From positions 1-64,000 of the forward strand of contig JACZTB010000003.1 of assembly GCA_022573895.1 (NCBI GenBank): a DNA stretch of 64,000 nt, given 5' to 3'. The stretch comes from Nitrososphaerota archaeon. GTDB lineage: Archaea > Thermoproteota > Nitrososphaeria > Nitrososphaerales > Nitrosopumilaceae. Every line of letters begins with the position of its first letter. Within the stretch, counting starts at the first letter, position 1. The translations under genes were made by a program, and so were the position numbers. Shown one piece after another: positions 1 to 64,000 of this stretch. The notes beneath the pieces were generated by a model. It did no database searches. It was not told the origin of the DNA and saw nothing but the letters and a program-made list of their open reading frames with translations.

Positions 1-820
1 TAAGTTTTAAATTCCAGGGCAAAAAAGATGGTTTTTTTGTTTTTGAGGAAATTTTAAATCCCAAATTCTCCAAATTGGTGCGTAATGTTTGCTCATCAAC
101 GGGTTTTCTAACAGAACTTGTGCCTCTATCAAAATCATATGGATCAGAGATTATAAAATAACCAGTGGAAATTTGTTTTGATACTTGTTTTAGCAGTTGA
201 AGTGGTTCCATTAATTCCAAAACATTTAGTGCAAGTATAAAATCAAATTGTAATCTTCCAAAAACAGGAGACAAAAAATCAGCTATGATGTAATCAAGAT
301 TGTTTTTTGAAGATTTTTTTGCATATCTTAGTGCACTAAATGATCTATCAATTCCAAAGACCATATCATGATAATCCGCCAAGAAGGAGGTCATTATTCC
401 AATAGAGCAACCATACTCTAAGACAAGTTTTGACTTTGGTATAGATGCAAAATTCTTTTTTATCAAAGAATAAAATTTAGAGCCTTGATTGTTTTGATAT
501 ATTTTAGACCATCTTTCCTCAAGTGCAGTTCTATCATCATTGGTTCGAATGGTTTTTGATAAAGAAGATTTCAAAAAAGATTTCATCTTTTCAGTATTAG
601 TCAATCTATAGAGTTTACCTCCAAGAACTTTACGAAAAGAAAGATATTTAGAAAAATCATCCCATAAGAAAGGAATTTTCTCAATGATAGGAAATACCAA
701 TGTACATTTTTTACATTCTAAAATTCCTTCTTCGATTTCTTTGTCAAGTTTGAATACATCTAGTTCCAGTTTAGATCCACATCTAACACATCTGAGGAAT
801 GTAACAGTAGACTCTAGCAT
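1..820 (-). CDS. SAM-dependent methyltransferase with N-terminal zinc ribbon (C-terminus outside window)
   Basis: The frame runs leftward from an ATG at 820-818 and stays open to the window edge (273 codons visible, no stop), so the C-terminus is missing. The first ~45 residues carry two Cys pairs (C11/C14 and C36/C39), a Trm112-like zinc ribbon. A linker follows, then a class I methyltransferase fold with motif I VLEYGCSIG at residues 133-141, an acidic ribose-binding strand (GIDRS) and a downstream IIADF. Substrate cannot be read from the sequence; similar two-part proteins modify small molecules, sugars or lipids. It stands alone on the minus strand, and the 3' neighbour is not visible. 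Family is clear, function is not. Confidence 0.8.
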   Translation of the reverse strand, partial: MLESTVTFLRCVRCGSKLELDVFKLDKEIEEGILECKKCTLVFPIIEKIPFLWDDFSKYLSFRKVLGGKLYRLTNTEKMKSFLKSSLSKTIRTNDDRTALEERWSKIYQNNQGSKFYSLIKKNFASIPKSKLVLEYGCSIGIMTSFLADYHDMVFGIDRSFSALRYAKKSSKNNLDYIIADFLSPVFGRLQFDFILALNVLELMEPLQLLKQVSKQISTGYFIISDPYDFDRGTSSVRKPVDEQTLRTNLENLGFKISSKTKKPSFLPWNLKL

Positions 821-866
821 TTTCTGACAACAAATCAGTTATTTATGAACTAATAATTTCTTCCCT

Positions 867-918
867 GATTTTAAAAAATTGAAAATTTGTATTGTTTATT
901 TGTCTTTAATTGCAGCCT
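867..918. repeat. 52-bp near-identical repeat, copy 1 (tail of a DUF1059 gene)
   Basis: Matches 2771-2822 over 52 bases with two mismatches. In copy 2 the segment is the 3' end and downstream flank of an intact DUF1059 gene. Here it encodes the same last residues (AAIKDK and stop) but is joined to unrelated upstream codons. Confidence 0.85.
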
Positions 919-1105
919 CAATATGTTGATGACCACACAATATCAGAGGATTCTCAACCTTTGTTCTTGCTTCAATAAAGGCAGACGAGGCAATATACTG
1001 ATATCCAGAATTTAATAAAAAAATTTCGGCTATGATAATTTTGAAAATATAAAATACAGCATTACTCATAAAATTTACATCATTTTGTATAGTATCATGA
1101 AACAA
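896..1105 (-). pseudogene. Chimeric or remnant ORF ending in a DUF1059 C-terminus
   Basis: An open frame of 69 codons whose last six residues (AAIKDK) and stop are the same as those of the intact DUF1059 gene at 2800-2973, within the 52-bp repeat. The upstream part (rich in Ile, Phe and Ala) shows no family I recognise and no DUF1059 Cys motif. The most likely reading is debris of a duplication that copied the 3' end of the DUF1059 gene beside other sequence; a small expressed protein cannot be excluded. The rest of the gap 821-1133 holds nothing else I can support. Confidence 0.35.
1067..1102. repeat. Imperfect direct repeat, copy 1
   Basis: About 35 bases beginning CATAAAATTTAC resemble 2745-2779, which lies directly beside the other copy of the 52-bp repeat. 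Roughly 28 positions agree by eye. Here the two repeated segments are about 150 bp apart and in the opposite order. Confidence 0.5.
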
Positions 1106-1133
1106 AAATTAATAGTTTTTTCAAGTGTAAATT

Positions 1134-2276
1134 TTATTGTAAACCTATTTTTCCTTTGAGTATGATCTTTTCATTTGTTCCTGACGGTGTGGACCTGTCA
1201 ATGTATCGTATTTCATACCAATCTCCAATGTGGATTGTCTTCCCGTCAATACTTCGTGGAATCTTAATTTTTACTTCAAATATGCTGGTGTTGGGTCCCG
1301 TTTCAATTAGGAAAGAGGAATTTGCATCAAATGCAGGATTTGAAAGAATAGTTCGAATTCCACCCTCTGATCTAAACTCTAATGCACTCAAAGAAATTTT
1401 ATCTTCATCTCTAGAGTCTCTATTAGAATCAGGTTCATAGAGTCTAAGAGTAAATTCATGTCCTATTCTGTTCCCACCACCATATGTTTGAAGTTTGGCA
1501 AATGTTTTGGTAAGAGGAAATGACTCTACAATGATTCTTTTTTCTCCAGACGCATCTGATTCATCAATGTATTTTATTAAAAGAATATCGTTTTGATCTA
1601 AAGGTTTTCCGTTTATAGTTTCAGGAAGTTCAATTTTGAGAAAAAATTTTCCAGAATTAGGAGAAGTTTCTATCATTTTTTTGGGCACATCTATCATAAC
1701 ACCATTAATTGTAATTTCAATTAATCCACTAGTGAAAACTATGTCAATTCCATTTGGACTGATATTCAAATCATCATCATTTACATAGAAATTAACAACA
1801 ATTCCTGAAGACGCAGGAATTGTTTGAATTATTTGATTTTGTATATTTTGTTCTAATTGATTTACTTGTTGAGATTCTTCATTGATAGCCCAACCACGCT
1901 GAATTAATTTTTCTGCAGTTTTTGGTGTAACGCATGCAGGTGAATTATCTCTAAGTTTGAAAATTAATTCAAATCCATCAGTGCATGTTAGAAAATTGGG
2001 AGATATGCCGTTGTTTATTTGAGTTTTTAGTGATGACGATGTCATTAAGGGTTGATTTTTAATTGTAAATTGTACTGTTTCTTTATTTTCCCATGCATCT
2101 CTACCTCCAGGAATTTCAGAACATAATCTATCTCCACAAACGCGAGGATCAGGTTTGCCGCCACCGCCGCCACCGCCGCCATAGCCTTCAGCCACTGGAA
2201 TAAAATCAAATGACACGACAGGAGTTATTCCTATTGACAGAACAAGAAAGATTAGTGCAAAAATTACAGTTCTCAC
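1134..2276 (-). CDS. Exported surface protein with poly-Gly linker and two beta repeats
   Basis: A 380-residue exported protein. Residues 1-22 form a hydrophobic signal peptide, followed by an eight-glycine run and a short Cys-containing segment (VCGDRLC). The C-terminal two thirds hold two related repeats, each with an E(T)xPNSGxF-type strand, a hydrophobic strand ending in IP or LP, and a Y-I-D-x-S-x-x-SG strand. The same strand pattern occurs in the exported proteins at 13522-14718 and 34207-37401, so this looks like a thaumarchaeal cell-surface family. No C-terminal membrane segment or sorting signal is visible, so it may be secreted or bound to other surface proteins. Enzymatic function is not apparent. 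Possible operator-like repeats lie 110-165 bp upstream. Confidence 0.75.
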   Translation of the reverse strand: MRTVIFALIFLVLSIGITPVVSFDFIPVAEGYGGGGGGGGKPDPRVCGDRLCSEIPGGRDAWENKETVQFTIKNQPLMTSSSLKTQINNGISPNFLTCTDGFELIFKLRDNSPACVTPKTAEKLIQRGWAINEESQQVNQLEQNIQNQIIQTIPASSGIVVNFYVNDDDLNISPNGIDIVFTSGLIEITINGVMIDVPKKMIETSPNSGKFFLKIELPETINGKPLDQNDILLIKYIDESDASGEKRIIVESFPLTKTFAKLQTYGGGNRIGHEFTLRLYEPDSNRDSRDEDKISLSALEFRSEGGIRTILSNPAFDANSSFLIETGPNTSIFEVKIKIPRSIDGKTIHIGDWYEIRYIDRSTPSGTNEKIILKGKIGLQ

Positions 2277-2799
2277 AAAATCTTGTTACGGTATGATTTT
2301 ATAAAAATTTTAACATCTGCATATTAGTCACTGTAATGCTTAGTGTCTAATTTTCGCGATTATTTTTTAATTCTAGGTACCAAAATGTCATAATCTTGTA
2401 GTCAAAACCAATTATGACCAGTCAACAAGGATTATGACCCAATTTAATATTCAAATCATAATCATTTTCTATCCGCATTAAGATTTCGTAATTCATAGTA
2501 AAATTATGAAGACTGAAGTTATTGTATCACCCTTTACTTGAAAAGATAAATTCTCTATCACGTGACACGACGAGTGGATATGACAGATGTTATGCCTCAG
2601 TCTTCATTTACAATATACTAAATTCAATAATAAACTAGATCTAATAGAAAACTAATATCTGTATGTTATTTTGTATGAATTTTATTATTTGTTAATTGTT
2701 CAAAAAAAGGTCAATCCAAAAAATCAAGAACACTTCTAATATATCATAAAATTTACGTAATCTTGTATAGGATTATAAAAAATTGAAAATTAGTATTGT
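2277..2799. other. Non-coding gap with operator-like repeats and a long inverted repeat
   Basis: No convincing gene in 523 bases. It holds three copies of an 8-9 base element (ATTATGACC at 2411-2419 and 2431-2439, and the inverse GTCATAAT at 2387-2394) upstream of the exported-protein gene that begins at 2276. It also has a perfect 11-base inverted repeat (ATGAAGACTGA at 2506-2516, complement at 2597-2607) enclosing 80 bases. Confidence 0.55.
2745..2779. repeat. Imperfect direct repeat, copy 2
   Basis: Counterpart of 1067-1102, here directly abutting and partly overlapping the 52-bp repeat copy 2 at 2771-2822. Confidence 0.5.
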
Positions 2800-2822
2800 T
2801 TATTTGTCTTTAATTGCAGCCT
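2771..2822. repeat. 52-bp near-identical repeat, copy 2
   Basis: Covers the last seven codons and the downstream flank of the DUF1059 gene. It differs at two positions from 867-918. Confidence 0.85.
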
Positions 2823-2973
2823 TTACTTTTTCAACTAAATCTGCAGGAATTGGATCGAATCCATGCTCTTTAGCATGCTCTGTAATCTGAGCCATCAATT
2901 CATCTTCTGTTTCTGCAGATGTAGACCAGTCACAATCTACTCCTACATCTGAACATGCAAAACCTTTTGCCAT
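2800..2973 (-). CDS. DUF1059 small protein
   Basis: A 57-residue protein: MAKGFACSDVGVDCDW at the N-terminus, a middle helix (DELMAQITEHAKEHG) and the end KVKAAIKDK. The G-F-x-C-x-D-x-G-x-D-C-x-W signature and the length fit the DUF1059 family of small archaeal and bacterial proteins, whose function is not known. The two Cys are conserved in that family and could bind metal; that is inference. The start is supported by a TATA-like TTTAATATA on the minus strand centred near 3000, about 26 bases upstream, which points to a leaderless transcript. Confidence 0.85.
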   Translation of the reverse strand: MAKGFACSDVGVDCDWSTSAETEDELMAQITEHAKEHGFDPIPADLVEKVKAAIKDK

Positions 2974-2995
2974 ATCTTGAAAAACTGAAAGGTTC

Positions 2996-3004
2996 TATAT
3001 TAAA
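2996..3004 (-). promoter_or_regulatory. TATA box of the DUF1059 gene
   Basis: TTTAATATA on the minus strand, centre about 27 bases before the ATG at 2973, the expected archaeal spacing for a leaderless mRNA. Confidence 0.5.
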
Positions 3005-3192
3005 GAATGCTCAAATATCAATACCAATTTTTGAGATATAACAGATCTATGTTTAGTTTTCAGACCAATGCTTGTTGAGTGAAAGTTCAACACCACAATT
3101 GAGCCTAAGAGAAACCAGTTGAAAATTTCTTGTATAATCCAGGTGGGAAGAACTTGGATGCAGTGTTTTCACCTATATCACTACCACATGCA

Positions 3193-4023
3193 TTAAGCTT
3201 CATTACAATTCCAGGAGGTATTTCCTTTACTGATGAATTTCTGCGCTTTTGCATCCCACTTTTCACATTTTTTATCCGGCTTTACATGAGATACATTAAT
3301 TGTTCTATCATTTTCTGCGTTATCAGTAACCTCTTCCTCAATGGGGTGAATATCATTAATTATAATTGCATTATCTTCATTAATTGGTGGTTCATCATCA
3401 GTTCTAGGTAGCTTACCAAATTTGTCAAAATCTTTTTGAATGCCAACATCAGCAAATCCATATTTTATGTTGAGTTCTTGAATCAATTTGATCATCTCAA
3501 CTTTTGTCATTGAAGCATATTTTACAAATTCTTGAAATGCTTCTTGATATGTTCCTCCTTGATCAATAACTGCTTGTTTTGCTACTCTTGCAATCTTTAC
3601 TTTCTCATTCATGTAATCAAATTGATCCCAGTAAATTCCATAATAGGTTACATTAACTCCAGTTAGAAAACCTGCAAAAGCGTTTCTTGGAGTAAATGGT
3701 TCATAATCTTTATTCATTCTATCAATCTGATCTTGAAGTTTTTGCTTTGAAATCTTTCGTTGTTCATCAATGAATTTTTGTTCTTCAGTTTTTTCTGGGT
3801 TTTTTCCTTCTATAAGATCAGCTAGAATTTTTTTTGAAAGTTCTATTCTCTCAATCATTTGTTGTGCTACAGAACTAGCGTTAATTTCATCTCCCGTTAT
3901 TGTAGTAAACTCAAATTGAGGATCATCAGTTTGAGCGGCTACAAAGCTATTTGTGTAAAATATCAATAAAGCAAAAAGTGGAATCAAAAAATAAGCGCTT
4001 ATGGGCTTTTTTTGAAATTCCAT
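3193..4023 (-). CDS. Exported or membrane-anchored protein of unknown function
   Basis: 276 residues. Residues 8-30 form one hydrophobic segment followed by AAQTDD, a signal peptide or N-terminal anchor. The middle (about residues 55-110) is rich in Glu, Lys and Gln and likely helical or coiled coil. A conserved-looking segment (NAFAGFLTGVNVTYYGIYWDQFDYMNEK) follows, and the tail contains two Cys (KKCEKWDAKAQ ... WNCNEA) that could form a disulfide outside the cell. I do not recognise the family. It is a single gene, with non-coding sequence on both sides. Confidence 0.65.
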   Translation of the reverse strand: MEFQKKPISAYFLIPLFALLIFYTNSFVAAQTDDPQFEFTTITGDEINASSVAQQMIERIELSKKILADLIEGKNPEKTEEQKFIDEQRKISKQKLQDQIDRMNKDYEPFTPRNAFAGFLTGVNVTYYGIYWDQFDYMNEKVKIARVAKQAVIDQGGTYQEAFQEFVKYASMTKVEMIKLIQELNIKYGFADVGIQKDFDKFGKLPRTDDEPPINEDNAIIINDIHPIEEEVTDNAENDRTINVSHVKPDKKCEKWDAKAQKFISKGNTSWNCNEA

Positions 4024-4358
4024 ATTGGTAAAAAATTTAGAAATTATTTAGTTAATTCTTGTAATAGAGTAGTAATCTTTAACTACAATTAAGCGTAAAA
4101 TTCTATCTAATCTGCCATTGGTAGAGGGATTTGTCAAATGCACAGACATAAAAACCAAAAAAGATGAAAGGCTATCTTCAATAGCTAGATTTTAGTAAAA
4201 TTTACAACTAAAACATATTCTAAAACTAGTAGATTTAGAATAAAATTTATAAAAATGGTTTTCAGACCCAATCTCTTCTTCATACTTTTGCTTGATTCTT
4301 GATCTCTTTGTTCTTGTCTTTTCTGATTCTTTTTATATTTTGAAAGCTATTGGATTGC
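4024..4358. other. Non-coding gap, pyrimidine-rich
   Basis: No gene longer than about 30 codons that I can support. There is a TATA-like TTTATAAAAATGG near 4246-4258, followed by a long pyrimidine-rich stretch (4270-4340), then the TATA-like element before the micro-ORF at 4359. A short RNA could be made here, but no stable stem is obvious. Confidence 0.4.
4331..4341 (+). promoter_or_regulatory. TATA box of the micro-ORF at 4359
   Basis: TTTTATATTTT centred at about 4335, 24-26 bases before the ATG at 4359, consistent with leaderless transcription. Confidence 0.45.
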
Positions 4359-4460
4359 ATGTGTAATGAAATAGAATACGCAATGATTCTAGAACTCTTA
4401 GAAAAGAGACAGAAAGTACAAAAAAAGATTGAAAAACCTATGCAAGTTCTTGCAAACTAA
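4359..4460 (+). CDS. Possible micro-protein (33 residues)
   Basis: ATG at 4359 to TAA at 4460 encodes an acidic/basic amphipathic helix-like peptide beginning MCNEIEYAMILELLEKR and ending MQVLAN. The only support is a well-placed TATA box at 4331-4341 and a helix-forming composition that is unlike the surrounding AT-rich gap. No family is recognised. It precedes the GYD-domain gene by 37 bases on the same strand and could be co-transcribed, but that gene has its own TATA-like element. Confidence 0.4.
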   Translation: MCNEIEYAMILELLEKRQKVQKKIEKPMQVLAN

Positions 4461-4497
4461 AGGATATTCTTAAGTAACTTGTAATGGTATTACATTC

Positions 4498-4758
4498 ATG
4501 TTTTTCATAGCACTGATAAAATTCAAGAAAAAGGCCAGTGATGTAGTCGAGGTTGGTAAAAAGGTGATGCAGAATCTTCCTGAAGGAGTAAAGATCATCA
4601 GTACTTATTGGACACTTGGTGAATATGATGCTGTCTGGATATATGAAGCTCCAAATGAAAAGGTAGCTATAAAGCTAGGAATTGAAGCTGGTGAGGTAAT
4701 GCAAACACAGACACTCGTTGCAATTAGTAGAGACGAGGCAATGAAACTCTTAGAGTAA
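4498..4758 (+). CDS. GYD-domain protein
   Basis: An 86-residue protein with the layout of the GYD family (PF08734): an N-terminal strand, a helix with VEVGKKVMQNLP, the strand STYWTLGEYDAVWIYEAP holding the G-x-YD signature, then a helix and a last strand ending ISRDEAMKLLE. These small ferredoxin-like proteins are widespread in archaea and bacteria; their biochemical role is not established. The full family length is present. A weak TATA-like element (ATTCTTAAGTAA, about 4465-4476) lies 26 bases before the ATG. It converges with the ubiquitin-like gene on the other strand. Confidence 0.85.
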   Translation: MFFIALIKFKKKASDVVEVGKKVMQNLPEGVKIISTYWTLGEYDAVWIYEAPNEKVAIKLGIEAGEVMQTQTLVAISRDEAMKLLE

Positions 4759-4787
4759 ACAGAATCAAATACAATTCTTGATAAATT

Positions 4788-5042
4788 TCATTCTTCTTTT
4801 AGAACTAAAACATCTCCGTCTTTAACGTTATAATTTATCAATGCTCGATCTGCTTCGAAACCAATCTCTGGTGATGTTTGTTTGGACAAAGTAAATTTAC
4901 TATCTTTTGGCAATCGAAAATGTACCTTTAACGCAAGTATTACGTCTTTTACACGAGTTGATTTCTGGAAGGTTGTTTCCCAATCTCCCTTTGTTGTTTT
5001 TAATTTCACAGTAACTTGGTTTACCATATAAAAAATATACAC
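4788..5042 (-). CDS. Ubiquitin-like beta-grasp small protein
   Basis: 84 codons; the more likely start is the second Met (5027), giving 79 residues that begin MVNQVTVKLKTTKGDW. The pattern is a beta-hairpin, a helix beginning with TRVKDVILALKVHFRLP, further strands, then a final DGDVLVLKEE. This is the strand-strand-helix-strand-strand order of ubiquitin-like proteins, and the D-G-D-x-L-x-L ending before the tail is typical of the fold. It lacks a C-terminal di-glycine, so it is not an obvious conjugating or sulfur-carrier protein unless processed. It lies 14 bases downstream of the SRPBCC gene in the same direction. Fold call moderate, role unknown. Confidence 0.6.
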   Translation of the reverse strand: MYIFYMVNQVTVKLKTTKGDWETTFQKSTRVKDVILALKVHFRLPKDSKFTLSKQTSPEIGFEADRALINYNVKDGDVLVLKEE

Positions 5043-5056
5043 AGGAAGTACAAAAA

Positions 5057-5521
5057 TCAGCTAGTCTTTGAATGATCATTACTGGTATCTTTAGACATCA
5101 AGAGTGCAGCAAACTCATCCATTACCTCATTGATGCTTTGCTCGATCTTCAGCTTTGCTATAAAGCCTAAAAGACTCAACTTACCTGCTAATCTAAAGTC
5201 CCCTTTAACAATTATTTTTGTTCCCTCACTAGTCTCCTCATATGTCTCAACTATGTGGCTGCCCTTTGCATCTCCTTCAAGAATAAAGGCTTCGTGCTTG
5301 TCTGTAGGTAAGAGTACATGTCTTACCTTCTGTGTAATGTCTCGTCCAGCCATTCGAACAAACTCTTCAGTAGTAATGGAGTTGCCATCACGTGAGATAA
5401 TCTTTATTGATTTGAATATTTGAGGAAGTTTTGATGGAAGATTTTCAAAGTCAGTTATGGTGAAAAAGACTTTGTCTTTGTTGGCTTTGATAATTTTTTC
5501 GACTTTTACTTTTGGCACCAT
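5057..5521 (-). CDS. SRPBCC (START-like) family protein
   Basis: 154 residues starting MVPKVKVEKIIKANKDKVF. The start-to-end layout fits the polyketide cyclase/START-like fold: a first strand, helix (KVFFTITDFENLPSKLPQ), a curved sheet containing VETYEETSEGTKIIVKG, and a long C-terminal helix (KLKIEQSINEVMDEFAALL) that closes the ligand cavity. Such proteins bind hydrophobic ligands or help in lipid, quinone or polyketide chemistry; the ligand here cannot be read. It is followed closely by the ubiquitin-like gene, so the two are probably co-transcribed. Confidence 0.8.
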   Translation of the reverse strand: MVPKVKVEKIIKANKDKVFFTITDFENLPSKLPQIFKSIKIISRDGNSITTEEFVRMAGRDITQKVRHVLLPTDKHEAFILEGDAKGSHIVETYEETSEGTKIIVKGDFRLAGKLSLLGFIAKLKIEQSINEVMDEFAALLMSKDTSNDHSKTS

Positions 5522-5628
5522 TATTCACGAGTTTCGTGGGAAATAAAATCATCTAGCGCTATTTTTTCATGCTTACACGTATTCATCATATCAATATAGT
5601 TCAAAGTACAATATAATGTGAGTTCAAA

Positions 5629-5808
5629 ATGAAGGTTAGAAATAAAGTCACAATATTCTGTCCTTTTTGCCAGGGGCAACACATCGATGAAGGAAAATAT
5701 GCAATCAAGCCTCATACGATACACTTGTGTTTTCATTGTGGAAAAAAATTCAAAGTTACTAAACCTACCATTGGTGTGAGACTCGATTCAAACATGACAT
5801 TAAAATAA
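5629..5808 (+). CDS. Small zinc-ribbon protein
   Basis: A 59-residue frame from ATG 5629 to TAA 5808. It reads MKVRNKVTIFCPFCQGQHI and later HLCFHCGKKF, two CxxC pairs 23 residues apart that make a complete four-Cys zinc ribbon with a basic tail. The opposite-strand frame over the same bases has no such motif, so the plus strand is preferred. Role unknown; such single ribbons often bind nucleic acid or a partner protein. It ends 31 bases before the end of another small zinc-ribbon gene on the minus strand, a tail-to-tail pair. Confidence 0.7.
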   Translation: MKVRNKVTIFCPFCQGQHIDEGKYAIKPHTIHLCFHCGKKFKVTKPTIGVRLDSNMTLK

Positions 5809-5839
5809 TAAACTAATTGCAGGAAAACCAGACTCTAAA

Positions 5840-6010
5840 TCAACAATTCATTTCATCAGAAAGCATTCTTTTTCCATTGGATTTTACCTCAAAAGCACGA
5901 GAACATCGTTTGCATACAAGTAACATAGATTCAGTCAGTTCTAATTTGATAGAATGCCCATCACGTAGACATAATGGACACAAATTGGAATTATTAACAT
6001 CAAATAGCAT
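5840..6010 (-). CDS. Small zinc-ribbon protein
   Basis: A 56-residue frame from ATG 6010 to TGA 5840. It contains LCPLCLRDGHS and LLVCKRCSRAFEV, a four-Cys ribbon with CPLC and CKRC knuckles. A TATA-like TTTATGC lies about 30 bases upstream on the minus strand. The architecture mirrors the convergent gene at 5629-5808 (ribbon of two CxxC pairs and a short charged tail), but the sequences are not close copies. Function unknown; DNA- or RNA-binding is a guess from the fold. Confidence 0.65.
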   Translation of the reverse strand: MLFDVNNSNLCPLCLRDGHSIKLELTESMLLVCKRCSRAFEVKSNGKRMLSDEMNC

Positions 6011-6060
6011 CTAACAATATTTCATAATTATTGCATAAACCTTTTTCCAAGACTAGTAAG

Positions 6061-6145
6061 GGAAAAAAGTCCAAGTTCAAGCCAAATCCCGTCTGATTAG
6101 TGAACATTTCGTTCAGGGGTGGAGGGTGAACTTGTTCTGAATATA
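6061..6145 (+). ncRNA. Candidate structured non-coding RNA
   Basis: A GC-richer patch in an otherwise AT-rich gap. An outer 8-bp stem CAAGTTCA (6072-6079) pairs with TGAACTTG (6127-6134), and inside it a perfect hairpin TGAAC-ATTTC-GTTCA occupies 6101-6115. A TATA-like GCATAAAC at 6033-6040 would start transcription close to 6063. No coding frame is present. CTGA occurs at 6093-6096 and 6137-6140 but there is no matching C box, so a C/D guide RNA is not supported. The class is unknown and the prediction rests on pairing and composition only. Confidence 0.4.
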
Positions 6146-6240
6146 CTAGAAAGAAATAGAACATAAGAAGGCTGGAAATTCTTACAGATCATTAATTCCA
6201 TTTTGGCTAAATCAGATCCTGAAAATTCTTAATTCATAGA

Positions 6241-6345
6241 TTATCTAGAATGTGTGTGAAAATTTACACAGCAATCGCAGTCATTCATTATGCATTCTTG
6301 AGTAATAAAATGAGCACAGATTTCACATTCACAATGTATTTTCAT
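6241..6345 (-). CDS. Cys-rich micro-protein (34 residues)
   Basis: ATG 6345 to TAA 6241 encodes a peptide starting MKIHCECEICAHF and continuing ECIMNDCDCCVNFHTH. Seven Cys and four His in 34 residues is a composition that does not arise easily in AT-rich non-coding DNA, so it is probably a real metal-binding micro-protein. A TATA-like TTTAATTG on the minus strand lies about 25 bases upstream. It sits between the candidate RNA and the TFB gene, with the same direction as TFB but with its own promoter. Compare the Cys-rich protein at 42149-42301. Confidence 0.55.
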   Translation of the reverse strand: MKIHCECEICAHFITQECIMNDCDCCVNFHTHSR

Positions 6346-6367
6346 ATTTTCTAATAGACTAAATCAA

Positions 6368-7285
6368 TTAAACATGTTTTTTGTACTCTTTATACCGATT
6401 TCGAACAGTTACTGATGTTACTCCAGAAACTTTTGAAATCTTGGATTGAGATAAATTTACTCCCGTTTTGATTGTTGCGATATAGATTACAGCGGCGGCA
6501 ACTGAGTTTGGTTTTTTTCCTGCAATTAGGTTTTTCTTTTTTAGAATATCAAAAATGTCTATGGCTTCACGTTTTGTGTTCTCAGGAATATCTAAATTAT
6601 TTGAAATTTTTATTATACATCTGACTGGATCTGGTACAGATATAGCAAGTTTAAGATTTTGAAGTAAGAGTCTATAGTTTTTTGCGACTGAATTTCTACT
6701 TTGTTGAAGATTCTTTGAAATGTCTACGATTGTTCGTGTAACATCCACTTCTCTGCATGCGGCATACACACATGCTCCAACTATACCGTGAATGCTTCTA
6801 CCACGTATTAATTGCGCTCTTGCAGCTTTTCTATAGATGTAAGCAGATCTTTCTATGATGGCATCTGAGAGAGATAGTTTTTCTTTCAATTTTTCCATCT
6901 CACATAATGCAGTTCTAAGATTTCGATCAGCAGAAGTTTTTGTATGACTTCTTGTATCCCAGAACCTTATTCTCTTCATTACGGGTCTCATTTTGTAAGT
7001 TACTGGCTTTCCTGTGGAATCATGGTTGAATCTGCCAATAATTGTTGCTAGCCCCATATCATGAAATCTGAGCGGTGATTTAGAACCAAAATGTGAAGCA
7101 TGTTCGCTCTTTGAAAACATATTACTGTCTTTTCTGTCATTTGAAATCTTTTCTTCTAAAACCTTTCCACAATCTTGACAAATCACTTCACCAGTTTCAA
7201 AATCAGTAATTTTGATACTCTCAATACATGAAAGAATTTCTCTATTATTTGAGATGAGTTCTTGAACTATAGGTTCCCTTAGCAT
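6368..7285 (-). CDS. tfb: Transcription initiation factor B (TFB) with incomplete zinc ribbon
   Basis: TFB recruits RNA polymerase to the TBP-bound promoter. From the ATG at 7285 the protein has 305 residues; an upstream in-frame ATG at 7345 would add 20 hydrophobic residues not expected in TFB. An N-terminal zinc-ribbon region holds ITDFETGEVICQDCGKV, then a B-reader/linker part, then two cyclin repeats (about residues 110-205 and 210-305), the first containing GIVGACVYAACREVDVTRT and the second AAAVIYIATIKTGVNLSQSKI. The ribbon has C20, C36 and C39 but Ser23 where TFBs carry the fourth Cys (usual CPEC is CIES here). Thaumarchaeota often have several TFB paralogues; this may be a specialised one. 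Confidence 0.9.
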   Translation of the reverse strand: MLREPIVQELISNNREILSCIESIKITDFETGEVICQDCGKVLEEKISNDRKDSNMFSKSEHASHFGSKSPLRFHDMGLATIIGRFNHDSTGKPVTYKMRPVMKRIRFWDTRSHTKTSADRNLRTALCEMEKLKEKLSLSDAIIERSAYIYRKAARAQLIRGRSIHGIVGACVYAACREVDVTRTIVDISKNLQQSRNSVAKNYRLLLQNLKLAISVPDPVRCIIKISNNLDIPENTKREAIDIFDILKKKNLIAGKKPNSVAAAVIYIATIKTGVNLSQSKISKVSGVTSVTVRNRYKEYKKHV

Positions 7286-7489
7286 GTAAAAAATTAAGAC
7301 AATAACTTTACAAAACCAAGCATTTGTCCATTGACAAAAACCCATTGATACTCTTAATCTCTCAATGTTTTTTTTGTTAATTACTGCCTTTAGTTATAGC
7401 ATAGTAATGAAATAAAAATAACATTGTAAAAATAATGAATATTTGTTTATTTTTTTCGTAAAAATAAAACAATTAGATAGTTTTTTTAT

Positions 7490-7585
7490 CTAGTCTTCAA
7501 GTTGTGAATAATCAAATAGCGCTTCCTCTTTATTCTCCTTTTTCTTGTTTGAAACTTTCTTCTCCTTCATTTTTTTTTCCATCAT
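7490..7585 (-). CDS. Possible charged micro-protein (31 residues)
   Basis: Two adjacent ATG codons at 7585 and 7582 begin a frame to TAG at 7490. The product is a very basic N-terminal half (MEKKMKEKKVSNKKKENK) followed by an acidic-aromatic end (EEALFDYSQLED). No family recognised. The switch from Lys-rich to Asp/Tyr/Leu residues looks less random than AT-rich filler, but evidence is thin. Flanking stretches 7286-7489 and 7586-7864 show no other gene I can support. Confidence 0.35.
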   Translation of the reverse strand: MMEKKMKEKKVSNKKKENKEEALFDYSQLED

Positions 7586-7864
7586 ATTCAAGTGTATTTG
7601 TAATATTTGAATTAGAATTTTTTTCCCTTAAAATTCATTCAAAATTTGATTGAATCTCTAGAATTATTGTAAAGAAAATTCACAATGATCACAAAATGTT
7701 GATAACAATTTTTTCCTGGAATACACACCAATCGCCTATCTTGTGGCAAAGTACGAATAGGAAGGTGGATTAAGAGACTAGGTATCGTTATTCTTATAAT
7801 TGATGAATAAGAAAAGACGCAACAAGTAAATTTCCAGCTAGTATTTTTATTAGGCATAAATTAA

Positions 7865-8890
7865 ATGCAAAATATCATGAAGATAGCAGTGATGGGAATG
7901 GGAGTAGCAGGCTCTTATCTCATGGCCAGACTAAAGGATTCAGAGCATGAAGTTATAGGATATGAAAGAATGGTAGAAGAGAAACATGACTCTATTTGCG
8001 CATGGGGAACAATAAAGTCAGAGCTAGAAAAGTTCTGCGAAAAGACTGGCAGAAATTTTGATGATTTTCTAATTCATGAAGGTAAGACTATGAAAGTCAA
8101 GATGGGTAATGGTGTAAAGTTTGATATTGGATTGCATGGATTGTGTACATATAACAAACTAGGATTAATCAAAGATTTTATCAAAGATTCTAAGGTACTT
8201 TATGGAACAGCACCAAAGCTTGAAGAGCTAGAAAAAGAGTATGACATGATAATTGATTGTACAGGATTTCATAGAATTTATCTGCCAAAGCTAAAAGAGG
8301 ATTTTTTCTTGCCAACATACGAGTACAAAGTTGAATATGAAAACGGCGTACCATTTGATGACTTTTACTTGGAGCCATTTCCAGGAATGTCAGGATACTT
8401 TTGGTACTTTCCATTGGGTGAAAAGTGGGCACATATAGGAGCTGGGGATTACAAAAAGAATCACGTCAAAGTCACAGATGAATTCTTGAAGAAATATGGA
8501 GGCAAAGTAATCCAAACTAAAGGACGCCCAATTAGACTAGCCACACCTGATAGATGCAAACCATTCTATTCAGGAAAAGTAGTTGGCGTTGGCGAATCAA
8601 TTGGAACAGTCTTTGCAATGTTAGGTGAGGGAATCATTCCATCTATGCAGTGCGTTGATATTTTCCTTGATAACATGCATGACTTTGCAGCATATGAAAA
8701 AGCAGTTGAAAAACACTTCAAGGTATATGCCAAGGTGTTTAATTTCGTAAGAGCAAAAATCCACAAGGACTTTAATTTCTTCAAGGCATTGCCTGACTTT
8801 ATCTCAATATTTCTCTATATGAAAAAGCATGAGAAAAGATTTGGAATGGACATTAAGATTAGTAATTTAATGAAAGTAGCAAAAGCCTAA
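7865..8890 (+). CDS. Geranylgeranyl reductase family flavoprotein
   Basis: A 341-residue FAD-dependent oxidoreductase. The N-terminus has the dinucleotide-binding motif IAVMGMGVAGSYLMARL, and near residue 240 the family signature GVGESIGTVFAMLGEG followed by IPSM, which contacts FAD in geranylgeranyl reductases. In archaea such enzymes saturate the double bonds of geranylgeranyl chains in membrane lipids or of related isoprenoids, so it works downstream of the prenyl synthase at 57956. The protein is slightly shorter than many (~390-450 residues). ATG at 7865 or 7877 are both possible starts. Its stop codon overlaps by four bases with that of the convergent Cys-cluster gene. Confidence 0.85.
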   Translation: MQNIMKIAVMGMGVAGSYLMARLKDSEHEVIGYERMVEEKHDSICAWGTIKSELEKFCEKTGRNFDDFLIHEGKTMKVKMGNGVKFDIGLHGLCTYNKLGLIKDFIKDSKVLYGTAPKLEELEKEYDMIIDCTGFHRIYLPKLKEDFFLPTYEYKVEYENGVPFDDFYLEPFPGMSGYFWYFPLGEKWAHIGAGDYKKNHVKVTDEFLKKYGGKVIQTKGRPIRLATPDRCKPFYSGKVVGVGESIGTVFAMLGEGIIPSMQCVDIFLDNMHDFAAYEKAVEKHFKVYAKVFNFVRAKIHKDFNFFKALPDFISIFLYMKKHEKRFGMDIKISNLMKVAKA

Positions 8891-9591
8891 CTGAGACTAA
8901 CTAAACCAAGTCCTTCTCTATTAGTACGGTTTGATGCCATGTTGTAATCGTAAATAATTTTTGAATATTCTTTGAATTCGTCTTTCATAGGATCTAAAGT
9001 ATCTGCAAGATAAAATCCTGGACAGTCACCAGTAAACTGAAAAGTCGCATGCACTCGAGCTTTTCCTTTTTCATTTTCTAGCCAAGTTGAAAATGGATAA
9101 AGATAGCATACTCCAGGCCTGTCAGGATGCATGCTGCAGTCCCCTTCTTCATCTAAAAATCTACATGAGATGTGTGTTCCATCATCTGCTTCAGTTTCAT
9201 CTTTTTTTCTTTTTAGATTAATTGTGGTCATTGTTGTCATTTGTCCCGATGGCCCTGGTTCTTGATAAGTTACAGTAAGTGTTTCATTTTTTATAAAGTC
9301 TGAAGTATTTTGATATTTCAAGCCCTTTCCAATAGTAATTAGATCATCAGAGGTTAATGGAAGTCTGCCTTGTCTATTACAACAGTTGTGACAGTCAGGC
9401 CAGTAGCATTTCCATAAAATGTACTTTTTTTTCGAATTTAGGTATGGTACATGAAAAATTACATCTTTTACTTTTATTGAATAATCAGATACATCTGTAA
9501 TTTTACCTAGCGTAAAATCCCGTAGAATGGGGTCAATGTCCCAATCTTTTTCTAACAAATCTAATGATTCTTCAATTTCTTTCTGAGACAA
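8887..9591 (-). CDS. YkgJ-type Cys-cluster protein
   Basis: 234 residues. The central part has a Cys cluster WKCYWPDCHNCCNRQGR around residues 60-76, and a second part CRFLDEEGDCSMHPDRPGVC near residues 145-165. This CxxxxxCxxCC ... C ... C ... C pattern is that of the YkgJ/UPF0153 family, proposed to bind zinc or an iron-sulfur cluster. Function is unknown in archaea. Its start at 9591 is divergent from the gene at 9629 with only 37 bases between, so the two share a promoter region. Confidence 0.75.
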   Translation of the reverse strand: MSQKEIEESLDLLEKDWDIDPILRDFTLGKITDVSDYSIKVKDVIFHVPYLNSKKKYILWKCYWPDCHNCCNRQGRLPLTSDDLITIGKGLKYQNTSDFIKNETLTVTYQEPGPSGQMTTMTTINLKRKKDETEADDGTHISCRFLDEEGDCSMHPDRPGVCYLYPFSTWLENEKGKARVHATFQFTGDCPGFYLADTLDPMKDEFKEYSKIIYDYNMASNRTNREGLGLVSLS

Positions 9592-9628
9592 CTAACAAGT
9601 TATAACATCTTTTGTAGATATATTACTA

Positions 9629-9949
9629 ATGTTAAGTAAAAAAGGAAAACATGCCTCAGCCACAGAAAACAGGAGATTTGTGTGGGCTGAAATCATTTGG
9701 CCGTTAATTTTAGAAATTAATAATGTCACATTTTCATTAAAACAATTTCAAAATAAACGTGATCAAGTGCGTAAAGAAAAAAACATAGCAATTACAATTC
9801 CATCTAGGGGATTGGTTTCATTAATGAGAAAAGGAATTCTCTTAAAGGATGAAGACACTTATTCAATTCATTTTAAATTAATTCCATACATGAGATTAAG
9901 AGCAGAGTGTAATTATGCAACTGCTATTCATGAAGTTATTATCAGGTAA
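9629..9949 (+). CDS. Small winged-helix-like protein, unknown
   Basis: 106 residues beginning MLSKKGKHASATENRRFVW. The C-terminal half (SLKQFQNKRDQVRKE ... PSRGLVSLMRKGILLKDEDTYSIHF) alternates helices with a short beta hairpin, as in winged-helix DNA-binding proteins, and the whole is basic. I do not recognise a named family, and a regulatory role is inference. It shares the short intergenic region with the divergent Cys-cluster gene and is followed by the tRNA-Gln gene on the same strand. Confidence 0.5.
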   Translation: MLSKKGKHASATENRRFVWAEIIWPLILEINNVTFSLKQFQNKRDQVRKEKNIAITIPSRGLVSLMRKGILLKDEDTYSIHFKLIPYMRLRAECNYATAIHEVIIR

Positions 9950-9994
9950 CTTCACCAAATGATTATATTCTAAAACACCAGAGTTTGTTTTGGT

Positions 9995-10099
9995 AGCCCG
10001 ATAGTCTAGCGGTCAAATAATATTTTAGATCAAGGATTCTGCCCTCTGGATCTCATGAGTGGATAGGCGGAGACGGCAGTTCGAATCTGCCTCGGGCTA
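9995..10099 (+). tRNA. tRNA-Gln (CUG) with two predicted introns
   Basis: Mature parts fold as a normal 73-nt tRNA: acceptor AGCCCGA/TCGGGCT with A-U first pair (typical of archaeal tRNA-Gln), D stem GTCT/GGAT, anticodon stem CTGCC/GGCGG with loop CTCTGGA (anticodon CTG at 10046-10048), T stem GGCAG/CTGCC with loop TTCGAAT, discriminator A. To reach this fold two insertions must be removed: 17 nt in the D loop (about 10017-10033, flanked by TCAA repeats) and 15 nt after the anticodon loop (about 10051-10065, near the canonical 37/38 site; boundary may slip by one base). The 3' end is 12 bases from the end of rps7 on the other strand. Confidence 0.85.
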
Positions 10100-10111
10100 C
10101 TGGAAAAATTT

Positions 10112-10711
10112 CTATCTTGATGCTTGTGCTATGCGTTCTAACTCATTCTTTTTCTTTACTGAAGGAGCGTTGGAGTCATTGTTTGCTGCAAGTATGAGTT
10201 GTTCAGCCATGTGTTCTTCAATTGGTTTTGGATTGGAAAATGTTGCCTCTTTAATGGCATCTGAGATGAATTTTAGTGCCAAGTCAACTCGTCTAATTGG
10301 GGCAACATCAACTGACACATGGTATACTGTACCACCATAAACAATTCTAGTAGTATCTTCGTTTGGAGCAGAAAACTCTACGGCTCTAACTAAAATTTCA
10401 ACTGGATTTTTTCCAGTTTTTAGTGAAATAATTTCAAATGCAGTTTTTACAGTATTGAGAACTTTGGTCTTTTTTCCAGTCATTCTTCCTGTGTTCTTTG
10501 CATATTTCTTTCCAAAGTGCATTGTCTTGTTCATCAATCGTTCAACAAGGTTAACATCAGCTTTGTTGAATCTCTTGAGTGCTGAACGACCATAGGTGTA
10601 TGGTAAAATTTGTTTTCTCAATGAGATTGCGGTCTTTAATCCAGGATCTTTAATCTCAATATCTGACAAATCCCATTTTCTAAATAATAACAAATTCTTT
10701 GTTTCTGCCAT
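10112..10711 (-). CDS. rps7: Ribosomal protein uS7
   Basis: 199 residues, the archaeal length. The basic loop RRVDLALKFISDAIKEA and the segment KGKKYAKNTGRMTGKKTKVLN-like region (here HFGKKYAKNTGRM) match the 16S rRNA 3'-domain-binding protein S7. It is the last gene of the rpl30e-nusA-rps12-rps7 block, starting three bases after the rps12 stop. In most archaea EF-1A and rps10 follow; here the strand ends and a convergent tRNA-Gln follows instead. Confidence 0.97.
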   Translation of the reverse strand: MAETKNLLLFRKWDLSDIEIKDPGLKTAISLRKQILPYTYGRSALKRFNKADVNLVERLMNKTMHFGKKYAKNTGRMTGKKTKVLNTVKTAFEIISLKTGKNPVEILVRAVEFSAPNEDTTRIVYGGTVYHVSVDVAPIRRVDLALKFISDAIKEATFSNPKPIEEHMAEQLILAANNDSNAPSVKKKNELERIAQASR

Positions 10712-10713
10712 TT

Positions 10714-11151
10714 CTATCTCCTTGGTTTCTCTTTCTTACCAATTACTAACTCGTGAAGTGATGTACCGTTAACTTTGAAAACTTTGAATCTAACACCAGG
10801 AATATCTCCCATTGCACCACCTTGTGTTGCGCCCATACCTTGAATATGTACCTCATCATGTTCATCAATAAAGTTCATTGCACCGTCTCGTGGCAAAAAT
10901 GCTGTGACGGTCTTTCCATTTTTAATCAATTGAACTCTAACACATTTTCTTATAGCAGAGTTTGGTTGTTTTGCTGCAATACCTACTTTTTCTAAAACAA
11001 TACCTCTTGCTTGAGGTGCACCTCCAAGAGGATCAGATTTTTTATCAATACCAAGTTTTCTTCTCTTGTAAGTAGAGATTGCCCATCTCTGTTTCTTTTT
11101 CTTAGAAGTCAAAACTCTGCCAGCAAATAATCCAAGAGGTGATTTTCTCAT
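10714..11151 (-). CDS. rps12: Ribosomal protein uS12
   Basis: 145 residues, the archaeal length. Characteristic segments are [40 protein letters not shown] and the decoding-centre loop with AFLPRDGA. It lies three bases after nusA and three before rps7, in the usual archaeal order. Confidence 0.98.
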
Positions 11152-11154
11152 ATA

Positions 11155-11619
11155 CTACATCTCCAATGTTGCTCTTTCTGGACTGTTAATCAGTACGTTT
11201 GTAATATTAAAATATCGTTTTGCAAGTAGCCTTGCTTTCTGAGCATTCCTACCTTCTCTTCCAACAACAATTCCTTTCTTTCTTGGGTCGACCATTACAA
11301 TTGCTTGTTTTGATCCATCTGGTCGTGTACTTATTTTTACCTCAGTAACTAGTTTTGAATTAAGTAAATTAGTCAAAAATTTTGCTGGATCATCATCAAA
11401 TTCAACCAATTCAACATTTGTTTTGAGAATATTTTGCAATGATTTGATATGAACACCACCTTTGCCAATTGCCAAGCCCATTTTACCAGAATTAACTACA
11501 AAAATTATCCTATCTTGTTTTTCATCTTCAATACAATCACGTGCAGTTGCGCCTGTAACATTTTGGAAAAGAGACATCATACGCATTTGATCAGTTGTGA
11601 GTTTAATTGCTTGTGTCAT
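11155..11619 (-). CDS. nusA: Archaeal NusA-like transcription factor (two KH domains)
   Basis: 154 residues, consisting only of two KH domains as usual in archaea (the bacterial S1 and N-terminal domains are absent). GKMGLAIGKGGVHIKSLQ near residues 45-62 and KKGIVVGREGRNAQKARLLAKRYF near 110-135 are the two GxxG loops. It binds RNA and is thought to act in transcription termination or elongation. It keeps its ancestral position between rpl30e and rps12. Confidence 0.95.
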   Translation of the reverse strand: MTQAIKLTTDQMRMMSLFQNVTGATARDCIEDEKQDRIIFVVNSGKMGLAIGKGGVHIKSLQNILKTNVELVEFDDDPAKFLTNLLNSKLVTEVKISTRPDGSKQAIVMVDPRKKGIVVGREGRNAQKARLLAKRYFNITNVLINSPERATLEM

Positions 11620-11682
11620 AAAAAGTCCTATTTATCTCCGAACAAAAATGTCTCATTTAAACTTTCATAAAATAAAATACAA

Positions 11683-12006
11683 CTATACATTTTTGATCTC
11701 AGCTTCTGTATCTTTTAGAATTGACTTGATGTTACCATCAGTTATTGATGTAAATGAAAGTGTTGAAATTCTAAATTGTAAGCCGCACAATCTACCCAAA
11801 GCGACTGATGTTCCTCGAAAGTTCACCAATGGTACTTTTTCTTTTTTTGCATCTGATTCAATTTTCTCAAACATTTCTTTTTTAATTGATTGAGACAATA
11901 CAACTAGCTTGGAATCTTTTACAGAGTTCAAAACTTGTTTAGCTCCAAAGGTTAACTTGTCTTCTTTGAGAGCGTCTTTCAATGATTTTTCAAGTATCTT
12001 ACTCAT
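11683..12006 (-). CDS. rpl30e: Ribosomal protein eL30
   Basis: 107 residues from the ATG at 12006; an in-frame TTG at 12024 is less likely. The eL30/eL8 fold is shown by LKEDKLTFGAKQVLNSVKDSKLVVLSQS and the conserved late part NFRGTSVALGRLCGLQFRISTLS. A strong TATA element at 12041-12050 gives this gene its own start site about 14 bases upstream. In most archaea it is co-transcribed with rpoA, but here an LSm gene and two exported-protein genes lie between. Confidence 0.95.
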   Translation of the reverse strand: MSKILEKSLKDALKEDKLTFGAKQVLNSVKDSKLVVLSQSIKKEMFEKIESDAKKEKVPLVNFRGTSVALGRLCGLQFRISTLSFTSITDGNIKSILKDTEAEIKNV

Positions 12007-12040
12007 GTGTTTACCTAATGACAATCGTCTTAATGGGGCT

Positions 12041-12050
12041 TTATACGTTT
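12041..12050 (-). promoter_or_regulatory. TATA box of the rpl30e-nusA-rps12-rps7 operon
   Basis: AAACGTATAA on the minus strand, centred near 12046, about 40 bases before the ATG at 12006. The expected start site is near 12020, leaving a short leader. It shows that the ribosomal block has a promoter separate from the rpoHBA block. Confidence 0.6.
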
Positions 12051-12083
12051 ATTGAAAAATTATGTATGCTAAAGGTAAAAAAC

Positions 12084-13469
12084 TTAGTTTAGAAAACCAA
12101 ATAGAGAAACTAAAGAAGAAAATGCATGACTAATTTCTTCAAAAAAGTTTGTTGGTTTTTGTTTTTTAGATTCAAATGAAATAGTTTTTTCAGGTAAAGT
12201 AGATTGTTGATAAATAATATTTTCAGTTTCAAATTCTGTAGTCTCTGATAATGCAATTTCAAGATTTTTACTAGCAGTAGTATAATTGGGGTTTTTCACT
12301 TGAATTTCATTGTACAATGAAATAGCCTCATCAAAATTTCCTAGATTTACAAGGGCATTAGCCTTGTTATTTTTGGCAGGTAGAAAATCAGGATCAATAT
12401 TGATTGCTTGATCATAAAACACTATTGCCTCAGAAAAATATCCTAATTTTCCTAAAGCAGAACCTTTGTTCACAAGAATTTCTACATCATTAGGATTATC
12501 TATCAATGAGTCATTAAAGAAATTCAAAGAACTATCAAATTTACATAATCGATACAGAGCAGGCCCCATTCCATCATAATATGAAATGGTATCAGTAAAA
12601 GTACTTGAATCACATGTCAGATTAATTTGATTTAGTAATTTTCCTAATTCGATATCTTCTACAGTAAGATTTGTTTGTTTTTTAATTTCAATTGATGGTT
12701 CTACTATTTTTTCCTCAATGTGTATACTTTCTGGGACCTCTTCTACAACAGTATCTACAACAGTATCTACAATTACTGATTGTGGAAATTCATAATAATC
12801 AAAAAAAGATATTGCTTCTGCTCCTCCATAATGTGCTTTTATTGAATATGTGCCATCTACTCTAAAATTAACTCCAGATTTTACAAGAAAATTTGTAGAA
12901 AATTTCAGATCAGAATCAATTGAGCTAAAATAAAATCCCGCAGGCATTCCAAATGGATCATAAATTCCTATTAATACTGTAGAAGAATCCAATACAGAAA
13001 CTAGACCAGTAATTTTGATTTGATCTTTGTCGGTGTATTGTTTTTTGTTAGTATAAAGCAGAATAATTTCAGGTTCTTCCAAGCCCTCAACAAAAATTTC
13101 AGGTTCAGAATATTTGTTTTCAATAATAAAATAATGATTTTCAGAAATTTGTCCATAGTCTAATTTTATAGTGTATTTTCCAATTTTTTCATAAAATGGG
13201 GAATAAAGTGAGATTGTTTTAGAGAAGGTTTTTTGAGGTGAAATTTCTAAATTATTTGCCGATAAAATTTTTCCGTAAGGATCATAGATACTTAATGCAA
13301 TAACTGGCATTCCAAAATCAAGAATCTCTCCTGAAATGGTAAGAGAATCACCTATCTTGTAGTGCTGTTTATCAAAATCTACGATGAATGAATCTGCAAA
13401 AACTTCTGTAAGAATCAAAGGAGATAATGTGGTTAACACTAGTGTTATTCCTAGCAAGTATCCTAACAC
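12084..13469 (-). CDS. Exported protein with two beta-sandwich modules and TPR repeats
   Basis: 461 residues. A signal peptide (about residues 1-25, ending FADS) is followed by two modules with the pattern D-K-x-x-Y-x-x-G-D-x-L-x-I-S-G-E (near 33-50) and N-K-K-Q-Y-T-D-K-D-Q-I-K-I-T-G (near 140-155), related to those in the PEFG proteins. Then come a linker with VDTVVDTVVEE, and from about residue 285 three tetratricopeptide repeats including NKGSALGKLGYFSEAIVFYD and NKANALVNLGNFDEAISLYN, and a short hydrophobic end. The TPRs imply protein-protein contacts outside the cell. Function unknown; it is inserted in the RNA polymerase/ribosomal gene cluster. Confidence 0.8.
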   Translation of the reverse strand: MLGYLLGITLVLTTLSPLILTEVFADSFIVDFDKQHYKIGDSLTISGEILDFGMPVIALSIYDPYGKILSANNLEISPQKTFSKTISLYSPFYEKIGKYTIKLDYGQISENHYFIIENKYSEPEIFVEGLEEPEIILLYTNKKQYTDKDQIKITGLVSVLDSSTVLIGIYDPFGMPAGFYFSSIDSDLKFSTNFLVKSGVNFRVDGTYSIKAHYGGAEAISFFDYYEFPQSVIVDTVVDTVVEEVPESIHIEEKIVEPSIEIKKQTNLTVEDIELGKLLNQINLTCDSSTFTDTISYYDGMGPALYRLCKFDSSLNFFNDSLIDNPNDVEILVNKGSALGKLGYFSEAIVFYDQAINIDPDFLPAKNNKANALVNLGNFDEAISLYNEIQVKNPNYTTASKNLEIALSETTEFETENIIYQQSTLPEKTISFESKKQKPTNFFEEISHAFSSLVSLFGFLN

Positions 13470-13521
13470 ACGGGTAAAAACATAATTTTCTATTTAATAA
13501 TCACGTAGAATTCATACTTTT

Positions 13522-14718
13522 TCATTCAACTACGATCAAAGTTGACATCACAGGACCCAATGCCACTGGATCATTAAGAGAATTCCAAACAAATGTTTCA
13601 ATTTGATATGTTCCAGATTTTTTAGGGGTCCAAGATTGAGAAACATCTAGATTTTGTTTGGGAGACAGTTCACCCTGTATCCATGAAATTAATTCCACAG
13701 AATTAGTGATATTTTTTACTTGAAAGAGATAAACAAATTTCTGAGTAAAGTTATGATCATTTGTTATAGTTCCAACTATCTGCATTTGGTTATTAGATGA
13801 AAATGATTGTAATTGATTACCAAGACTGTCAGACAAAATGATTTTTGAGTTGTCAAGTCTTTTAATTGGAGGAATTGATGAATCAGTTCTGGCAGAAGTT
13901 TCAATTTCTAAATTATCTAATGTTGAAAATGGTTTTGGTAATGTATGGTCGTCATATTTAGCAAAAATTTCATCTCCAAGTAGTAAATAAAGACGATTTC
14001 CACTGGAGGGCAAAGTTTGAGATAAAGAAATTGTTGCAACAAATAAGCCAGAACTTTCGGATGTTTCAATAGCATTAACTTCAATTCCTGCAATATCAGA
14101 ATCTGAAAAAAATTGTATAGGAATATGATCAAGTGCCTCAGGATTTAGATTCATATCAAGATCAATGACACGTATTGTTACAGATTCGTCTGAGAAGAAA
14201 GTCTCTTTTGAAAATTGAATTGTTCCAATATTCCAACTTACAGGAACAGACTCGGTTAATACCACACCATCTGCAAATTCAAATGAGATTGTGATTGCTG
14301 AATCTCGATTAACTTCTAAAAATCCATTCGTAGGCCCATTTCCAAGGGTTCTAGGTGTTGTATCAATATCTCCATCACCATCAGCATCATGTAAGAAACC
14401 TGTGAGAATAACCTCAGCGGTAAAAATTCCTGAATTGACGTCTGTTTCAGTAAATCGATATGGTTCTAGAGAAGCTTCCCTTGTAGATATTTTGATTGGA
14501 TGATCTTCAGTATTTCCAATTGAGTCAATTAGGTATTTGCCAGTATTCCAACTTGGTGCTATTATTGTAATTTTTATTTTATCAGTCCAAGTGTATGTAG
14601 TCTTATCAAAAAAAATTGGAGCATATGGATCATTATAATCAGGAATCGGTTCTCCAAATGCAGGAAAAAAAATCAATGGATAGAACAGAAAAAGCAAATA
14701 CATGATTAAATTTGTCAA
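13522..14718 (-). CDS. Exported surface protein with beta repeats
   Basis: 398 residues. A signal peptide at the N-terminus (to about residue 22, FGEP) is followed by repeated strands with the motif VNSGIFTAEVILTG and later SSGLFVATISLSQ, separated by segments such as FSKETFFSDESVTIRVIDLDMN. The D-x-D-x-D-G-D-I-D segment (HDADGDGDIDTTPRT) looks like a calcium-binding loop. The last ~110 residues form a separate beta-rich domain ending TLIVVE. No sorting signal is visible. Same family of repeats as the proteins at 1134-2276 and 34207-37401. It lies 32 bases after the LSm gene, same strand. Confidence 0.75.
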   Translation of the reverse strand: MTNLIMYLLFLFYPLIFFPAFGEPIPDYNDPYAPIFFDKTTYTWTDKIKITIIAPSWNTGKYLIDSIGNTEDHPIKISTREASLEPYRFTETDVNSGIFTAEVILTGFLHDADGDGDIDTTPRTLGNGPTNGFLEVNRDSAITISFEFADGVVLTESVPVSWNIGTIQFSKETFFSDESVTIRVIDLDMNLNPEALDHIPIQFFSDSDIAGIEVNAIETSESSGLFVATISLSQTLPSSGNRLYLLLGDEIFAKYDDHTLPKPFSTLDNLEIETSARTDSSIPPIKRLDNSKIILSDSLGNQLQSFSSNNQMQIVGTITNDHNFTQKFVYLFQVKNITNSVELISWIQGELSPKQNLDVSQSWTPKKSGTYQIETFVWNSLNDPVALGPVMSTLIVVE

Positions 14719-14750
14719 AGATTGAATTTAATGTTTGATGGAATAGATTT

Positions 14751-14981
14751 CTATGATTCTTCTTTCTGCATAGAGACTGTTAAAATATTATCACCACGAA
14801 TTAAAATGGTTTCAAGTTTTTCAGGTTTTTCATTTGTTATGTCTTCTGCATCTTCCAGGGTCAAATTCATGTGAATATCAAAGTCTTTGAGTATACCTTG
14901 AATAGTTTTATTGTTTCGTAATTTGATTAAAACAACTTTGTCTCTACTGTTATTCATTAATGTTGAGATTTCATAAGCCAC
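14751..14981 (-). CDS. LSm (Sm-like) RNA-binding protein
   Basis: 76 residues, the usual length of an archaeal LSm (SmAP) protein, which forms a ring that binds U-rich RNA. Sm1 is NKTIQGILKDFDIHMNLTLED and Sm2 is ILIRGDNILTVSM. It lies 32 bases after the rpoA stop on the same strand and could be read through from the polymerase operon. Confidence 0.95.
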   Translation of the reverse strand: MAYEISTLMNNSRDKVVLIKLRNNKTIQGILKDFDIHMNLTLEDAEDITNEKPEKLETILIRGDNILTVSMQKEES

Positions 14982-15013
14982 AATTATTCACTTGATAGTT
15001 TAATTTTAGTTCC

Positions 15014-18000
15014 TCATTTTTTCTTGCTTACTTGCATGTATAAATCAACAGTACCACTTCCAATTGGAATATTACTTCCAACAATCACGTTTTCAGTGAT
15101 TCCTTTAAGTTGTTCTACTTCTCCACTAAGTGCAGCATGTGCAATTGTTGGCACTGTAATTTCAAATGCAGCTCTTGCAAGAACACTATCTTTGGTGCCA
15201 GCAATTCCGTGCCTGCCAATCTGTTGCATATAACCTCGTGAACACATCAAGTCAGATACCAACATGATGTATCTAGTATCAACTTCTAATCCTTGATCTT
15301 CTAGAGTATGGTTCAGTTCGTTAATCAATGAATTTCTTGCTGCTTCTATACCCAAAGTTCCTGCAATTTCAAAGACATTGTTTGTTCTAACATTTCTTTT
15401 GTCAACGCCTTTGACTTCGAATACTTTGGCAATATTAGAACCAGTTGTTTGGATAACCCATTCATCATCTTTTTGAACTAATGTGACACGTTCAATATCT
15501 GGAACTCCTTTAACCGTGGTATTAAGAACCTTATTTCTAATTGCAATTGCTGTTGCAGTATCAGCTTCTTCAACTAATTTTAGAGTGATTAATTCACCAG
15601 TTGTCTCTATCTTGAATTTTTTATTTGATGAAAGTGCTGCTTCTACCTCTGCAATAGTGCATCCCCTTTCTTTGAGTCTTTGTTCACTCAAAATTAATCT
15701 GATTTCAGTAGAATAATCAGTTTCACTATCAACAAGTAATGCACTCACTTTAGTTTGTAAGATATTTCTTGCAACATCAATTGCTTTTTCTCGTGATTTC
15801 TTATAGTCTTTTTCAAGATAGATATCCATAGTTGGAGTAACAGGGTTCTTTCTTGCATCAACTAATTCAATTAGTCTTGGAAGACCCAAGGTGACGTTTC
15901 TTTCCTTAATTCCTGCAAAGTGGAAGGTTCTCAAAGTCATTTGAGTGCCAGGTTCGCCAATTGATTGAGCAGTAATAATTCCAACTGCTTGTCCAGGCTC
16001 TACTTTGGCTTTGTTGTAAAGTAAAAGTGCTTTCTTTGATACAATTTCTGCACCTTCTTTGCTTAGACCAGAGTTCTGTAAAGCATCAGTTACAAGTGAA
16101 ATTAATCTTGGATTGAATGTCTTTGTATATTTCTTGGTAAGAGTGTTAACCTCATCTTTTGTAGCTTTCTTTCCAGAATCATTAATGGTCTGAGATTCAA
16201 TTAGTCTATCAATCTTAAATGCTTCACCATGATCACTTTTTGCTACATCAATTCCATCTTCACCATAAAGGAATTGGACAATGTGACCATGTGGATCTCT
16301 TACTGTTCCATCATACTCTAATCTAATGTGTTCTAATGCGTTAATTAATCTGCGTTGCATGTAACCACTTTGTTGTGTTCTAACAGCTGTGTCTACAAGT
16401 CCTTCACGACCTCCCATTGCATGGAAGAAAAATTCTAACGTAGAGAGACCTTCCCTATAATTGGATTTCACAAACCCGTGCGCGTCAGGATTAGTATCAT
16501 GTTCTTTGAAATGTGTCAAGGCCCGATTATGGTAACCATCATGTAATCTGTTTCCTCTTCTTGATTGCTGGCCCAAAGCACCTGCCATCTGACCAATGTT
16601 TAGTGATGAACCTCGGGCACCAGTTGTAGCCATTATTCTTCCTGCATTAGTCTCATCAAGAGATTGGTCTGCAGTAGATCCTGCTCTGTCTCTTGCCTTG
16701 CCTAGTTCGTTGACAATATATGCTTCCAAGGCCTCTTCAGGTCTCATACCTCTTGTGAGTTTGAGAGTTCCTTTTTCATATTGACGAGTCAAATCAGCTA
16801 CTACATCATAAGAGGATTTAATATCGTCTTTAATCTTCTGCATGTCCTTTTCTGGAACTTCAAGATCACTAAAACCATAACTGAAACCATAAGATGTGAT
16901 GAATTGTTTAACCATAATTAGAATAGAGTTGAGGAAGTTTTTTCCAACTTCATTGCCATAGTCTTTTGCAATTCTATGTAACACACTTTCTGGTTCTTCT
17001 GCACCGATTGATGCTTTGTCAATAACGCCGCTGATTAGTTCGCCATTTTTAATTACAACATCTTTTTGTGGACCGCCAGTTCCCTTTGACCATTTTGATG
17101 TAAGGACATAGCTGAAGTCTTTAGGAAGAAATAATGAGAATAGTTGTTTTCCAGTGTATGCTGGCCCGTCTTTTGTTTTGGTTGCAGGTTTAGGAAGTGA
17201 TCCAGTGTAACCACCAAGCATTGCAAGATTTGAAAATTCTTGGACAGTGAGAGTTGTATCGTCTTTAGTAAGAAGATATGCACCAGTAACAAAGTCTCTT
17301 AATGCTCCAATAATTGGACCGCCATATCTTGGAGAAATTAATTGATCTTGAACTCTCATCAAAAGAATTGCTTCTGCTCTTGCTTCTTCACTTTGAGGAA
17401 CATGAAGATTCATCTCATCACCATCAAAGTCTGCGTTGTATGGAGGACATACAGAAGGATGTAATCTGAAAGTCTTACCTGGAAGTACGTGGACATAGTG
17501 AGCCATAATAGACATTTGATGAAGTGATGGTTGTCGATTAAACATCACAATATCACCATCCGAAAGATGCCTTTCTATTAGATATCCATTCTCAAGTGTT
17601 TCAGCAATTATAGAGCGGTCTTCTACAAAATCTAATCTTATCTTTACACCATCGGGTCTAACAATATAGTTTACGCCTGGGAAATTTTCAGGACCATTAA
17701 GCACAAGTTTTCTCATTCTATCAATGTTCCATTCTGTAACAATTTCAGGAATCGTTAGTTTCATGGCAATAGATTTAGGAACTCCAACTTCAGACAAATC
17801 CAAATTAGGATCTGGAGAGATAACAGTTCGGCTTGAAAAGTCAACTCTTTTTCCAGATAATGAACCTCTGAATCTTCCTTCTTTTCCTTTGAGTCTTTGA
17901 GTTAATGTTTTAAGAGGACGTCCAGAACGGTGATGAGCTTGTGGAATTCCAGAAACTTCGTTATCAAAATAAGTTGTAGTGTGATACTGTAACAAGTCAA

Positions 18001-18805
18001 CCAAGTCTTGAACAATAAGTGGAGGAGTTCCTGCATCTTTACTTTCTTTTAGTCTTTGATTAACTCTAATGATATCAACCATTTTGTGGGTCAAATCATC
18101 TTCTGATCTTATTCCTGTTTCAAGAATAATTGATGGTCTAACAGTTACTGGTGGAACAGGAAATGCTTGAAGAATAAACCATTCTGGTCTAGCAGTAACA
18201 GGATCATATGATAATAGTTCTAAATCTTCATCAAGTATTTGTGTAAATCTTTCTCTAATGGTAACTGGAAGTAATCTATGTTCACCAATTTCTGTTTTCT
18301 CAACAAAAATAGTCGGTTTTGTAAAGATTAACTCGTATTGTGTCTTTCCACAATGAGGGCATTCTTTTGCTTTTTTTGCTTTCTCTATAATTTGTTCTGG
18401 AATACGTTTTTGAGAAATTACAGTGTAAGCTGCTTTTCTAGTTTTGATTTTTTTGAATGCGTCTAAATCTTCTTGAGGAACTTTGAGTCGTGCACAAGAA
18501 CGACATGTTGATTGTAATAGTTTGTAGATATTATCAATAAATGCAATATGTAAGATAGGTTCTGCAAGTTCAAGATGTCCAAAGTGTCCAGGACATCTTG
18601 CGGCGGTGTTGCCACATGTTAGACATTTTTGTCCAGGCTCAAGAGTACCAAGTCTACCATCCATAAGACCTCCTTGAACTGCCATTCCATCTTCATCGTA
18701 CGTTTCAGGAGCAGTGATTTCAGCAACAGAATATTTCCTAATTTCAGTTGGAGACCATACTGAAAATCGAATTCCGTTAATTGATTTTATTGATTGAATA
18801 GACAT
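15014..18805 (-). CDS. rpoA: DNA-directed RNA polymerase subunit A, unsplit (A' + A'')
   Basis: 1263 residues: the A' and A'' parts, encoded by two genes in most archaea, are one frame here. The N-terminus has the zinc clamp KCLTCGNTAARCPGHFGH; the catalytic magnesium loop NADFDGDEMNLHVPQ lies near residue 455; the A'' part has GQAVGIITAQSIGEPGTQMT near residue 955 (trigger loop and bridge region) and ends with the cleft/jaw segments. A single A gene is a known thaumarchaeal trait. Its start overlaps by one base with the rpoB stop, indicating translational coupling. Confidence 0.98.
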   Translation of the reverse strand: MSIQSIKSINGIRFSVWSPTEIRKYSVAEITAPETYDEDGMAVQGGLMDGRLGTLEPGQKCLTCGNTAARCPGHFGHLELAEPILHIAFIDNIYKLLQSTCRSCARLKVPQEDLDAFKKIKTRKAAYTVISQKRIPEQIIEKAKKAKECPHCGKTQYELIFTKPTIFVEKTEIGEHRLLPVTIRERFTQILDEDLELLSYDPVTARPEWFILQAFPVPPVTVRPSIILETGIRSEDDLTHKMVDIIRVNQRLKESKDAGTPPLIVQDLVDLLQYHTTTYFDNEVSGIPQAHHRSGRPLKTLTQRLKGKEGRFRGSLSGKRVDFSSRTVISPDPNLDLSEVGVPKSIAMKLTIPEIVTEWNIDRMRKLVLNGPENFPGVNYIVRPDGVKIRLDFVEDRSIIAETLENGYLIERHLSDGDIVMFNRQPSLHQMSIMAHYVHVLPGKTFRLHPSVCPPYNADFDGDEMNLHVPQSEEARAEAILLMRVQDQLISPRYGGPIIGALRDFVTGAYLLTKDDTTLTVQEFSNLAMLGGYTGSLPKPATKTKDGPAYTGKQLFSLFLPKDFSYVLTSKWSKGTGGPQKDVVIKNGELISGVIDKASIGAEEPESVLHRIAKDYGNEVGKNFLNSILIMVKQFITSYGFSYGFSDLEVPEKDMQKIKDDIKSSYDVVADLTRQYEKGTLKLTRGMRPEEALEAYIVNELGKARDRAGSTADQSLDETNAGRIMATTGARGSSLNIGQMAGALGQQSRRGNRLHDGYHNRALTHFKEHDTNPDAHGFVKSNYREGLSTLEFFFHAMGGREGLVDTAVRTQQSGYMQRRLINALEHIRLEYDGTVRDPHGHIVQFLYGEDGIDVAKSDHGEAFKIDRLIESQTINDSGKKATKDEVNTLTKKYTKTFNPRLISLVTDALQNSGLSKEGAEIVSKKALLLYNKAKVEPGQAVGIITAQSIGEPGTQMTLRTFHFAGIKERNVTLGLPRLIELVDARKNPVTPTMDIYLEKDYKKSREKAIDVARNILQTKVSALLVDSETDYSTEIRLILSEQRLKERGCTIAEVEAALSSNKKFKIETTGELITLKLVEEADTATAIAIRNKVLNTTVKGVPDIERVTLVQKDDEWVIQTTGSNIAKVFEVKGVDKRNVRTNNVFEIAGTLGIEAARNSLINELNHTLEDQGLEVDTRYIMLVSDLMCSRGYMQQIGRHGIAGTKDSVLARAAFEITVPTIAHAALSGEVEQLKGITENVIVGSNIPIGSGTVDLYMQVSKKK

Positions 18806-21800
18806 TAGACCTTCTCCTTGATTAGTAATCGTGGTGCAATGTTAAGACTCTGCATCTCTTGTAAGAGTAGTTTGAATGCATATGCTACTGATACAGATGA
18901 TACTTTGGCTTTATCGCCACAAACTCTGCAGACATATTTTCTTAGTTTTACATCGTGATAGGCTACCAAACCACATCTTTCACAGACAAAGATATCAGCT
19001 TTGTCAGACTCGTCAAGTAATCTATCTTTTAGTATCATTGAAGCACCATAAGCAATCAAACAATCTCTTTCCATTTCACCAAATCTTAATCCACCTCCTC
19101 TTGCTCTTCCTTCTGTTGGTTGTTTGGTTAACATCTGAACTTGTCCACGTGCTCTTGCGTGGATTTTATCTGCAACCATATGATGAAGTTTTTGGTAATA
19201 TACAACTCCAATAAAGACTTCAACTGGGAATGATTTTCCAGTTCTTCCGTCATACATAATTTCTTTACCAGAATATTTGAAATCATATGCATCCATCACT
19301 TTTTTGACTTCATCCATTTTTTCTCCCACAAATGCAGAACCATCAAATCGTTTTCCACGAAATGCTGCAGCTTTTCCACAAATTGATTCCATCATCATTC
19401 CAACTGTCATTCTTGAGGGGAATGCATGAGGATTAATTAAAACATCAGGGGATATTCCTTCTGCAGTGTATGGCAAGTCTTCTGCTTTAGCTAAAATTCC
19501 CAGTACACCCTTTTGTCCGTGTCTTGATGCAAACTTGTCACCAATCTCAGGAACTCTCATATCTCTTGCTCTTATCTTGTACATTTTTCCACCTTCATTT
19601 GATTGAGTCATAACAACAGTATCTACAACTCCAGTTTCAGATGGTCTTACACCAATAGATGTATCTCGCCTGTAGGGACCAGTTGATTCAAACTCTCGGT
19701 ATTCTTCCATAAATCGTGGAGGGCTAGTTTTGCCAATCAAAATATCTCCTCCTTTTATTGAAACTTCAGATGCAACAACTCCATCTTCTTCAAGTAATCT
19801 ATATGCACGTTCTCCCTTGTAACCTCTAATGTTATCTTCAGCATTTGGAATCTCAAAGTTATCACGCATTCCACCTGGGTATTGTTTTGCTTCAGCGTCA
19901 TAAATTCTATAAAAGAAAGATCTTCCCAATCCTCTATCAACTGATGCTTGACTAAGCACAATGGCATCTTCAATATTATAACCATCAAATGGCAATACTG
20001 CAACTATACAATTCTGACCAGCTGGTCTCTCTTCCAATCCTAAAAGCTTCATTGCTTTAGTGTTAACAATTGGAGTTTGTGGATATAACATAAAGTGTTG
20101 TCTAACATAGGTACTAGTATTCATCATTGGTGTAGAAAATCCCAAACTTTGTTTTGCCATTGCAGATTCATATGTATTTCTTGGAGACTGATTGTGTTCA
20201 GGATATGGAATGATTGAAGCTCCTGCACCAAGAATTGCCGGTGGGAATACTTCAAGGTGAGTATGTTTCTTGGTATCTTTTTCATCCAAAGTAACATAAC
20301 AGTTTTCTTCTTCATTTGCATCAATCATTTCCAAGACACCCATTCTCAAAAGATCGGTCCAAGAAAGTAACTTCTTTGTAATTTTATCAACTAATTCTTG
20401 GGTTAGTAATGATTTGTTATCTTTGATAATGATTAATGGTCGCAAGACACGTCCTGCATTACAATTAACATAAAGTCTTTTTGTTGCAACTTCAACGTCA
20501 GATTTATGAAATGAAACTCCAACATGAGGATGAATTTTTGAGTTTCTTCTGAGGTCTCTAAGTGATGCGGCTAGTTGCTCACCATCTTTATAATATCCGA
20601 TTAGACGACCGTCAACAAATATTCTTGTTCCATCTTTTTTCAAATCTTCTTTGGCATCAAAGAAATGTACTGTTCCAAGATCATAGAGTTTTTCTATAAT
20701 TTCTTCAGAGGGGACATGAACTGAAATAATTCCAGATAGTGCCAAGTTTTTTACTAAACCACAATTCGAACCTTCTGGGGTTTCAGCTGGGCAAATTCTT
20801 CCAAAGTGAGTTGCGTGCAAGTCTCTTGCCTGAAAGTTTGGTTGAGTTCTGCTTAGAGGAGATTGAATTCTTCTAAGATGACTAATTGTTGAAAGGTAGT
20901 TGGTTCTATCAAGTAATTGAGTAACTCCAACACGTCCTCTCCCCCAATTTCCAGTAGCAATAGCGTTGTTTAGTTTATCAGTAATTATTCCCGGACGAAT
21001 TGCTGCGGCCACTGCATTAATTCCACGTTTTTGACCTGATCTTTCTAATTGATATTTCATGTCTCTAACAAGATTTCTAAATGCAGTTCTAAACAGATCT
21101 GCCAACATTTGTCCTGCAAACTTTATGACTTTGTTTCCATAGTGGTCTTTGTCATCAGAAGAAATCCATCCAAGTTTTAATTCTAATAGTTTACAAGCTG
21201 CTTCACCTAAGAATTGGGCTTTTTCTTTTCTATTTTCAGAATGTTTACCCAAGTGTGGTAACAATCCCCAATCTAGCAAAGTCTCTGCACGTTTTATCTG
21301 GAACTCTTCTAACATTCCAGGTGCAATTCTTTTACTGATATAGACAATTGCATCTTTTGATGTTGGAACATCACCTGCTTTTTCAAATGAACCTTCCAAT
21401 TCATCTTGAATTTCATCTACCAATGAAACTACTGCGGCAATTTCTCTATCAGATTCTAATCCAAGTGCTCTCATCAATGTAACAACTGGGATATCAACTG
21501 GAGAGCCAGGAATTCTAGCAACAATTAGTCCATCGTTTTTCATGACAAGTTCTAATTTTGCACGATAACCAACAATTGAAGAATAGACTTTAGCTTTGAA
21601 AACAATATTTCCGCCTACAGTTTCTCTGTCAACAATAATTTTGTTGTAAGAAAGATCTTCTAATCCTACAATGACTCTCTCAGAACCATTAATGATAAAG
21701 TAACCACCTGGATCATTTGGATCTTCCCCATGTTCAATTAATTTTTGAGTGGAGAAATTATGTAAGATACATGCATTTGATTTTACCATAACTGGAACAT

Positions 21801-22152
21801 CTCCAATATGAACAAATCTAGATTCCAAAATTTTTCCATCTTCTACAACACTAGCTTCCAGCATTACAGGTGCAGAGTATGAAACATTTCTTAGTCTTGC
21901 CTCAGCAGGTGTGATATGAGTGATGGAACCATCAAGCTCCATCATTCTTGGTTGCTGAAGTTTAACTTTACCTAGTTGAATCTTGTAGGGATATTCAGCA
22001 TTTTCAATATCTATTTGGGCAACTTCGTTGATAATACTTTGAAGACCTCGTTCTAAAAATTCATCAAAGGAGTTGAGATGTTGTCGTGCAATACCTTCAC
22101 GTTTTAAGATATCTTGAATTACTGGCCAGCGTTTTGTAGAAGGATGTACCAT
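18805..22152 (-). CDS. rpoB: DNA-directed RNA polymerase subunit B, unsplit
   Basis: 1115 residues, one frame (some euryarchaea split it). Recognisable parts include NGSERVIVGLEDLSYNKI (lobe), PLSRTQPNFQARDLHATHFG and ICPAETPEGSNCGLVKNLAL (fork), GYNIEDAIVLSQASVDRGLG, the RHGQKGVLG segment, and at the C-terminus GGGLRFGEMERDCL and the zinc-binding CERCGL ... CRVCGD. The stop of rpoH ends one base before the rpoB start. Confidence 0.98.
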   Translation of the reverse strand: MVHPSTKRWPVIQDILKREGIARQHLNSFDEFLERGLQSIINEVAQIDIENAEYPYKIQLGKVKLQQPRMMELDGSITHITPAEARLRNVSYSAPVMLEASVVEDGKILESRFVHIGDVPVMVKSNACILHNFSTQKLIEHGEDPNDPGGYFIINGSERVIVGLEDLSYNKIIVDRETVGGNIVFKAKVYSSIVGYRAKLELVMKNDGLIVARIPGSPVDIPVVTLMRALGLESDREIAAVVSLVDEIQDELEGSFEKAGDVPTSKDAIVYISKRIAPGMLEEFQIKRAETLLDWGLLPHLGKHSENRKEKAQFLGEAACKLLELKLGWISSDDKDHYGNKVIKFAGQMLADLFRTAFRNLVRDMKYQLERSGQKRGINAVAAAIRPGIITDKLNNAIATGNWGRGRVGVTQLLDRTNYLSTISHLRRIQSPLSRTQPNFQARDLHATHFGRICPAETPEGSNCGLVKNLALSGIISVHVPSEEIIEKLYDLGTVHFFDAKEDLKKDGTRIFVDGRLIGYYKDGEQLAASLRDLRRNSKIHPHVGVSFHKSDVEVATKRLYVNCNAGRVLRPLIIIKDNKSLLTQELVDKITKKLLSWTDLLRMGVLEMIDANEEENCYVTLDEKDTKKHTHLEVFPPAILGAGASIIPYPEHNQSPRNTYESAMAKQSLGFSTPMMNTSTYVRQHFMLYPQTPIVNTKAMKLLGLEERPAGQNCIVAVLPFDGYNIEDAIVLSQASVDRGLGRSFFYRIYDAEAKQYPGGMRDNFEIPNAEDNIRGYKGERAYRLLEEDGVVASEVSIKGGDILIGKTSPPRFMEEYREFESTGPYRRDTSIGVRPSETGVVDTVVMTQSNEGGKMYKIRARDMRVPEIGDKFASRHGQKGVLGILAKAEDLPYTAEGISPDVLINPHAFPSRMTVGMMMESICGKAAAFRGKRFDGSAFVGEKMDEVKKVMDAYDFKYSGKEIMYDGRTGKSFPVEVFIGVVYYQKLHHMVADKIHARARGQVQMLTKQPTEGRARGGGLRFGEMERDCLIAYGASMILKDRLLDESDKADIFVCERCGLVAYHDVKLRKYVCRVCGDKAKVSSVSVAYAFKLLLQEMQSLNIAPRLLIKEKV

Positions 22153-22404
22153 CTAAACTTCCACCACATATCTGTAATAGAGTGCCTCACCGGCAGTTGG
22201 ACTTTTTCTGGTAATCTTAATCATGTCACCTGGTTTTACACCAAGTCCCAAAATTGCAGGATCATTTACAAAAATTAATGGTAATTCAGTTGGCTTACAG
22301 TTGTATTTTTTTAAAACTTGTTCAGCTTCTTGTTTGATAATAATTTCATGTTTTGGCACATAGATATGATCAGGTACGAGAACTTGATTTTTCTTAGTTA
22401 CCAT
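22153..22404 (-). CDS. rpoH: DNA-directed RNA polymerase subunit H
   Basis: 83 residues, the RPB5 C-terminal-domain homologue. The signature is VLVPDHIYVPKHEIIIKQEAE, then LPLIFVNDPAILGLGVKPGDM and the ending GEALYYRYVVEV. First gene of the rpoH-rpoB-rpoA operon. A TATA-like element at 22480-22490 on the minus strand would start transcription about 50 bases upstream. Confidence 0.97.
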   Translation of the reverse strand: MVTKKNQVLVPDHIYVPKHEIIIKQEAEQVLKKYNCKPTELPLIFVNDPAILGLGVKPGDMIKITRKSPTAGEALYYRYVVEV

Positions 22405-22479
22405 TTACTACAACTCCAAATGGAACATTAAATGTAACAGTATAGAATACACACAAACTGTCAAAAAATCACGTTCGGG

Positions 22480-22490
22480 TTAATATATAT
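22480..22490 (-). promoter_or_regulatory. TATA box of the rpoH-rpoB-rpoA operon
   Basis: ATATATATTAA on the minus strand, centre near 22485, giving a predicted start near 22458 and a leader of about 50 bases before the rpoH ATG. Confidence 0.5.
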
Positions 22491-22550
22491 CTAATCTGAA
22501 ATTCGTCAAAGGATGTGTTTTTTCTTGTTTGTCAATAAATTTTTTCACAA

Positions 22551-22562
22551 CCTTAAATAATG
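22551..22562 (+). promoter_or_regulatory. TATA box of the first PEFG gene
   Basis: CCTTAAATAATG centred near 22556, 26-27 bases before the ATG at 22583. This spacing selects 22583 rather than the upstream in-frame start at 22529, and implies a leaderless mRNA. Confidence 0.55.
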
Positions 22563-22582
22563 TAAATTTGGGCGTAAAATTG

Positions 22583-23416
22583 ATGAAAACTCATCTATCG
22601 GTGTTTGCCTTATTTGCAATTTTAATTGTTAGTATTGGTATGGCACCCGCATTTGGACAAATACAAGACTCGATTGTTGTTACTACAGACAAAGCATCCT
22701 ATTCAGAGGGTGAAATAATTCTAATAACAGGCGAAGTCAGAGATTTGTTATCTGGAGTTCCAGTAGCTATCATGGTTGTATCTCCCAATAACAACATAGT
22801 AACAATTGCACAAGTAACAGTTGGTGTTGACAAGAAATACAGCACTGAAATTACTGCTGGCGGTACAATGAAAATGGAAGGAACATACAAAGTATCAGTT
22901 ACATATGGAAACGAAAGTCGAACAGCAGAAACAACATTCGAATTTGGTGGGGTAGAACCAATAATTGAAGAAGTTATGTCAGAAGTAACTGATACAACAG
23001 TTTCAGTTCAAGGTTCTGTTGATTTGATAGGATATGAGATTACAGGTGGAAAACTCATAAGTATCATGCCTGATGTGGGCTCAAATTCTCTGATCATATC
23101 AATTGATGCTACAGATGATGGTTCACTAACCATCACAATCCCTAGATCTGTGTTGGATGCATTACTTGGAAATGGAGACGATGATGATTTCTTTGTCTTG
23201 GTTGACGGAGAAGAAGTAGACTTTGATGAAACAGTATCATCAACAGACAGAATACTTACCATAGCATTCTCAGCAGGGGCAGAAGAGATCGAAATAATCG
23301 GCACATTTGTGATTCCAGAGTTTGGTACAATTGCAGCCATGATTCTAGCAGTAGCAATTATCTCAATAATTGTAATATCTGCAAAGTCAAGACTTAGCAT
23401 CATACCAAGGTACTAA
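22583..23416 (+). CDS. PEFG-CTERM exported surface protein (tandem copy 1)
   Basis: 277 residues from the ATG at 22583 (signal peptide MKTHLSVFALFAILIVSI). After it comes a beta module with DKASYSEGEIILITGEVRD, then a second domain with TDDGSLTITIPRSVLDALLG and NGDDDDFFVLVDGEEV. The end is the archaeal PEFG-type sorting signal: VIPEFGTIAAMILAVAIISI then a basic tail SAKSRLSIIPRY. PEFG-CTERM proteins are thought to be cut and anchored by an archaeosortase-like enzyme. First of four tandem paralogues; its last 105 bases are almost identical to those of copies 2 and 3. Confidence 0.85.
   Translation: MKTHLSVFALFAILIVSIGMAPAFGQIQDSIVVTTDKASYSEGEIILITGEVRDLLSGVPVAIMVVSPNNNIVTIAQVTVGVDKKYSTEITAGGTMKMEGTYKVSVTYGNESRTAETTFEFGGVEPIIEEVMSEVTDTTVSVQGSVDLIGYEITGGKLISIMPDVGSNSLIISIDATDDGSLTITIPRSVLDALLGNGDDDDFFVLVDGEEVDFDETVSSTDRILTIAFSAGAEEIEIIGTFVIPEFGTIAAMILAVAIISIIVISAKSRLSIIPRY
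23312..23416 (+). repeat. Homogenised 105-bp gene end, copy 1
   Basis: The last 105 bases (PEFG signal, membrane segment, basic tail, stop). It differs from copy 3 at two positions and from copy 2 at four, while the upstream domains are strongly diverged. Confidence 0.9.
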
Positions 23417-23422
23417 ATTTCA

Positions 23423-23438
23423 TCTTTTTTTTCTTTTT
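23423..23438 (+). terminator. T-rich terminator after PEFG copy 1
   Basis: A run of T with one C directly after the stop codon, typical of archaeal intrinsic termination. It leads directly into the TATA region of the next gene. Confidence 0.45.
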
Positions 23439-23453
23439 AAATATACATAAATA
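23434..23453 (+). promoter_or_regulatory. Promoter of PEFG copy 2 (shared 20-mer)
   Basis: The 20-base element TTTTTAAATATACATAAATA, identical to 24355-24374, lies 25 bases before the ATG of copy 2. It contains the TATA box. Confidence 0.6.
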
Positions 23454-23478
23454 CCAAAGATATCAGGATTGAAATAGG

Positions 23479-24336
23479 ATGAATTTTAAACGTTCTACAA
23501 CATCAATGGCAATAGCCATTATGGCGCTGTCATTAATATCAATGACCTCAATTCAGCAAGATGTTTTTGGTGCAAGTCTAGGAATGTCAATTACAGCTAC
23601 AGCTGATCAAGGTTCAGATACAATTATGGTCACAGGTAAAACAATTTCAGATATTACAGATGTCACATTTACAGTAACATCCCCAATCTTCAATACTGTA
23701 GTGGCTATAGAGCAAGTTTCGCCAGATGATAACGGAGAATTTACAGTGAAATTCATAGTTGGTCCAACATGGACTGAAGATGGGTTTTATGAAATAAAAG
23801 CAATGCAAGCTGTAAGCTCAAATTCATTGTATACACTGAATGTTGTTGTTGAAGTGATAGGCGGCATGACTGAAAAAACTGATATAACTGAATCTAATTT
23901 ACAGACAGGAATTTTTGTGCCAACCCAATCAATTATTACTAGAGCAGGACTTGAAATTTCTGCAGATGCTGTTATAGGATCTACAACAATTACAATTACC
24001 GGAACAACTGACAGAATGAGTGAAGACATTACATTGATTGTAACTGCACCAAATGGGAATAAGATAAGCTTTGATCAAGTATCTCCAGGATCAAATGGAG
24101 AATTTACTTCTGTGTTTACCACAGGTGGGCCATTATGGAAACAAGATGGATTCTACACTGTAACTGCACACCAAAATGACAATCCAAGATATAATGCTTC
24201 AGTTGAGGTGGAGATCATAGATGGTGTTGTAATACCAGAATTTGGTACAATTGCAGCTATGATTCTAGCAGTAGCAATTATCTCAATAATTGTAATATCT
24301 GCAAAGTCAAGACTTAGCATCATACCAAGATACTAA
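23479..24336 (+). CDS. PEFG-CTERM exported surface protein (tandem copy 2)
   Basis: 285 residues. The signal peptide (to about residue 32, VFGA) is followed by two copies of an Ig-like module: one with ATADQGSDTIMVTGKT and EQVSPDDNGEFTVKFIVG, the other with ISADAVIGSTTITITGTT and DQVSPGSNGEFTSVFTTGG. Each module ends in a W..DGFY strand. The PEFG signal VIPEFGTIAAMILAVAIISI and the basic tail close the protein. Unlike copies 1 and 3 it lacks the acidic LVDGEE domain and instead duplicates the first module. Located between promoters that are copies of each other. Confidence 0.85.
   Translation: MNFKRSTTSMAIAIMALSLISMTSIQQDVFGASLGMSITATADQGSDTIMVTGKTISDITDVTFTVTSPIFNTVVAIEQVSPDDNGEFTVKFIVGPTWTEDGFYEIKAMQAVSSNSLYTLNVVVEVIGGMTEKTDITESNLQTGIFVPTQSIITRAGLEISADAVIGSTTITITGTTDRMSEDITLIVTAPNGNKISFDQVSPGSNGEFTSVFTTGGPLWKQDGFYTVTAHQNDNPRYNASVEVEIIDGVVIPEFGTIAAMILAVAIISIIVISAKSRLSIIPRY
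24232..24336 (+). repeat. Homogenised 105-bp gene end, copy 2
   Basis: Last 105 bases of tandem copy 2. The similarity to copy 3 continues past the stop codon for about 28 further bases (ACTAAAATCACAACTTTTTT and the following T-rich part). Confidence 0.9.
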
Positions 24337-24345
24337 AATCACAAC

Positions 24346-24359
24346 TTTTTTCATTTTTT
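24346..24359 (+). terminator. T-rich terminator after PEFG copy 2
   Basis: Two T runs split by CA directly downstream of the stop codon, same as after copy 3. Confidence 0.45.
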
Positions 24360-24374
24360 AAATATACATAAATA
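24355..24374 (+). promoter_or_regulatory. Promoter of PEFG copy 3 (shared 20-mer)
   Basis: Same 20-base element as at 23434-23453, 24 bases before the ATG of copy 3. Confidence 0.6.
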
Positions 24375-24398
24375 GAGACAGGTGTAAATCGCAACAAG

Positions 24399-25280
24399 AT
24401 GAACAACCGTACGTCGTTCGCGCTACTAGCAGTTTTGACTGCAGTCAGTACTTTAGCCATGTCATCAGCATATGCTATTGGACATGATCAGGCAGCAGGT
24501 GTTATGAACCCTGAAGATGCTAAAGCACTAGCAAATAAGATGTTGCTTGAAGCTATTCCAGTATCTGTTTGGACAGATAAAACAGATTATGGCCACAATG
24601 ACATGATTATGGTAAAAGGCCATGTAGCAAATGTATCTGGAAATGTAATTACACTTACTGTTTTTAGTCCACTAAACTCCATTGTTACAATTGCTCAATT
24701 TAACGTAGCAGAAGATGGTAGTTTTGAAACTACTTTAAACACAGCAGGTGCACTGTGGAAATATGACGGTACCTATATTATAAAAGTAAATTATGGCAGT
24801 CCTGAAAAAAGTAACAAAGTAAAAGTTGAACTAACTGGCGGAGTTACATTCACACCAGACTTTTCAACACCAACAACAGACAAACAATGTAGTGCTAATG
24901 AAATATCTGCAGATGGTCATTGTATACCATACAGCATTTCAGGTGGAATGGTAATTAGTGCAACTCTCAATACGGATGAAAATTCAATTATCATTAACAT
25001 CGACGCTGAAGATGATGGAATACTAACAGTATCCCCATCAAAAACAGTCCAAGATGGTATCTTCATGGTACTGGTTGATGGAGAAGAATGGGATGATGTT
25101 GAAATTGTTGGAAATGAGGTAACAGTCATGTTCCCAGCAGGCACTGAACAAATTCAAATTATTGGTACCTTCGTGATTCCAGAGTTTGGTACAATTGCAG
25201 CCATGATTTTAGCAGTAGCAATTATCTCAATAATTGTAATATCTGCAAAGTCAAGACTTAGCATCATACCAAGATACTAA
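24399..25280 (+). CDS. PEFG-CTERM exported surface protein (tandem copy 3)
   Basis: 293 residues. After the signal peptide (about residues 1-27, SAYA) there is a module with WTDKTDYGHNDMIMVKGHVA and AEDGSFETTLNTAGALWKYD, then a short Cys-containing loop (KQCSANEISADGHCIPY) that could form a disulfide, then an acidic domain with DAEDDGILTVSPSKT and MVLVDGEEWDDVEI like that of copy 1. The PEFG signal and basic tail are the same as in copies 1 and 2. Probably a cell-surface protein held by the sorted C-terminus. Function unknown. Confidence 0.85.
   Translation: MNNRTSFALLAVLTAVSTLAMSSAYAIGHDQAAGVMNPEDAKALANKMLLEAIPVSVWTDKTDYGHNDMIMVKGHVANVSGNVITLTVFSPLNSIVTIAQFNVAEDGSFETTLNTAGALWKYDGTYIIKVNYGSPEKSNKVKVELTGGVTFTPDFSTPTTDKQCSANEISADGHCIPYSISGGMVISATLNTDENSIIINIDAEDDGILTVSPSKTVQDGIFMVLVDGEEWDDVEIVGNEVTVMFPAGTEQIQIIGTFVIPEFGTIAAMILAVAIISIIVISAKSRLSIIPRY
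25176..25280 (+). repeat. Homogenised 105-bp gene end, copy 3
   Basis: Differs from copy 1 (23312-23416) at two positions. Confidence 0.9.
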
Positions 25281-25289
25281 AATCACAAC

Positions 25290-25310
25290 TTTTTTCATTT
25301 TTTCATTTTT
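25290..25310 (+). terminator. T-rich terminator after PEFG copy 3
   Basis: Three T runs separated by CA, just downstream of the stop codon. Confidence 0.45.
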
Positions 25311-25349
25311 GATAGTAAAGGAAATATACAAACATGTATTTGAAAACTT

Positions 25350-26153
25350 GTGGAAATCAGAATATTTTATGGTTTGATATCTTTACTAATAATTTCTACT
25401 GGAACAATTTTTGCACAAGGACCTCTAATTAATGTTCAGACAAATAATAGTAATTATAATGAGGGGGACATAGTTGTAGTTTCAGGAAAAGTTACTACGA
25501 TTATAGGTAATACACCTGTTACATTGCAGCTCTTTATCGAAGGAAGTCTAGTAGATATTGCACAAATTACAGTTGCGCAAGATGGAAGTTATTCACATAC
25601 AATAATTGCAGAAGGTCAATTATGGAAGAAGACAGGGGATTACTTGATTAGAGTTTCATATGGAGAAGGAAATATTGCAGAGACTGAATTTAGTTTTACA
25701 CCAAAATCAGAGTTAATTGAAACTACAACCATTTTTGAAGTAAATGCAGGAAATTATGGAACATTTGATGTAGAGTACACCATTAAAGGAGGTACCATTA
25801 AAAACATGATAGTTGATTCCAATATTTTTGCAATAATAGTACAAATCGAGTCAACAGATAGAGGAACCGTTTCATTAGATTTACCCAGAGAATTCATAGG
25901 TGCTGAAAAACAAGATGGTAAAGATGATACTTTCATAATTCTGATTGATGGAATAGAAGTTGCATATCAAGAATCAGTAGTGCATTCAGATTCCAGAGTA
26001 ATAACAATTAATTTTGAAGAAGGAGATTCAGATATTGAAATTATTGGAACTTATGTTATTCCAGAATTTGGTACTATTGCAATGATAATTCTGATTGTAG
26101 GCATCATGACAGTAATTCTAGTATCTAGAAATAAATTTCAAATTAAGATTTAG
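25350..26153 (+). CDS. PEFG-CTERM exported surface protein (tandem copy 4, diverged tail)
   Basis: 267 residues, start GTG at 25350. The signal peptide ends near FAQG; the module has TNNSNYNEGDIVVVSGKVTT and AQDGSYSHTIIAEGQLWKK; the acidic domain has STDRGTVSLDLPREF and DDTFIILIDGIEV, aligning with copy 1 in order and length. The PEFG signal is kept (VIPEFGTIAMIILIVGIMTV) but the membrane segment and the tail (SRNKFQIKI) differ from copies 1-3, so this copy escaped the homogenisation. Its stop shares four bases with that of the convergent cysteine desulfurase. Confidence 0.85.
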   Translation: MEIRIFYGLISLLIISTGTIFAQGPLINVQTNNSNYNEGDIVVVSGKVTTIIGNTPVTLQLFIEGSLVDIAQITVAQDGSYSHTIIAEGQLWKKTGDYLIRVSYGEGNIAETEFSFTPKSELIETTTIFEVNAGNYGTFDVEYTIKGGTIKNMIVDSNIFAIIVQIESTDRGTVSLDLPREFIGAEKQDGKDDTFIILIDGIEVAYQESVVHSDSRVITINFEEGDSDIEIIGTYVIPEFGTIAMIILIVGIMTVILVSRNKFQIKI

Positions 26154-27319
26154 TTTTTTGAAACAAAAGAATATTTTTCTTTATAAGGAGAAACTGAACG
26201 AAGTTCTTTAACTACTTTTTTGAGAACATCAACTGTTTGTTCAATTTCTTTTTGATCATTAAAAATTCCAATTGTCAATCGTAAGGAACCTGTGATTTGT
26301 TCATGTGAAAAACCCATTGCTTGTAAAACATGTGAGGCTTTTTGTGTATTTACAGAACATGCAGAACCGGTGGATGCTGCAATTCCATACTCATCAAGTT
26401 TGATTATAAGATCCTCACCATTGACACCAAAGAATGTAAAATGAGCATTGTGTGGTAATCTAGATTGAGAATGGCCATTCAAAATTACTTCAGGAATTTC
26501 ATTTAGTACTTTTTCAATTAAGGTGTCTCGCAGTTTTTTCATTTGAGAGATATTTTCATTTAAATTATTTTTTGCAATTTCACATGCCTTTCCAAATCCA
26601 ACAATACTTGCAACATTTTCGGTTCCAGAACGCAATCCACGTTCTTGACCTCCACCTAAAATTACAGGTTCAACATCAATGCCGTTTTTGATATATAATG
26701 CACCTACCCCCTTAGGACCATAGAGTTTGTGAGAGGAAATAGAGAGTAAATCTATGTCTAATTCTTTGACATCAATTGGAATTTTACCAACTGCTTGTAT
26801 AGCATCAGTATGAAAGGGAACTTTATGCTCATTGCATATTTTGACAATTTCAGAAATTGGTTGGATTGTACCCACTTCGTTATTTCCAAACATTATTGAA
26901 ACAAGACTAGTTTTTTCAGAAATATGATTTTTCAGTTCTGAGCATTCTATCATACCAAACCGATTAACTGGAAGATAATCAACATCAAACCCATTTTGGG
27001 CTAATTTTTTACAGGGTTCTAAAATTGCATCATGTTCAATAGAAGATGTGATGATTTGTCCAGAGGAATTTTTCATAACAATTCCTCTTAATGCAATATT
27101 GTTTGATTCAGTACCACCAGATGTGAAGAAAATTTCAGAAGGTTCTGCATTGATTAGAGATGCAATTTGTTTTCTGGCTTTTTCAATTGCCTTGCGAGTT
27201 AATCTACCATAACGATGTAGAGATGACGGATTTCCATATTGTTCTTTTAGATAAGGTAACATTGAATTCAAAACATCTTCATGAATTTGAGTTGATGCTG
27301 CATTATCCAGATAAATCAA
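26150..27319 (-). CDS. iscS: Cysteine desulfurase (IscS/NifS type)
   Basis: 389 residues, fold-type I PLP enzyme that takes sulfur from cysteine. YLDNAAST at the start, TSGGTESNN near residue 70, the PLP lysine K198 in SSHKLYGPKG, SGTENV near 232 and the mobile catalytic C321 in STGSACSVNTQKAS. It starts four bases inside the end of larE, so translation is coupled; the operon is larC-larE-iscS. This suggests it supplies sulfur to LarE, and it may also serve Fe-S cluster or tRNA thiolation. Confidence 0.95.
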   Translation of the reverse strand: MIYLDNAASTQIHEDVLNSMLPYLKEQYGNPSSLHRYGRLTRKAIEKARKQIASLINAEPSEIFFTSGGTESNNIALRGIVMKNSSGQIITSSIEHDAILEPCKKLAQNGFDVDYLPVNRFGMIECSELKNHISEKTSLVSIMFGNNEVGTIQPISEIVKICNEHKVPFHTDAIQAVGKIPIDVKELDIDLLSISSHKLYGPKGVGALYIKNGIDVEPVILGGGQERGLRSGTENVASIVGFGKACEIAKNNLNENISQMKKLRDTLIEKVLNEIPEVILNGHSQSRLPHNAHFTFFGVNGEDLIIKLDEYGIAASTGSACSVNTQKASHVLQAMGFSHEQITGSLRLTIGIFNDQKEIEQTVDVLKKVVKELRSVSPYKEKYSFVSKN

Positions 27320-28113
27320 TCTGTAATCACATTAATTTTTCCTGGTTTATATCCGTCCTGATCAATTTCAACTGCAGAAAATCCAATCATCTTTAACTTT
27401 TCAGTAATTTTACTCAAAATATCATCGTTAAATAATGATACCAGAACTTTGTCAACTTCAATTTTTGCACTACCATTGAGATCTCGAACTCTAACTTGTT
27501 TTACATTTGTAATTTGTTTAACAATTGTTTCTCCAAATTCTATTCTAGTTAGTTTCTCAGCAGTAACTCTTTGTCCCCAAGGAATCCTTGATGCCAAACA
27601 TGAGTTTGATGGTTTATCATATACAGATAATCCTACAGATTTTGCACATTCTCTGACTTGTAATTTTGAAAAGTTTGTTTCTACAAGTGGGCTCTTGATA
27701 CCATTTTGTTTTAAAGCTTCAATTCCAGGTCTATAATCACCTAAATCATCCAGATTGGTTCCATCAACTATTACTCTAACATTGTGTTCCTTGGCCAATA
27801 CAACCAAATGATCTCCTAATTCCATCCTACAATGAAAACATCGGTTAGAATCATTTTTGGTAAATTCTTCATTTTCAAGTTCATTATAGTCCAAAAAGAG
27901 TTGTTTTATTCCTATCTCTCTGCATGTTTGTTTGGCAGAATGAAGTTCTTCCTCAGACAGAGTTTTGTAATCAGCAGTAACTGCAATTGCTGAATTCCCT
28001 AATTTTTGAAAAGCAGCATATGCAACAAGTGCACTATCAACACCACCTGAAAGTGCAACCATTACTTTGTTTTTGGATTCAAACCAATTTACTAGCTCAT
28101 CCAGTTTTGTCAT
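27316..28113 (-). CDS. larE: LarE-type sulfur transferase for nickel-pincer cofactor
   Basis: 265 residues. The PP-loop ATP-binding motif SGGVDS is at 22-27, then the LarE hallmarks NRCFHCRMELGDHL (C92, C95), DGTNLDDLGDYRPG (118-130) and KPSNSCLASRIPWG (C172). LarE adenylates the pyridine dicarboxylate mononucleotide and inserts sulfur to make thiocarboxylates. The single-Cys LarE of Lactiplantibacillus plantarum sacrifices its own sulfur, while LarE with three Cys as here is reported to hold a [4Fe-4S] cluster in Thermotoga maritima. Overlaps by four bases with both larC and iscS. Confidence 0.9.
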   Translation of the reverse strand: MTKLDELVNWFESKNKVMVALSGGVDSALVAYAAFQKLGNSAIAVTADYKTLSEEELHSAKQTCREIGIKQLFLDYNELENEEFTKNDSNRCFHCRMELGDHLVVLAKEHNVRVIVDGTNLDDLGDYRPGIEALKQNGIKSPLVETNFSKLQVRECAKSVGLSVYDKPSNSCLASRIPWGQRVTAEKLTRIEFGETIVKQITNVKQVRVRDLNGSAKIEVDKVLVSLFNDDILSKITEKLKMIGFSAVEIDQDGYKPGKINVITD

Positions 28114-29336
28114 TGTAAATCCTCTAGTTTTTCAATTTCTTTTCTTAATAATGTATCAGTTGCTTTAATTGATTTGTCAATTGTGTTAGAGACATTTTTC
28201 AAGTCATCAAATTCTATTTTAAAATCAGTTTTTCCTTTAAAGAAGGATTTTTTGTAATTTATTTGAAAAGATTTACCATTCAAAGTTACAGAAACAGTAT
28301 TAATTGTTCTAGGAACAATGAATCGATTAGACTCAGAAATTCGAATTCCCAAGGTACCAGTTTCAAGTACTAAGATATCAACTATTTTTTCGACATTTTC
28401 ATCACTACAAATTACAGATACAAGATTTGTAGGTCTTCCTTTCTTAGTAATTCCATGATAAATTGAAACGTCTTTTGCACCGTTTTCCATAATTTTTTCA
28501 ATTAGATTTCCCAGAATTTCTCCTGAAACGTCATCCACATTTGTTTCAAGGATCTTAACTGAATCAATATCAAAATTATTTCCAGAACCTCGAACAATTT
28601 TCAAAACATTTGAAAAAGTTTCAAAATCTTTTTTTCCTGCACCATAGCCAATTGAGGTTATTTTCATGGAAGGATAATACTCGACAGAATTATTGGTTAG
28701 ATTTACTAAAATACAAGCACCGGTAGGAGTAGTAAGTTCTTCATTTGCAGAATTTCCTTTAATAATTAAATTTGAGTTTTTGAAAATTTCAAGAATTGCG
28801 CTAGCTGGATTTGACATGGTTCCATGCGAAAAAGTTACATTACCACCACCAACTGAGATAGGCAAACAAAGAAATTTTTCGTCAAATAATTCTAAATCTT
28901 CTAAAGCAATTGTAATGCCAACAATATCTACAAGTGTGTCAATACCAGATGCTTCATGAAAGTGAACAGAATCTTCAGGAATTCCGTGGATTTTAGATTC
29001 GGAAGAAATAAGAGTGTTAATACAAGACACCGAAAAGATTTTTGCTTTCTCTGAAAGTCCAATAGATTGAATAGAATCAGTAATTGCCTTTTTAATTTCT
29101 GAGCCTTTTCTTTCGTGAACATCTTCTTCAATTTCTAAAATTAATTGAACAGCTTGAATTCCATGTTTTTGAATTTTTTGAAAATCAATTTTTTTAATTG
29201 ATGAATTTGAGAAAAATTTTTCTGATTGTTTAACACCGCCAATTATCTTATTTTTATCAGCACCTAAATCCACCAGAGAACAAAGAAGCATATCGCCAGA
29301 TATACCCGCAATCTGTGGATCAATTACAACAACCAT
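28110..29336 (-). CDS. larC: LarC nickel insertase for nickel-pincer cofactor
   Basis: 408 residues, one unbroken frame (in L. plantarum the gene is read as larC1 plus larC2 by frameshift). N-terminal VVVIDPQIAGISGDMLLCSL, the HFHEAS segment (residue ~130) that binds metal, TTPTGA near 215, and C-terminal ILETNVDDVSGEILGNLIEK with KKGRPTNLVSVIC. LarC inserts nickel into the P2TMN precursor in a CTP-dependent step. A TATA box at 29358-29367 gives a leaderless mRNA. First gene of larC-larE-iscS, divergent from mdh-larB. Confidence 0.92.
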   Translation of the reverse strand: MVVVIDPQIAGISGDMLLCSLVDLGADKNKIIGGVKQSEKFFSNSSIKKIDFQKIQKHGIQAVQLILEIEEDVHERKGSEIKKAITDSIQSIGLSEKAKIFSVSCINTLISSESKIHGIPEDSVHFHEASGIDTLVDIVGITIALEDLELFDEKFLCLPISVGGGNVTFSHGTMSNPASAILEIFKNSNLIIKGNSANEELTTPTGACILVNLTNNSVEYYPSMKITSIGYGAGKKDFETFSNVLKIVRGSGNNFDIDSVKILETNVDDVSGEILGNLIEKIMENGAKDVSIYHGITKKGRPTNLVSVICSDENVEKIVDILVLETGTLGIRISESNRFIVPRTINTVSVTLNGKSFQINYKKSFFKGKTDFKIEFDDLKNVSNTIDKSIKATDTLLRKEIEKLEDLQ

Positions 29337-29357
29337 TGATTAAAAATTATCAAAAAT

Positions 29358-29367
29358 ACTTATAAAT
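29358..29367 (-). promoter_or_regulatory. TATA box of larC-larE-iscS
   Basis: ATTTATAAGT on the minus strand, centred about 26 bases before the larC ATG at 29336, so the mRNA should be leaderless. Confidence 0.6.
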
Positions 29368-29394
29368 TCGCCTAATAGGTGATGAATTTCATTA

Positions 29395-29406
29395 GATTTA
29401 ATTATT
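29395..29406 (+). promoter_or_regulatory. TATA-like element of mdh
   Basis: GATTTAATTATT centred near 29400, 26 bases before the ATG at 29427. It supports that start rather than the GTG at 29418. Confidence 0.4.
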
Positions 29407-29426
29407 GAAAATCAACAGTGCTTTTC

Positions 29427-30341
29427 ATGATTACTATAATAGGTTCAGGTAAAGTAGGTGTAAGTGCTGCATTTTTCTCTGCATTAAAGCGATTAGATGA
29501 TCAAATTTTGTTACTAGATGTTATTGAAGGACTACCACAAGGAGAAGCAATGGATATCAACCACATGTTATCAGAACAAGGAATTGATGTTGAGGTAAAA
29601 GGTTCTAATGATTATGCAGATATGAAAGGTTCAAACGTTGTTGTAGTTGTTGCAGGTTCTGGAAGAAAACCAGGAATGACAAGAATGGATCTTTTGAAGA
29701 TTAATACATCAATTGTAAAAAGTGTAGTTGAGAATATCAAAAAATATGCTGATGACTCTATGATAATTCCAGTTACAAATCCACTCGATCCAATGGCTTA
29801 CATCACTTACAAAGTCTCAGGATTTGATAGAAGTAGAACATTTGGAATGGGAGGAATGCTTGACTTGTCAAGGTTTAAACAATTTATTCATGAAGCAACA
29901 GGGCATTCTCGTGATTCTGTTAGAGCATTAGTAATTGGTGAACATGGAGAAAATATGTTACCATTACCAAGATTTTCGTCGGTTTCAGGTATTCCATTAT
30001 CATCTTTTCTTTCAAAAGAAAAATTGGATGAATTAGTTCTAAACACAAAACAAGTTGCAGCCAAAGTAATCGAATTAAAAGGTGCTACAATACATGCTCC
30101 AGGAAATGCAATTTCTGCAATTGTTGAATCAGTTGTAAGAGATAGAAAACAAGTCATTCCAGTTTCAACATATCTTGACGGAGAATACGGTCATTCTGAT
30201 GTTACAATTGGAGTTCCAGCGATTATTGGAAAGAAAGGTGTAGAAAAAATTATTGAGTTAGACCTAAATGATGAAGAAAAACAAGTCTTCGAAAAAGGAG
30301 TTAAGAGTATAAAAGGTGCCATCTCAGGTATTGAGATCTAA
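29427..30341 (+). CDS. mdh: Malate dehydrogenase (LDH/MDH family)
   Basis: 304 residues from the ATG at 29427. The NAD-binding [14 protein letters not shown], substrate loop [14 protein letters not shown] (Arg of the RKPGMTR motif marks malate rather than lactate as substrate), [14 protein letters not shown], and the catalytic His in [14 protein letters not shown] are all present. It oxidises malate to oxaloacetate, part of the central cycle. It is placed inside the nickel-pincer gene locus, 33 bases before larB, which hints at a link between the client racemase and a 2-hydroxyacid. Confidence 0.93.
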
Positions 30342-30374
30342 GCCTTTTTTTATCTAAACAAAGAAAAGCCATCA

Positions 30375-31148
30375 TTGGAAATTTATGAGATTTTAGAATC
30401 ATTAAAAGCTGGTAAAATTTCAGTCAATAATGCAAAAAAGCTACTTTCATTATATTCAATTGAAGAAGTAGAGGGATTTGCTAAAATTGATATCAACAGA
30501 AGAAAGAGAAGAGGCATTCCAGAAATAATTTTTGCAGAAACAAAAGAACTAGATGAAATTAAAAAAATTATTAAGAAAATTCTAGAAAAAACAAATTCAG
30601 TAATTGTTTCAAGGATTAAGAAAAAAGACTATCAAAAAATTATAATATTTGCAAAGAAACTAAAAGTCAAAATAAAGACTGGAAAAAATTCATCATCGTT
30701 GTTGTTATTTAAAAAACCTATTAAATTTCATGGGGGAAAAGTAGGGATACTTACTGCTGGTACATCAGATATTGGAGTAGCAGAGGAATCTAGGTTAATG
30801 TGTGAGGCAATGAACTGCAAATGCATTATAAGCTATGATGTAGGGATTGCAGGCATTCAGAGAGTATTCCCAATTTTAAAAGAAATGATAAAAGAAGATG
30901 TGGATTGTATTATAGTGGCTGCAGGAATGGAAGGAGCTTTAGCTACACTTGTTTCTACCTTGGTAGATATACCAATCATAGGAATTCCCATCTCTGCAGG
31001 ATACGGATATGGAGGAAAAGGCATAGCTGCACTTGCATCAATGCTTCAAAGTTGTTCATTAGGATTATCAGTGGTAAATATCGACAATGGGATTGCAGCT
31101 GGTGGAATTGCTGCAAATATTGCAAACAGAGCTATCAGAAAAAAATGA
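30375..31148 (+). CDS. larB: LarB carboxylase for nickel-pincer cofactor
   Basis: 257 residues with a TTG start. N-terminal helical part (MEIYEILESLKAGKIS), then a PurE-like domain: VGILTAGTSDIGVAEESRL near 130, DVGIAGIQRVFPIL, IIVAAGMEGALATLVSTLVD near 180, PISAGYGYGGKGIAALASML, and NIDNGIAAGGIAANIANR at the end. LarB carboxylates the pyridinium ring of NaAD and hydrolyses the phosphoanhydride, the first step of the cofactor route. It is the likely second gene of an mdh-larB transcript, with larC and larE on the other strand. LarA is not in the window. Confidence 0.9.
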   Translation: MEIYEILESLKAGKISVNNAKKLLSLYSIEEVEGFAKIDINRRKRRGIPEIIFAETKELDEIKKIIKKILEKTNSVIVSRIKKKDYQKIIIFAKKLKVKIKTGKNSSSLLLFKKPIKFHGGKVGILTAGTSDIGVAEESRLMCEAMNCKCIISYDVGIAGIQRVFPILKEMIKEDVDCIIVAAGMEGALATLVSTLVDIPIIGIPISAGYGYGGKGIAALASMLQSCSLGLSVVNIDNGIAAGGIAANIANRAIRKK

Positions 31149-31234
31149 AAAAATGATTTAATTAAAATTTACAAATGAATTGTACAAATCATCCTCGTAA
31201 ATGATATATAGCATACTTTAACGAAGTTTTGTAG

Positions 31235-32815
31235 TTGGCTGGCAAACGAATTGTACTTACTGCTGATCGTAGTTTAATGACAAATTATAGAGGAAACTTT
31301 CTGTATGGATTTATTGCATGTGGGCCATATGAAGTTCTTCCTGAATGGGTTTTTGACAAAGTTTTCTGTCCTTCAGTTGAAACGGATCCTATTACAGGAG
31401 AAGTGAAAGTTGCTCAAGTAGGATTAAGAAGAGTAGAAAGTTCATTACTTGAAGGCGGATACAAAAGAGAGGATGTATTTCTTGCACATCCTGAAATGTT
31501 ACACAAATCCATTGGACCAGATACCAAAGTTGTAGGAATAAATGTAATGGATCCGCTAGGTATGGCTCCAGTTACAACAACAATGTCACCAGAAAAATTA
31601 TCCTATATTGCAATGAAATTCAAAAAAATGTGTGCCAGTATTATTCAACTCAAAAAGAAATACGATTTCAAAGTTGTAGTAGGAGGTAATGGAGCATGGG
31701 AGTTAGCTAAATCCGACAGAATGAAAATTCACGGAATTGACACAGTAGTTGTAGGTGAAGCCGACGAATTAGCAATAGACTTGTTTCAAGATCTAGAGAA
31801 AGGAGATGCGCCAGAACTGATGCATTGTTTTGTTAGAAACCTTGAAAATATTCCAGTTATTCAAGGTCCTACAATCAATTCTTTGATTGAGGCAATGAGA
31901 GGGTGTGGAAGAGGGTGTGACTTTTGTGACGTAAATAAAAGATCAAAGAAAGATCTCCCATTAGAAAGATTGCAACATGAAGCAAAAATTAACTTAGATT
32001 ATGGATTTGATTCAATTTGGTTACATTCAGATGAAATGTTGCTTTATGGATGTGACAATAAAGACTTTGTTCCAAATAGAGATGTCATCACCGACTTGTG
32101 GAAAGGGCTCAAAGGGTTAGGAGCAAACTTTATTGGAACTACACATATGACATTCTCAGGAGTTGCAGCAGATCCTACATTAATACAACAAATTTCACAT
32201 ATCAATAAACAAGATGAAACAGGAAGATGGCTTGCAACAAATTTGGGAATTGAAACAGTAGCACCTGCATTAGTAAAGAAGCATCTTGGTGTTAAAACAA
32301 AACCATTTTCTCCTGAAGAGTGGGGAAGTGTTGTAATGGAAGGTGCAAAAATTCTAAATAAAAATCACTGGTTCCCAGCTGCCACAATCATCATTGGTTG
32401 GCCTGATGAAACTCCAGAGGACAATCAGTATACTATTGATATGCTTAAAGACTTTAGAGAGATGAACTTTAGAGGGCTAGTAGCACCATTACTTTATCAG
32501 GATTTTAGTGAAAAGAATTCAATGCACTTTGGAAACATGAATGAAGCACAATTCACTCTATTTTGGAAATGTTGGGAACATAATCTACGTGTCATTAATG
32601 ATATCATTCCAATTATTCTCAGAAACAAGTCCTATGGCCCACCAATGAAGATATTCATGTACGGAATTCTCAAAGCAGGAACTTGGGCAATTATGAGATA
32701 TCTTAGAGGGCTGTGTAAAGATCTCTTTAACGGAAGAACACCAGAGGAGATTATGGACAAATATGCAAGAAGTTTATCAGTATCTGCTCCTAAAATTCAA
32801 ATCAAGAAATTATAA
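31235..32815 (+). CDS. B12-binding-type radical SAM protein
   Basis: 526 residues with TTG start. The N-terminal ~200 residues look like a cobalamin-binding-type Rossmann domain (VVGGNGAWELAKSDR and VVVGEADELAIDL). The radical SAM cluster motif C224-G-R-G-C228-D-F-C231 is a CxxxCxxC type, followed by a TIM-barrel part (DSIWLHSDEMLLYG ... TIIIGWPDETPEDN). The C-terminal 100 residues contain a likely membrane-associated helical part. Such enzymes methylate or alkylate unreactive carbons; archaeal members include the GDGT ring synthases GrsA/GrsB and the tetraether synthase, so a lipid role is possible in an organism that makes crenarchaeol. That role is inference only. Confidence 0.8.
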   Translation: MAGKRIVLTADRSLMTNYRGNFLYGFIACGPYEVLPEWVFDKVFCPSVETDPITGEVKVAQVGLRRVESSLLEGGYKREDVFLAHPEMLHKSIGPDTKVVGINVMDPLGMAPVTTTMSPEKLSYIAMKFKKMCASIIQLKKKYDFKVVVGGNGAWELAKSDRMKIHGIDTVVVGEADELAIDLFQDLEKGDAPELMHCFVRNLENIPVIQGPTINSLIEAMRGCGRGCDFCDVNKRSKKDLPLERLQHEAKINLDYGFDSIWLHSDEMLLYGCDNKDFVPNRDVITDLWKGLKGLGANFIGTTHMTFSGVAADPTLIQQISHINKQDETGRWLATNLGIETVAPALVKKHLGVKTKPFSPEEWGSVVMEGAKILNKNHWFPAATIIIGWPDETPEDNQYTIDMLKDFREMNFRGLVAPLLYQDFSEKNSMHFGNMNEAQFTLFWKCWEHNLRVINDIIPIILRNKSYGPPMKIFMYGILKAGTWAIMRYLRGLCKDLFNGRTPEEIMDKYARSLSVSAPKIQIKKL

Positions 32816-33133
32816 ATTTTGAAGAGCAACATCTGCAATAGTATTTCGTTTTGGTGTTAGAGAGACAAAGTAAAATTTATCTGCTCTTTCAATACTCTTA
32901 ACTTTTTTGTAAGACTTTGATGTAAGATCAAATTCATAGATTCCTGGGTCAAGTGAACCCTTGGCATAAATCATAAGATATGTCTCTCCAGTTATTGGAC
33001 TAAGCGGAATAAAGGACATTACATATCCTTTGTAAGAATTAGTTGGCATTGTATTTTTCATTGGAGGAGCAGCCGATGCCATATACATGAAGAGATCTTC
33101 TATTGTATCAAATTCTTCATACTCAACATGCAT
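32810..33133 (-). CDS. Small conserved-looking protein of unknown function
   Basis: 107 residues, MHVEYEEFDTIEDLFMYMAS ... PITGETYLMIYAKGSLDPG ... VADVALQNL-like end. A beta-rich pattern with a short helix near the N-terminus. No family that I recognise. Its 3' end overlaps the end of the convergent radical SAM gene by six bases. No signal peptide; probably cytoplasmic. Confidence 0.6.
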   Translation of the reverse strand: MHVEYEEFDTIEDLFMYMASAAPPMKNTMPTNSYKGYVMSFIPLSPITGETYLMIYAKGSLDPGIYEFDLTSKSYKKVKSIERADKFYFVSLTPKRNTIADVALQNL

Positions 33134-33189
33134 TAAGTAACATAATGTGTTTTAGTATAATAACCTACTAAAGAGAAAGTTGAAAGTAA

Positions 33190-34152
33190 TTATTTTCTAG
33201 ACTTAAAATGATTATGAACTTTAAATCCAATTAATGCAGGTGCTGCAATATACATTCCCAAGTTTAGTGCAATTACAGAAATTCCAAGTCCTAGAACTTC
33301 AACTTCTGAACCGTCTTCAGCCAATGTCATAATTGATAGTGTTGAAACCATTGGAGTGATAAAGACTCTTACAGCTTCTTGGAACATTGGGTTTTCCCTT
33401 TCCATATCAGCAATGATTGGTGAGAATGAATAGTACAATTGATTAAAGCCAGTCATAAATGCTGCGCCTGAATTAGTACTCATTACAGTATTATCTCTAA
33501 TTTCTCTGAGGAATTGAACTTGTGGTGCTAATTCAGTTCCATATGCTGCTGTTGCAATTAAACAACCTCCACCTTGTGCTTCTGGTTCATCAGTTTTAAT
33601 TACTTGGCAAATGCCATTTACTAATTCAGTTCCGGCTCCACATGTTGGTTCGGGTTCGGGTTCTGGTTCGGGTTCTGGTTCGGGTTCTGGTTCGGGTTCT
33701 GGTTCGGGTTCTGGTTCGGGTTCTACTAGTTCTGTTGTAATAACTGACTCTCCACCAACATAATCAATTGTAATTACATTTGTATTTCCGCCATATTTTG
33801 CTTCAATAACATAATCACCGTTTATTATCCATAGTGGACCACCAGCTACAAAATTAAATGCAAAAGAACCATCAGAATTTGGAATTAATTGTCCAATACC
33901 CACACGATTTTTTCCATCAGGAGTTATGATTGTATAAGTAAGTGCACCAGCAGTTTGTAATGAAGAATCAAAATCTTTAATATTTCCAGAGATGGTAACG
34001 ATACTACCATTTGCATAAATTGTCGTGTCAGACTCTAGAAATAATGGCGGAATGTTGTGTTCATCTGCAAAGACAGACCCATTTACACCATAAGATAGAA
34101 TTGAAATAGATAGCAATGCAAATGCTAGGAATCCCTTAAGCCTCATTTTCAT
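33190..34152 (-). CDS. Exported surface protein with Glu-Pro repeat and CFI-box-like C-terminal domain
   Basis: 320 residues. Signal peptide (to about residue 29, VFAD), one Ig-like module like those of the PEFG proteins (DTTIYANGSIVTISGNIKDF ... DGSFAFNFVAGGPLW), then 13 Glu-Pro pairs that form a stiff spacer, a CGAGTELVNGICQ loop, and a C-terminal GGGCLIATAAYGTELAPQVQ domain with membrane segments. The C-L-I-A-T-A-A-Y-G-x-E motif is that of the CFI-box C-terminal domain, another exported-protein anchor. The repeat spans 33647-33724. Confidence 0.8.
   Translation of the reverse strand: MKMRLKGFLAFALLSISILSYGVNGSVFADEHNIPPLFLESDTTIYANGSIVTISGNIKDFDSSLQTAGALTYTIITPDGKNRVGIGQLIPNSDGSFAFNFVAGGPLWIINGDYVIEAKYGGNTNVITIDYVGGESVITTELVEPEPEPEPEPEPEPEPEPEPEPEPEPTCGAGTELVNGICQVIKTDEPEAQGGGCLIATAAYGTELAPQVQFLREIRDNTVMSTNSGAAFMTGFNQLYYSFSPIIADMERENPMFQEAVRVFITPMVSTLSIMTLAEDGSEVEVLGLGISVIALNLGMYIAAPALIGFKVHNHFKSRK
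33647..33724 (-). repeat. Glu-Pro coding tandem repeat
   Basis: 78 bases of a 12-base unit (two alternating 6-base versions of Glu-Pro codons, GGTTCG and GGTTCT on the plus strand) encode 13 Glu-Pro pairs. Prone to change copy number by slippage. Confidence 0.9.
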
Positions 34153-34206
34153 TTTGAATCTGAGTTAAGAGTATTTATGTATTAATTGAAATAAAAATTG
34201 ACCAGA

Positions 34207-37200
34207 TTATATTCGAATTATGCCTTTTGTAATCAAATATTGAATTGACTTAACAAAGTCTTCATCAGAAATTAGATCGTCAGCCCACCATTTTGCATTA
34301 TTTTTAATCCAATCAGGAATTTTCTGTTCAGGGATTGAACTGCTTTCTGTAGGAGAAGTAATAATGAGACCTTTTTCAATTAGATATTCAATCCCGCTAA
34401 CAAATTTAGAGTCAGAAATTGAAGTTGAAGACCATTGTTTTGCATTGTTTTTAATCCAATAAGGGATTTCAGGATTAGAAACTACAAATGAAATTATCCC
34501 TACATGAGAAGTGTTGTATGATAATTCAATTTTATAAAGTCCGGATAACGAGTCTTCATTGATTGAGATAATAGATTTGTAACTTCCACTATTTGAAAGA
34601 TTAACTCCAAAATTTTGAGATTGTCCATCAGGATAAGTAATAATTACATTTAATGGTACTCCTCTTTTTTGATTTTTGATACTTCCTGAAAGTATAATTT
34701 CTTCAAATTTTCCTGATAGAGGTTTTACAATCTCATATGCACTTAGTTGTGGAAAACTGTAGAAAGAAGATGTGGATTCACTTCTCAGTAAGCTGAATAT
34801 GTTAGAATTACCAAAAGCATCCCTTGAATCATAATATTTTACATCAAGACTACCTCCAGCTGAAGAAATCAATTCAGTTCCAGACTTGTTACATATTGTT
34901 GTAGGAATTCTAATCACTCCTTCAAAAATTCCTGTACTAGGTCCAGTTTCAACAAGAGTAAATCCAGTAGCACCCAAACCTCCATGTTCAACTCCATCTA
35001 CAGTACAACGTTTGTAACGAATGTCTTTGAACAAAACTTCAAGTAAAATAACTCCATCTTTTCCAACAGTATCAATATTTTCAGAATTTGGATCATTGAT
35101 TACAAAATAGATATCAACTAAATCACTATTCAAATTAAGATCTGGATCATATAATGTAATTGTTACAGGTTGACCAAAACGATAAGATTGAGAGTTTGTT
35201 GATAAGATAGCAGAATTTGTGTTAATATCAGATTTCGTAGATATGGTTGTGAAAACTCCAACATCATCTAAATCAAAATAGGAAACAGATATTCCTTCAT
35301 CATCTACCAATCTATCTGTAACGATGAATTTGATTTGATCATCAATTGGATGTATGGTTTGAATAAATTGAGGATCTAAAATGTTTAGTTGATTTGCAAC
35401 CGAGTATTCTATAGTTCCATCAAAAATAGCAGAATTATCAGAAGTCTCTTCTAATTCAAAACGGTAAAGAGCATTATTCACATCATTTGAATTAATAATT
35501 CCAAATGAAAAGAAATCAAATATTATTGGTTGTGAATCAACTTCGCTTGAAATAGTTCCAGTACCAGTAGATTCAAAATTAATTACAAGATAAACAGTTC
35601 CACTTTTGCCAGAAATGGATTTGATATCAGCATCATCTAATTGGACAAAACCTTTTGGGGAGGACAAATCACCAGAAGTAATTATTGTTACAGATGAGTT
35701 TCCAAGAGAACCAAAGGAAAGTGTCATTGAAGTATCAGTAAAATCAGAGATATCAAGATCATTTGCAAAAGATCTCAAATCATAGTTTAGCCAATTGGTT
35801 CCATCAGAATTTGAAAGAGATGTATCAATGAAGAGTGACTGTAATTCTGAGGCTGAAATTCCTAGATTTAGGGAAATTTTTTCAAAATTACCATTAGAGA
35901 CGGTAGAGGTATCAATAATCAATCGTGCAGAATTTGGGTCAGGAGTAGAGGAATTTGCAGAATCACCAGAAGTTAATGAATCAGTAGATAAAGTAAAAAA
36001 ATCAACATCAAATGCGTTTTCAAGGGTAATAGGATTTCCAATCTTCAATGTTGGGAGAATTGAAGAATTTCTAAAGGCATCCAAGTCATCGCGTGATCCA
36101 GAATTAAAGTTCTGATCAGGATCAACTAGAACTATAGAAAATTTAGTTCCAGGTTTCAAAGACTGATTACCATTCCCTATTGTTAAAGTTGGATTTGTCA
36201 AGGAAAAAGTGGCTGTAGAGGAACCTGTAAGAACAGATATGGATTTTTTGTTATATTCAATAGAACCAATTTGACCTCTTGGAGCATTATCTAAAATTCC
36301 CAAAGTTGATTGGTCATTATGATCAGCGTTATCAAAGATACCTGAATTTGGACCGACCTCCACCAATGTAAGAATTTCTGAAAAAGTCTGACTGCCATCA
36401 GAAACACTGGTATCAGGTTGTTGTTTATTGAATTTTAATTCTATTACAGACCCCAAATTTACAGAAAGTTTTCCGTTATCTTCAAATCCCAAAGCAGAAA
36501 GATGTGGAATTAAATCTACTAAACCTGCTCCTCCGTTTGCTGAACTAGAACCAGAATTATCATAAGCTTGATAAAATGTAGATGGACTGGATCCAATATC
36601 AAATGTCCAAGAATCCTCATCAGTAGGATCTTGATTTAATTGAAAGTCATTTACAGTTAAAAAGACCTCTGCATTATTAGGATAAAGATCTCTATCGAGA
36701 TTCAAAGAAATATTTGGAATTTCATCATATTCAAGTGAAACTTGCTGTGATGGACCGCCAGGATTGTATTGAATTGTAACTGCATTAAAGGAATAAAGTT
36801 GGATTAATGGCCAAACATTTGAATCTAATCCAATTTGTCCAGTAGGAATATTGGAATTTGTGTTCATTGATTTTGCTTTTCTAACTACATTATTCAAATT
36901 TGTAGAACCTGTTGGAGAACCAGTACATTGACTAAATGAAGAATTACCATTAGTGAAACCTGCTAAACCAATAGATTGAGGCACTGCAAATCCATCAGTT
37001 TCAGAAAGAGAAATTCCAAAAACAGAAGATAATGTATCTCTACTACAGAAAACTCCAAAATCCAAGCCTTCTCCATCTAAACCAACTGTAGAATCTGCAA
37101 CCTTTGCCTTCTCAACATTTGCAAAATAAGCATACCAGTTACCATCTGTTGCCTGAACCATTCGTAATGATTTTCCATTTAGTGTGACATCAGGTTCGCC

Positions 37201-37401
37201 CTTTCCTTCACCAGTATCATGTAGATTTGGATCCCGAATAACTACTTCAATTACCATAGAACCTGAAAAATAATTGTTAAATTGGGAATTTTCAGCAGAG
37301 ACAAACAAGTTAGGATTACTTGAGGCCTCAGCATTAATCATAGGAATTAATGATATCATTGAGAAAATTGCCAGTAAATAAAAGAATTTTTCATCCAACA
37401 T
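34207..37401 (-). CDS. Large exported surface protein with repeated beta modules and IPxWIKNNAKWW tail
   Basis: 1064 residues. Signal peptide MLDEKFFYLLAIFSMISLIPMINAEA-like at the start, then about ten beta-rich segments in which the same motif recurs (VEVGPNSGIFDNADHND, LEETSDNSAIFDGTI, VETGPSTGIFEGVIRI), each with D-x-D-x-N or PD-L-N-type acidic loops that may bind calcium. A macroglobulin-like module follows (LSGKFEEIILSGSIKNQ ... GSYKSIISINEDSLSGLYKI). The C-terminus carries two copies of a 40-residue unit, IPYWIKNNAKQWSSTSISDS and IPDWIKNNAKWWADDLISDE, common in exported thaumarchaeal proteins. Size and repeats suggest a surface layer or adhesion role; no enzyme motif. Confidence 0.8.
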   Translation of the reverse strand: MLDEKFFYLLAIFSMISLIPMINAEASSNPNLFVSAENSQFNNYFSGSMVIEVVIRDPNLHDTGEGKGEPDVTLNGKSLRMVQATDGNWYAYFANVEKAKVADSTVGLDGEGLDFGVFCSRDTLSSVFGISLSETDGFAVPQSIGLAGFTNGNSSFSQCTGSPTGSTNLNNVVRKAKSMNTNSNIPTGQIGLDSNVWPLIQLYSFNAVTIQYNPGGPSQQVSLEYDEIPNISLNLDRDLYPNNAEVFLTVNDFQLNQDPTDEDSWTFDIGSSPSTFYQAYDNSGSSSANGGAGLVDLIPHLSALGFEDNGKLSVNLGSVIELKFNKQQPDTSVSDGSQTFSEILTLVEVGPNSGIFDNADHNDQSTLGILDNAPRGQIGSIEYNKKSISVLTGSSTATFSLTNPTLTIGNGNQSLKPGTKFSIVLVDPDQNFNSGSRDDLDAFRNSSILPTLKIGNPITLENAFDVDFFTLSTDSLTSGDSANSSTPDPNSARLIIDTSTVSNGNFEKISLNLGISASELQSLFIDTSLSNSDGTNWLNYDLRSFANDLDISDFTDTSMTLSFGSLGNSSVTIITSGDLSSPKGFVQLDDADIKSISGKSGTVYLVINFESTGTGTISSEVDSQPIIFDFFSFGIINSNDVNNALYRFELEETSDNSAIFDGTIEYSVANQLNILDPQFIQTIHPIDDQIKFIVTDRLVDDEGISVSYFDLDDVGVFTTISTKSDINTNSAILSTNSQSYRFGQPVTITLYDPDLNLNSDLVDIYFVINDPNSENIDTVGKDGVILLEVLFKDIRYKRCTVDGVEHGGLGATGFTLVETGPSTGIFEGVIRIPTTICNKSGTELISSAGGSLDVKYYDSRDAFGNSNIFSLLRSESTSSFYSFPQLSAYEIVKPLSGKFEEIILSGSIKNQKRGVPLNVIITYPDGQSQNFGVNLSNSGSYKSIISINEDSLSGLYKIELSYNTSHVGIISFVVSNPEIPYWIKNNAKQWSSTSISDSKFVSGIEYLIEKGLIITSPTESSSIPEQKIPDWIKNNAKWWADDLISDEDFVKSIQYLITKGIIRI

Positions 37402-37494
37402 CTAAAAATGTCGTTTAATCACAGATAACATTGTCGTAGCATTTCTTCTTGGAAACTTGTAATACATGATAAGAAATATCAAAAAATAAGAAAA

Positions 37495-38847
37495 ATGTTT
37501 GTTCAAAGAACCAAAGTTTTACAGATTTCACTTGTAGCTATTTTCTCGGCATTTTTAGTAGAATTAATTTTTGGTTTAATCTCAAACAGTCTTGCTCTCA
37601 TTACAGATAGTATTCATGCATTGTTAGACAGTGTAATTACTCTTGTTTTACTTTTGGCGACAAGATTGGCAATCAAACCTCCTGATGCAGAACATACCTA
37701 TGGACATGGAAAAATTGAATCATTAGGAGGATTGGTTGGAGGAATAGCAATTTTTCTGATTGCCTGTTTTTTCATTTATGAATCTATCAATAGATTACAA
37801 AGTCCACCACCAAGTATTCTACCAGGATTATTTGCAATAATTGGTGCACTATACACAATTGGAATTGATATTTTCAGAATAGTTCTGTTAAGAAAATCCA
37901 TAAAAAAAATTGGAGGTGTTACTCTCAAAGCAGATTTTTATCATGCATTTATGGATCTTGGTTCCACTATAATTGTAATTGTTGGAATAGTTTTGATATC
38001 GTATGGATTCTATTATGGAGATTTTGTTGCAGCGTTAATTTTAGGAGGATTGTTAGTAGTACTTAGCATAAAACTAATTTACAGAACTGCTCTTGATTTG
38101 ACAGACATTATATCACCCGAACTTGTAAAAAATGTCAGGGATATTGCAAAGTCAACAAAAGGAGTAATTGATGCAAATCCAATACTGATGAGAAGATCAG
38201 GTGATACATTTTTTGCAGATATAACGATCTCGTTAAGAGGAGATACTAGTTTTGACAAAGCACATGAAATTAGCAATAATGTTGAGAGAAATATAAAAAA
38301 CAAAATTTCAAATGCGGCAATTACAATCCATTTTGAACCAAATTGGAAAGATGTTCCACTAGATGCAAAAATATTAGATATCGCAAAAAGTGTTGATGGT
38401 GTAAAAGAAGTACATAGTGTTAGTACGCATAAAACCAAAGGCAAGACATATTCTGATTTACATGTAATGGTTAACAAAGAGATTAATCTATTATCAGCAC
38501 ATAAAATTTCTGAAATTATTGAGCAAAAAATTCAAAAAAATATATCTGAAATCAAACATGCTACAATTCATTTAGAGCCATTTGTGACAGTACCTAAGAA
38601 TTTTTATTTAGAAGATAAGATTGTGGAAGAAGAAATTAGGATAGTCTTAGAAAAATATCCAGAAATCAAAAAAATTGGTCGTATAGTGTCTCTGAATTTT
38701 GAGAACATTCTCAAGATAGACATAGATTGTTCATTTGACAAAGAATTATCAATTGAGAAAGTTCATGATTTAACATCAAAGATAGAACATGTCATTAGAG
38801 CAGAAATCAAAAATGCTGTAATAACAATCCATCCAGAACCAGACTAA
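37495..38847 (+). CDS. Cation diffusion facilitator transporter with three C-terminal domains
   Basis: 450 residues, much longer than the ~300 of usual CDF exporters. The membrane part (six segments) has DSIHALLDS in TM2, AEHTYGHGKIESL in the loop and KADFYHAFMDLGST in TM5, the zinc/iron/manganese-binding residues of the family. Then three successive ferredoxin-like cytoplasmic domains: residues ~205-285, ~290-365 (VDGVKEVHSVSTHKTKGKTYSD ... HLEP) and ~370-450 (IKKIGRIVSLNFENILKIDI ... IHPEPD). All three end on similar I-x-I-H-x-E-P strands. It exports divalent metal using the proton gradient. Confidence 0.92.
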   Translation: MFVQRTKVLQISLVAIFSAFLVELIFGLISNSLALITDSIHALLDSVITLVLLLATRLAIKPPDAEHTYGHGKIESLGGLVGGIAIFLIACFFIYESINRLQSPPPSILPGLFAIIGALYTIGIDIFRIVLLRKSIKKIGGVTLKADFYHAFMDLGSTIIVIVGIVLISYGFYYGDFVAALILGGLLVVLSIKLIYRTALDLTDIISPELVKNVRDIAKSTKGVIDANPILMRRSGDTFFADITISLRGDTSFDKAHEISNNVERNIKNKISNAAITIHFEPNWKDVPLDAKILDIAKSVDGVKEVHSVSTHKTKGKTYSDLHVMVNKEINLLSAHKISEIIEQKIQKNISEIKHATIHLEPFVTVPKNFYLEDKIVEEEIRIVLEKYPEIKKIGRIVSLNFENILKIDIDCSFDKELSIEKVHDLTSKIEHVIRAEIKNAVITIHPEPD

Positions 38848-40037
38848 ACCAAAATACTTGTGAGATACATAACTAACATTCCTGCTGCAAAGCCAGATAC
38901 TACTGCAGCGCTAGAGAGATTTTTGTCACCTTCTTCTCGTATCCATCGCAATATGGTGATTATTACTTGGAATATTGCACCTGCACCTACTGCAAGAAAA
39001 ATCACTGAAGTAAATGGAGAGTAAACAAACCCGCCTACCCATGCACCAAAAATAGCAGGAGAACCTGCAATTAATCCCAGTACTGCAAGCTTTCCTATCA
39101 ATGCTTTTCCTATCAATGCTTTTCCTCTGGACATTGGAGCTGCAATGGCAATGCCCTCAGTTGTATTGTGCAAAGCAAATCCAACTATCAGAAAGGTACT
39201 AAATGCAATTGAGCCAAGACCGACAGCTGCACCAATTGCAAGTCCTTCACCAAAATTATGCAGTCCAATACCGATTGAAATCATTAGTGCAATAGCTGTG
39301 GGTTTTGCAATTCTAGATGATGCTGCTCTTCGTATTAATTTTTCACTAGAATAGTATAGACCTAAAAATGACAATACTACAACTGTAGCTACTAATAATG
39401 CACCATTAAAACTGCCTGCAAGATTTTCTTCAGAAACATCTAGTGCCTCTTCAATAGAATCAATACCTAAGAATAGTAATAGCCCTGCAGTAAGTGCCAA
39501 AAAGAAATGGTATTTGTTTTTACTAATCTTTCGGATAAATGGAAGCCAAAGTAATCCAATCATTACAGGAATAATTCCAACGTAAGTGCCAATTATTGCA
39601 AAAAATCCAACAAGTTCAAGGCTAGGTTCTAATGCAGGAGCAGCAGCCTCTATCTCTTTTTCAAATCTTGTTCCATCCTCAATTGTTAATCCGATTCTGT
39701 AGGGTTCTGCTTCATTCCATGCAAATGGTATTCTTACCAAAGCTGTTTCGTATCGCTCTAGGAATCTATCAGGTTCAATGGCTGCGGGCTGAATTCTGTC
39801 ATTAATGTCTGCCATAACAATCTCTACAGGAATAGGACCAGTGTTTCTTACGGTTACACGTATCTCAGAATCTACAAAATCAACCTTTTCCATAGTTATC
39901 TCAGGTAATGGTACACCTAAATCTAAAAGATCAGAACCTGGACCAAAGATGTATGCTATCAAAAGTACGAGAAATGCAAATGGAATTATCCCACTTAGTA
40001 TAATCTTGCCCTTTGATGATTTGTTGTCAAGTTCCAT
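38844..40037 (-). CDS. ZIP-family metal transporter with N-terminal extracellular domain
   Basis: 397 residues. One N-terminal membrane segment and a ~110-residue extracytoplasmic beta domain (PEITMEKVDFVDSEIRVTVRN ...) precede the ZIP part of about eight segments. Metal-binding signatures are GLHNFGEGLAIGAAVGLGS and GFALHNTTEGIAIAAPMS, the H-N-x-x-E-G motifs of TM4 and TM5. It imports divalent metal. The start overlaps the end of the multicopper oxidase gene by 11 bases, suggesting a co-regulated metal pair. A 15-bp duplication (39091-39120) gives the loop ALIGKALIGK. Confidence 0.88.
   Translation of the reverse strand: MELDNKSSKGKIILSGIIPFAFLVLLIAYIFGPGSDLLDLGVPLPEITMEKVDFVDSEIRVTVRNTGPIPVEIVMADINDRIQPAAIEPDRFLERYETALVRIPFAWNEAEPYRIGLTIEDGTRFEKEIEAAAPALEPSLELVGFFAIIGTYVGIIPVMIGLLWLPFIRKISKNKYHFFLALTAGLLLFLGIDSIEEALDVSEENLAGSFNGALLVATVVVLSFLGLYYSSEKLIRRAASSRIAKPTAIALMISIGIGLHNFGEGLAIGAAVGLGSIAFSTFLIVGFALHNTTEGIAIAAPMSRGKALIGKALIGKLAVLGLIAGSPAIFGAWVGGFVYSPFTSVIFLAVGAGAIFQVIITILRWIREEGDKNLSSAAVVSGFAAGMLVMYLTSILV
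39091..39120 (-). repeat. In-frame 15-bp tandem duplication
   Basis: Two identical 15-base units encode IGKAL twice inside the cytoplasmic loop of the ZIP transporter; identical at every base, so probably recent. Confidence 0.85.
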
Positions 40038-41112
40038 ATTCTATTTCTAATTGTGATTTTTGATCAGGATTGTCATTAACCTGAAATATTCCAACCCAGC
40101 CCTTTTCTGAGAATTCTATCTTGTGAGCATGAAATAGATACTTTCCAGGATATTCATATTCAAATTCCATAATACCGCGTTCAGTTTGTGATAGAGTAAT
40201 CATATCAGTGTAAAATGACGGAACAAGACTAGTTCCAGTTGGATAGTAATAGAATAGATTGGCATGCAAGTGAAGGTTGTTTATTGGATCAAATTCAACC
40301 ATATTGACAACATAGATGCGAATTAATTCATTTGTGTTAATTTGGATTGGGTTGTTCTGGTAGTAAAATGGAATCGAGTTTGCAGCATAGAAATTATTTT
40401 CGGTATCAAAGTCAGTATCGAAACCATTTAGAACCATAACCATTTCATCTGCTGCAGGTCTGCCTTCTTTTGGATCAACTATGTAAACTCCATACATGCC
40501 ACGTACAATATGTTCTTCAACTGGCATAACATGGCAGTGATATGGGTGAACACCAACTGGTCCTGCTTCAAATTCATAAGTAAATCTACCACCTCCCTGT
40601 CCAACTATCTCAAATACTCCATCCATCTCTGCTGGATGGATTCCATGAAAGTGCATTGTGTGTGGTTTTGAACCGTTGTTGATGAAATTTATACGGACAA
40701 TGTCTCCTTCAGTAGCCCTTATTGTTGGACCTGGAACAGTACCGTTGAATGTCCATACATTGAAGAACACACCTGGTGAAACTTCCATAATTTTATCATC
40801 TTCGGCAATAATCGTAAATTCTCTTAGAGTTGTACCGTCAGGCAACTGTGAAACTTTTCCATAGTTAAATTCTCGTAAATATTCCATTGGATCAAATTCT
40901 ACAGTAGATTCAGTGTATTCAGGATTAAGTAATGTGCTGTATACAGGATCAATTATCTCGCCTGTTGTCTTTATGACACTGCCAGAATGTGTAACAAAGA
41001 CAGTATCTTCTTGCTGAGCAATAATATCTTCTGTAAATGTAAAGTAAAGTGCAGACATCACTATGATTACAGATATTGATGCGATCATAATTCTAGAATG
41101 AGATTTTTTCAT
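40027..41112 (-). CDS. Two-domain multicopper oxidase
   Basis: 361 residues, exported (hydrophobic segment about 8-26). Domain 1 holds HTMHFHG (H151, H154, H156) and HPYHCHVMPVEEHIVRGM (H192, C193, H194, H201, M206), a type 1 copper site plus trinuclear ligands. Domain 2 has NNLHLHANLF (H281, H283) and FHAHKIEFSEKG (H328, H330), but no Cys, so its type 1 copper is absent. This is the pattern of a two-domain MCO with blue copper in domain 1 only. Thaumarchaea have many such enzymes; oxidation of copper, nitrogen compounds or phenols is possible but not shown. Confidence 0.88.
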   Translation of the reverse strand: MKKSHSRIMIASISVIIVMSALYFTFTEDIIAQQEDTVFVTHSGSVIKTTGEIIDPVYSTLLNPEYTESTVEFDPMEYLREFNYGKVSQLPDGTTLREFTIIAEDDKIMEVSPGVFFNVWTFNGTVPGPTIRATEGDIVRINFINNGSKPHTMHFHGIHPAEMDGVFEIVGQGGGRFTYEFEAGPVGVHPYHCHVMPVEEHIVRGMYGVYIVDPKEGRPAADEMVMVLNGFDTDFDTENNFYAANSIPFYYQNNPIQINTNELIRIYVVNMVEFDPINNLHLHANLFYYYPTGTSLVPSFYTDMITLSQTERGIMEFEYEYPGKYLFHAHKIEFSEKGWVGIFQVNDNPDQKSQLEIEYGT

Positions 41113-41254
41113 TAGAGATATTTGAAAAACTTGTCAACTGCAATTTAAATTTACCCTAAGCTAATTTTTTTAGTATTGTCTAACTTTATTATACAAGATA
41201 TTTACAAATCTTTGAAAAAATTACGTTTAAACTAAAGAAAATCAGTCATTATTT

Positions 41255-41749
41255 GTGCAAAAATCAGGAATAATGATAATTGTTTCAGGTGTACTAATTC
41301 TCATAGGATTAATCTTGTTAGTTATAGGAAATCAAATTATCCTAGAAGGAGTTAGTCAGGGAAACGGGAAAGTGAGTTCAAGTCAAACACTTACAATTTC
41401 AGGTAATTTTGATTCACAAGAGTCGTCTATAGGAATTTTTGCAGTCCAAATAATGGAATTCAAAGACAACATATTTTTTGTAAAGGTATTAGACCCATTT
41501 GACAGTGAAATTATTTTTCAAACAATTAATGAAGAAACTGTTGAGAAAGAATTCGATGTTTTAGAGACTGGAACTTACAAACTAATTATTGAAAGTACTA
41601 GTAATGAAGAAACCATAGTGTTTGCAGCTATAGGACCACTTCCAGATACTGGGAAGAAGTTACTCGGTTTTATCTCAGTGTATGTACTTGTTATTGGAAT
41701 GGTAGGATTAATAGTAACAGGAATCTACGGAGTTAAAAATAGAAGATAG
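41255..41749 (+). CDS. Membrane protein with extracellular beta domain, unknown
   Basis: 164 residues, GTG start. One membrane helix at residues 6-26 and another near 133-157 flank a ~100-residue beta-rich extracytoplasmic domain (SSQTLTISGNFDSQESSIGI ...). No recognised family. Its stop abuts, without a spacer, the stop of the convergent winged-helix gene. Confidence 0.65.
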   Translation: MQKSGIMIIVSGVLILIGLILLVIGNQIILEGVSQGNGKVSSSQTLTISGNFDSQESSIGIFAVQIMEFKDNIFFVKVLDPFDSEIIFQTINEETVEKEFDVLETGTYKLIIESTSNEETIVFAAIGPLPDTGKKLLGFISVYVLVIGMVGLIVTGIYGVKNRR

Positions 41750-42061
41750 TCAATTTAGATAACTGTCCATTTCTTCAATACTGCTAATGGCAGCATCAAA
41801 GTTTTCACTATTTTCAACAATAGTACTAAGTTTGTCAGAATTGGCAACAAGTAAACATTTTTCATCATTAGAGTTTTTGAAAATAAACTCATGATCTATC
41901 AAATAAGAGAGTCTTTCAATAACCTCAGATTCAGAAATAGAAGCTTGTTGAGCTAAAAATGAGCATTCTTTTCCACCATCTTCTAGTTCTGCTAATATCA
42001 AAGATGTTACAGGATCAAACATGCAATCCACAACTTTTTCCCGATCAAATGTTTCATCCAT
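41750..42061 (-). CDS. ArsR-like winged-helix regulator
   Basis: 103 residues. The central segment (DPVTSLILAELEDGGKECSFLAQQASISESEVIERLSYLIDHEF) has the helix-turn-helix arrangement of small archaeal winged-helix regulators; the wing is IFKNSNDEKCLLVANSD. Three Cys could sense metal or redox. A TATA box at 42084-42095 on the minus strand lies 26 bases before the ATG, so it is probably leaderless. Target genes unknown; neighbours suggest metal or membrane functions. Confidence 0.7.
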   Translation of the reverse strand: MDETFDREKVVDCMFDPVTSLILAELEDGGKECSFLAQQASISESEVIERLSYLIDHEFIFKNSNDEKCLLVANSDKLSTIVENSENFDAAISSIEEMDSYLN

Positions 42062-42083
42062 ATCTTTAAAATAGAAAATTTGG

Positions 42084-42095
42084 AAATTTATAACT
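42084..42095 (-). promoter_or_regulatory. TATA box of the winged-helix gene
   Basis: AGTTATAAATTT on the minus strand, centre about 26-28 bases before the ATG at 42061. Confidence 0.6.
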
Positions 42096-42148
42096 TTTCA
42101 AATAGATCGTGCCCAATAAGATATTAGGAAAAAGATACTTGCAGAATC

Positions 42149-42301
42149 ATGCAAAAACTGTGTTGTAAAGATCCATCTGGGAAAGGAGAACACTGCTTTT
42201 GTATAGATATTGATGCCCAACGAGGAGTCAAAAAATGCTGTAAATGTAATCTGTGGAATGTTCAAGGCAATGACTGGACAGAGGATGAGGACTTTAGATA
42301 A
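42149..42301 (+). CDS. Cys-rich small protein (50 residues)
   Basis: ATG 42149 to TAA 42301: MQKLCCKDPSGKGEHCFCID ... KKCCKCNLWNVQGNDWTEDED. Seven Cys in a CC ... CxC ... CCxC arrangement form a probable metal site, and the acidic tail includes two Trp. No family recognised. It is in a gap that otherwise holds no gene, between the winged-helix regulator and rps13, and resembles the Cys-rich micro-protein at 6241-6345 only in composition. Confidence 0.6.
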   Translation: MQKLCCKDPSGKGEHCFCIDIDAQRGVKKCCKCNLWNVQGNDWTEDEDFR

Positions 42302-42390
42302 TTTAAATTGAAAAAGGTATGTTGCTGTGAGTAGAGACAAAAATCATCGGAAAAGAACATTTTGAAAGTGACCCAATTTGACGCCTAGCA

Positions 42391-42400
42391 TGGTTTTTAT
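42391..42400 (+). promoter_or_regulatory. TATA region of rps13
   Basis: TGGTTTTTAT, part of the element GCATGGTTTTTAT that also precedes rpoN at 53436-53448. Centre 22-26 bases before the TTG start of rps13. Confidence 0.5.
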
Positions 42401-42417
42401 CGGGGTTTCTTTGAATT

Positions 42418-43029
42418 TTGGAATACTTGAGCAGTCAAGAATATAGATACATTGTAAGGATTGTGGGTAACGATATACCAGGAGAGAGAAAATCGATTGT
42501 AGGGTTGACTCAAATCAAAGGTATTGGATATAACTTTGCCACGGCAATTCTTGATACTCTAAAAATTAACATAAATTCCTATATTGGTAATCTTTCTGAT
42601 GCTAATGTACAAGCAATTGAAAAATTAATCTTGGATCCAATTGCAGGAAATTTTCCAATATGGTTTCTCAACAGAAGAAAAGACATTGAAACCGGAACAG
42701 ATTTGCATTTGTTAACATCAGATATTCCATTTACATTAAGAAATGATATTGAAAGAGAAAGAATAACTGCAAGTTGGAGAGGTTATCGTCATCTAAGTGG
42801 TCTAAAAGTTAGAGGGCAAAGAACGAGAACATCAGGAAGAAAAGGTGGAGCAGTTGGCGTTGCTAAAGGTGGACTAGCAGCTCCAGCAAAGAAGGGATCT
42901 CCAGGAGCTCCAGCAGCAGATGCAGCAGCTCCAGCAGAAGATGCAGCAACAGCCCCAGCAGATACAGAAAAGAAAGAAGCTACAGCAACAACAGAAAAGA
43001 AAGAAGCTACAGTGGAGAAAACTAAATAG
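42418..43029 (+). CDS. rps13: Ribosomal protein uS13 with Ala/Lys-rich tail
   Basis: 203 residues with a TTG start. The S13 core (about 1-150) has [38 protein letters not shown] and [15 protein letters not shown]. The last ~50 residues are a low-complexity tail of Ala, Pro, Glu and Lys ([20 protein letters not shown] then [12 protein letters not shown]) that is unusual for S13 and probably disordered, extending from the ribosome head. First of two ribosomal genes; rps4 follows after nine bases. Confidence 0.95.
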
Positions 43030-43038
43030 GTATTAAAA

Positions 43039-43623
43039 ATGGGAGACCCAAAATATCCACGCAAGGTTTGGAGAAAACCAAAGAGACCTCTTAATTATAA
43101 ACTAAAAATGGAAGAGCTAGAAACTCTTGGTACATTTGGATTAAGAACTAAAAGAGAATTATGGAAAGCGCATACAGAATTATCACGTGTAAGACATCAA
43201 GCAAGATCATTACTTGCATTAAGACAAGAAGTTAGAGCAGAAAAAGAACCAATCTTAATGAAATCACTTGCTAGAATCGGATTAGTAAGTAGTGATGCAA
43301 CATTAGATGATGTACTTAATCTAAATGTAAATGATTTACTTTCACGCAGATTACAAACTATTGTTTCAAAGAATTTTGGATTCAAAACACCATATCAAGC
43401 AAGACAAGCAGTAATTCATGGACACATAATGATTGGGGATAGAAAAATAGACATTCCGTCATATACAGTTAGAGTAGAAGAAGAAAACAATATTCATTTT
43501 GCACCTAAATCTAAAATTCCAGAAATGTTAGAAAAGACAAAATCTGAACCAGAAACAGTAGAGACGCCTGCTGAAGAAGAACCAAAAGATAAAAGTTCTT
43601 CGACTGAAGAATCAAAAAAATAG
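43039..43623 (+). CDS. rps4: Ribosomal protein uS4
   Basis: 194 residues. KYPRKVWRKPKRPLN at the N-terminus, then FGLRTKRELWKAH and the S4 RNA-binding domain (DVLNLNVNDLLSRRLQTIVSKNFGFKTPYQARQAVIHGHIMIGDRKID). The last ~25 residues are acidic and low complexity. The usual archaeal partners rps11 and rpoD do not follow; glmS does. Confidence 0.96.
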   Translation: MGDPKYPRKVWRKPKRPLNYKLKMEELETLGTFGLRTKRELWKAHTELSRVRHQARSLLALRQEVRAEKEPILMKSLARIGLVSSDATLDDVLNLNVNDLLSRRLQTIVSKNFGFKTPYQARQAVIHGHIMIGDRKIDIPSYTVRVEEENNIHFAPKSKIPEMLEKTKSEPETVETPAEEEPKDKSSSTEESKK

Positions 43624-43664
43624 GCTTATCAGTAAATAACAACAAAATATCAAAGAGAACAGAT

Positions 43665-45425
43665 ATGTGTTCAATTATTGGTTACTTGGGAAAAGAAATT
43701 GCAGCTCCCATTCTTGTAAATGGATTAAAAAGAATGGAATATCGAGGATATGATAGTGTTGGAGTTGCAACAGAATCAGACAGAAAAATAGAATTAAAGA
43801 AAGGTACAGGAAAGGTAAATGAAGTAAATTCAAAAATCCAATTAGATACACTGCCGGGCAAAGTTGGCATAGGACACACCAGATGGGCTACTCATGGAAT
43901 GGTTACAGATCTTAATGCACATCCACATTCAAGTAATTCTGGAAAAATTGCAATAGTACATAATGGAATTGTAGAAAATTTTGAAGAATTAAAAAAACAA
44001 TTACAAAGTGAAGGATATAGTTTCAAAAGTGAAACAGATAGTGAAGTTATTGTAAACTTGCTTCAAAAAAATTATGAACTAACAAAAAATGTTAAAGATG
44101 CAATTTTAAAAACAGTTTCAGAAATAAAAGGACATTATGCATTTGTTGCATTGTTTGAAAATGGTCAACTTGCAGCAGCTAGATTTCATGAACCATTAAT
44201 TGTTGGTGTTGGTAAAGATAATGTCTTTTTATCAAGTGATGTTTTAGGATTTATTGAATATACAGATAATGCAATTTATATGAAAAGTAAAAATTTTGTA
44301 ATTTTAGATAAAGAAGGATTCCAAATTTTTGATTTTAATGGTAAAAAGATAAAATATGAAATTACAAAAGTTTCAAAAGAATTTGGAGACGCATACAAAG
44401 GACACTATGCACATTTTACATTAAAAGAAATTTATGAACAACATGAAACAATTTTGAAAGCTGGAGAAAAAACGGCAGATGCAATTGAAAAAACAGCTGA
44501 CTATATCAGACTTGCAAAAAATATCTATATAACTGGAAGCGGAACTAGTTATAATTCTGCACTTATTGCAAAGCAAATTCTGTCAAAATATGCCAAAATT
44601 AAGATAGAGCCAATCATTTCAAGTGAACTCCAATTTTCACCAGATACTATTGAAGAAAATTCTATTCTAATTGCAATATCTCAAAGTGGAGAAAGTGCAG
44701 ATGTCCTAGACGCAGTAAGAATAGCAAAAAAAGCAAATTGTAAGATTATTTCTATTGTTAATTTACTTACATCATCACTTACACGCAAATCAGATGTAGT
44801 TATAGGAATGAATTGTGGACCCGAAATTGGGGTTGCAGCAACAAAAAGTTTCACAGCACAACTTGTAATAATCTACAAAATTGTGCAAAAATTAAGTAAT
44901 GATGACATAACAATTAATTTCAAAAAGTTCTCTGAATCAATTTTAAAAATATTAGAGAATCCAACAAGAATTCAGATGATTGCAAAAGAATTAAAGGAAA
45001 TTTCAGACATTTATGTTTTAGGTAGGGGAATAAATTATCCGATTGCAATAGAGGCAGCACTAAAACTTAAAGAATTAACATACATTCATGCAGAAGGAAT
45101 TCCAGGAGGAGAATTAAAACATGGACCTCTTGCATTAATGGATTCAAACACATTTGTGATAATTTTCAATCCAAATGATTCAACGTATTCAGATACGCTT
45201 ACAAGTGCAAGAGAGATCAAAGCTCGTGGAGCAAAAATTATTGGAGTTTCAGATATAGAAAGTGATGTTTATGATTACTGGATAGAAATTCCAAAAATAG
45301 ATGAAGTGTTATATCCAATTTCAGAAATTATTCCGATACAGTTGTTATCATATTATGCTGCACTTGAAAAAGAAACAGATCCGGATTACCCTAGAAACCT
45401 AGCAAAATCAGTTACAGTAAAGTAA
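43665..45425 (+). CDS. glmS: Glucosamine-fructose-6-phosphate aminotransferase (isomerising)
   Basis: 586 residues, usual length. MCSIIGYLG with the catalytic N-terminal Cys2, GHTRWATHG and the glutamine-binding HNGIVENFEEL form the glutaminase domain (1-220). Two SIS domains follow: TGSGTSYNSALIAKQIL and ISQSGESADVLDAVRIAK near residues 285-345, and ATKSFTAQL/GRGINYPIAIEAALKLKE/HAEGIPGGELKHGP later. It makes glucosamine-6-phosphate for glycans and lipid headgroups. Its 3' end overlaps the end of the convergent cobT-like gene by 14 bases. Confidence 0.97.
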   Translation: MCSIIGYLGKEIAAPILVNGLKRMEYRGYDSVGVATESDRKIELKKGTGKVNEVNSKIQLDTLPGKVGIGHTRWATHGMVTDLNAHPHSSNSGKIAIVHNGIVENFEELKKQLQSEGYSFKSETDSEVIVNLLQKNYELTKNVKDAILKTVSEIKGHYAFVALFENGQLAAARFHEPLIVGVGKDNVFLSSDVLGFIEYTDNAIYMKSKNFVILDKEGFQIFDFNGKKIKYEITKVSKEFGDAYKGHYAHFTLKEIYEQHETILKAGEKTADAIEKTADYIRLAKNIYITGSGTSYNSALIAKQILSKYAKIKIEPIISSELQFSPDTIEENSILIAISQSGESADVLDAVRIAKKANCKIISIVNLLTSSLTRKSDVVIGMNCGPEIGVAATKSFTAQLVIIYKIVQKLSNDDITINFKKFSESILKILENPTRIQMIAKELKEISDIYVLGRGINYPIAIEAALKLKELTYIHAEGIPGGELKHGPLALMDSNTFVIIFNPNDSTYSDTLTSAREIKARGAKIIGVSDIESDVYDYWIEIPKIDEVLYPISEIIPIQLLSYYAALEKETDPDYPRNLAKSVTVK

Positions 45426-46485
45426 ATAATCTGTGATATTCTTTTTCTGCCAACTCTAAAAATTTTGCAGAATCATTTCCCGTTTTAAGCATGGATGAAA
45501 TAATGCTACCGCCTGCACCCACGCCATCTTTTGCAAATCCTTCTGAAAATGCTCTTAAACCAGAATACTGTGAATTTTTTAAACCTGGATCAACAGAGAT
45601 TGCAGGAATGTCAGAAATTTTCTGGATCAGGGTCTTGAAATTTGCACTTTGATCATTTGTAATGTAAGAGGTTGTTCCAATTGCAGTATTTTCTTCATTA
45701 AATCCAATTTTTGATGCAAATGCCAATACTGCAGTCATCTGGGTTCCACCTGCCAACATTACTTTAGAAACATCAGAAGCAGAACTTAACATTCCTGCAA
45801 CAAAAGGAATCATTGGATCTCCAACCTTTGCAATAATACTGTAAGGATGATCAGAGTTAATTCTTTCAAGTGCAGAATCAACAACTTGATTTTTTAATTC
45901 AATAGGATTGTTTGGAATGCTGGAACTTACTTTAGCATCAAAACCTAATGCTCTCAATACAGCTAATGCAGTGGTTGTTCCACCAGGAATGCTCTCACCA
46001 ATTATTAGACAATCAGTGAGAGATGCCATACTTCTTCCTACAATTCGACCATAATCAACAGCATGAGATACTTGAGAATCAGTCATAGCGTCTTCAGTTA
46101 AAATATTTTTTCCAAAAGATAATCCTGTTTCAATAAAAGGTAGTTGAGGAGAAATTTTACTACCAGCGTTAATTGTTAAATGAGGAATACTTGCAGATTC
46201 CAAGGCAGTTTTAGTTAATAATCCAGGAGTTGGTTTTCCATCAGGAGTCATTGGAATATTATTAATTGTTTTACAATAGCCATAATGAAGATATTCTGCA
46301 TCAGCTGGAGGAGTAAACTGTATTGAATTCTTGTCTGCACCTGCAAAAGTAATTCCAGAAATTTCACAAGTTTCAGTATATGAAATTACAAATGAAAAAA
46401 GGAATCTTCCTGACTTTATAGTTTCAAGAAAATTTTCAGCTTTTTCAACATTACCAAATAGTTCAAAATTTTCCAAAAAGTTCAC
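45412..46485 (-). CDS. CobT-like protein (archaeal TIGR00303/UPF0284 family)
   Basis: 357 residues. The segments GESIPGGTTTALAVLRALGF, VMLAGGTQMTAVLAFASKIG and GVGAGGSIISSMLK match the archaeal relatives of nicotinate-nucleotide-dimethylbenzimidazole phosphoribosyltransferase. In archaea the family is linked to cobamide lower-ligand attachment, but the exact reaction is not settled. It starts four bases inside the end of the metallo-hydrolase gene, as part of nnrE-hydrolase-cobT. Confidence 0.85.
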   Translation of the reverse strand: MNFLENFELFGNVEKAENFLETIKSGRFLFSFVISYTETCEISGITFAGADKNSIQFTPPADAEYLHYGYCKTINNIPMTPDGKPTPGLLTKTALESASIPHLTINAGSKISPQLPFIETGLSFGKNILTEDAMTDSQVSHAVDYGRIVGRSMASLTDCLIIGESIPGGTTTALAVLRALGFDAKVSSSIPNNPIELKNQVVDSALERINSDHPYSIIAKVGDPMIPFVAGMLSSASDVSKVMLAGGTQMTAVLAFASKIGFNEENTAIGTTSYITNDQSANFKTLIQKISDIPAISVDPGLKNSQYSGLRAFSEGFAKDGVGAGGSIISSMLKTGNDSAKFLELAEKEYHRLFTLL

Positions 46486-47093
46486 TGACCCATCATTTCA
46501 ACAAATTGTTGTTCAGTTCGTTTTTGCATAACATGGTTGGTGATTTTCTCTTGTCCAATAGTTGATATTTCTGAATTGCCATAGTTATGACCGGAATATA
46601 ATACCAAATTATTATCTAAAGTATAGAGAACATCAAAAAGACTATGATAGAGTTCTTTTGCACTTCCTCCAGGCAAATCAACCCTACCACAATTTCCAAC
46701 AAACAATGTATCACCTGAGAAAATTTTATTGTCGCCTATTAGACATATACTATCCCTAGAATGTCCAGGAGTATGAAGAACTTTTAATTTTGAATTACCA
46801 AATTCGATATAATCTCCATCCTTTACTGTAATGTCATGCTTTAATTCAGAAAATTCATGCTGAATGATGGGAGCTTTGGTTGATTCAGTCATTGCCTCAT
46901 TTCCCAGGGTATGATCAAAATGATGATGTGTGTTTACAATGTATTTGATTTTTAGATTATTTCTTTTTATGATCAGTTCTAATTCTAAAAGTTCCCAGGA
47001 TGGGTCAATAATGATTGCTTCATTTGTATCTTCATCTTCAACAATGTAGGTAAAGTTCTGCATGTTTCCAACTTGGATTTGATGAACTTTCAT
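46482..47093 (-). CDS. MBL-fold hydrolase (glyoxalase II-like)
   Basis: 203 residues. The metallo-beta-lactamase motif THHHFDHTLGNEAM, then HTPGHSRDSICLIGDNKIFSGDTLF and YSGHNYGNSEIS give the two-metal site. Such proteins hydrolyse thioesters or related bonds; substrate unknown. It is translationally coupled (four-base ATGA overlaps) to nnrE upstream and the cobT-like gene downstream, so it may repair or process nucleotide- or glyoxal-derived compounds. Confidence 0.88.
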   Translation of the reverse strand: MKVHQIQVGNMQNFTYIVEDEDTNEAIIIDPSWELLELELIIKRNNLKIKYIVNTHHHFDHTLGNEAMTESTKAPIIQHEFSELKHDITVKDGDYIEFGNSKLKVLHTPGHSRDSICLIGDNKIFSGDTLFVGNCGRVDLPGGSAKELYHSLFDVLYTLDNNLVLYSGHNYGNSEISTIGQEKITNHVMQKRTEQQFVEMMGQ

Positions 47094-47737
47094 AAAATGC
47101 CCTCTTCTGCTTCTGGCGGGATTCCAATTTTTTCTGTATACAATTCTCCTGTCAAGTCTTTTCTTTTAGGAATTCCTTGTTTCATTCTATGAAATGTAAC
47201 GGTCATGTCACATTTTGTGTAGATATTTGCAGTCTCTCCTGTTTGTGGATTTAATCCAGATGGTACATCTACTGCAAACTTGTAACAATCTGTTTGATTG
47301 ATATAATTAATGGCAGATGCATATGGCTCTCGAATCTCTCCAGAGATACCAGTACCAAAGATACCATCGACTATGATATCAGGTTTGAAATCAAAGTCAA
47401 AAGAATCTCCTGACTTTAGTTTCACAGATGGCATTTTCTGCAAGATTAACCAATTCCAATTACTTTCCTCGGTTTTGATTTTATCATGAGTGCCAAGGAG
47501 CATTACTGTAACTTTTGCACCGTAACCAGCTAAATGTCTTGCCATTACCAAACCATCACCGCCATTATTACCCAATCCTACAAAAATCAGAATATTTTTT
47601 GATTCTACATTTCCAAGTTTGCCAACTAATCGTCTAACTGACGCAGCACCCGCATTTTCCATCATGAATTTTTTTAAAAATCCCATATCATGACCTTTGT
47701 TTTCAATCTGATACATTTGATCAACAGTAATTTCCAT
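47090..47737 (-). CDS. nnrE: NAD(P)H-hydrate epimerase (YjeF N-terminal domain)
   Basis: 215 residues, the YjeF_N domain only. FVGLGNNGGDGLVMARHLAGYGAKV is the nucleotide-binding signature, and IIVDGIFGTGISGEIREPYA and FAVDVPSGLNPQTGE complete the active site. It interconverts the epimers of damaged NAD(P)H hydrate for repair by a separate dehydratase, which is not in this window. First gene of nnrE-MBL-cobT. Confidence 0.9.
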   Translation of the reverse strand: MEITVDQMYQIENKGHDMGFLKKFMMENAGAASVRRLVGKLGNVESKNILIFVGLGNNGGDGLVMARHLAGYGAKVTVMLLGTHDKIKTEESNWNWLILQKMPSVKLKSGDSFDFDFKPDIIVDGIFGTGISGEIREPYASAINYINQTDCYKFAVDVPSGLNPQTGETANIYTKCDMTVTFHRMKQGIPKRKDLTGELYTEKIGIPPEAEEGIL

Positions 47738-47857
47738 AATTTACAAGAAAATCATATCCAAAATAAGAGCTTTGGGAATGTGTTTTAGGTAAAAAATAAT
47801 TTTTATGTCAAAAATTCTAATGATTTATCAACTACATACATCTAAAACCACTAGACA

Positions 47858-49120
47858 ATGAGTTCTGCAGGAAAAATAATAGTAATTGCAATTCTATCTA
47901 TCATAATTGTAATTGGGTTAGGTTATGTAATTGGAGGTTCAGATACTGAGGTTAGTGAATCTACAGAATTATCAGGTGTTATCGATATAGGATTAATTTT
48001 ACCACTTTCAGGGGATTTAGCTACTCATGGATTAGAAAACTTGGAAGGCTCAAAATTTGGAGTAATTGAGTTTAACAAGCATTTAGAGGAAATAGGAGCG
48101 CCATGGGTACTAAAAATGACTTCAGAGGATTCTGCAACTAGTCCAGTCATTGCATTAGAAAAATTAACTGCATTAAACGCTAAAGGTATTAAAATGATAG
48201 TTGGTCCTGAAACTAGTTCTAACATTAGAAACATGAAAGGATATTCAGATGCAAACAACATGTTACTAGTTAGTTGCTGTTCATCAGCTCCATCTTTGGC
48301 AATTCCAAATGATAGTGTGTATCGTCTAGTTCCAGATGATTCTAATCAAGGCACTGCACTTTCAAAGCTAATTCAACATGAAGGAATTGAAGTACTAGTT
48401 CCTATTTGGAGAGCAGATACATGGGGTGATGGATTAAGTGCTGCTACTACTAGTTCATTTGTTCAACGGGGCGGGATTATAGATGATGGTATTCGTTATT
48501 TTCCAGAGTCTCCAGAATTTTCTGTATCAACATCAATACTTGCTGAAAAAGTACAAGGATATGTAGATGAGTATGGAAAAGACAAAGTAGGTGTTTTGTT
48601 TTTAGGATTTGCTGAAATTTTACAATTTATACAATCAGCATCAGAACATGATATTTTAGATAAAGTGAGATGGTTTGGACCTGGAGCTAATACTAAAGAA
48701 CATAAATTAATTGATGATCCAATTGGTTTAGAGTTCTCAACTAATGTTCAATTTACTACAGTTCAATTTGCAGCATCTAAAATTACTGATACTGGTGCTG
48801 TAAATCCAATTTATGAGAAAGTGCAAGATCATCTAACTGAGACACTTGGGACAGAGCCCAACTCATTTGTGCTTTCTTCATATGATGCTGTTTGGATTAT
48901 TGGCCTTTCAATACTTGAAACTCAAAGTACAGATGTTACTAAAATAAAAGCAGTGATTTCAGATATTGCAGAAAACTACAGCGGTGCAATTGGCCCCACA
49001 ATACTCAATGAGGCAGGTGATTTGGCACAAGCAGATTATGAAATCTGGGGAATTAGAGATGGAGAGTGGAAATTATTAGGACTGTATACCCAGTCTACTG
49101 ATTCAATATCACTAATTTAG
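47858..49120 (+). CDS. ABC transporter substrate-binding protein (Liv/Urt type)
   Basis: 420 residues, exported with an uncleaved N-terminal anchor (residues 7-28). IDIGLILPLSGDLATHGLEN, GVIEFN, IVGPETSSNIRNMKGYSDAN and the late LSSYDAVWIIGLSIL match periplasmic-binding type I proteins that bind branched-chain amino acids, urea or amides. The ligand cannot be decided. It faces away from the ATPases on the other strand and its stop is shared by four bases with that of the livF-like gene. Confidence 0.9.
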   Translation: MSSAGKIIVIAILSIIIVIGLGYVIGGSDTEVSESTELSGVIDIGLILPLSGDLATHGLENLEGSKFGVIEFNKHLEEIGAPWVLKMTSEDSATSPVIALEKLTALNAKGIKMIVGPETSSNIRNMKGYSDANNMLLVSCCSSAPSLAIPNDSVYRLVPDDSNQGTALSKLIQHEGIEVLVPIWRADTWGDGLSAATTSSFVQRGGIIDDGIRYFPESPEFSVSTSILAEKVQGYVDEYGKDKVGVLFLGFAEILQFIQSASEHDILDKVRWFGPGANTKEHKLIDDPIGLEFSTNVQFTTVQFAASKITDTGAVNPIYEKVQDHLTETLGTEPNSFVLSSYDAVWIIGLSILETQSTDVTKIKAVISDIAENYSGAIGPTILNEAGDLAQADYEIWGIRDGEWKLLGLYTQSTDSISLI

Positions 49121-49848
49121 GAAATTCCCAAGTATAACTTTCCAAGTTCTGGATGGCTCAATAATTCATCAGATTTTCCTTTGAACACGCTCTTGCCATT
49201 GGCAAAAAGATAAACAAAGTCGCCCAAAGTTAGGGCTCTTTTAACATTTTGTTCCACCAAAATAATTGTAATTCCAAAATCATCTCTTAGTTGTTTAATT
49301 TTCGAGAGTACCTCATTAGCTAGTTTTGGAGAAAGACTAGCAGTTGGTTCATCAAAGAGCATAACATTTGGTTGTCTGATCATGGCCATACCCATAGCAA
49401 GCATTTGACGTTCTCCACCACTGAGAGTATTTGATTTTGATTTTTCAAATTCTTTCAATATAGGAAATGTTTCAAATATTTCAGGCATTCTCTGAGACAC
49501 AAGTTTTGAATTTAAGGTATAGCTAGCCATAATGAGATTTTCCTTTATAGTAAGATTAGAAAATATATTGTTCATTTGTGGAAGATATGCAATTTTTTTC
49601 CGGGCAACTTGATGAGGTGCAAGACCAGTAATTTTTTCACCATTATAACTAATTTCTCCAGAATATACAGTACACAAACCAAAAATACTTTTGAGTAAGG
49701 TACTTTTTCCACTTCCATTTGGTCCCACCACTACAGTAATTTCTTTTTCTTTTGCATCAAAATCTACATCAAAAAGAATATGACTATTTACATATCCAGA
49801 GTTTAGTGTATCTACATGAATAGTTGAATGGATAGTTTTTTGTGACAT
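49117..49848 (-). CDS. ABC transporter ATP-binding protein (LivF type)
   Basis: 243 residues. Walker A VVGPNGSGKSTLLKS, the Q loop in YLPQMNNIF, the signature LSGGERQMLAMGMAMI, Walker B VMLFDEPTASLSP and the H loop near ILVEQNVKRAL. It powers the Liv/Urt transporter. It starts one base after the stop of the livG-like gene. Together with the permeases at 50658 it makes a complete importer in three transcription units. Confidence 0.95.
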   Translation of the reverse strand: MSQKTIHSTIHVDTLNSGYVNSHILFDVDFDAKEKEITVVVGPNGSGKSTLLKSIFGLCTVYSGEISYNGEKITGLAPHQVARKKIAYLPQMNNIFSNLTIKENLIMASYTLNSKLVSQRMPEIFETFPILKEFEKSKSNTLSGGERQMLAMGMAMIRQPNVMLFDEPTASLSPKLANEVLSKIKQLRDDFGITIILVEQNVKRALTLGDFVYLFANGKSVFKGKSDELLSHPELGKLYLGIS

Positions 49849-50607
49849 TTATTCTCCCAGATAAGATTCCATTACTTTTGGATGTTTAATGACATCATCA
49901 GAACTTCCTTGTGCAATAATTTTTCCTCTATTCATTGCAAAGACATGATCTGCATATTGTAATGCAATATCTAATCTATGTTCAACAATTAAAAATGTAA
50001 TTTTTTGTTTTTTACAAAGACTAGAAATTTTTTCAAATATCTCATGGGCTAATGTTGGATTTACTCCTGCAATAGGCTCATCCATAAGAATCATCGAAGC
50101 ATCAGACATCATTGCTCTACCTAATTCAAGAAGTTTTTGCTGACCTCCGCTTAGATTTTGACTGATAGTATCCTTTTTTTCCACAAGAGAAACTATTTCC
50201 ATAATTTTCATTGCTTTATCTGTAATTCTTTTCTCATCATTTTTCCATTTTGATTTTAATGGTGCTATGAGAAATGATTCACCAGCATTTCCACTGCTAG
50301 AAATTAAAAAATTCTCCATTGTTGTAAGAGTGTTAAATGGTTGAGGTATTTGCCAAGTTCTAACTAGACCAGTCTTGTAGGTATCAAACAATCCTTTTTG
50401 AGTAATATCAGTTCCATCAAAAATTATCTTGCCATCATCAGGTTTTAGAAGACCAGAAACTACATTGATGAGAGTGGTTTTTCCACTTCCATTTGGGCCA
50501 ATTAATTGATATAATTTACCTTGTTCTATTTCCATATCAATTCCGTCTAAAACAGTAAGACCGCCAAAATTCTTTGTGATACCTGAAATAGATAAAATAC
50601 TCATCAA
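49849..50607 (-). CDS. ABC transporter ATP-binding protein (LivG type)
   Basis: 252 residues. Walker A LIGPNGSGKTTLINVVSG, LivG-type TWQIPQPFNTLTTMEN segment, signature LSGGQQKLLELGRAMM, Walker B MILMDEPIAGVNP and the H loop in IVEHRLDIAL. Partner of the livF-like ATPase. Its start is 50 bases from the permease start on the opposite strand, so the two share a promoter region. Confidence 0.95.
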   Translation of the reverse strand: MMSILSISGITKNFGGLTVLDGIDMEIEQGKLYQLIGPNGSGKTTLINVVSGLLKPDDGKIIFDGTDITQKGLFDTYKTGLVRTWQIPQPFNTLTTMENFLISSSGNAGESFLIAPLKSKWKNDEKRITDKAMKIMEIVSLVEKKDTISQNLSGGQQKLLELGRAMMSDASMILMDEPIAGVNPTLAHEIFEKISSLCKKQKITFLIVEHRLDIALQYADHVFAMNRGKIIAQGSSDDVIKHPKVMESYLGE

Positions 50608-50657
50608 AATCTCAAAGGCGTAAAGAAATTAAGGGTTTTCGATCTTGGAATAATATC

Positions 50658-51584
50658 TTGCCTCTTGATCCAATATTTTCTGATGCCATAATTTTTGCAA
50701 GTCTTTTAGCACTGCTTAGCATTGGACTCACACTTACATATCTTACAACAAGGGTTCCAAATTTTGCTCACGCGTCATTTGCCACTATTGGTGTATACAT
50801 TGCATTAGTTACAACAAGGATTTGGGATAGTACACCATACATTGCAATTCCAATTGCATTTGTAATTTCAGGCATAGTAGCTGTTGCTTTGTATACTTTT
50901 ATTTTAAAACCATTAATTCGTAAAGGTGCGTCTCAAGCAATTCAGATGGTTGCAACTCTTGCATTCGATTTAATAGTAATTGCACTGCTAAACATTTTTG
51001 CAGATTATATTGTAAAAACATATCAAGTTACATCTAGAGAATTTACACTACGAAGTTATGATGTAGAGTTTATGGGACTGCCATTGATTGTTTTTGCAGC
51101 ACCAATTACAATTGCTATTTTGGCAATTACACTACACATTGTATTAAGAAAAACAAAATTTGGTATTGCAATGAGGGCTGCAACTGAAAATTCTGACTTG
51201 TCAGGAATAGTTGGAATTAATGTAAAGTTGATTTTTGGTGTAGCATGGCTTTTGGGAGGAGGTATTGCAGGAATAGCTGGTGCTTTAATGTCATTATGGT
51301 TCCAAGGAGATCCTAGTTTAGGTCCTCAGTTAATACCAAGTATCTTTGCAGCAAGTATTGTAGGAGGATTTTTCAGTATTTATGGTGCAATAGCTGGAGG
51401 TTTGCTGGTTGGATTAACCGAAGTTTTAGGAACACGATTTTTAGCAGGTGAATTTGGTTCTTGGTTGATTGCATACAGGCCACTAATTCCACTAGTGTTC
51501 ATTGTTGTCACATTACTATTAGCACCACGTGGTCTGGCAGGAATTAACTGGTCAAGGTTGAGGAGACATGGTTCTAGAAAATGA
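50658..51584 (+). CDS. ABC transporter permease (LivH type)
   Basis: 308 residues, TTG start, about eight membrane segments. ALLSIGLTLTYLTTRVPNFAHASFATIG near the N-terminus, MRAATENSDLSGIVGINV (the EAA-like loop that contacts the ATPases) and the final LAPRGLAGINW are typical. It overlaps the livM-like gene by 17 bases, so the two permeases are translated together. Confidence 0.95.
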   Translation: MPLDPIFSDAIIFASLLALLSIGLTLTYLTTRVPNFAHASFATIGVYIALVTTRIWDSTPYIAIPIAFVISGIVAVALYTFILKPLIRKGASQAIQMVATLAFDLIVIALLNIFADYIVKTYQVTSREFTLRSYDVEFMGLPLIVFAAPITIAILAITLHIVLRKTKFGIAMRAATENSDLSGIVGINVKLIFGVAWLLGGGIAGIAGALMSLWFQGDPSLGPQLIPSIFAASIVGGFFSIYGAIAGGLLVGLTEVLGTRFLAGEFGSWLIAYRPLIPLVFIVVTLLLAPRGLAGINWSRLRRHGSRK

Positions 51585-52629
51585 GATAGTTTTCATTGTA
51601 GATTTACTTGCAATTTTTGCAATCTATCTTATTGTCAATCTAAGCTTAAACATGGAATTTGGATATGCTGGAATTCCAAATTTTGGAAAAGTTCTAGCAG
51701 TAGGTGCAGGAGCATTTGTTGCAGCATCAATTCCAGGTAGGATTTTTGCCAATATTGCAGGAATTGAGGGAGATTACATTGAAAATAATTTGGCAATAGT
51801 TTCTGAAATTAATGTTTGGTTAGTAGATAATATTGGAATAGGATTTGTAGTATTCTTTTTGACACTAGGTATTGCTGCAGTGGTAGGTGGAGGTTTAGGA
51901 TTACTCACATCATTTCCTGCCATACGACTGCGAGGTGATTATCTAGCAATTTCATTGTTAGCGTTTGGTGAAAGTATAAGGATAATTGGAAATAATTTTA
52001 CCCCACTAGTTGGGGGTACACTAGGAGTTCAGGTACCAGATCCATTATCATTTCTTCCAGGGGAATTACGATTTCCAATAGCTACCGTAGGATTAATCCT
52101 GATTGCAATTGTTGTGTATGTGTTTTGTGAAAAAATGATTCGTTCGCCACTTGGAAGAATGCTTAGAGCAGTTAGAGATAATGAAGTAGCAGCTGAATCA
52201 CTTGGAAAAAACACAACACAAATAAGAATTAAAATAATTATGGTATCGGCTGCACTTGCAGCTATAGCTGGTGCATTATATGCATTTTACGTTGGTGGAA
52301 CAATTGCTATTGCGTACGATAGAGCAAGTTGGACTTTTTGGCCATTTCTTATGATTCTCATTGGAGGATTAGCAAATAACAAGGGAGTAATTATTGGAAC
52401 ACTTCTCTTTGTTACACTACGAAAATTTATCATATTTTTCAAAGATTCGTTTCAAGAATATGTTCCATTTGATGTTGTTTGGCTTGACTTTTTGTTGCTT
52501 GGAATTATTTTACTTGCAGTTTTATTATATAGACCACGAGGGATTTTTGTTGAAAAACCCACACCGACTATAGATGTAAATGGTAAATCAACAGGATTGA
52601 AGAAGATATTTAATTTCTTTTTTAAATAG
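51568..52629 (+). CDS. ABC transporter permease (LivM type)
   Basis: 353 residues. LSLNMEFGYAGIPNFGKV, FPAIRLRGDYLAISLLAFGE and GRMLRAVRDNEVAAESLGKN (EAA loop), ending with LLYRPRGIFVEKPTPTI. It carries about nine membrane segments and forms the pore with the livH-like protein. Confidence 0.95.
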   Translation: MVLENEIVFIVDLLAIFAIYLIVNLSLNMEFGYAGIPNFGKVLAVGAGAFVAASIPGRIFANIAGIEGDYIENNLAIVSEINVWLVDNIGIGFVVFFLTLGIAAVVGGGLGLLTSFPAIRLRGDYLAISLLAFGESIRIIGNNFTPLVGGTLGVQVPDPLSFLPGELRFPIATVGLILIAIVVYVFCEKMIRSPLGRMLRAVRDNEVAAESLGKNTTQIRIKIIMVSAALAAIAGALYAFYVGGTIAIAYDRASWTFWPFLMILIGGLANNKGVIIGTLLFVTLRKFIIFFKDSFQEYVPFDVVWLDFLLLGIILLAVLLYRPRGIFVEKPTPTIDVNGKSTGLKKIFNFFFK

Positions 52630-52704
52630 AATGCCTAGAAGAAAAAATTTCAAGATAAGAGATTTAGCAAACGGCTTTATCCTAGTTTTTAGGCAATATC
52701 AAGC

Positions 52705-53319
52705 ATGGCGTTAAAAAATGTAAAACCATCACTGAGCAAGATTGCAAAATTTTTAGAGAATATTCAAGATTCAAGAGAATTTCTATTAAAAAATACAAGA
52801 GAAATAATTATTCTTTGTAGCAGATCAATTATTGCTGTCCACAAAGGAGATCTGAAAACTGGGAAAAATAATTTAAGACATGCAGACAAATTGTTGAAGA
52901 AATACAAGAAAAAAGCAACAGGTGGACTTAGAAGATACCTAATTACGCCAGAACAGGAATTTGTAGAAGCTGCGTGTCTTATTGCGATTGTTGAGAAAAA
53001 AGAAATTCCTTCAGACAAAAAGTTGTCAGTAATGCCAGAATCATATGTTTTAGGGTTGCTAGATTGTGTAGGTGAATTGAAAAGAAGGGTATTTGATGAA
53101 ATTAGAATTGGTGATATTGATGAGGCTACAAGAGTTTTTGAAGTAATGGAAAATTTGTATCTTCATCTTTACACTTTTTCAATGTATGATAAAGTGGTGA
53201 AAGAGGCTAGAAGAAAGATTGATGTAAATAGAATTCTAGTAGATGATGTAAGATCTGCAATTACAGAAGAGAAAAGGCGAGCTGAACTAATCAAGGCTTT
53301 ACAAAAACTAGAGAAATAG
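52705..53319 (+). CDS. Translin-family RNA-binding protein
   Basis: 204 residues of almost entirely helical sequence. The N-terminal SREFLLKNTREIIILCSRSI and the later SYVLGLLDCVGELKRRVFDEIR match the translin/TRAX family, which forms octamers that bind or cut small RNA. Its stop is 16 bases from the 3' end of the minus-strand tRNA-Leu gene. Confidence 0.85.
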   Translation: MALKNVKPSLSKIAKFLENIQDSREFLLKNTREIIILCSRSIIAVHKGDLKTGKNNLRHADKLLKKYKKKATGGLRRYLITPEQEFVEAACLIAIVEKKEIPSDKKLSVMPESYVLGLLDCVGELKRRVFDEIRIGDIDEATRVFEVMENLYLHLYTFSMYDKVVKEARRKIDVNRILVDDVRSAITEEKRRAELIKALQKLEK

Positions 53320-53335
53320 TTTTCATAATTGTGTA

Positions 53336-53420
53336 TGCGGGCGATGGGATTTGAACCCACGAACTCCTGAGAGACTAGCCCCTCAAGCTAGCGCCTTTGG
53401 CCAGGCTGGGCGACGCCCGC
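53336..53420 (-). tRNA. tRNA-Leu (GAG)
   Basis: An 85-nt class II tRNA. Acceptor stem GCGGGCG/CGCCCGC with discriminator A, anticodon stem CTAGC/GCTAG with loop TTGAGGG (anticodon GAG at 53382-53384), a long variable arm as in leucine tRNAs, and the T arm GTGGG-TTCAAAT-CCCAT. No intron. It converges with the translin-like gene. Confidence 0.95.
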
Positions 53421-53440
53421 AACAAAATTTCCTTGCATGG

Positions 53441-53450
53441 TTTTTATAAT
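53441..53450 (+). promoter_or_regulatory. TATA box of the rpoN-eno-rps2-isoprenoid cluster
   Basis: TTTTTATAAT centred at 53446, exactly 26 bases before the rpoN ATG at 53472. It forms part of the element GCATGGTTTTTAT seen also before rps13. Confidence 0.65.
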
Positions 53451-53471
53451 CCTTGATTACTTTTTGTTCGT

Positions 53472-53708
53472 ATGTTAATTCCTGTTAGATGTTTTACATG
53501 TGGAAATTTAATTGCAGACAAATATGATGATTTTCAAAATAAAATAAAATCTGGAGATGAGCCAGATAAAGTTCTTGATTCTTTGGGAGTCGAGAGATAT
53601 TGTTGTAGAAGAATGCTTTTGACTACTGTTGAGACAATTCAACAAGTAATTCCATTTTATGAAGCAATTCGGAGAAGAAACGAAGAAGTTCAATCTGAGT
53701 TAGAGTAA
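53472..53708 (+). CDS. rpoN: DNA-directed RNA polymerase subunit N
   Basis: 78 residues, the RPB10 homologue. PVRCFTCGNLIADKY and YCCRRMLLTTVE hold the four zinc Cys (CxxC and CC). Leaderless start backed by the TATA box. Followed after one base by the enolase gene. Confidence 0.97.
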   Translation: MLIPVRCFTCGNLIADKYDDFQNKIKSGDEPDKVLDSLGVERYCCRRMLLTTVETIQQVIPFYEAIRRRNEEVQSELE

Positions 53709-53709
53709 C

Positions 53710-54948
53710 TTGACCAAAATCTCCTCTATTGAAGGACGGATTCTATACAATAGCAGAGGAAGCAAGACAATTGAAATAGATGTTGAATCAGAAGGAAAAT
53801 TTCTAGGAAGAGCTTGTGCTCCATCGGGTGCTAGTGTAGGAAAATATGAAGCAGTCTGTTTTCCTAATGGAAAACCAGAAGAAAGTCTTAGAATTATACA
53901 AGAAAATTCTCAAAAATTTATAGGATTAGAATCTTCAGATCTCAAAGGAATTCACGATACTCTGAAAAGTTTGGACAATTCTACAAACTATTCAAGAATT
54001 GGAGGTGCACTTGCTTTTGCAGTCACAATTGCATCTATGGAATCAGCAGCAAAAGCAGCAAAACAACCATTATTTGAAATACTTTCACCAAAATCCTCAT
54101 TCAAATTTCCATTCCCATTAGGAAATATTTTGGGTGGTGGAGTACATGCAGGACCTGGAACTCCAGACATACAAGAGATTTTAATTTGTGCAACAGGTTC
54201 AAAGACTATCGAAAGTGCTATTGAAACTAATTTATCAGTACATAAAGAATTACGTCGTGTTTTAGAAAAAGAAGATCCCAACTTTACTAATGGAAGAGGT
54301 GATGAAGGAGGATGGGCACCAAAATTAGAAAATCAAAAAGCACTAGAGGTTTCTGCAAAGGCCTGTGAGAATTTAGGATTTACTTTAGGAAAAGAGGTCT
54401 CTTTAGGGGTAGACTTTGCCTCATCTACACAATGGAATGAAGAAAAACAAAAGTATGTTTATGACAGAGCTGGATTTGAAAATTCTGCTGGAGAACAGAT
54501 TGATTTTGCATCAAATATTATTGAAAAATACAAATTGATTTTTGCAGAAGATGCAGTCCACGAAGAGGCATTTGAAGACATGGCAGAGATTACGGCAAAA
54601 TTTCCAAATACTATGATTACAGGAGATGATTTGATAGTTACAAACAAAAACATTCTGACAAAAGCAATTGGTTTAAAATCATGTAATGCAGTAATTCTAA
54701 AAGTAAATCAAGCAGGAAGTCTCTATGATGCTCTTGAATTTGCCAAAGTTGCGAATCAAAATAATATCAGATTAATCACATCACATAGATCGGGAGAGTC
54801 TATTGATTCACAAATATCCCATATAGGAATTGCAACAAAGTCAAAAATGCTCAAAGTTGGTGTGGTTGGAGGAGAAAGAATAGCTAAACTAAATGAACTA
54901 TTACGCCTATCAGAGCATGATTTAATACGCGGTATGGCAGAGATTTAA
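53710..54948 (+). CDS. eno: Enolase
   Basis: 412 residues with TTG start directly after rpoN. RGSKTIEIDVES, the loop PSGASVGKYEA, GGGVHAGPGTPDIQEIL, GRGDEGGWAPKL, the magnesium ligands in FAEDAVHEEAF and ITGDDLIVTN, the catalytic Lys in AVILKVNQAGSLYDALE, and SHRSGES are all present. It interconverts 2-phosphoglycerate and phosphoenolpyruvate. Confidence 0.97.
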   Translation: MTKISSIEGRILYNSRGSKTIEIDVESEGKFLGRACAPSGASVGKYEAVCFPNGKPEESLRIIQENSQKFIGLESSDLKGIHDTLKSLDNSTNYSRIGGALAFAVTIASMESAAKAAKQPLFEILSPKSSFKFPFPLGNILGGGVHAGPGTPDIQEILICATGSKTIESAIETNLSVHKELRRVLEKEDPNFTNGRGDEGGWAPKLENQKALEVSAKACENLGFTLGKEVSLGVDFASSTQWNEEKQKYVYDRAGFENSAGEQIDFASNIIEKYKLIFAEDAVHEEAFEDMAEITAKFPNTMITGDDLIVTNKNILTKAIGLKSCNAVILKVNQAGSLYDALEFAKVANQNNIRLITSHRSGESIDSQISHIGIATKSKMLKVGVVGGERIAKLNELLRLSEHDLIRGMAEI

Positions 54949-54955
54949 AATCGTT

Positions 54956-55573
54956 ATGAGTCAACAAGCAGAAGCAGACATCAAAAAGAAAATCTTAGCT
55001 ACAGGGATTAGAGTAGGAACTCAAGTAAAGACAAAATTCATGAAACCTTTCATCACAAAAGCTAGTCCTGAAGGACTTTACATGCTTGATCTAGACATAA
55101 CATTAAAGAAAATCAAAACCGCAGCCAAATTTATCAACAGATCAGGAACAGACAAACTCATCGTATGTTCAGGCAGACAATATGCAGAAACACCAATTGA
55201 AAAATTCTGCGAGATGGTAGACTCTAAGAAACTTCTTGGAAGGTTCATGCCAGGAACTTTGACAAATCCTTCATTGCCATATTACATTGAACCAAAATTA
55301 GTCTTAATTTCAGATCCACAAGTTGACGAACAAGCAATTACAGAAGCAACTAATGCAGGGATTCCGATCATAGGAATTGCAAATACAGATAATATTACAT
55401 CAAAACTAGACGTAATTATTCCAGCAAACAATAGAGGTAGAAAAGCTCTAGCAACAGTTTACTGGTTATTGGTACGCCAAATTCTCATTGAAAGAGGAGA
55501 ACTAAAAGAAGGTGAACCAATGAAATATGAAATCGATGATTTTGAAACAAAGATTACAGAAGAGGAAATCTAA
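54956..55573 (+). CDS. rps2: Ribosomal protein uS2
   Basis: 205 residues. GIRVGTQVKTKFMKPFITKA and GLYMLDLDITLKKIKTAAKF, PGTLTNPSLPYYIEPKLVLI, and GIANTDNITSKLDVIIPANNRGRKALATVYWLL mark archaeal S2. It begins seven bases after enolase, the common archaeal rpoN-eno-rps2 order. Confidence 0.97.
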   Translation: MSQQAEADIKKKILATGIRVGTQVKTKFMKPFITKASPEGLYMLDLDITLKKIKTAAKFINRSGTDKLIVCSGRQYAETPIEKFCEMVDSKKLLGRFMPGTLTNPSLPYYIEPKLVLISDPQVDEQAITEATNAGIPIIGIANTDNITSKLDVIIPANNRGRKALATVYWLLVRQILIERGELKEGEPMKYEIDDFETKITEEEI

Positions 55574-55602
55574 TAAATTAATAAAAATTTTAAAGTGTTC
55601 AC

Positions 55603-56550
55603 TTGAAATCTAAAGCTTCTGCACCAGGAAAAGTTATACTTTTTGGAGAACATTTTGTAGTATATGGAGTAAAAGCAATTCTTTGCGCAATCGACAAGAG
55701 AGTTACCGTCACAGCAAAAAAGATTGAAGGAGAGAAAATTTCTATCAAATCAAACATAGGAAATTTAATTTTAGAACCAAACAAGCCTGTTTCAGAAATT
55801 AATTCCCCACTAAAACCATTTTATTATTTAGCAAACAAAATGTTACAAACACAAAATCAAACCACAGGAATTGAAATTACAGTAGAATCAGAAATTCCAA
55901 TTGGAGTAGGTTTGGGCTCATCATCTGCTTGTTGTGTTGCAGGTGCTGCAGCAATTTCTAGATTATTTGTAGAGACATCCAAAGAAGAAATTCTTGAACT
56001 TGCGATTACAGCTGAAAAAACAATTTTTCAAAATACATCAGGAGCAGATTGTACTGTTTGTACATATGGAGGTATTATAGTATATGATAAGAAAAATGGA
56101 TTTGCCAAAATAAAATCTGAGCCAGATTTTCATCTAGTTATTGCAAATTCAAACATAAAACATTCTACAGAATCAGTAGTTGCAGAAGTAAAGCAATTCA
56201 AAGAAGAAAATCAAGTGAAATTTTCCAAGTTATGTAATAACGAATCAGAATTAGTTGAAGATGTTTTGAAATTATTGAATGACAATAACATTAAAGAATT
56301 GGGTCAAAAAATAATTCAGAATCAAGAGTATCTTGAAACAATAGGAGTTTCAAATGAAAAATTGAGAGATATGATCCAAGTAGGACAAAAATCATCGTTT
56401 GGGGCAAAAATTACTGGTGCAGGTGGAGGCGGATGCATCTTTTCTTTGACAGATGAATCAAATTTAGAGTATTCCATCAAACAATTCAAAGATAAAAATT
56501 ACGAATGCTTTTCTGTGAAAATTGATTTCAAAGGACTGGATACTTTTTAA
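55603..56550 (+). CDS. mvk: Mevalonate kinase
   Basis: 315 residues with TTG start. The GHMP-kinase signatures are SAPGKVILFGEHFVVYGVKA, PIGVGLGSSSACCVAGAAAI near residue 100-120, and ITGAGGGGCIFSLTD near 268. It phosphorylates mevalonate, first phosphorylation of the isoprenoid pathway. A TATA-like stretch (55574-55587) suggests its own promoter within the cluster. Confidence 0.94.
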   Translation: MKSKASAPGKVILFGEHFVVYGVKAILCAIDKRVTVTAKKIEGEKISIKSNIGNLILEPNKPVSEINSPLKPFYYLANKMLQTQNQTTGIEITVESEIPIGVGLGSSSACCVAGAAAISRLFVETSKEEILELAITAEKTIFQNTSGADCTVCTYGGIIVYDKKNGFAKIKSEPDFHLVIANSNIKHSTESVVAEVKQFKEENQVKFSKLCNNESELVEDVLKLLNDNNIKELGQKIIQNQEYLETIGVSNEKLRDMIQVGQKSSFGAKITGAGGGGCIFSLTDESNLEYSIKQFKDKNYECFSVKIDFKGLDTF

Positions 56551-56573
56551 TTAACTACACAATTTGGAACAGC

Positions 56574-57326
56574 ATGATTCTAATAAAATTAGGCGGTTCA
56601 ATTATTACAAATAAAGAAAAACCATTATCAGCTAGAAGAAAAACAATAAATAATCTTGCTAAGAGTTTAAAGAAAATCAATGAACCAATGATTATAGTTC
56701 ACGGTGGTGGTTCCTATGGACATTATTGGGCTGTAAAATATGATATGCACACTAAAGAAAGAAAATACAATCTTAGAGGAGTTGCAATTGTAAAAAATTC
56801 AATGATTGAATTAAACAAGATCATTTTGGATTCATTGTTAAAAAATAGATTAAATCCATATTGTCTTCCACCAACTGATTTTATGTCAGGAAACAAACCC
56901 ATTTCAAAGAAAGTTAAAGAGGTTGAAAAAATTGCAAAATCAGGCTTAATTCCAGTTACATATGGAGATGCATTATGGTATGGTCAGAAAAAAACATACA
57001 TTTTATCAGGTGATAAGATAATGACTCATCTAGCAAAAATTTTAAAACCAAGACTTAGTATTTTTATTCTAAATGAAGATGGATTGTATTCTGATCTCAA
57101 ATCAAAAAAATTAATTTATGAATTGAGAGGTAAGCATCATTTAATTTCAGAAAACAAGATGGATGTTACTGGTGGAATGACTAGAAAAGTGGAGGAAGCC
57201 TTAAAGATTTCGAAAATGGGAATGAATGTCTTTTTTGTAAATGGCAATAAACCTGAAAGAATTGTAAAAGTGGTTAAAAATAGGAAATTTGAAGGAACGT
57301 TGTTCAGAGGAAAAAGAAATGTCTGA
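56574..57326 (+). CDS. ipk: Isopentenyl phosphate kinase
   Basis: 250 residues of the amino-acid kinase fold. MILIKLGGSIITNKEKPLS, IVHGGGSYGHYWAVKYDMH with the active-site His, PVTYGDALW, and ILSGDKIMTHLAKILKP plus DVTGGMTRKVEEALKI. It phosphorylates isopentenyl phosphate, the last step of the archaeal mevalonate route. Its stop overlaps the start of idi by eight bases. Confidence 0.94.
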   Translation: MILIKLGGSIITNKEKPLSARRKTINNLAKSLKKINEPMIIVHGGGSYGHYWAVKYDMHTKERKYNLRGVAIVKNSMIELNKIILDSLLKNRLNPYCLPPTDFMSGNKPISKKVKEVEKIAKSGLIPVTYGDALWYGQKKTYILSGDKIMTHLAKILKPRLSIFILNEDGLYSDLKSKKLIYELRGKHHLISENKMDVTGGMTRKVEEALKISKMGMNVFFVNGNKPERIVKVVKNRKFEGTLFRGKRNV

Positions 57327-57969
57327 AGAATTTGTGATTTTAGTTGATAAAAATGACAATCCAATTGGTACTGAAGAAAAAGTAAAGTGTCATTTGCCAG
57401 ATGGAAAACTTCACAGAGCATTTACTGCTTTATTGTTTGACAAGGATGGGAAGCTATTGCTTACTAGACGGGCAAAAGAAAAGATGTTGTGGCCAGGCGA
57501 TTGGGATGGTACATTTGCAAGTCACCCAAGAGAATCTGAAACTTATGTATCATCAGGGGAAAGAAGAATGCCAGAAGAATTAGGAATTGAAGGAAAATTA
57601 GATTATTTGTATAAATTTGAGTATCATGTGCCTTACAAAGATGTTGGTTCTGAAAATGAAATTTGTGGAACATTAATTGGAATAATCGACAAAACTTCAG
57701 AACCAAAAGAGATAGAGGGAGAAATAGATGAAATTAAGTGGATTTCTGCTAAAGAGTTACTTTCAGAATTAAAGACAAATCCTCAAATTTATTGCCCTTG
57801 GATGCTTATTGCTTTAGAATTACTTGATAAATCTAAGCAATCCATGCTAGAAAAGCATGAAAATGTCTTATCTGGATGGATGAATAGTGAAGTTCATGAT
57901 GGATTGAATAAAGCAATCAAGACTCATTTGCCAAAAGACAAGTGGAGATTAGTAAATGAAAAAAACTAA
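57319..57969 (+). CDS. idi: Isopentenyl-diphosphate isomerase, type I (Nudix)
   Basis: 216 residues from ATG 57319. The Nudix region HLPDGKLHRAFTALLFDKDG, TRRAKEKMLWPGDWDGTFAS, HPRESETYVSSGERRMPEELGI and ENEICGTLIG is that of type I isomerases that interconvert IPP and DMAPP. The metal-binding His and the Glu of ENEIC (equivalent to the catalytic Glu116 of E. coli) are present. The Cys of the canonical catalytic site (NSVCGHP in E. coli) is Ala here (DGTFASHP). Its end overlaps the next gene by 14 bases. Confidence 0.88.
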   Translation: MSEEFVILVDKNDNPIGTEEKVKCHLPDGKLHRAFTALLFDKDGKLLLTRRAKEKMLWPGDWDGTFASHPRESETYVSSGERRMPEELGIEGKLDYLYKFEYHVPYKDVGSENEICGTLIGIIDKTSEPKEIEGEIDEIKWISAKELLSELKTNPQIYCPWMLIALELLDKSKQSMLEKHENVLSGWMNSEVHDGLNKAIKTHLPKDKWRLVNEKN

Positions 57970-58936
57970 GCAAATTGAAAAAAATGCAAAAATAGTAAAC
58001 AAGTATCTAAATTCAAAACTAAAAGGAAATCCAAAGAAACTCTATGATGCAGCAGGACATTTGATTATTCACGGTGGAAAAAGACTAAGACCATACATGG
58101 TAATTACAAGTTGTCAAATTTTAGGAGGAAAAGTTTCTAATTCAATGCAAGCTGCAAGTGCTATAGAAATGGTTCATAACTTTACTTTGGTTCATGATGA
58201 TATCATGGATAATGATGAAATGCGTCATGGAGTTCCTACTGTACATAAAAAATTTGGAATGCCAATTGCAATTCTAGCAGGCGATGTTTTATTTTCAAAA
58301 GCATTTCAAATAATTACTGAATCAAAGTTGTCAGCATGTGCCACCACTAAATTAGTTTCAAGACTAGCTAAAGCATGTGTAGATGTATGTGAAGGTCAGC
58401 TACTTGATATTAAGATGGCAGATGGGAAAAAAATTCCAACACAAACAGAGTATGTTACAATGATTTGTAAAAAAACTGCAGCATTGTTTGATGTGTCATG
58501 TGCAATGGGAGCTATTTGTGCTACGAACAAATCTAAAGATATTTCAAATCTATCATCATTTGGAAGAAACCTGGGAATTGCATTTCAGATAACTGATGAT
58601 CTTATAGGAGTAATGGGAGATCCCAAACTTACAAAGAAACCTGTTGGAAATGACCTTAGGGAAGGTAAAAAATCACTTCCGATTCTAATGGCAATAAAAT
58701 CAGCAAAAGGTAAAAACAAAAAAATAATCCTAAAGACATTTGGAAATTCTAAAGCAACAAGAAATGATCTAAACAAGGCAGTAAACGTAATTCGCTCTCT
58801 TGGAATTGAAGAGAATGTTAGAAAGCAGGCTCTAAAATATGCAGACAAGGCTGAAAAATCATTGTCAAGGTACTCTGGAACTGCTAAAATAGAACTAATT
58901 GCTTTATTGGATTTTGTAGTAAAGAGAAGTGTATAG
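57956..58936 (+). CDS. Geranylgeranyl diphosphate synthase (polyprenyl synthase family)
   Basis: 326 residues. GGKRLRPYMVITSCQILGG, the first Asp-rich motif LVHDDIMDNDEMRHGVPTVH, GDVLFSKAFQI, the second motif QITDDLIGVMGDPKLTKKPVGNDLREGKKSLP. The product chain length is inferred as C20 from archaeal lipid needs. It uses IPP and DMAPP made by the two genes before it. Confidence 0.93.
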   Translation: MKKTKQIEKNAKIVNKYLNSKLKGNPKKLYDAAGHLIIHGGKRLRPYMVITSCQILGGKVSNSMQAASAIEMVHNFTLVHDDIMDNDEMRHGVPTVHKKFGMPIAILAGDVLFSKAFQIITESKLSACATTKLVSRLAKACVDVCEGQLLDIKMADGKKIPTQTEYVTMICKKTAALFDVSCAMGAICATNKSKDISNLSSFGRNLGIAFQITDDLIGVMGDPKLTKKPVGNDLREGKKSLPILMAIKSAKGKNKKIILKTFGNSKATRNDLNKAVNVIRSLGIEENVRKQALKYADKAEKSLSRYSGTAKIELIALLDFVVKRSV

Positions 58937-58957
58937 TTACAATAAGTAGAGATAGAT

Positions 58958-60667
58958 ATGGATAAAGAATTAAAAAAAGAAATTAGAAAAATGGCTCTTC
59001 AAAATGCATTTGAGCATAAAGGGCAAACTCAAGATAAAATAATTTTGGGAAAAATCCTTGGAACAAAGCCAGAATTTAGAACCAAAGTAAAAGAGATTAC
59101 AGGAGACATTTCTGAAATTGTTGCTATTGTAAACCAGTTATCATTTGAAGAGCAAAAAAAAGAAATTGTAGAAAACTTTCCAGAAATTTTGGTACCTAAA
59201 GAAAAAATTGAAGGAAGAGAATGGCTTCCAGAATTAAAAGATGCTGAACAAGGAAAAGTTGTTACAAGATTTACTCCTGAACCAAATGGATATCCACACA
59301 TAGGTCATGCAAAAGCAGTAATCATTAGTTCAGAATATGCAAAGATGTATGGTGGAAAATTTATTCTAAGAATGGATGATACAAATCCAGAAGTAGAGAG
59401 AATGGAGTATCATGCAGCCATAAAAGTTGGGTTAGAATGGTTGGGAATTGAATGGGATGAAGAAAAGCAGACTTCAGATGATATGGAAATATTTTATGAG
59501 AAATGTGTAGAGTTAATCAATTCTGGAAGAGCTTATGTTTGTACTTGTAAAAGAGACAACATAAGCAAGAACAGAAGAGAAAGAAAAGCCTGCAAGTGTA
59601 GTATGGGAGATGTTGATAAAAACAATAAAAATTGGGAAAAGATGAAAGAAAAATTCAAACCTGGTGATGCAATTGTAAGATTCCGTGGAGACATGAAAGC
59701 AGATAATGCAGTCATGAGAGATCCTGTATTGTTTAGAATTATTGATGAAAGTCATTACACGTTAGGCAAAAAATATAGAATTTGGCCTAGCTATGATATG
59801 TCAGTTGCAATAGAAGATAGTATTAGTGGAGTCACACATGCATTGCGTTCAAAAGAATTTGAACTAAGAAAAGAGTTGATTTATGCAATATTAGACGCAT
59901 TAAACATGAGAAAACCATACCAGGGATTTTTCTCTAGGTTAGAATTCAAAGGAATGCCAATGTCAAAAAGGATCATCAAGCCTTTGATTGAAGAAGGTAA
60001 GGTTTCATGGTATGATGACCCAAGACTACCAACTCTTGAGGCACTTAGAAGAAGGGGAATTAGACCGGAAGCCATCAGAAAATTCATCATGTCATTAGGG
60101 TTAACCAAAGCAGATACTCTTGCACCGTTTGATGCACTTGAAGCATTTAATCGAAAAGTTGTAGATGCTGAGAGTACAAGATTGTTCATGGTAAGCAATG
60201 CAAGAAAATTGACAGTAAAAAATTTACTAATCACATCAGTTGAAATTCCTAACCATCCAATTATTGACATGGGAAAAAGAAAAATTGAGATTGATGGAAA
60301 TTTCTATATTTCCGGAGATGATGCGCAAAACATCAAACAAGGAATGCAGATTAGGCTTTTAGGATTAGGAAATGTTTCTATTACAAAAGAGGGCACAGAA
60401 TTTGAAGGGGAGTTTGTTGGAGACGGAGAAACAACAAACATACCAAAAATTCAATGGGTTTCACAAAAAACTGCACATGAAATTAAGATGATTATTCCAA
60501 AAGTATTATTCATTGGGGAAAAGTTTAACGAAGAAAGTTTAGAAGAATTAGATGTTTATACAGAACCACATTATCTACAACTAAAAGAAGGAGAAGAGAT
60601 TCAATTTGTCAGATTTGGATATTGTAGAAAAGATTCACAGAATCAAGCAATTTTTACACACAAGTGA
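58958..60667 (+). CDS. gltX: Glutamyl-tRNA synthetase (archaeal, GlnRS-like type)
   Basis: 569 residues. N-terminal helical appendage, TRFTPEPNGYPHIGHAKAV with the HIGH signature near residue 110, a zinc-like Cys cluster CTCKRDNISKNRRERKACKC around 190-210, GMPMSKRIIKPLI (KMSKS equivalent) near 332, and beta-barrel anticodon domain. In archaea such enzymes charge both tRNA-Glu and tRNA-Gln with glutamate, which GatDE amidates, so it ties to the tRNA-Gln at 9995. No GlnRS seen in the window. Confidence 0.95.
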   Translation: MDKELKKEIRKMALQNAFEHKGQTQDKIILGKILGTKPEFRTKVKEITGDISEIVAIVNQLSFEEQKKEIVENFPEILVPKEKIEGREWLPELKDAEQGKVVTRFTPEPNGYPHIGHAKAVIISSEYAKMYGGKFILRMDDTNPEVERMEYHAAIKVGLEWLGIEWDEEKQTSDDMEIFYEKCVELINSGRAYVCTCKRDNISKNRRERKACKCSMGDVDKNNKNWEKMKEKFKPGDAIVRFRGDMKADNAVMRDPVLFRIIDESHYTLGKKYRIWPSYDMSVAIEDSISGVTHALRSKEFELRKELIYAILDALNMRKPYQGFFSRLEFKGMPMSKRIIKPLIEEGKVSWYDDPRLPTLEALRRRGIRPEAIRKFIMSLGLTKADTLAPFDALEAFNRKVVDAESTRLFMVSNARKLTVKNLLITSVEIPNHPIIDMGKRKIEIDGNFYISGDDAQNIKQGMQIRLLGLGNVSITKEGTEFEGEFVGDGETTNIPKIQWVSQKTAHEIKMIIPKVLFIGEKFNEESLEELDVYTEPHYLQLKEGEEIQFVRFGYCRKDSQNQAIFTHK

Positions 60668-60673
60668 TCAATT

Positions 60674-61541
60674 ATGAAAATAGCACGATTGTTACATGGA
60701 AATAATGAAACATATGGTTTTGTTAAAGGTGACAAAGTAGCTACAAAAGACGTGATTATTTACCAAACAGGAGTTCCAATTCCAAACAATGTAAAAGATT
60801 TTCTTTTTGATGGGTGGTATGATGAAATTAAAAACAAAATTGAAGATTTACCATATGAAGAAAGTATTTCAAAATTCAAATTATTGTCACCAATTCCAAA
60901 TCCAAACAAAATAATTTGTTTAGCATTCAACTATACGGACCATGCTGAAGAACAAGGACTACAAGCACCCAAAGATCCTGTCATAATAATTAAACCACGA
61001 ACAGCACTAACGGGGACAGTCAGATATCATATGTCCAGATTTTGTTTCACAGCTAGACTATGAAGTGGAATTAGCCTTGATAATTGGAAAAAACTGCAAA
61101 AATATTAGTATAGAAGATGCATCAAGTGCAGTATTTGGATACATGGTATTCAATGATGTCTCAGCTAGAGATATTCAATTCAAAGATAAGCAGTTTACTA
61201 GGGGGAAGAGTTTTGATTCATTTGCACCATGTGGACCATGGATTACAACAGCTGATGAAATTCAAGATGCCCAAAATCTAAAGCTAACAACCAAAATTAA
61301 CGGAGAACTAAGACAAAATGCTTCTACAAGTAAAATGTTCATCAAAATCCCAGAAATTGTTTCAAAAATTTCTAAAGTAATGACCTTAGAAAAAGGAGAC
61401 ATTATTGCTACGGGAACACCAGCTGGAGTTATAGTAAACAACCCAAATGCAGTATTTTTGAAGGATGGGGATAAAGTAGAGATGGAAATTGAAGGTCTTG
61501 GAATTTTAAATAACACAATAAAATTTGTTAAATCAGATTAA
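60674..61541 (+). pseudogene. Fumarylacetoacetate hydrolase-family gene broken by a one-base frameshift
   Basis: Two frames together make one FAH-family protein of about 288 residues. The first reads MKIARLLHGNNETYGFVKGD ... KDPVIIIKPRTALTG and then runs out of phase to a stop at 61063; the second, in the +1 frame, reads IICPDFVSQLDYEVELALIIGK ... GSF-like ARDIQFKDKQFTRGKSFDSF ... GDIIATGTPAGV. Removing one G from the GGGG run at 61012-61015 restores the joined sequence RTALTGQSDIICPDF. All expected FAH motifs (metal site E-x-E-L-A, TGTPAGV) are then present. It is either a recent pseudogene or a sequencing/assembly error in a homopolymer. Confidence 0.88.
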
Positions 61542-62314
61542 GCTAAAGATTTCTTCATTAAACGAAATGAAATTCTACGTTCCAATGAATCAAAAAGTGG
61601 TAATTGTTCTTTAGTCAAAATTTGTATTCTTTCATAGTTTTTTTCTATACCATAATTTTGTAAAAAGGAAATTATTTGTAATGTAGTGTTTTGCGAACCT
61701 GAAAATAATGTAACAATTAAAGTGTTATCAAAATGCTCAGAATCAGTAAGAATTGCAATTGAATATTTACCATCTACATTAGATTTAATAATTTTATTTT
61801 GTTTATAAAATGTAGATAGTGTAGCATCATCAACTGGAAGCCACCTCCAAGATTTTACATAATGGGTATATAATTGACGATTTAGTGACTTCTCAAAGTG
61901 AATATCATAATTCGAATTTCTTTTTGGCATAAGAGAGTAGAAATTCCAAGTTTGAAAGATATCATAATCTAAAGAGTTTGCCATATTAATAGATGAAGTA
62001 TTTTCAGTATCAATTAACATAAAGGAAAATGAGGTATCCTTTTCTTTTCCTATTGATTCAGCATGTTTTACAAGTTCAGATGCAATTTTTTGTCTACGAA
62101 AATTTGGATCAATCCTAATTCCTTCAATCCAAGTTTGGTCTTTTGAGTAAAATGCATGACAGATTCCAACTGGAAACTGTTTTTCAGATAGGAACAAATT
62201 ACCTTCAGATAACCAAGAATCCCAAACTTGATCTACATAGTCTCCCCAAGAAAAAGTATCCTTACAAAATTTCAAAATTGGAATTTTATCTAAAGAATTT
62301 GCCTCTCTGATCAT
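61538..62314 (-). CDS. GNAT-family acetyltransferase
   Basis: 258 residues from the ATG at 62314 (an in-frame ATG at 62332 adds six residues). The N-terminal half carries the GNAT acetyl-CoA loop IRIDPNFRRQKIASELVKHA, with the substrate-binding strand around WIEGIRI and TSFSFMLIDTENTSSINMAN. The C-terminal half looks like a second, degenerate acetyltransferase-like domain. Substrate unknown. Its stop shares four bases with the broken FAH gene. Confidence 0.82.
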   Translation of the reverse strand: MIREANSLDKIPILKFCKDTFSWGDYVDQVWDSWLSEGNLFLSEKQFPVGICHAFYSKDQTWIEGIRIDPNFRRQKIASELVKHAESIGKEKDTSFSFMLIDTENTSSINMANSLDYDIFQTWNFYSLMPKRNSNYDIHFEKSLNRQLYTHYVKSWRWLPVDDATLSTFYKQNKIIKSNVDGKYSIAILTDSEHFDNTLIVTLFSGSQNTTLQIISFLQNYGIEKNYERIQILTKEQLPLFDSLERRISFRLMKKSLA

Positions 62315-62365
62315 TATCACCACTATATACAAAAAAATATTAAGAATGATCAGATAAAAACTGCA

Positions 62366-62674
62366 TTGGGAAAAATTATAGCCGGTAAAATATCTGATAT
62401 TTCTCCTGGAAAGATGATCAAGGTCTCTATTGATGGAAAAGATGTCTTAGTTGCAAATATTGATGGTAAATATTATGCAACAGACGATACTTGTACTCAT
62501 TCAGGTTCCAGCCTATCAGAAGGAAAATTGGATGGATGTACAATAACATGTGGTTGGCATGGAGCACAATTTAATTGTAAAACTGGAAAATTAGTTAAAT
62601 TTCCAGCAAAAATTAGAGATTTGACATCATACAATGTTGTGGTAGAATCAGATAACGTATTTGTAGAGATGTAA
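62366..62674 (+). CDS. Rieske [2Fe-2S] ferredoxin-like protein
   Basis: 102 residues, TTG start. The Rieske cluster ligands are C43 and H45 in DTCTHSGSS and C62 and H65 in TCGWHGAQF. The short length and lack of a membrane segment fit soluble Rieske ferredoxins that pass electrons to oxygenases or nitrite-type reductases; partner not visible nearby. Divergent from the GNAT gene. Confidence 0.9.
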   Translation: MGKIIAGKISDISPGKMIKVSIDGKDVLVANIDGKYYATDDTCTHSGSSLSEGKLDGCTITCGWHGAQFNCKTGKLVKFPAKIRDLTSYNVVVESDNVFVEM

Positions 62675-62710
62675 CTATATACTTCTAATTTTTAAGAAAA
62701 GGTGTAAAAA

Positions 62711-62980
62711 ATGGTAGACGAGGCTCAAAATAAAGAATCTATGAAAGGGGCAATTGAAACATTAAACCAGATTGCTTCAAATCATTCTACTCCAAAGATA
62801 ATAAAAAAATCAATTTCAGATTTGGTTGTAGATTTGATAAAAGAAGAGTATTCACTATCAGTAAGAGCCGCAAATACAATTAGTCTACTAGATGATGTAA
62901 CACAAGATCCTAACATGCCCTCATATGTAAGAACACAGTTATGGCAGGCAGTTTCAAAATTAGAAAGTATAAGAGAATAA
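62711..62980 (+). CDS. UPF0147 family protein
   Basis: 89 residues, entirely helical. The pattern AIETLNQIASNHSTPKIIKKSI, DLIKEEYSLSVRAANTISLL, DDVTQDPNMPSYVRTQLW matches UPF0147, a small archaeal family of unknown function. It lies 36 bases after the Rieske gene. Confidence 0.9.
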   Translation: MVDEAQNKESMKGAIETLNQIASNHSTPKIIKKSISDLVVDLIKEEYSLSVRAANTISLLDDVTQDPNMPSYVRTQLWQAVSKLESIRE

Positions 62981-63005
62981 ATTCTCTCTTGTAGAAATAA
63001 TACTA

Positions 63006-63767
63006 TTGAAAATTGAGGAATATTTAGAAACACTTCCAAAAAATTTACTTAGTGGAGAAGATGTTCAGCTACCAGTAAAATCTTTTAGAGAAATCTTCAA
63101 ATTTGTAGGTTTAGGAAAAAATGACATTTTTTATCATTTAGGTTGTGGAAATGAGATTGGAATTGAGATAGCAATAAATGAGTTCAAAGTAAAAAAAGCT
63201 GTAGGAATAGATTACAATCCTGAAAAAATTCAACATGCAAAAGAAATTCTTGAACAAAAAAATATTCAAGGGCAACTAATTTGCAAGAAAATAGAAGAAT
63301 CTGACATTTCAGATGCTTCTGTGATTTTGTTTTGGTTTACAGATGATAATGTGATTAATCAAATGTTGAAAAAATTTAAAAATCTAAAACCAGAAACAAA
63401 AATAATTACAATTTGGGGGCCACTTCCAGATTGTCTTCCAGATAAAGTAAATTTCCCATACATTATCAATAAAGTACCATTCAAAAAAGCACAAAATATG
63501 CAAGAGCAAGTATTGGCAATTTTTGGTGTAAAATGTGTAGATTTTGTAACAGCATGGGAATTTGCAGAAAGATATACAAAATCCATTGGAAATCCTGAAA
63601 TTAAAAATGATCGATTTTTGACAATCATACAAATGTTAGTAATTTGGATTAATGCAAAAAAATTAGGAGTAGCATGTGGTGAAGAAATTCCAGAATCTAT
63701 TCAAACTTATATCAATATCATGAAAATGTATTTTGATATCGATTTTGAATATCTTTTAAAGGAATAA
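63006..63767 (+). CDS. SAM-dependent methyltransferase-like protein
   Basis: 253 residues with TTG start. Class I methyltransferase motif I is FYHLGCGNEIGIEIA near residue 40-54, then VGIDYNPEKIQHAKEIL (motif II) and a motif-IV-like SDASVILFWFTDDNVINQ. The C-terminal part (GACGEEIPESIQTYINIMKM-like, here GVACGEEIPESIQTYIN) is helical. The C-terminal arrangement resembles histone-lysine methyltransferase-like folds only in outline; substrate unknown. Confidence 0.75.
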   Translation: MKIEEYLETLPKNLLSGEDVQLPVKSFREIFKFVGLGKNDIFYHLGCGNEIGIEIAINEFKVKKAVGIDYNPEKIQHAKEILEQKNIQGQLICKKIEESDISDASVILFWFTDDNVINQMLKKFKNLKPETKIITIWGPLPDCLPDKVNFPYIINKVPFKKAQNMQEQVLAIFGVKCVDFVTAWEFAERYTKSIGNPEIKNDRFLTIIQMLVIWINAKKLGVACGEEIPESIQTYINIMKMYFDIDFEYLLKE

Positions 63768-63807
63768 TCTGTACAACCCTTTTATTTTGTTTTGAAGTGA
63801 AAAGAGT

Positions 63808-64000
63808 ATGGAGAACAGGATTAACATCAATGTTTCTGCAATAGATTATGATAAAACAAGTAAAGCGTTAACTCGTCAATTAGTTCTTTTGGAAGAAATG
63901 GTTCACAGCAAAGAAGATTTTATTATGACTGATTCAGAATTTGCTTTTGGTTGGCACTTTTTTGTATTAAGTATAAACAAATCACTTGTTGAAAAATTGG
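63808..64000 (+). CDS. Unidentified protein, truncated by the window edge
   Basis: ATG at 63808, open to the edge (64 complete codons). It reads MENRININ ... SKALTRQLVLLEEMVHSKEDF ... DSEFAFGWHFFVLSI. No family can be named from this part. A TATA-like CTTTTATTTTG lies at about 63778-63790, 20-30 bases before the ATG. Confidence 0.6.
   Translation, partial: MENRININVSAIDYDKTSKALTRQLVLLEEMVHSKEDFIMTDSEFAFGWHFFVLSINKSLVEKL

Follow-up and report, generated by a model that had tools for sequence, protein, structure and literature searches.

The window analyzed here, a stretch of 64,000 nucleotides, carries at positions 9995-10099 of the plus strand a tRNA-Gln(CUG) gene of 105 nt, from which a tRNA of 73 nt is obtained when two segments are removed, one of 17 nt within the D loop (10017-10033) and one of 15 nt following the anticodon (10050-10064). 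The three exons of 22, 16 and 35 nt, which add up to exactly 73 nt, provide the 5' acceptor strand, the 5' strand of the D stem and the D loop (exon 1, nt 1-21, 9995-10016; near-identical among orthologues of the same genus), the anticodon CTG at 10046-10048 (exon 2, nt 22-37, 10034-10049), and the 3' strand of the anticodon stem, the variable loop, the T arm, the 3' acceptor strand and the discriminator A (exon 3, nt 38-73, 10065-10099). The acceptor stem consists of 7 bp (AGCCCGA/TCGGGCT) and the T arm reads GGCAG-TTCGAAT-CTGCC. A putative promoter, the TATA-like element TTATAT (9963-9968, plus strand), is situated approximately 30 nt upstream of the gene, and the majority of orthologues in the genus conserve the motif AAATGA(A/T)TATATTC within an otherwise diverging leader. 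On the downstream side the gene is followed by the convergent rps7 (10112-10711, minus strand; PF00177, E 7e-37), which adjoins tRNA-Gln(CUG) in most of the orthologous loci tested and anchors their orthology. The region upstream of the tRNA also contains an open reading frame of 106 aa (9629-9949, plus strand) without a Pfam match, and in genomes of family f8 a protein end similar to that of this reading frame precedes tRNA-Gln(CUG). The window belongs to contig C66 of a 1.8-Mb assembly in 92 contigs, with a completeness of 97.7% and a contamination of 2.5%. Orthologous contigs carry named GTDB records of Nitrosopumilus, Nitrosarchaeum, Nitrosotenuis and other Nitrosopumilaceae, and the host is accordingly an ammonia-oxidising thaumarchaeon.

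The recognition of the gene by ARAGORN depended on the removal of the D-loop insertion. When the spliced 73-mer was submitted to ARAGORN, a standard tRNA-Gln(ctg) was returned, and removal of the D-loop insert alone yielded Gln(ctg) with a 15-nt intron, reported as i(39,15). The unspliced 105-mer gave no gene with default settings and a Gly(gcc) with the intron option. A search of the host genome with the Rfam model RF00005 scored the unspliced gene at 38.7 bits, against a cut-off of 29, and an Rfam scan of the window at the gathering threshold did not detect it. The first-pass annotation had proposed a 73-nt fold attained only after excision of both segments and a gene that simple scanners would miss or mis-call; the former was borne out by these results, and the latter holds for ARAGORN and for the default Rfam scan. 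The same annotation had regarded a second intact CUG gene as a sign of a decayed copy at this locus. No such gene was found among the 42 tRNA matches of the 97.7%-complete assembly, in which the only other Gln gene seen has the anticodon TTG (contig C32). For genome annotation this means that plain scanners overlook the sole CUG tRNA found in the genome. Four further tRNA genes with insertions were missed by ARAGORN in the same genome and were read by us as Met(CAT), Tyr(GTA), Leu(CAA) and Ser(GGA) (L132, L134, L135 and L137, respectively).

The D-loop insertion is embedded in a bulge-helix-bulge (BHB) structure of the type found at archaeal tRNA introns. Its central helix is formed by the exon strand GGTC (10011-10014) and positions 10028-10031, with pairing at all four positions, and is bordered by two 3-nt bulges, AAA at 10015-10017 and AAG at 10032-10034; an inner helix connects 10018-10020 with 10025-10027, while the D stem, with three unpaired nucleotides on its 5' side, serves as the outer helix. 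With cuts placed two nucleotides into each bulge (marked ^), the motif reads GGTC-AA^A-TAA...TTA-GATC-AA^G and releases the 17-nt segment ATAATATTTTAGATCAA. Five cut registers in the D loop would lead to an identical mature tRNA, since the ends of the insert repeat, and the register at position 21/22 is the one favored by the BHB geometry. In a minimum free energy fold of the precursor both extended arms and the same D-loop central helix were recovered. However, the folding z-scores of single sequences ranged from -0.95 to -1.42 and were not significantly better than those of shuffled sequences. Since such scores are weak when taken alone, the evidence for an intron is comparative. The order yielded 46 distinct D-loop introns, and in every one of them the four intron bases preceding the 3' bulge paired with the exon sequence GGYC at all four positions; although kinship among relatives inflates counts of this kind, the agreement is complete. 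Shuffling of the letters would be expected to give full pairing in 0.54 of the 46 introns, and when introns were swapped between exons full pairing was obtained in 38 on average and in 43 at most. Within the central helix an exon C was found solely with an intron G, whereas an exon T occurred with an intron A or G; the inner helix changes as pairs (TA to CG, AT to GC), and the bulges of the 46 distinct relatives conform to AAN and ANG.

The second insertion occupies the canonical position and comprises 15 nt, located at 10050-10064 in the 37/38 register or at 10051-10065 in the 38/39 register, both of which lead to the same mature tRNA. In the window three of four central pairs are formed in the former register and all four in the latter; across 70 sequences at least three central pairs are formed at 37/38 in all of them, while at 38/39 the number drops to two in some. 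In most orthologues of the genus this insertion measures 15 or 18 nt, and we interpret it as an intron of the canonical type whose motif is relaxed. The BHB structure, which the first-pass annotation had suggested checking, is complete at the D loop, where the four pairs are formed and conserved, and imperfect at the canonical site.

In the three nearest relatives by RpoB (G172, G163 and G199) the same gene is present and precisely the 17 nt are missing. Apart from this gap G172 and G163 have the same tRNA gene as the window, down to the rare anticodon-intron variant CATGAG, and the identity of their flanks to those of the window lies mostly at 81-97% within 900 nt; G199 shows a few additional substitutions in the tRNA. 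Throughout the genus, orthologues with the same exons either lack the insert and measure 88 nt or contain inserts of 14-22 nt at exactly this point of the D loop, and because empty and filled sites coincide at one exact point the insert cannot be attributed to chance. The lack of the insertion in the nearest kin, together with an assembly divided into 92 contigs, would also be compatible with a pseudogene in decay or with a faulty assembly, the 17 nt then being a harmful insertion and another gene serving the Gln codons. Yet the exons are intact, the CUG gene is the only one found in the assembly, and independent genomes carry inserts at the same point in which the BHB pairing is kept, so that we consider such an explanation very improbable. 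We likewise give very little credence to the retention of the insertion in the mature tRNA as an enlarged D arm: the precursor does fold well, the insert then forming an additional hairpin, but the length and the loop of the insert vary freely while the positions of the splice motif alone are kept, and many relatives with identical exons have no insert at all. Empty-site orthologues, conserved BHB pairing at the D loop, a unique, intact CUG gene and a two-subunit splicing endonuclease of the broad-specificity type instead support the initial proposal of a D-loop intron alongside a second intron.

The distribution of the D-loop intron was surveyed with a covariance model built for the gene, which was applied to 250 genomes at the family level, 121 at the order level and 150 at the class level, a selection of the matches being inspected individually. 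Most genera of the family and the majority of the sampled families in the order possess the 21/22 intron, indicating that it is old, and several families at the class level lack it. Within the genus of the window, among the matches listed, it was present in 17 of the 89 genomes with a match and missing in the remaining 72. The survey also provided a number of separate observations. In family f19 it is tRNA-Gln(UUG) that was noted to have an insertion at this point of the D loop (L286, L288), whereas tRNA-Gln(CUG) genes of families f8 (L255-L263) and f20 (L295-L296) have a further intron at approximately 10/11, with the motif AGCCCGGTCG^A...GCCGAA^TCTAG and the central helix CGGT/GCCG, so that the genes of f8 contain three introns. 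Extra insertions in tRNA-Gln(CUG) following GTCTAG in L247 and following AGCCCCGTC in L248 and L249 are probably further introns. In Nitrosopumilus sp. H13 (L121) the 5' acceptor strand of tRNA-Gln(CUG) is replaced by unrelated sequence, possibly as a result of recombination or an assembly break. A 1.04-Mb contig labelled as the alphaproteobacterium 'Candidatus Rhodobacter lobularis' (L118, NZ_LFTY01000001.1) carries a thaumarchaeal tRNA-Gln together with rps7, and judging by this content the assembly is mislabelled or chimeric.

The patchy presence of the intron within the genus raises the question of gain versus loss. A first tree of the rps7-rps12 flank was poorly resolved and included six loci with unrelated downstream DNA, and RpoB was therefore chosen. 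In the RpoB tree of 69 taxa the intron-bearing genomes form four groups within intron-less ones; the fewest changes amount to five (e.g., one loss and four gains), while a history of losses only requires 10-15 events, depending on the treatment of weak branches. These numbers are uncertain, since they derive from a single gene and a tree built on codon positions 1 and 2 forces just two changes at its strongly supported branches, but a change between presence and absence has likely happened more than once. The four groups and the lower number of changes would favor, over unbroken inheritance, a history in which the D-loop intron was lost at the base of the genus and returned in the lineage of the window by way of reverse splicing, transposition or a very short gene conversion. 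On the other hand, the intron resides at the same position with a near-identical sequence, and the flanks show no import tract. Taking these points together with the few changes forced by the codon tree, we regard a regain in this lineage as possible, though unlikely, and the broader scenario of a single loss in the genus followed by several regains at the exact spot as somewhat more doubtful still. Import through a long recombined tract from another intron-bearing species was rejected as a candidate: the flanks follow the intron-less kin close to the tRNA, which makes a tract extending much beyond approximately 150 nt on either side unlikely. If repeated regain were true, site-specific gain of tRNA introns would be ongoing in mesophilic ammonia-oxidising archaea and could be observed by comparing close relatives. 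Since close relatives of one genus differ exactly by one 17-nt intron in an otherwise identical gene, the locus offers a direct means of studying gain and loss of archaeal tRNA introns and of asking whether such introns carry a cost.

Removal of an intron from the D loop calls for an endonuclease acting at non-canonical sites, and the subunits of this enzyme, to which the first-pass annotation had drawn attention, are both encoded in the host genome as the catalytic and the beta-like component of a heteromeric (alpha-beta)2-type splicing endonuclease. The catalytic subunit of 178 aa matches the Sulfolobus and Aeropyrum enzymes over its full length, retains the catalytic Tyr, His and Lys residues, and carries a lysine that aligns with K44 in the Crenarchaea-specific loop of A. 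pernix; the beta-like subunit of 199 aa contains both Pfam domains, with the catalytic His replaced. This loop and this subunit type have been linked to a broad substrate specificity (PMC6379350), and cutting at non-canonical sites is predicted accordingly from the sequence of the two proteins. In comparison with the (alpha-beta)2 endonuclease of Aeropyrum pernix (PDB 3P1Z, 3AJV), the catalytic subunit is a full-length homologue sharing the K44-equivalent lysine, whereas the structural subunit has diverged; moreover, the broad specificity is published for the A. pernix enzyme and predicted for the thaumarchaeal one. The catalytic domain of the endonuclease occurs a third time in the assembly (L126, G000:C82:455-706), devoid of the N-terminal half and adjoining a second copy of the intact endonuclease gene's neighbor, and this copy is a truncated paralogue or strain contamination.

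In summary, the locus very probably represents a functional tRNA-Gln(CUG) gene of Nitrosopumilaceae with two BHB introns whose splicing is predicted, the D-loop intron being old and patchy among its kin. The gene would be transcribed from the TATA-like element, and the precursor is predicted to fold into a cloverleaf in which both the D arm and the anticodon arm are extended. The (alpha-beta)2 endonuclease would then cut two nucleotides into each 3-nt bulge, so that 17 nt are freed at 21/22 and 15 nt at 37/38, and the exons would be joined by a tRNA ligase to the 73-nt tRNA-Gln(CUG). Ligases of the RtcB type are known in archaea, and such an enzyme would be the candidate for the joining of the exons.

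Non-canonical and multiple tRNA introns have been well described in Crenarchaeota and Thaumarchaeota (PMC8450103, PMC4090602), with insertion points at many positions of archaeal tRNAs (PMC4090602), and tRNAscan-SE 2.0 uses BHB models trained on thaumarchaeal introns, 107 non-canonical introns having been counted in Thaumarchaeota (PMC8450103). The novelty of the gene was overrated at first, as introns of this kind are known in Thaumarchaeota and are modelled by current archaeal tRNA finders. In our literature search, which left GtRNAdb and the supplements of papers aside, we found no paper that names the D-loop intron of tRNA-Gln(CUG) at 21/22, nor any report of its class-wide distribution or of its patchy but exact presence within one genus. 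Like the non-canonical BHB introns in these studies, the D-loop intron is short, lies outside 37/38, occurs together with a canonical intron and belongs to a lineage with an (alpha-beta)2 enzyme, although the positions given there include 20/21, 22/23, 25/26 and others and 21/22 is not spelled out (PMC8450103, PMC4090602). In Caldiarchaeum subterraneum a tRNA with a CUG anticodon (printed as Glu) is among the multi-intron genes and D-arm introns were noted (PMC3293823). The gene of the window resembles it as a multi-intron CUG tRNA, whereas that study deals with tRNA-Thr and a mobile-element model, and next to the gene analyzed here we noticed no mobile element of this type. Thus, the D-loop intron of tRNA-Gln(CUG) is one more non-canonical archaeal tRNA intron, of a kind already described in Thaumarchaeota.
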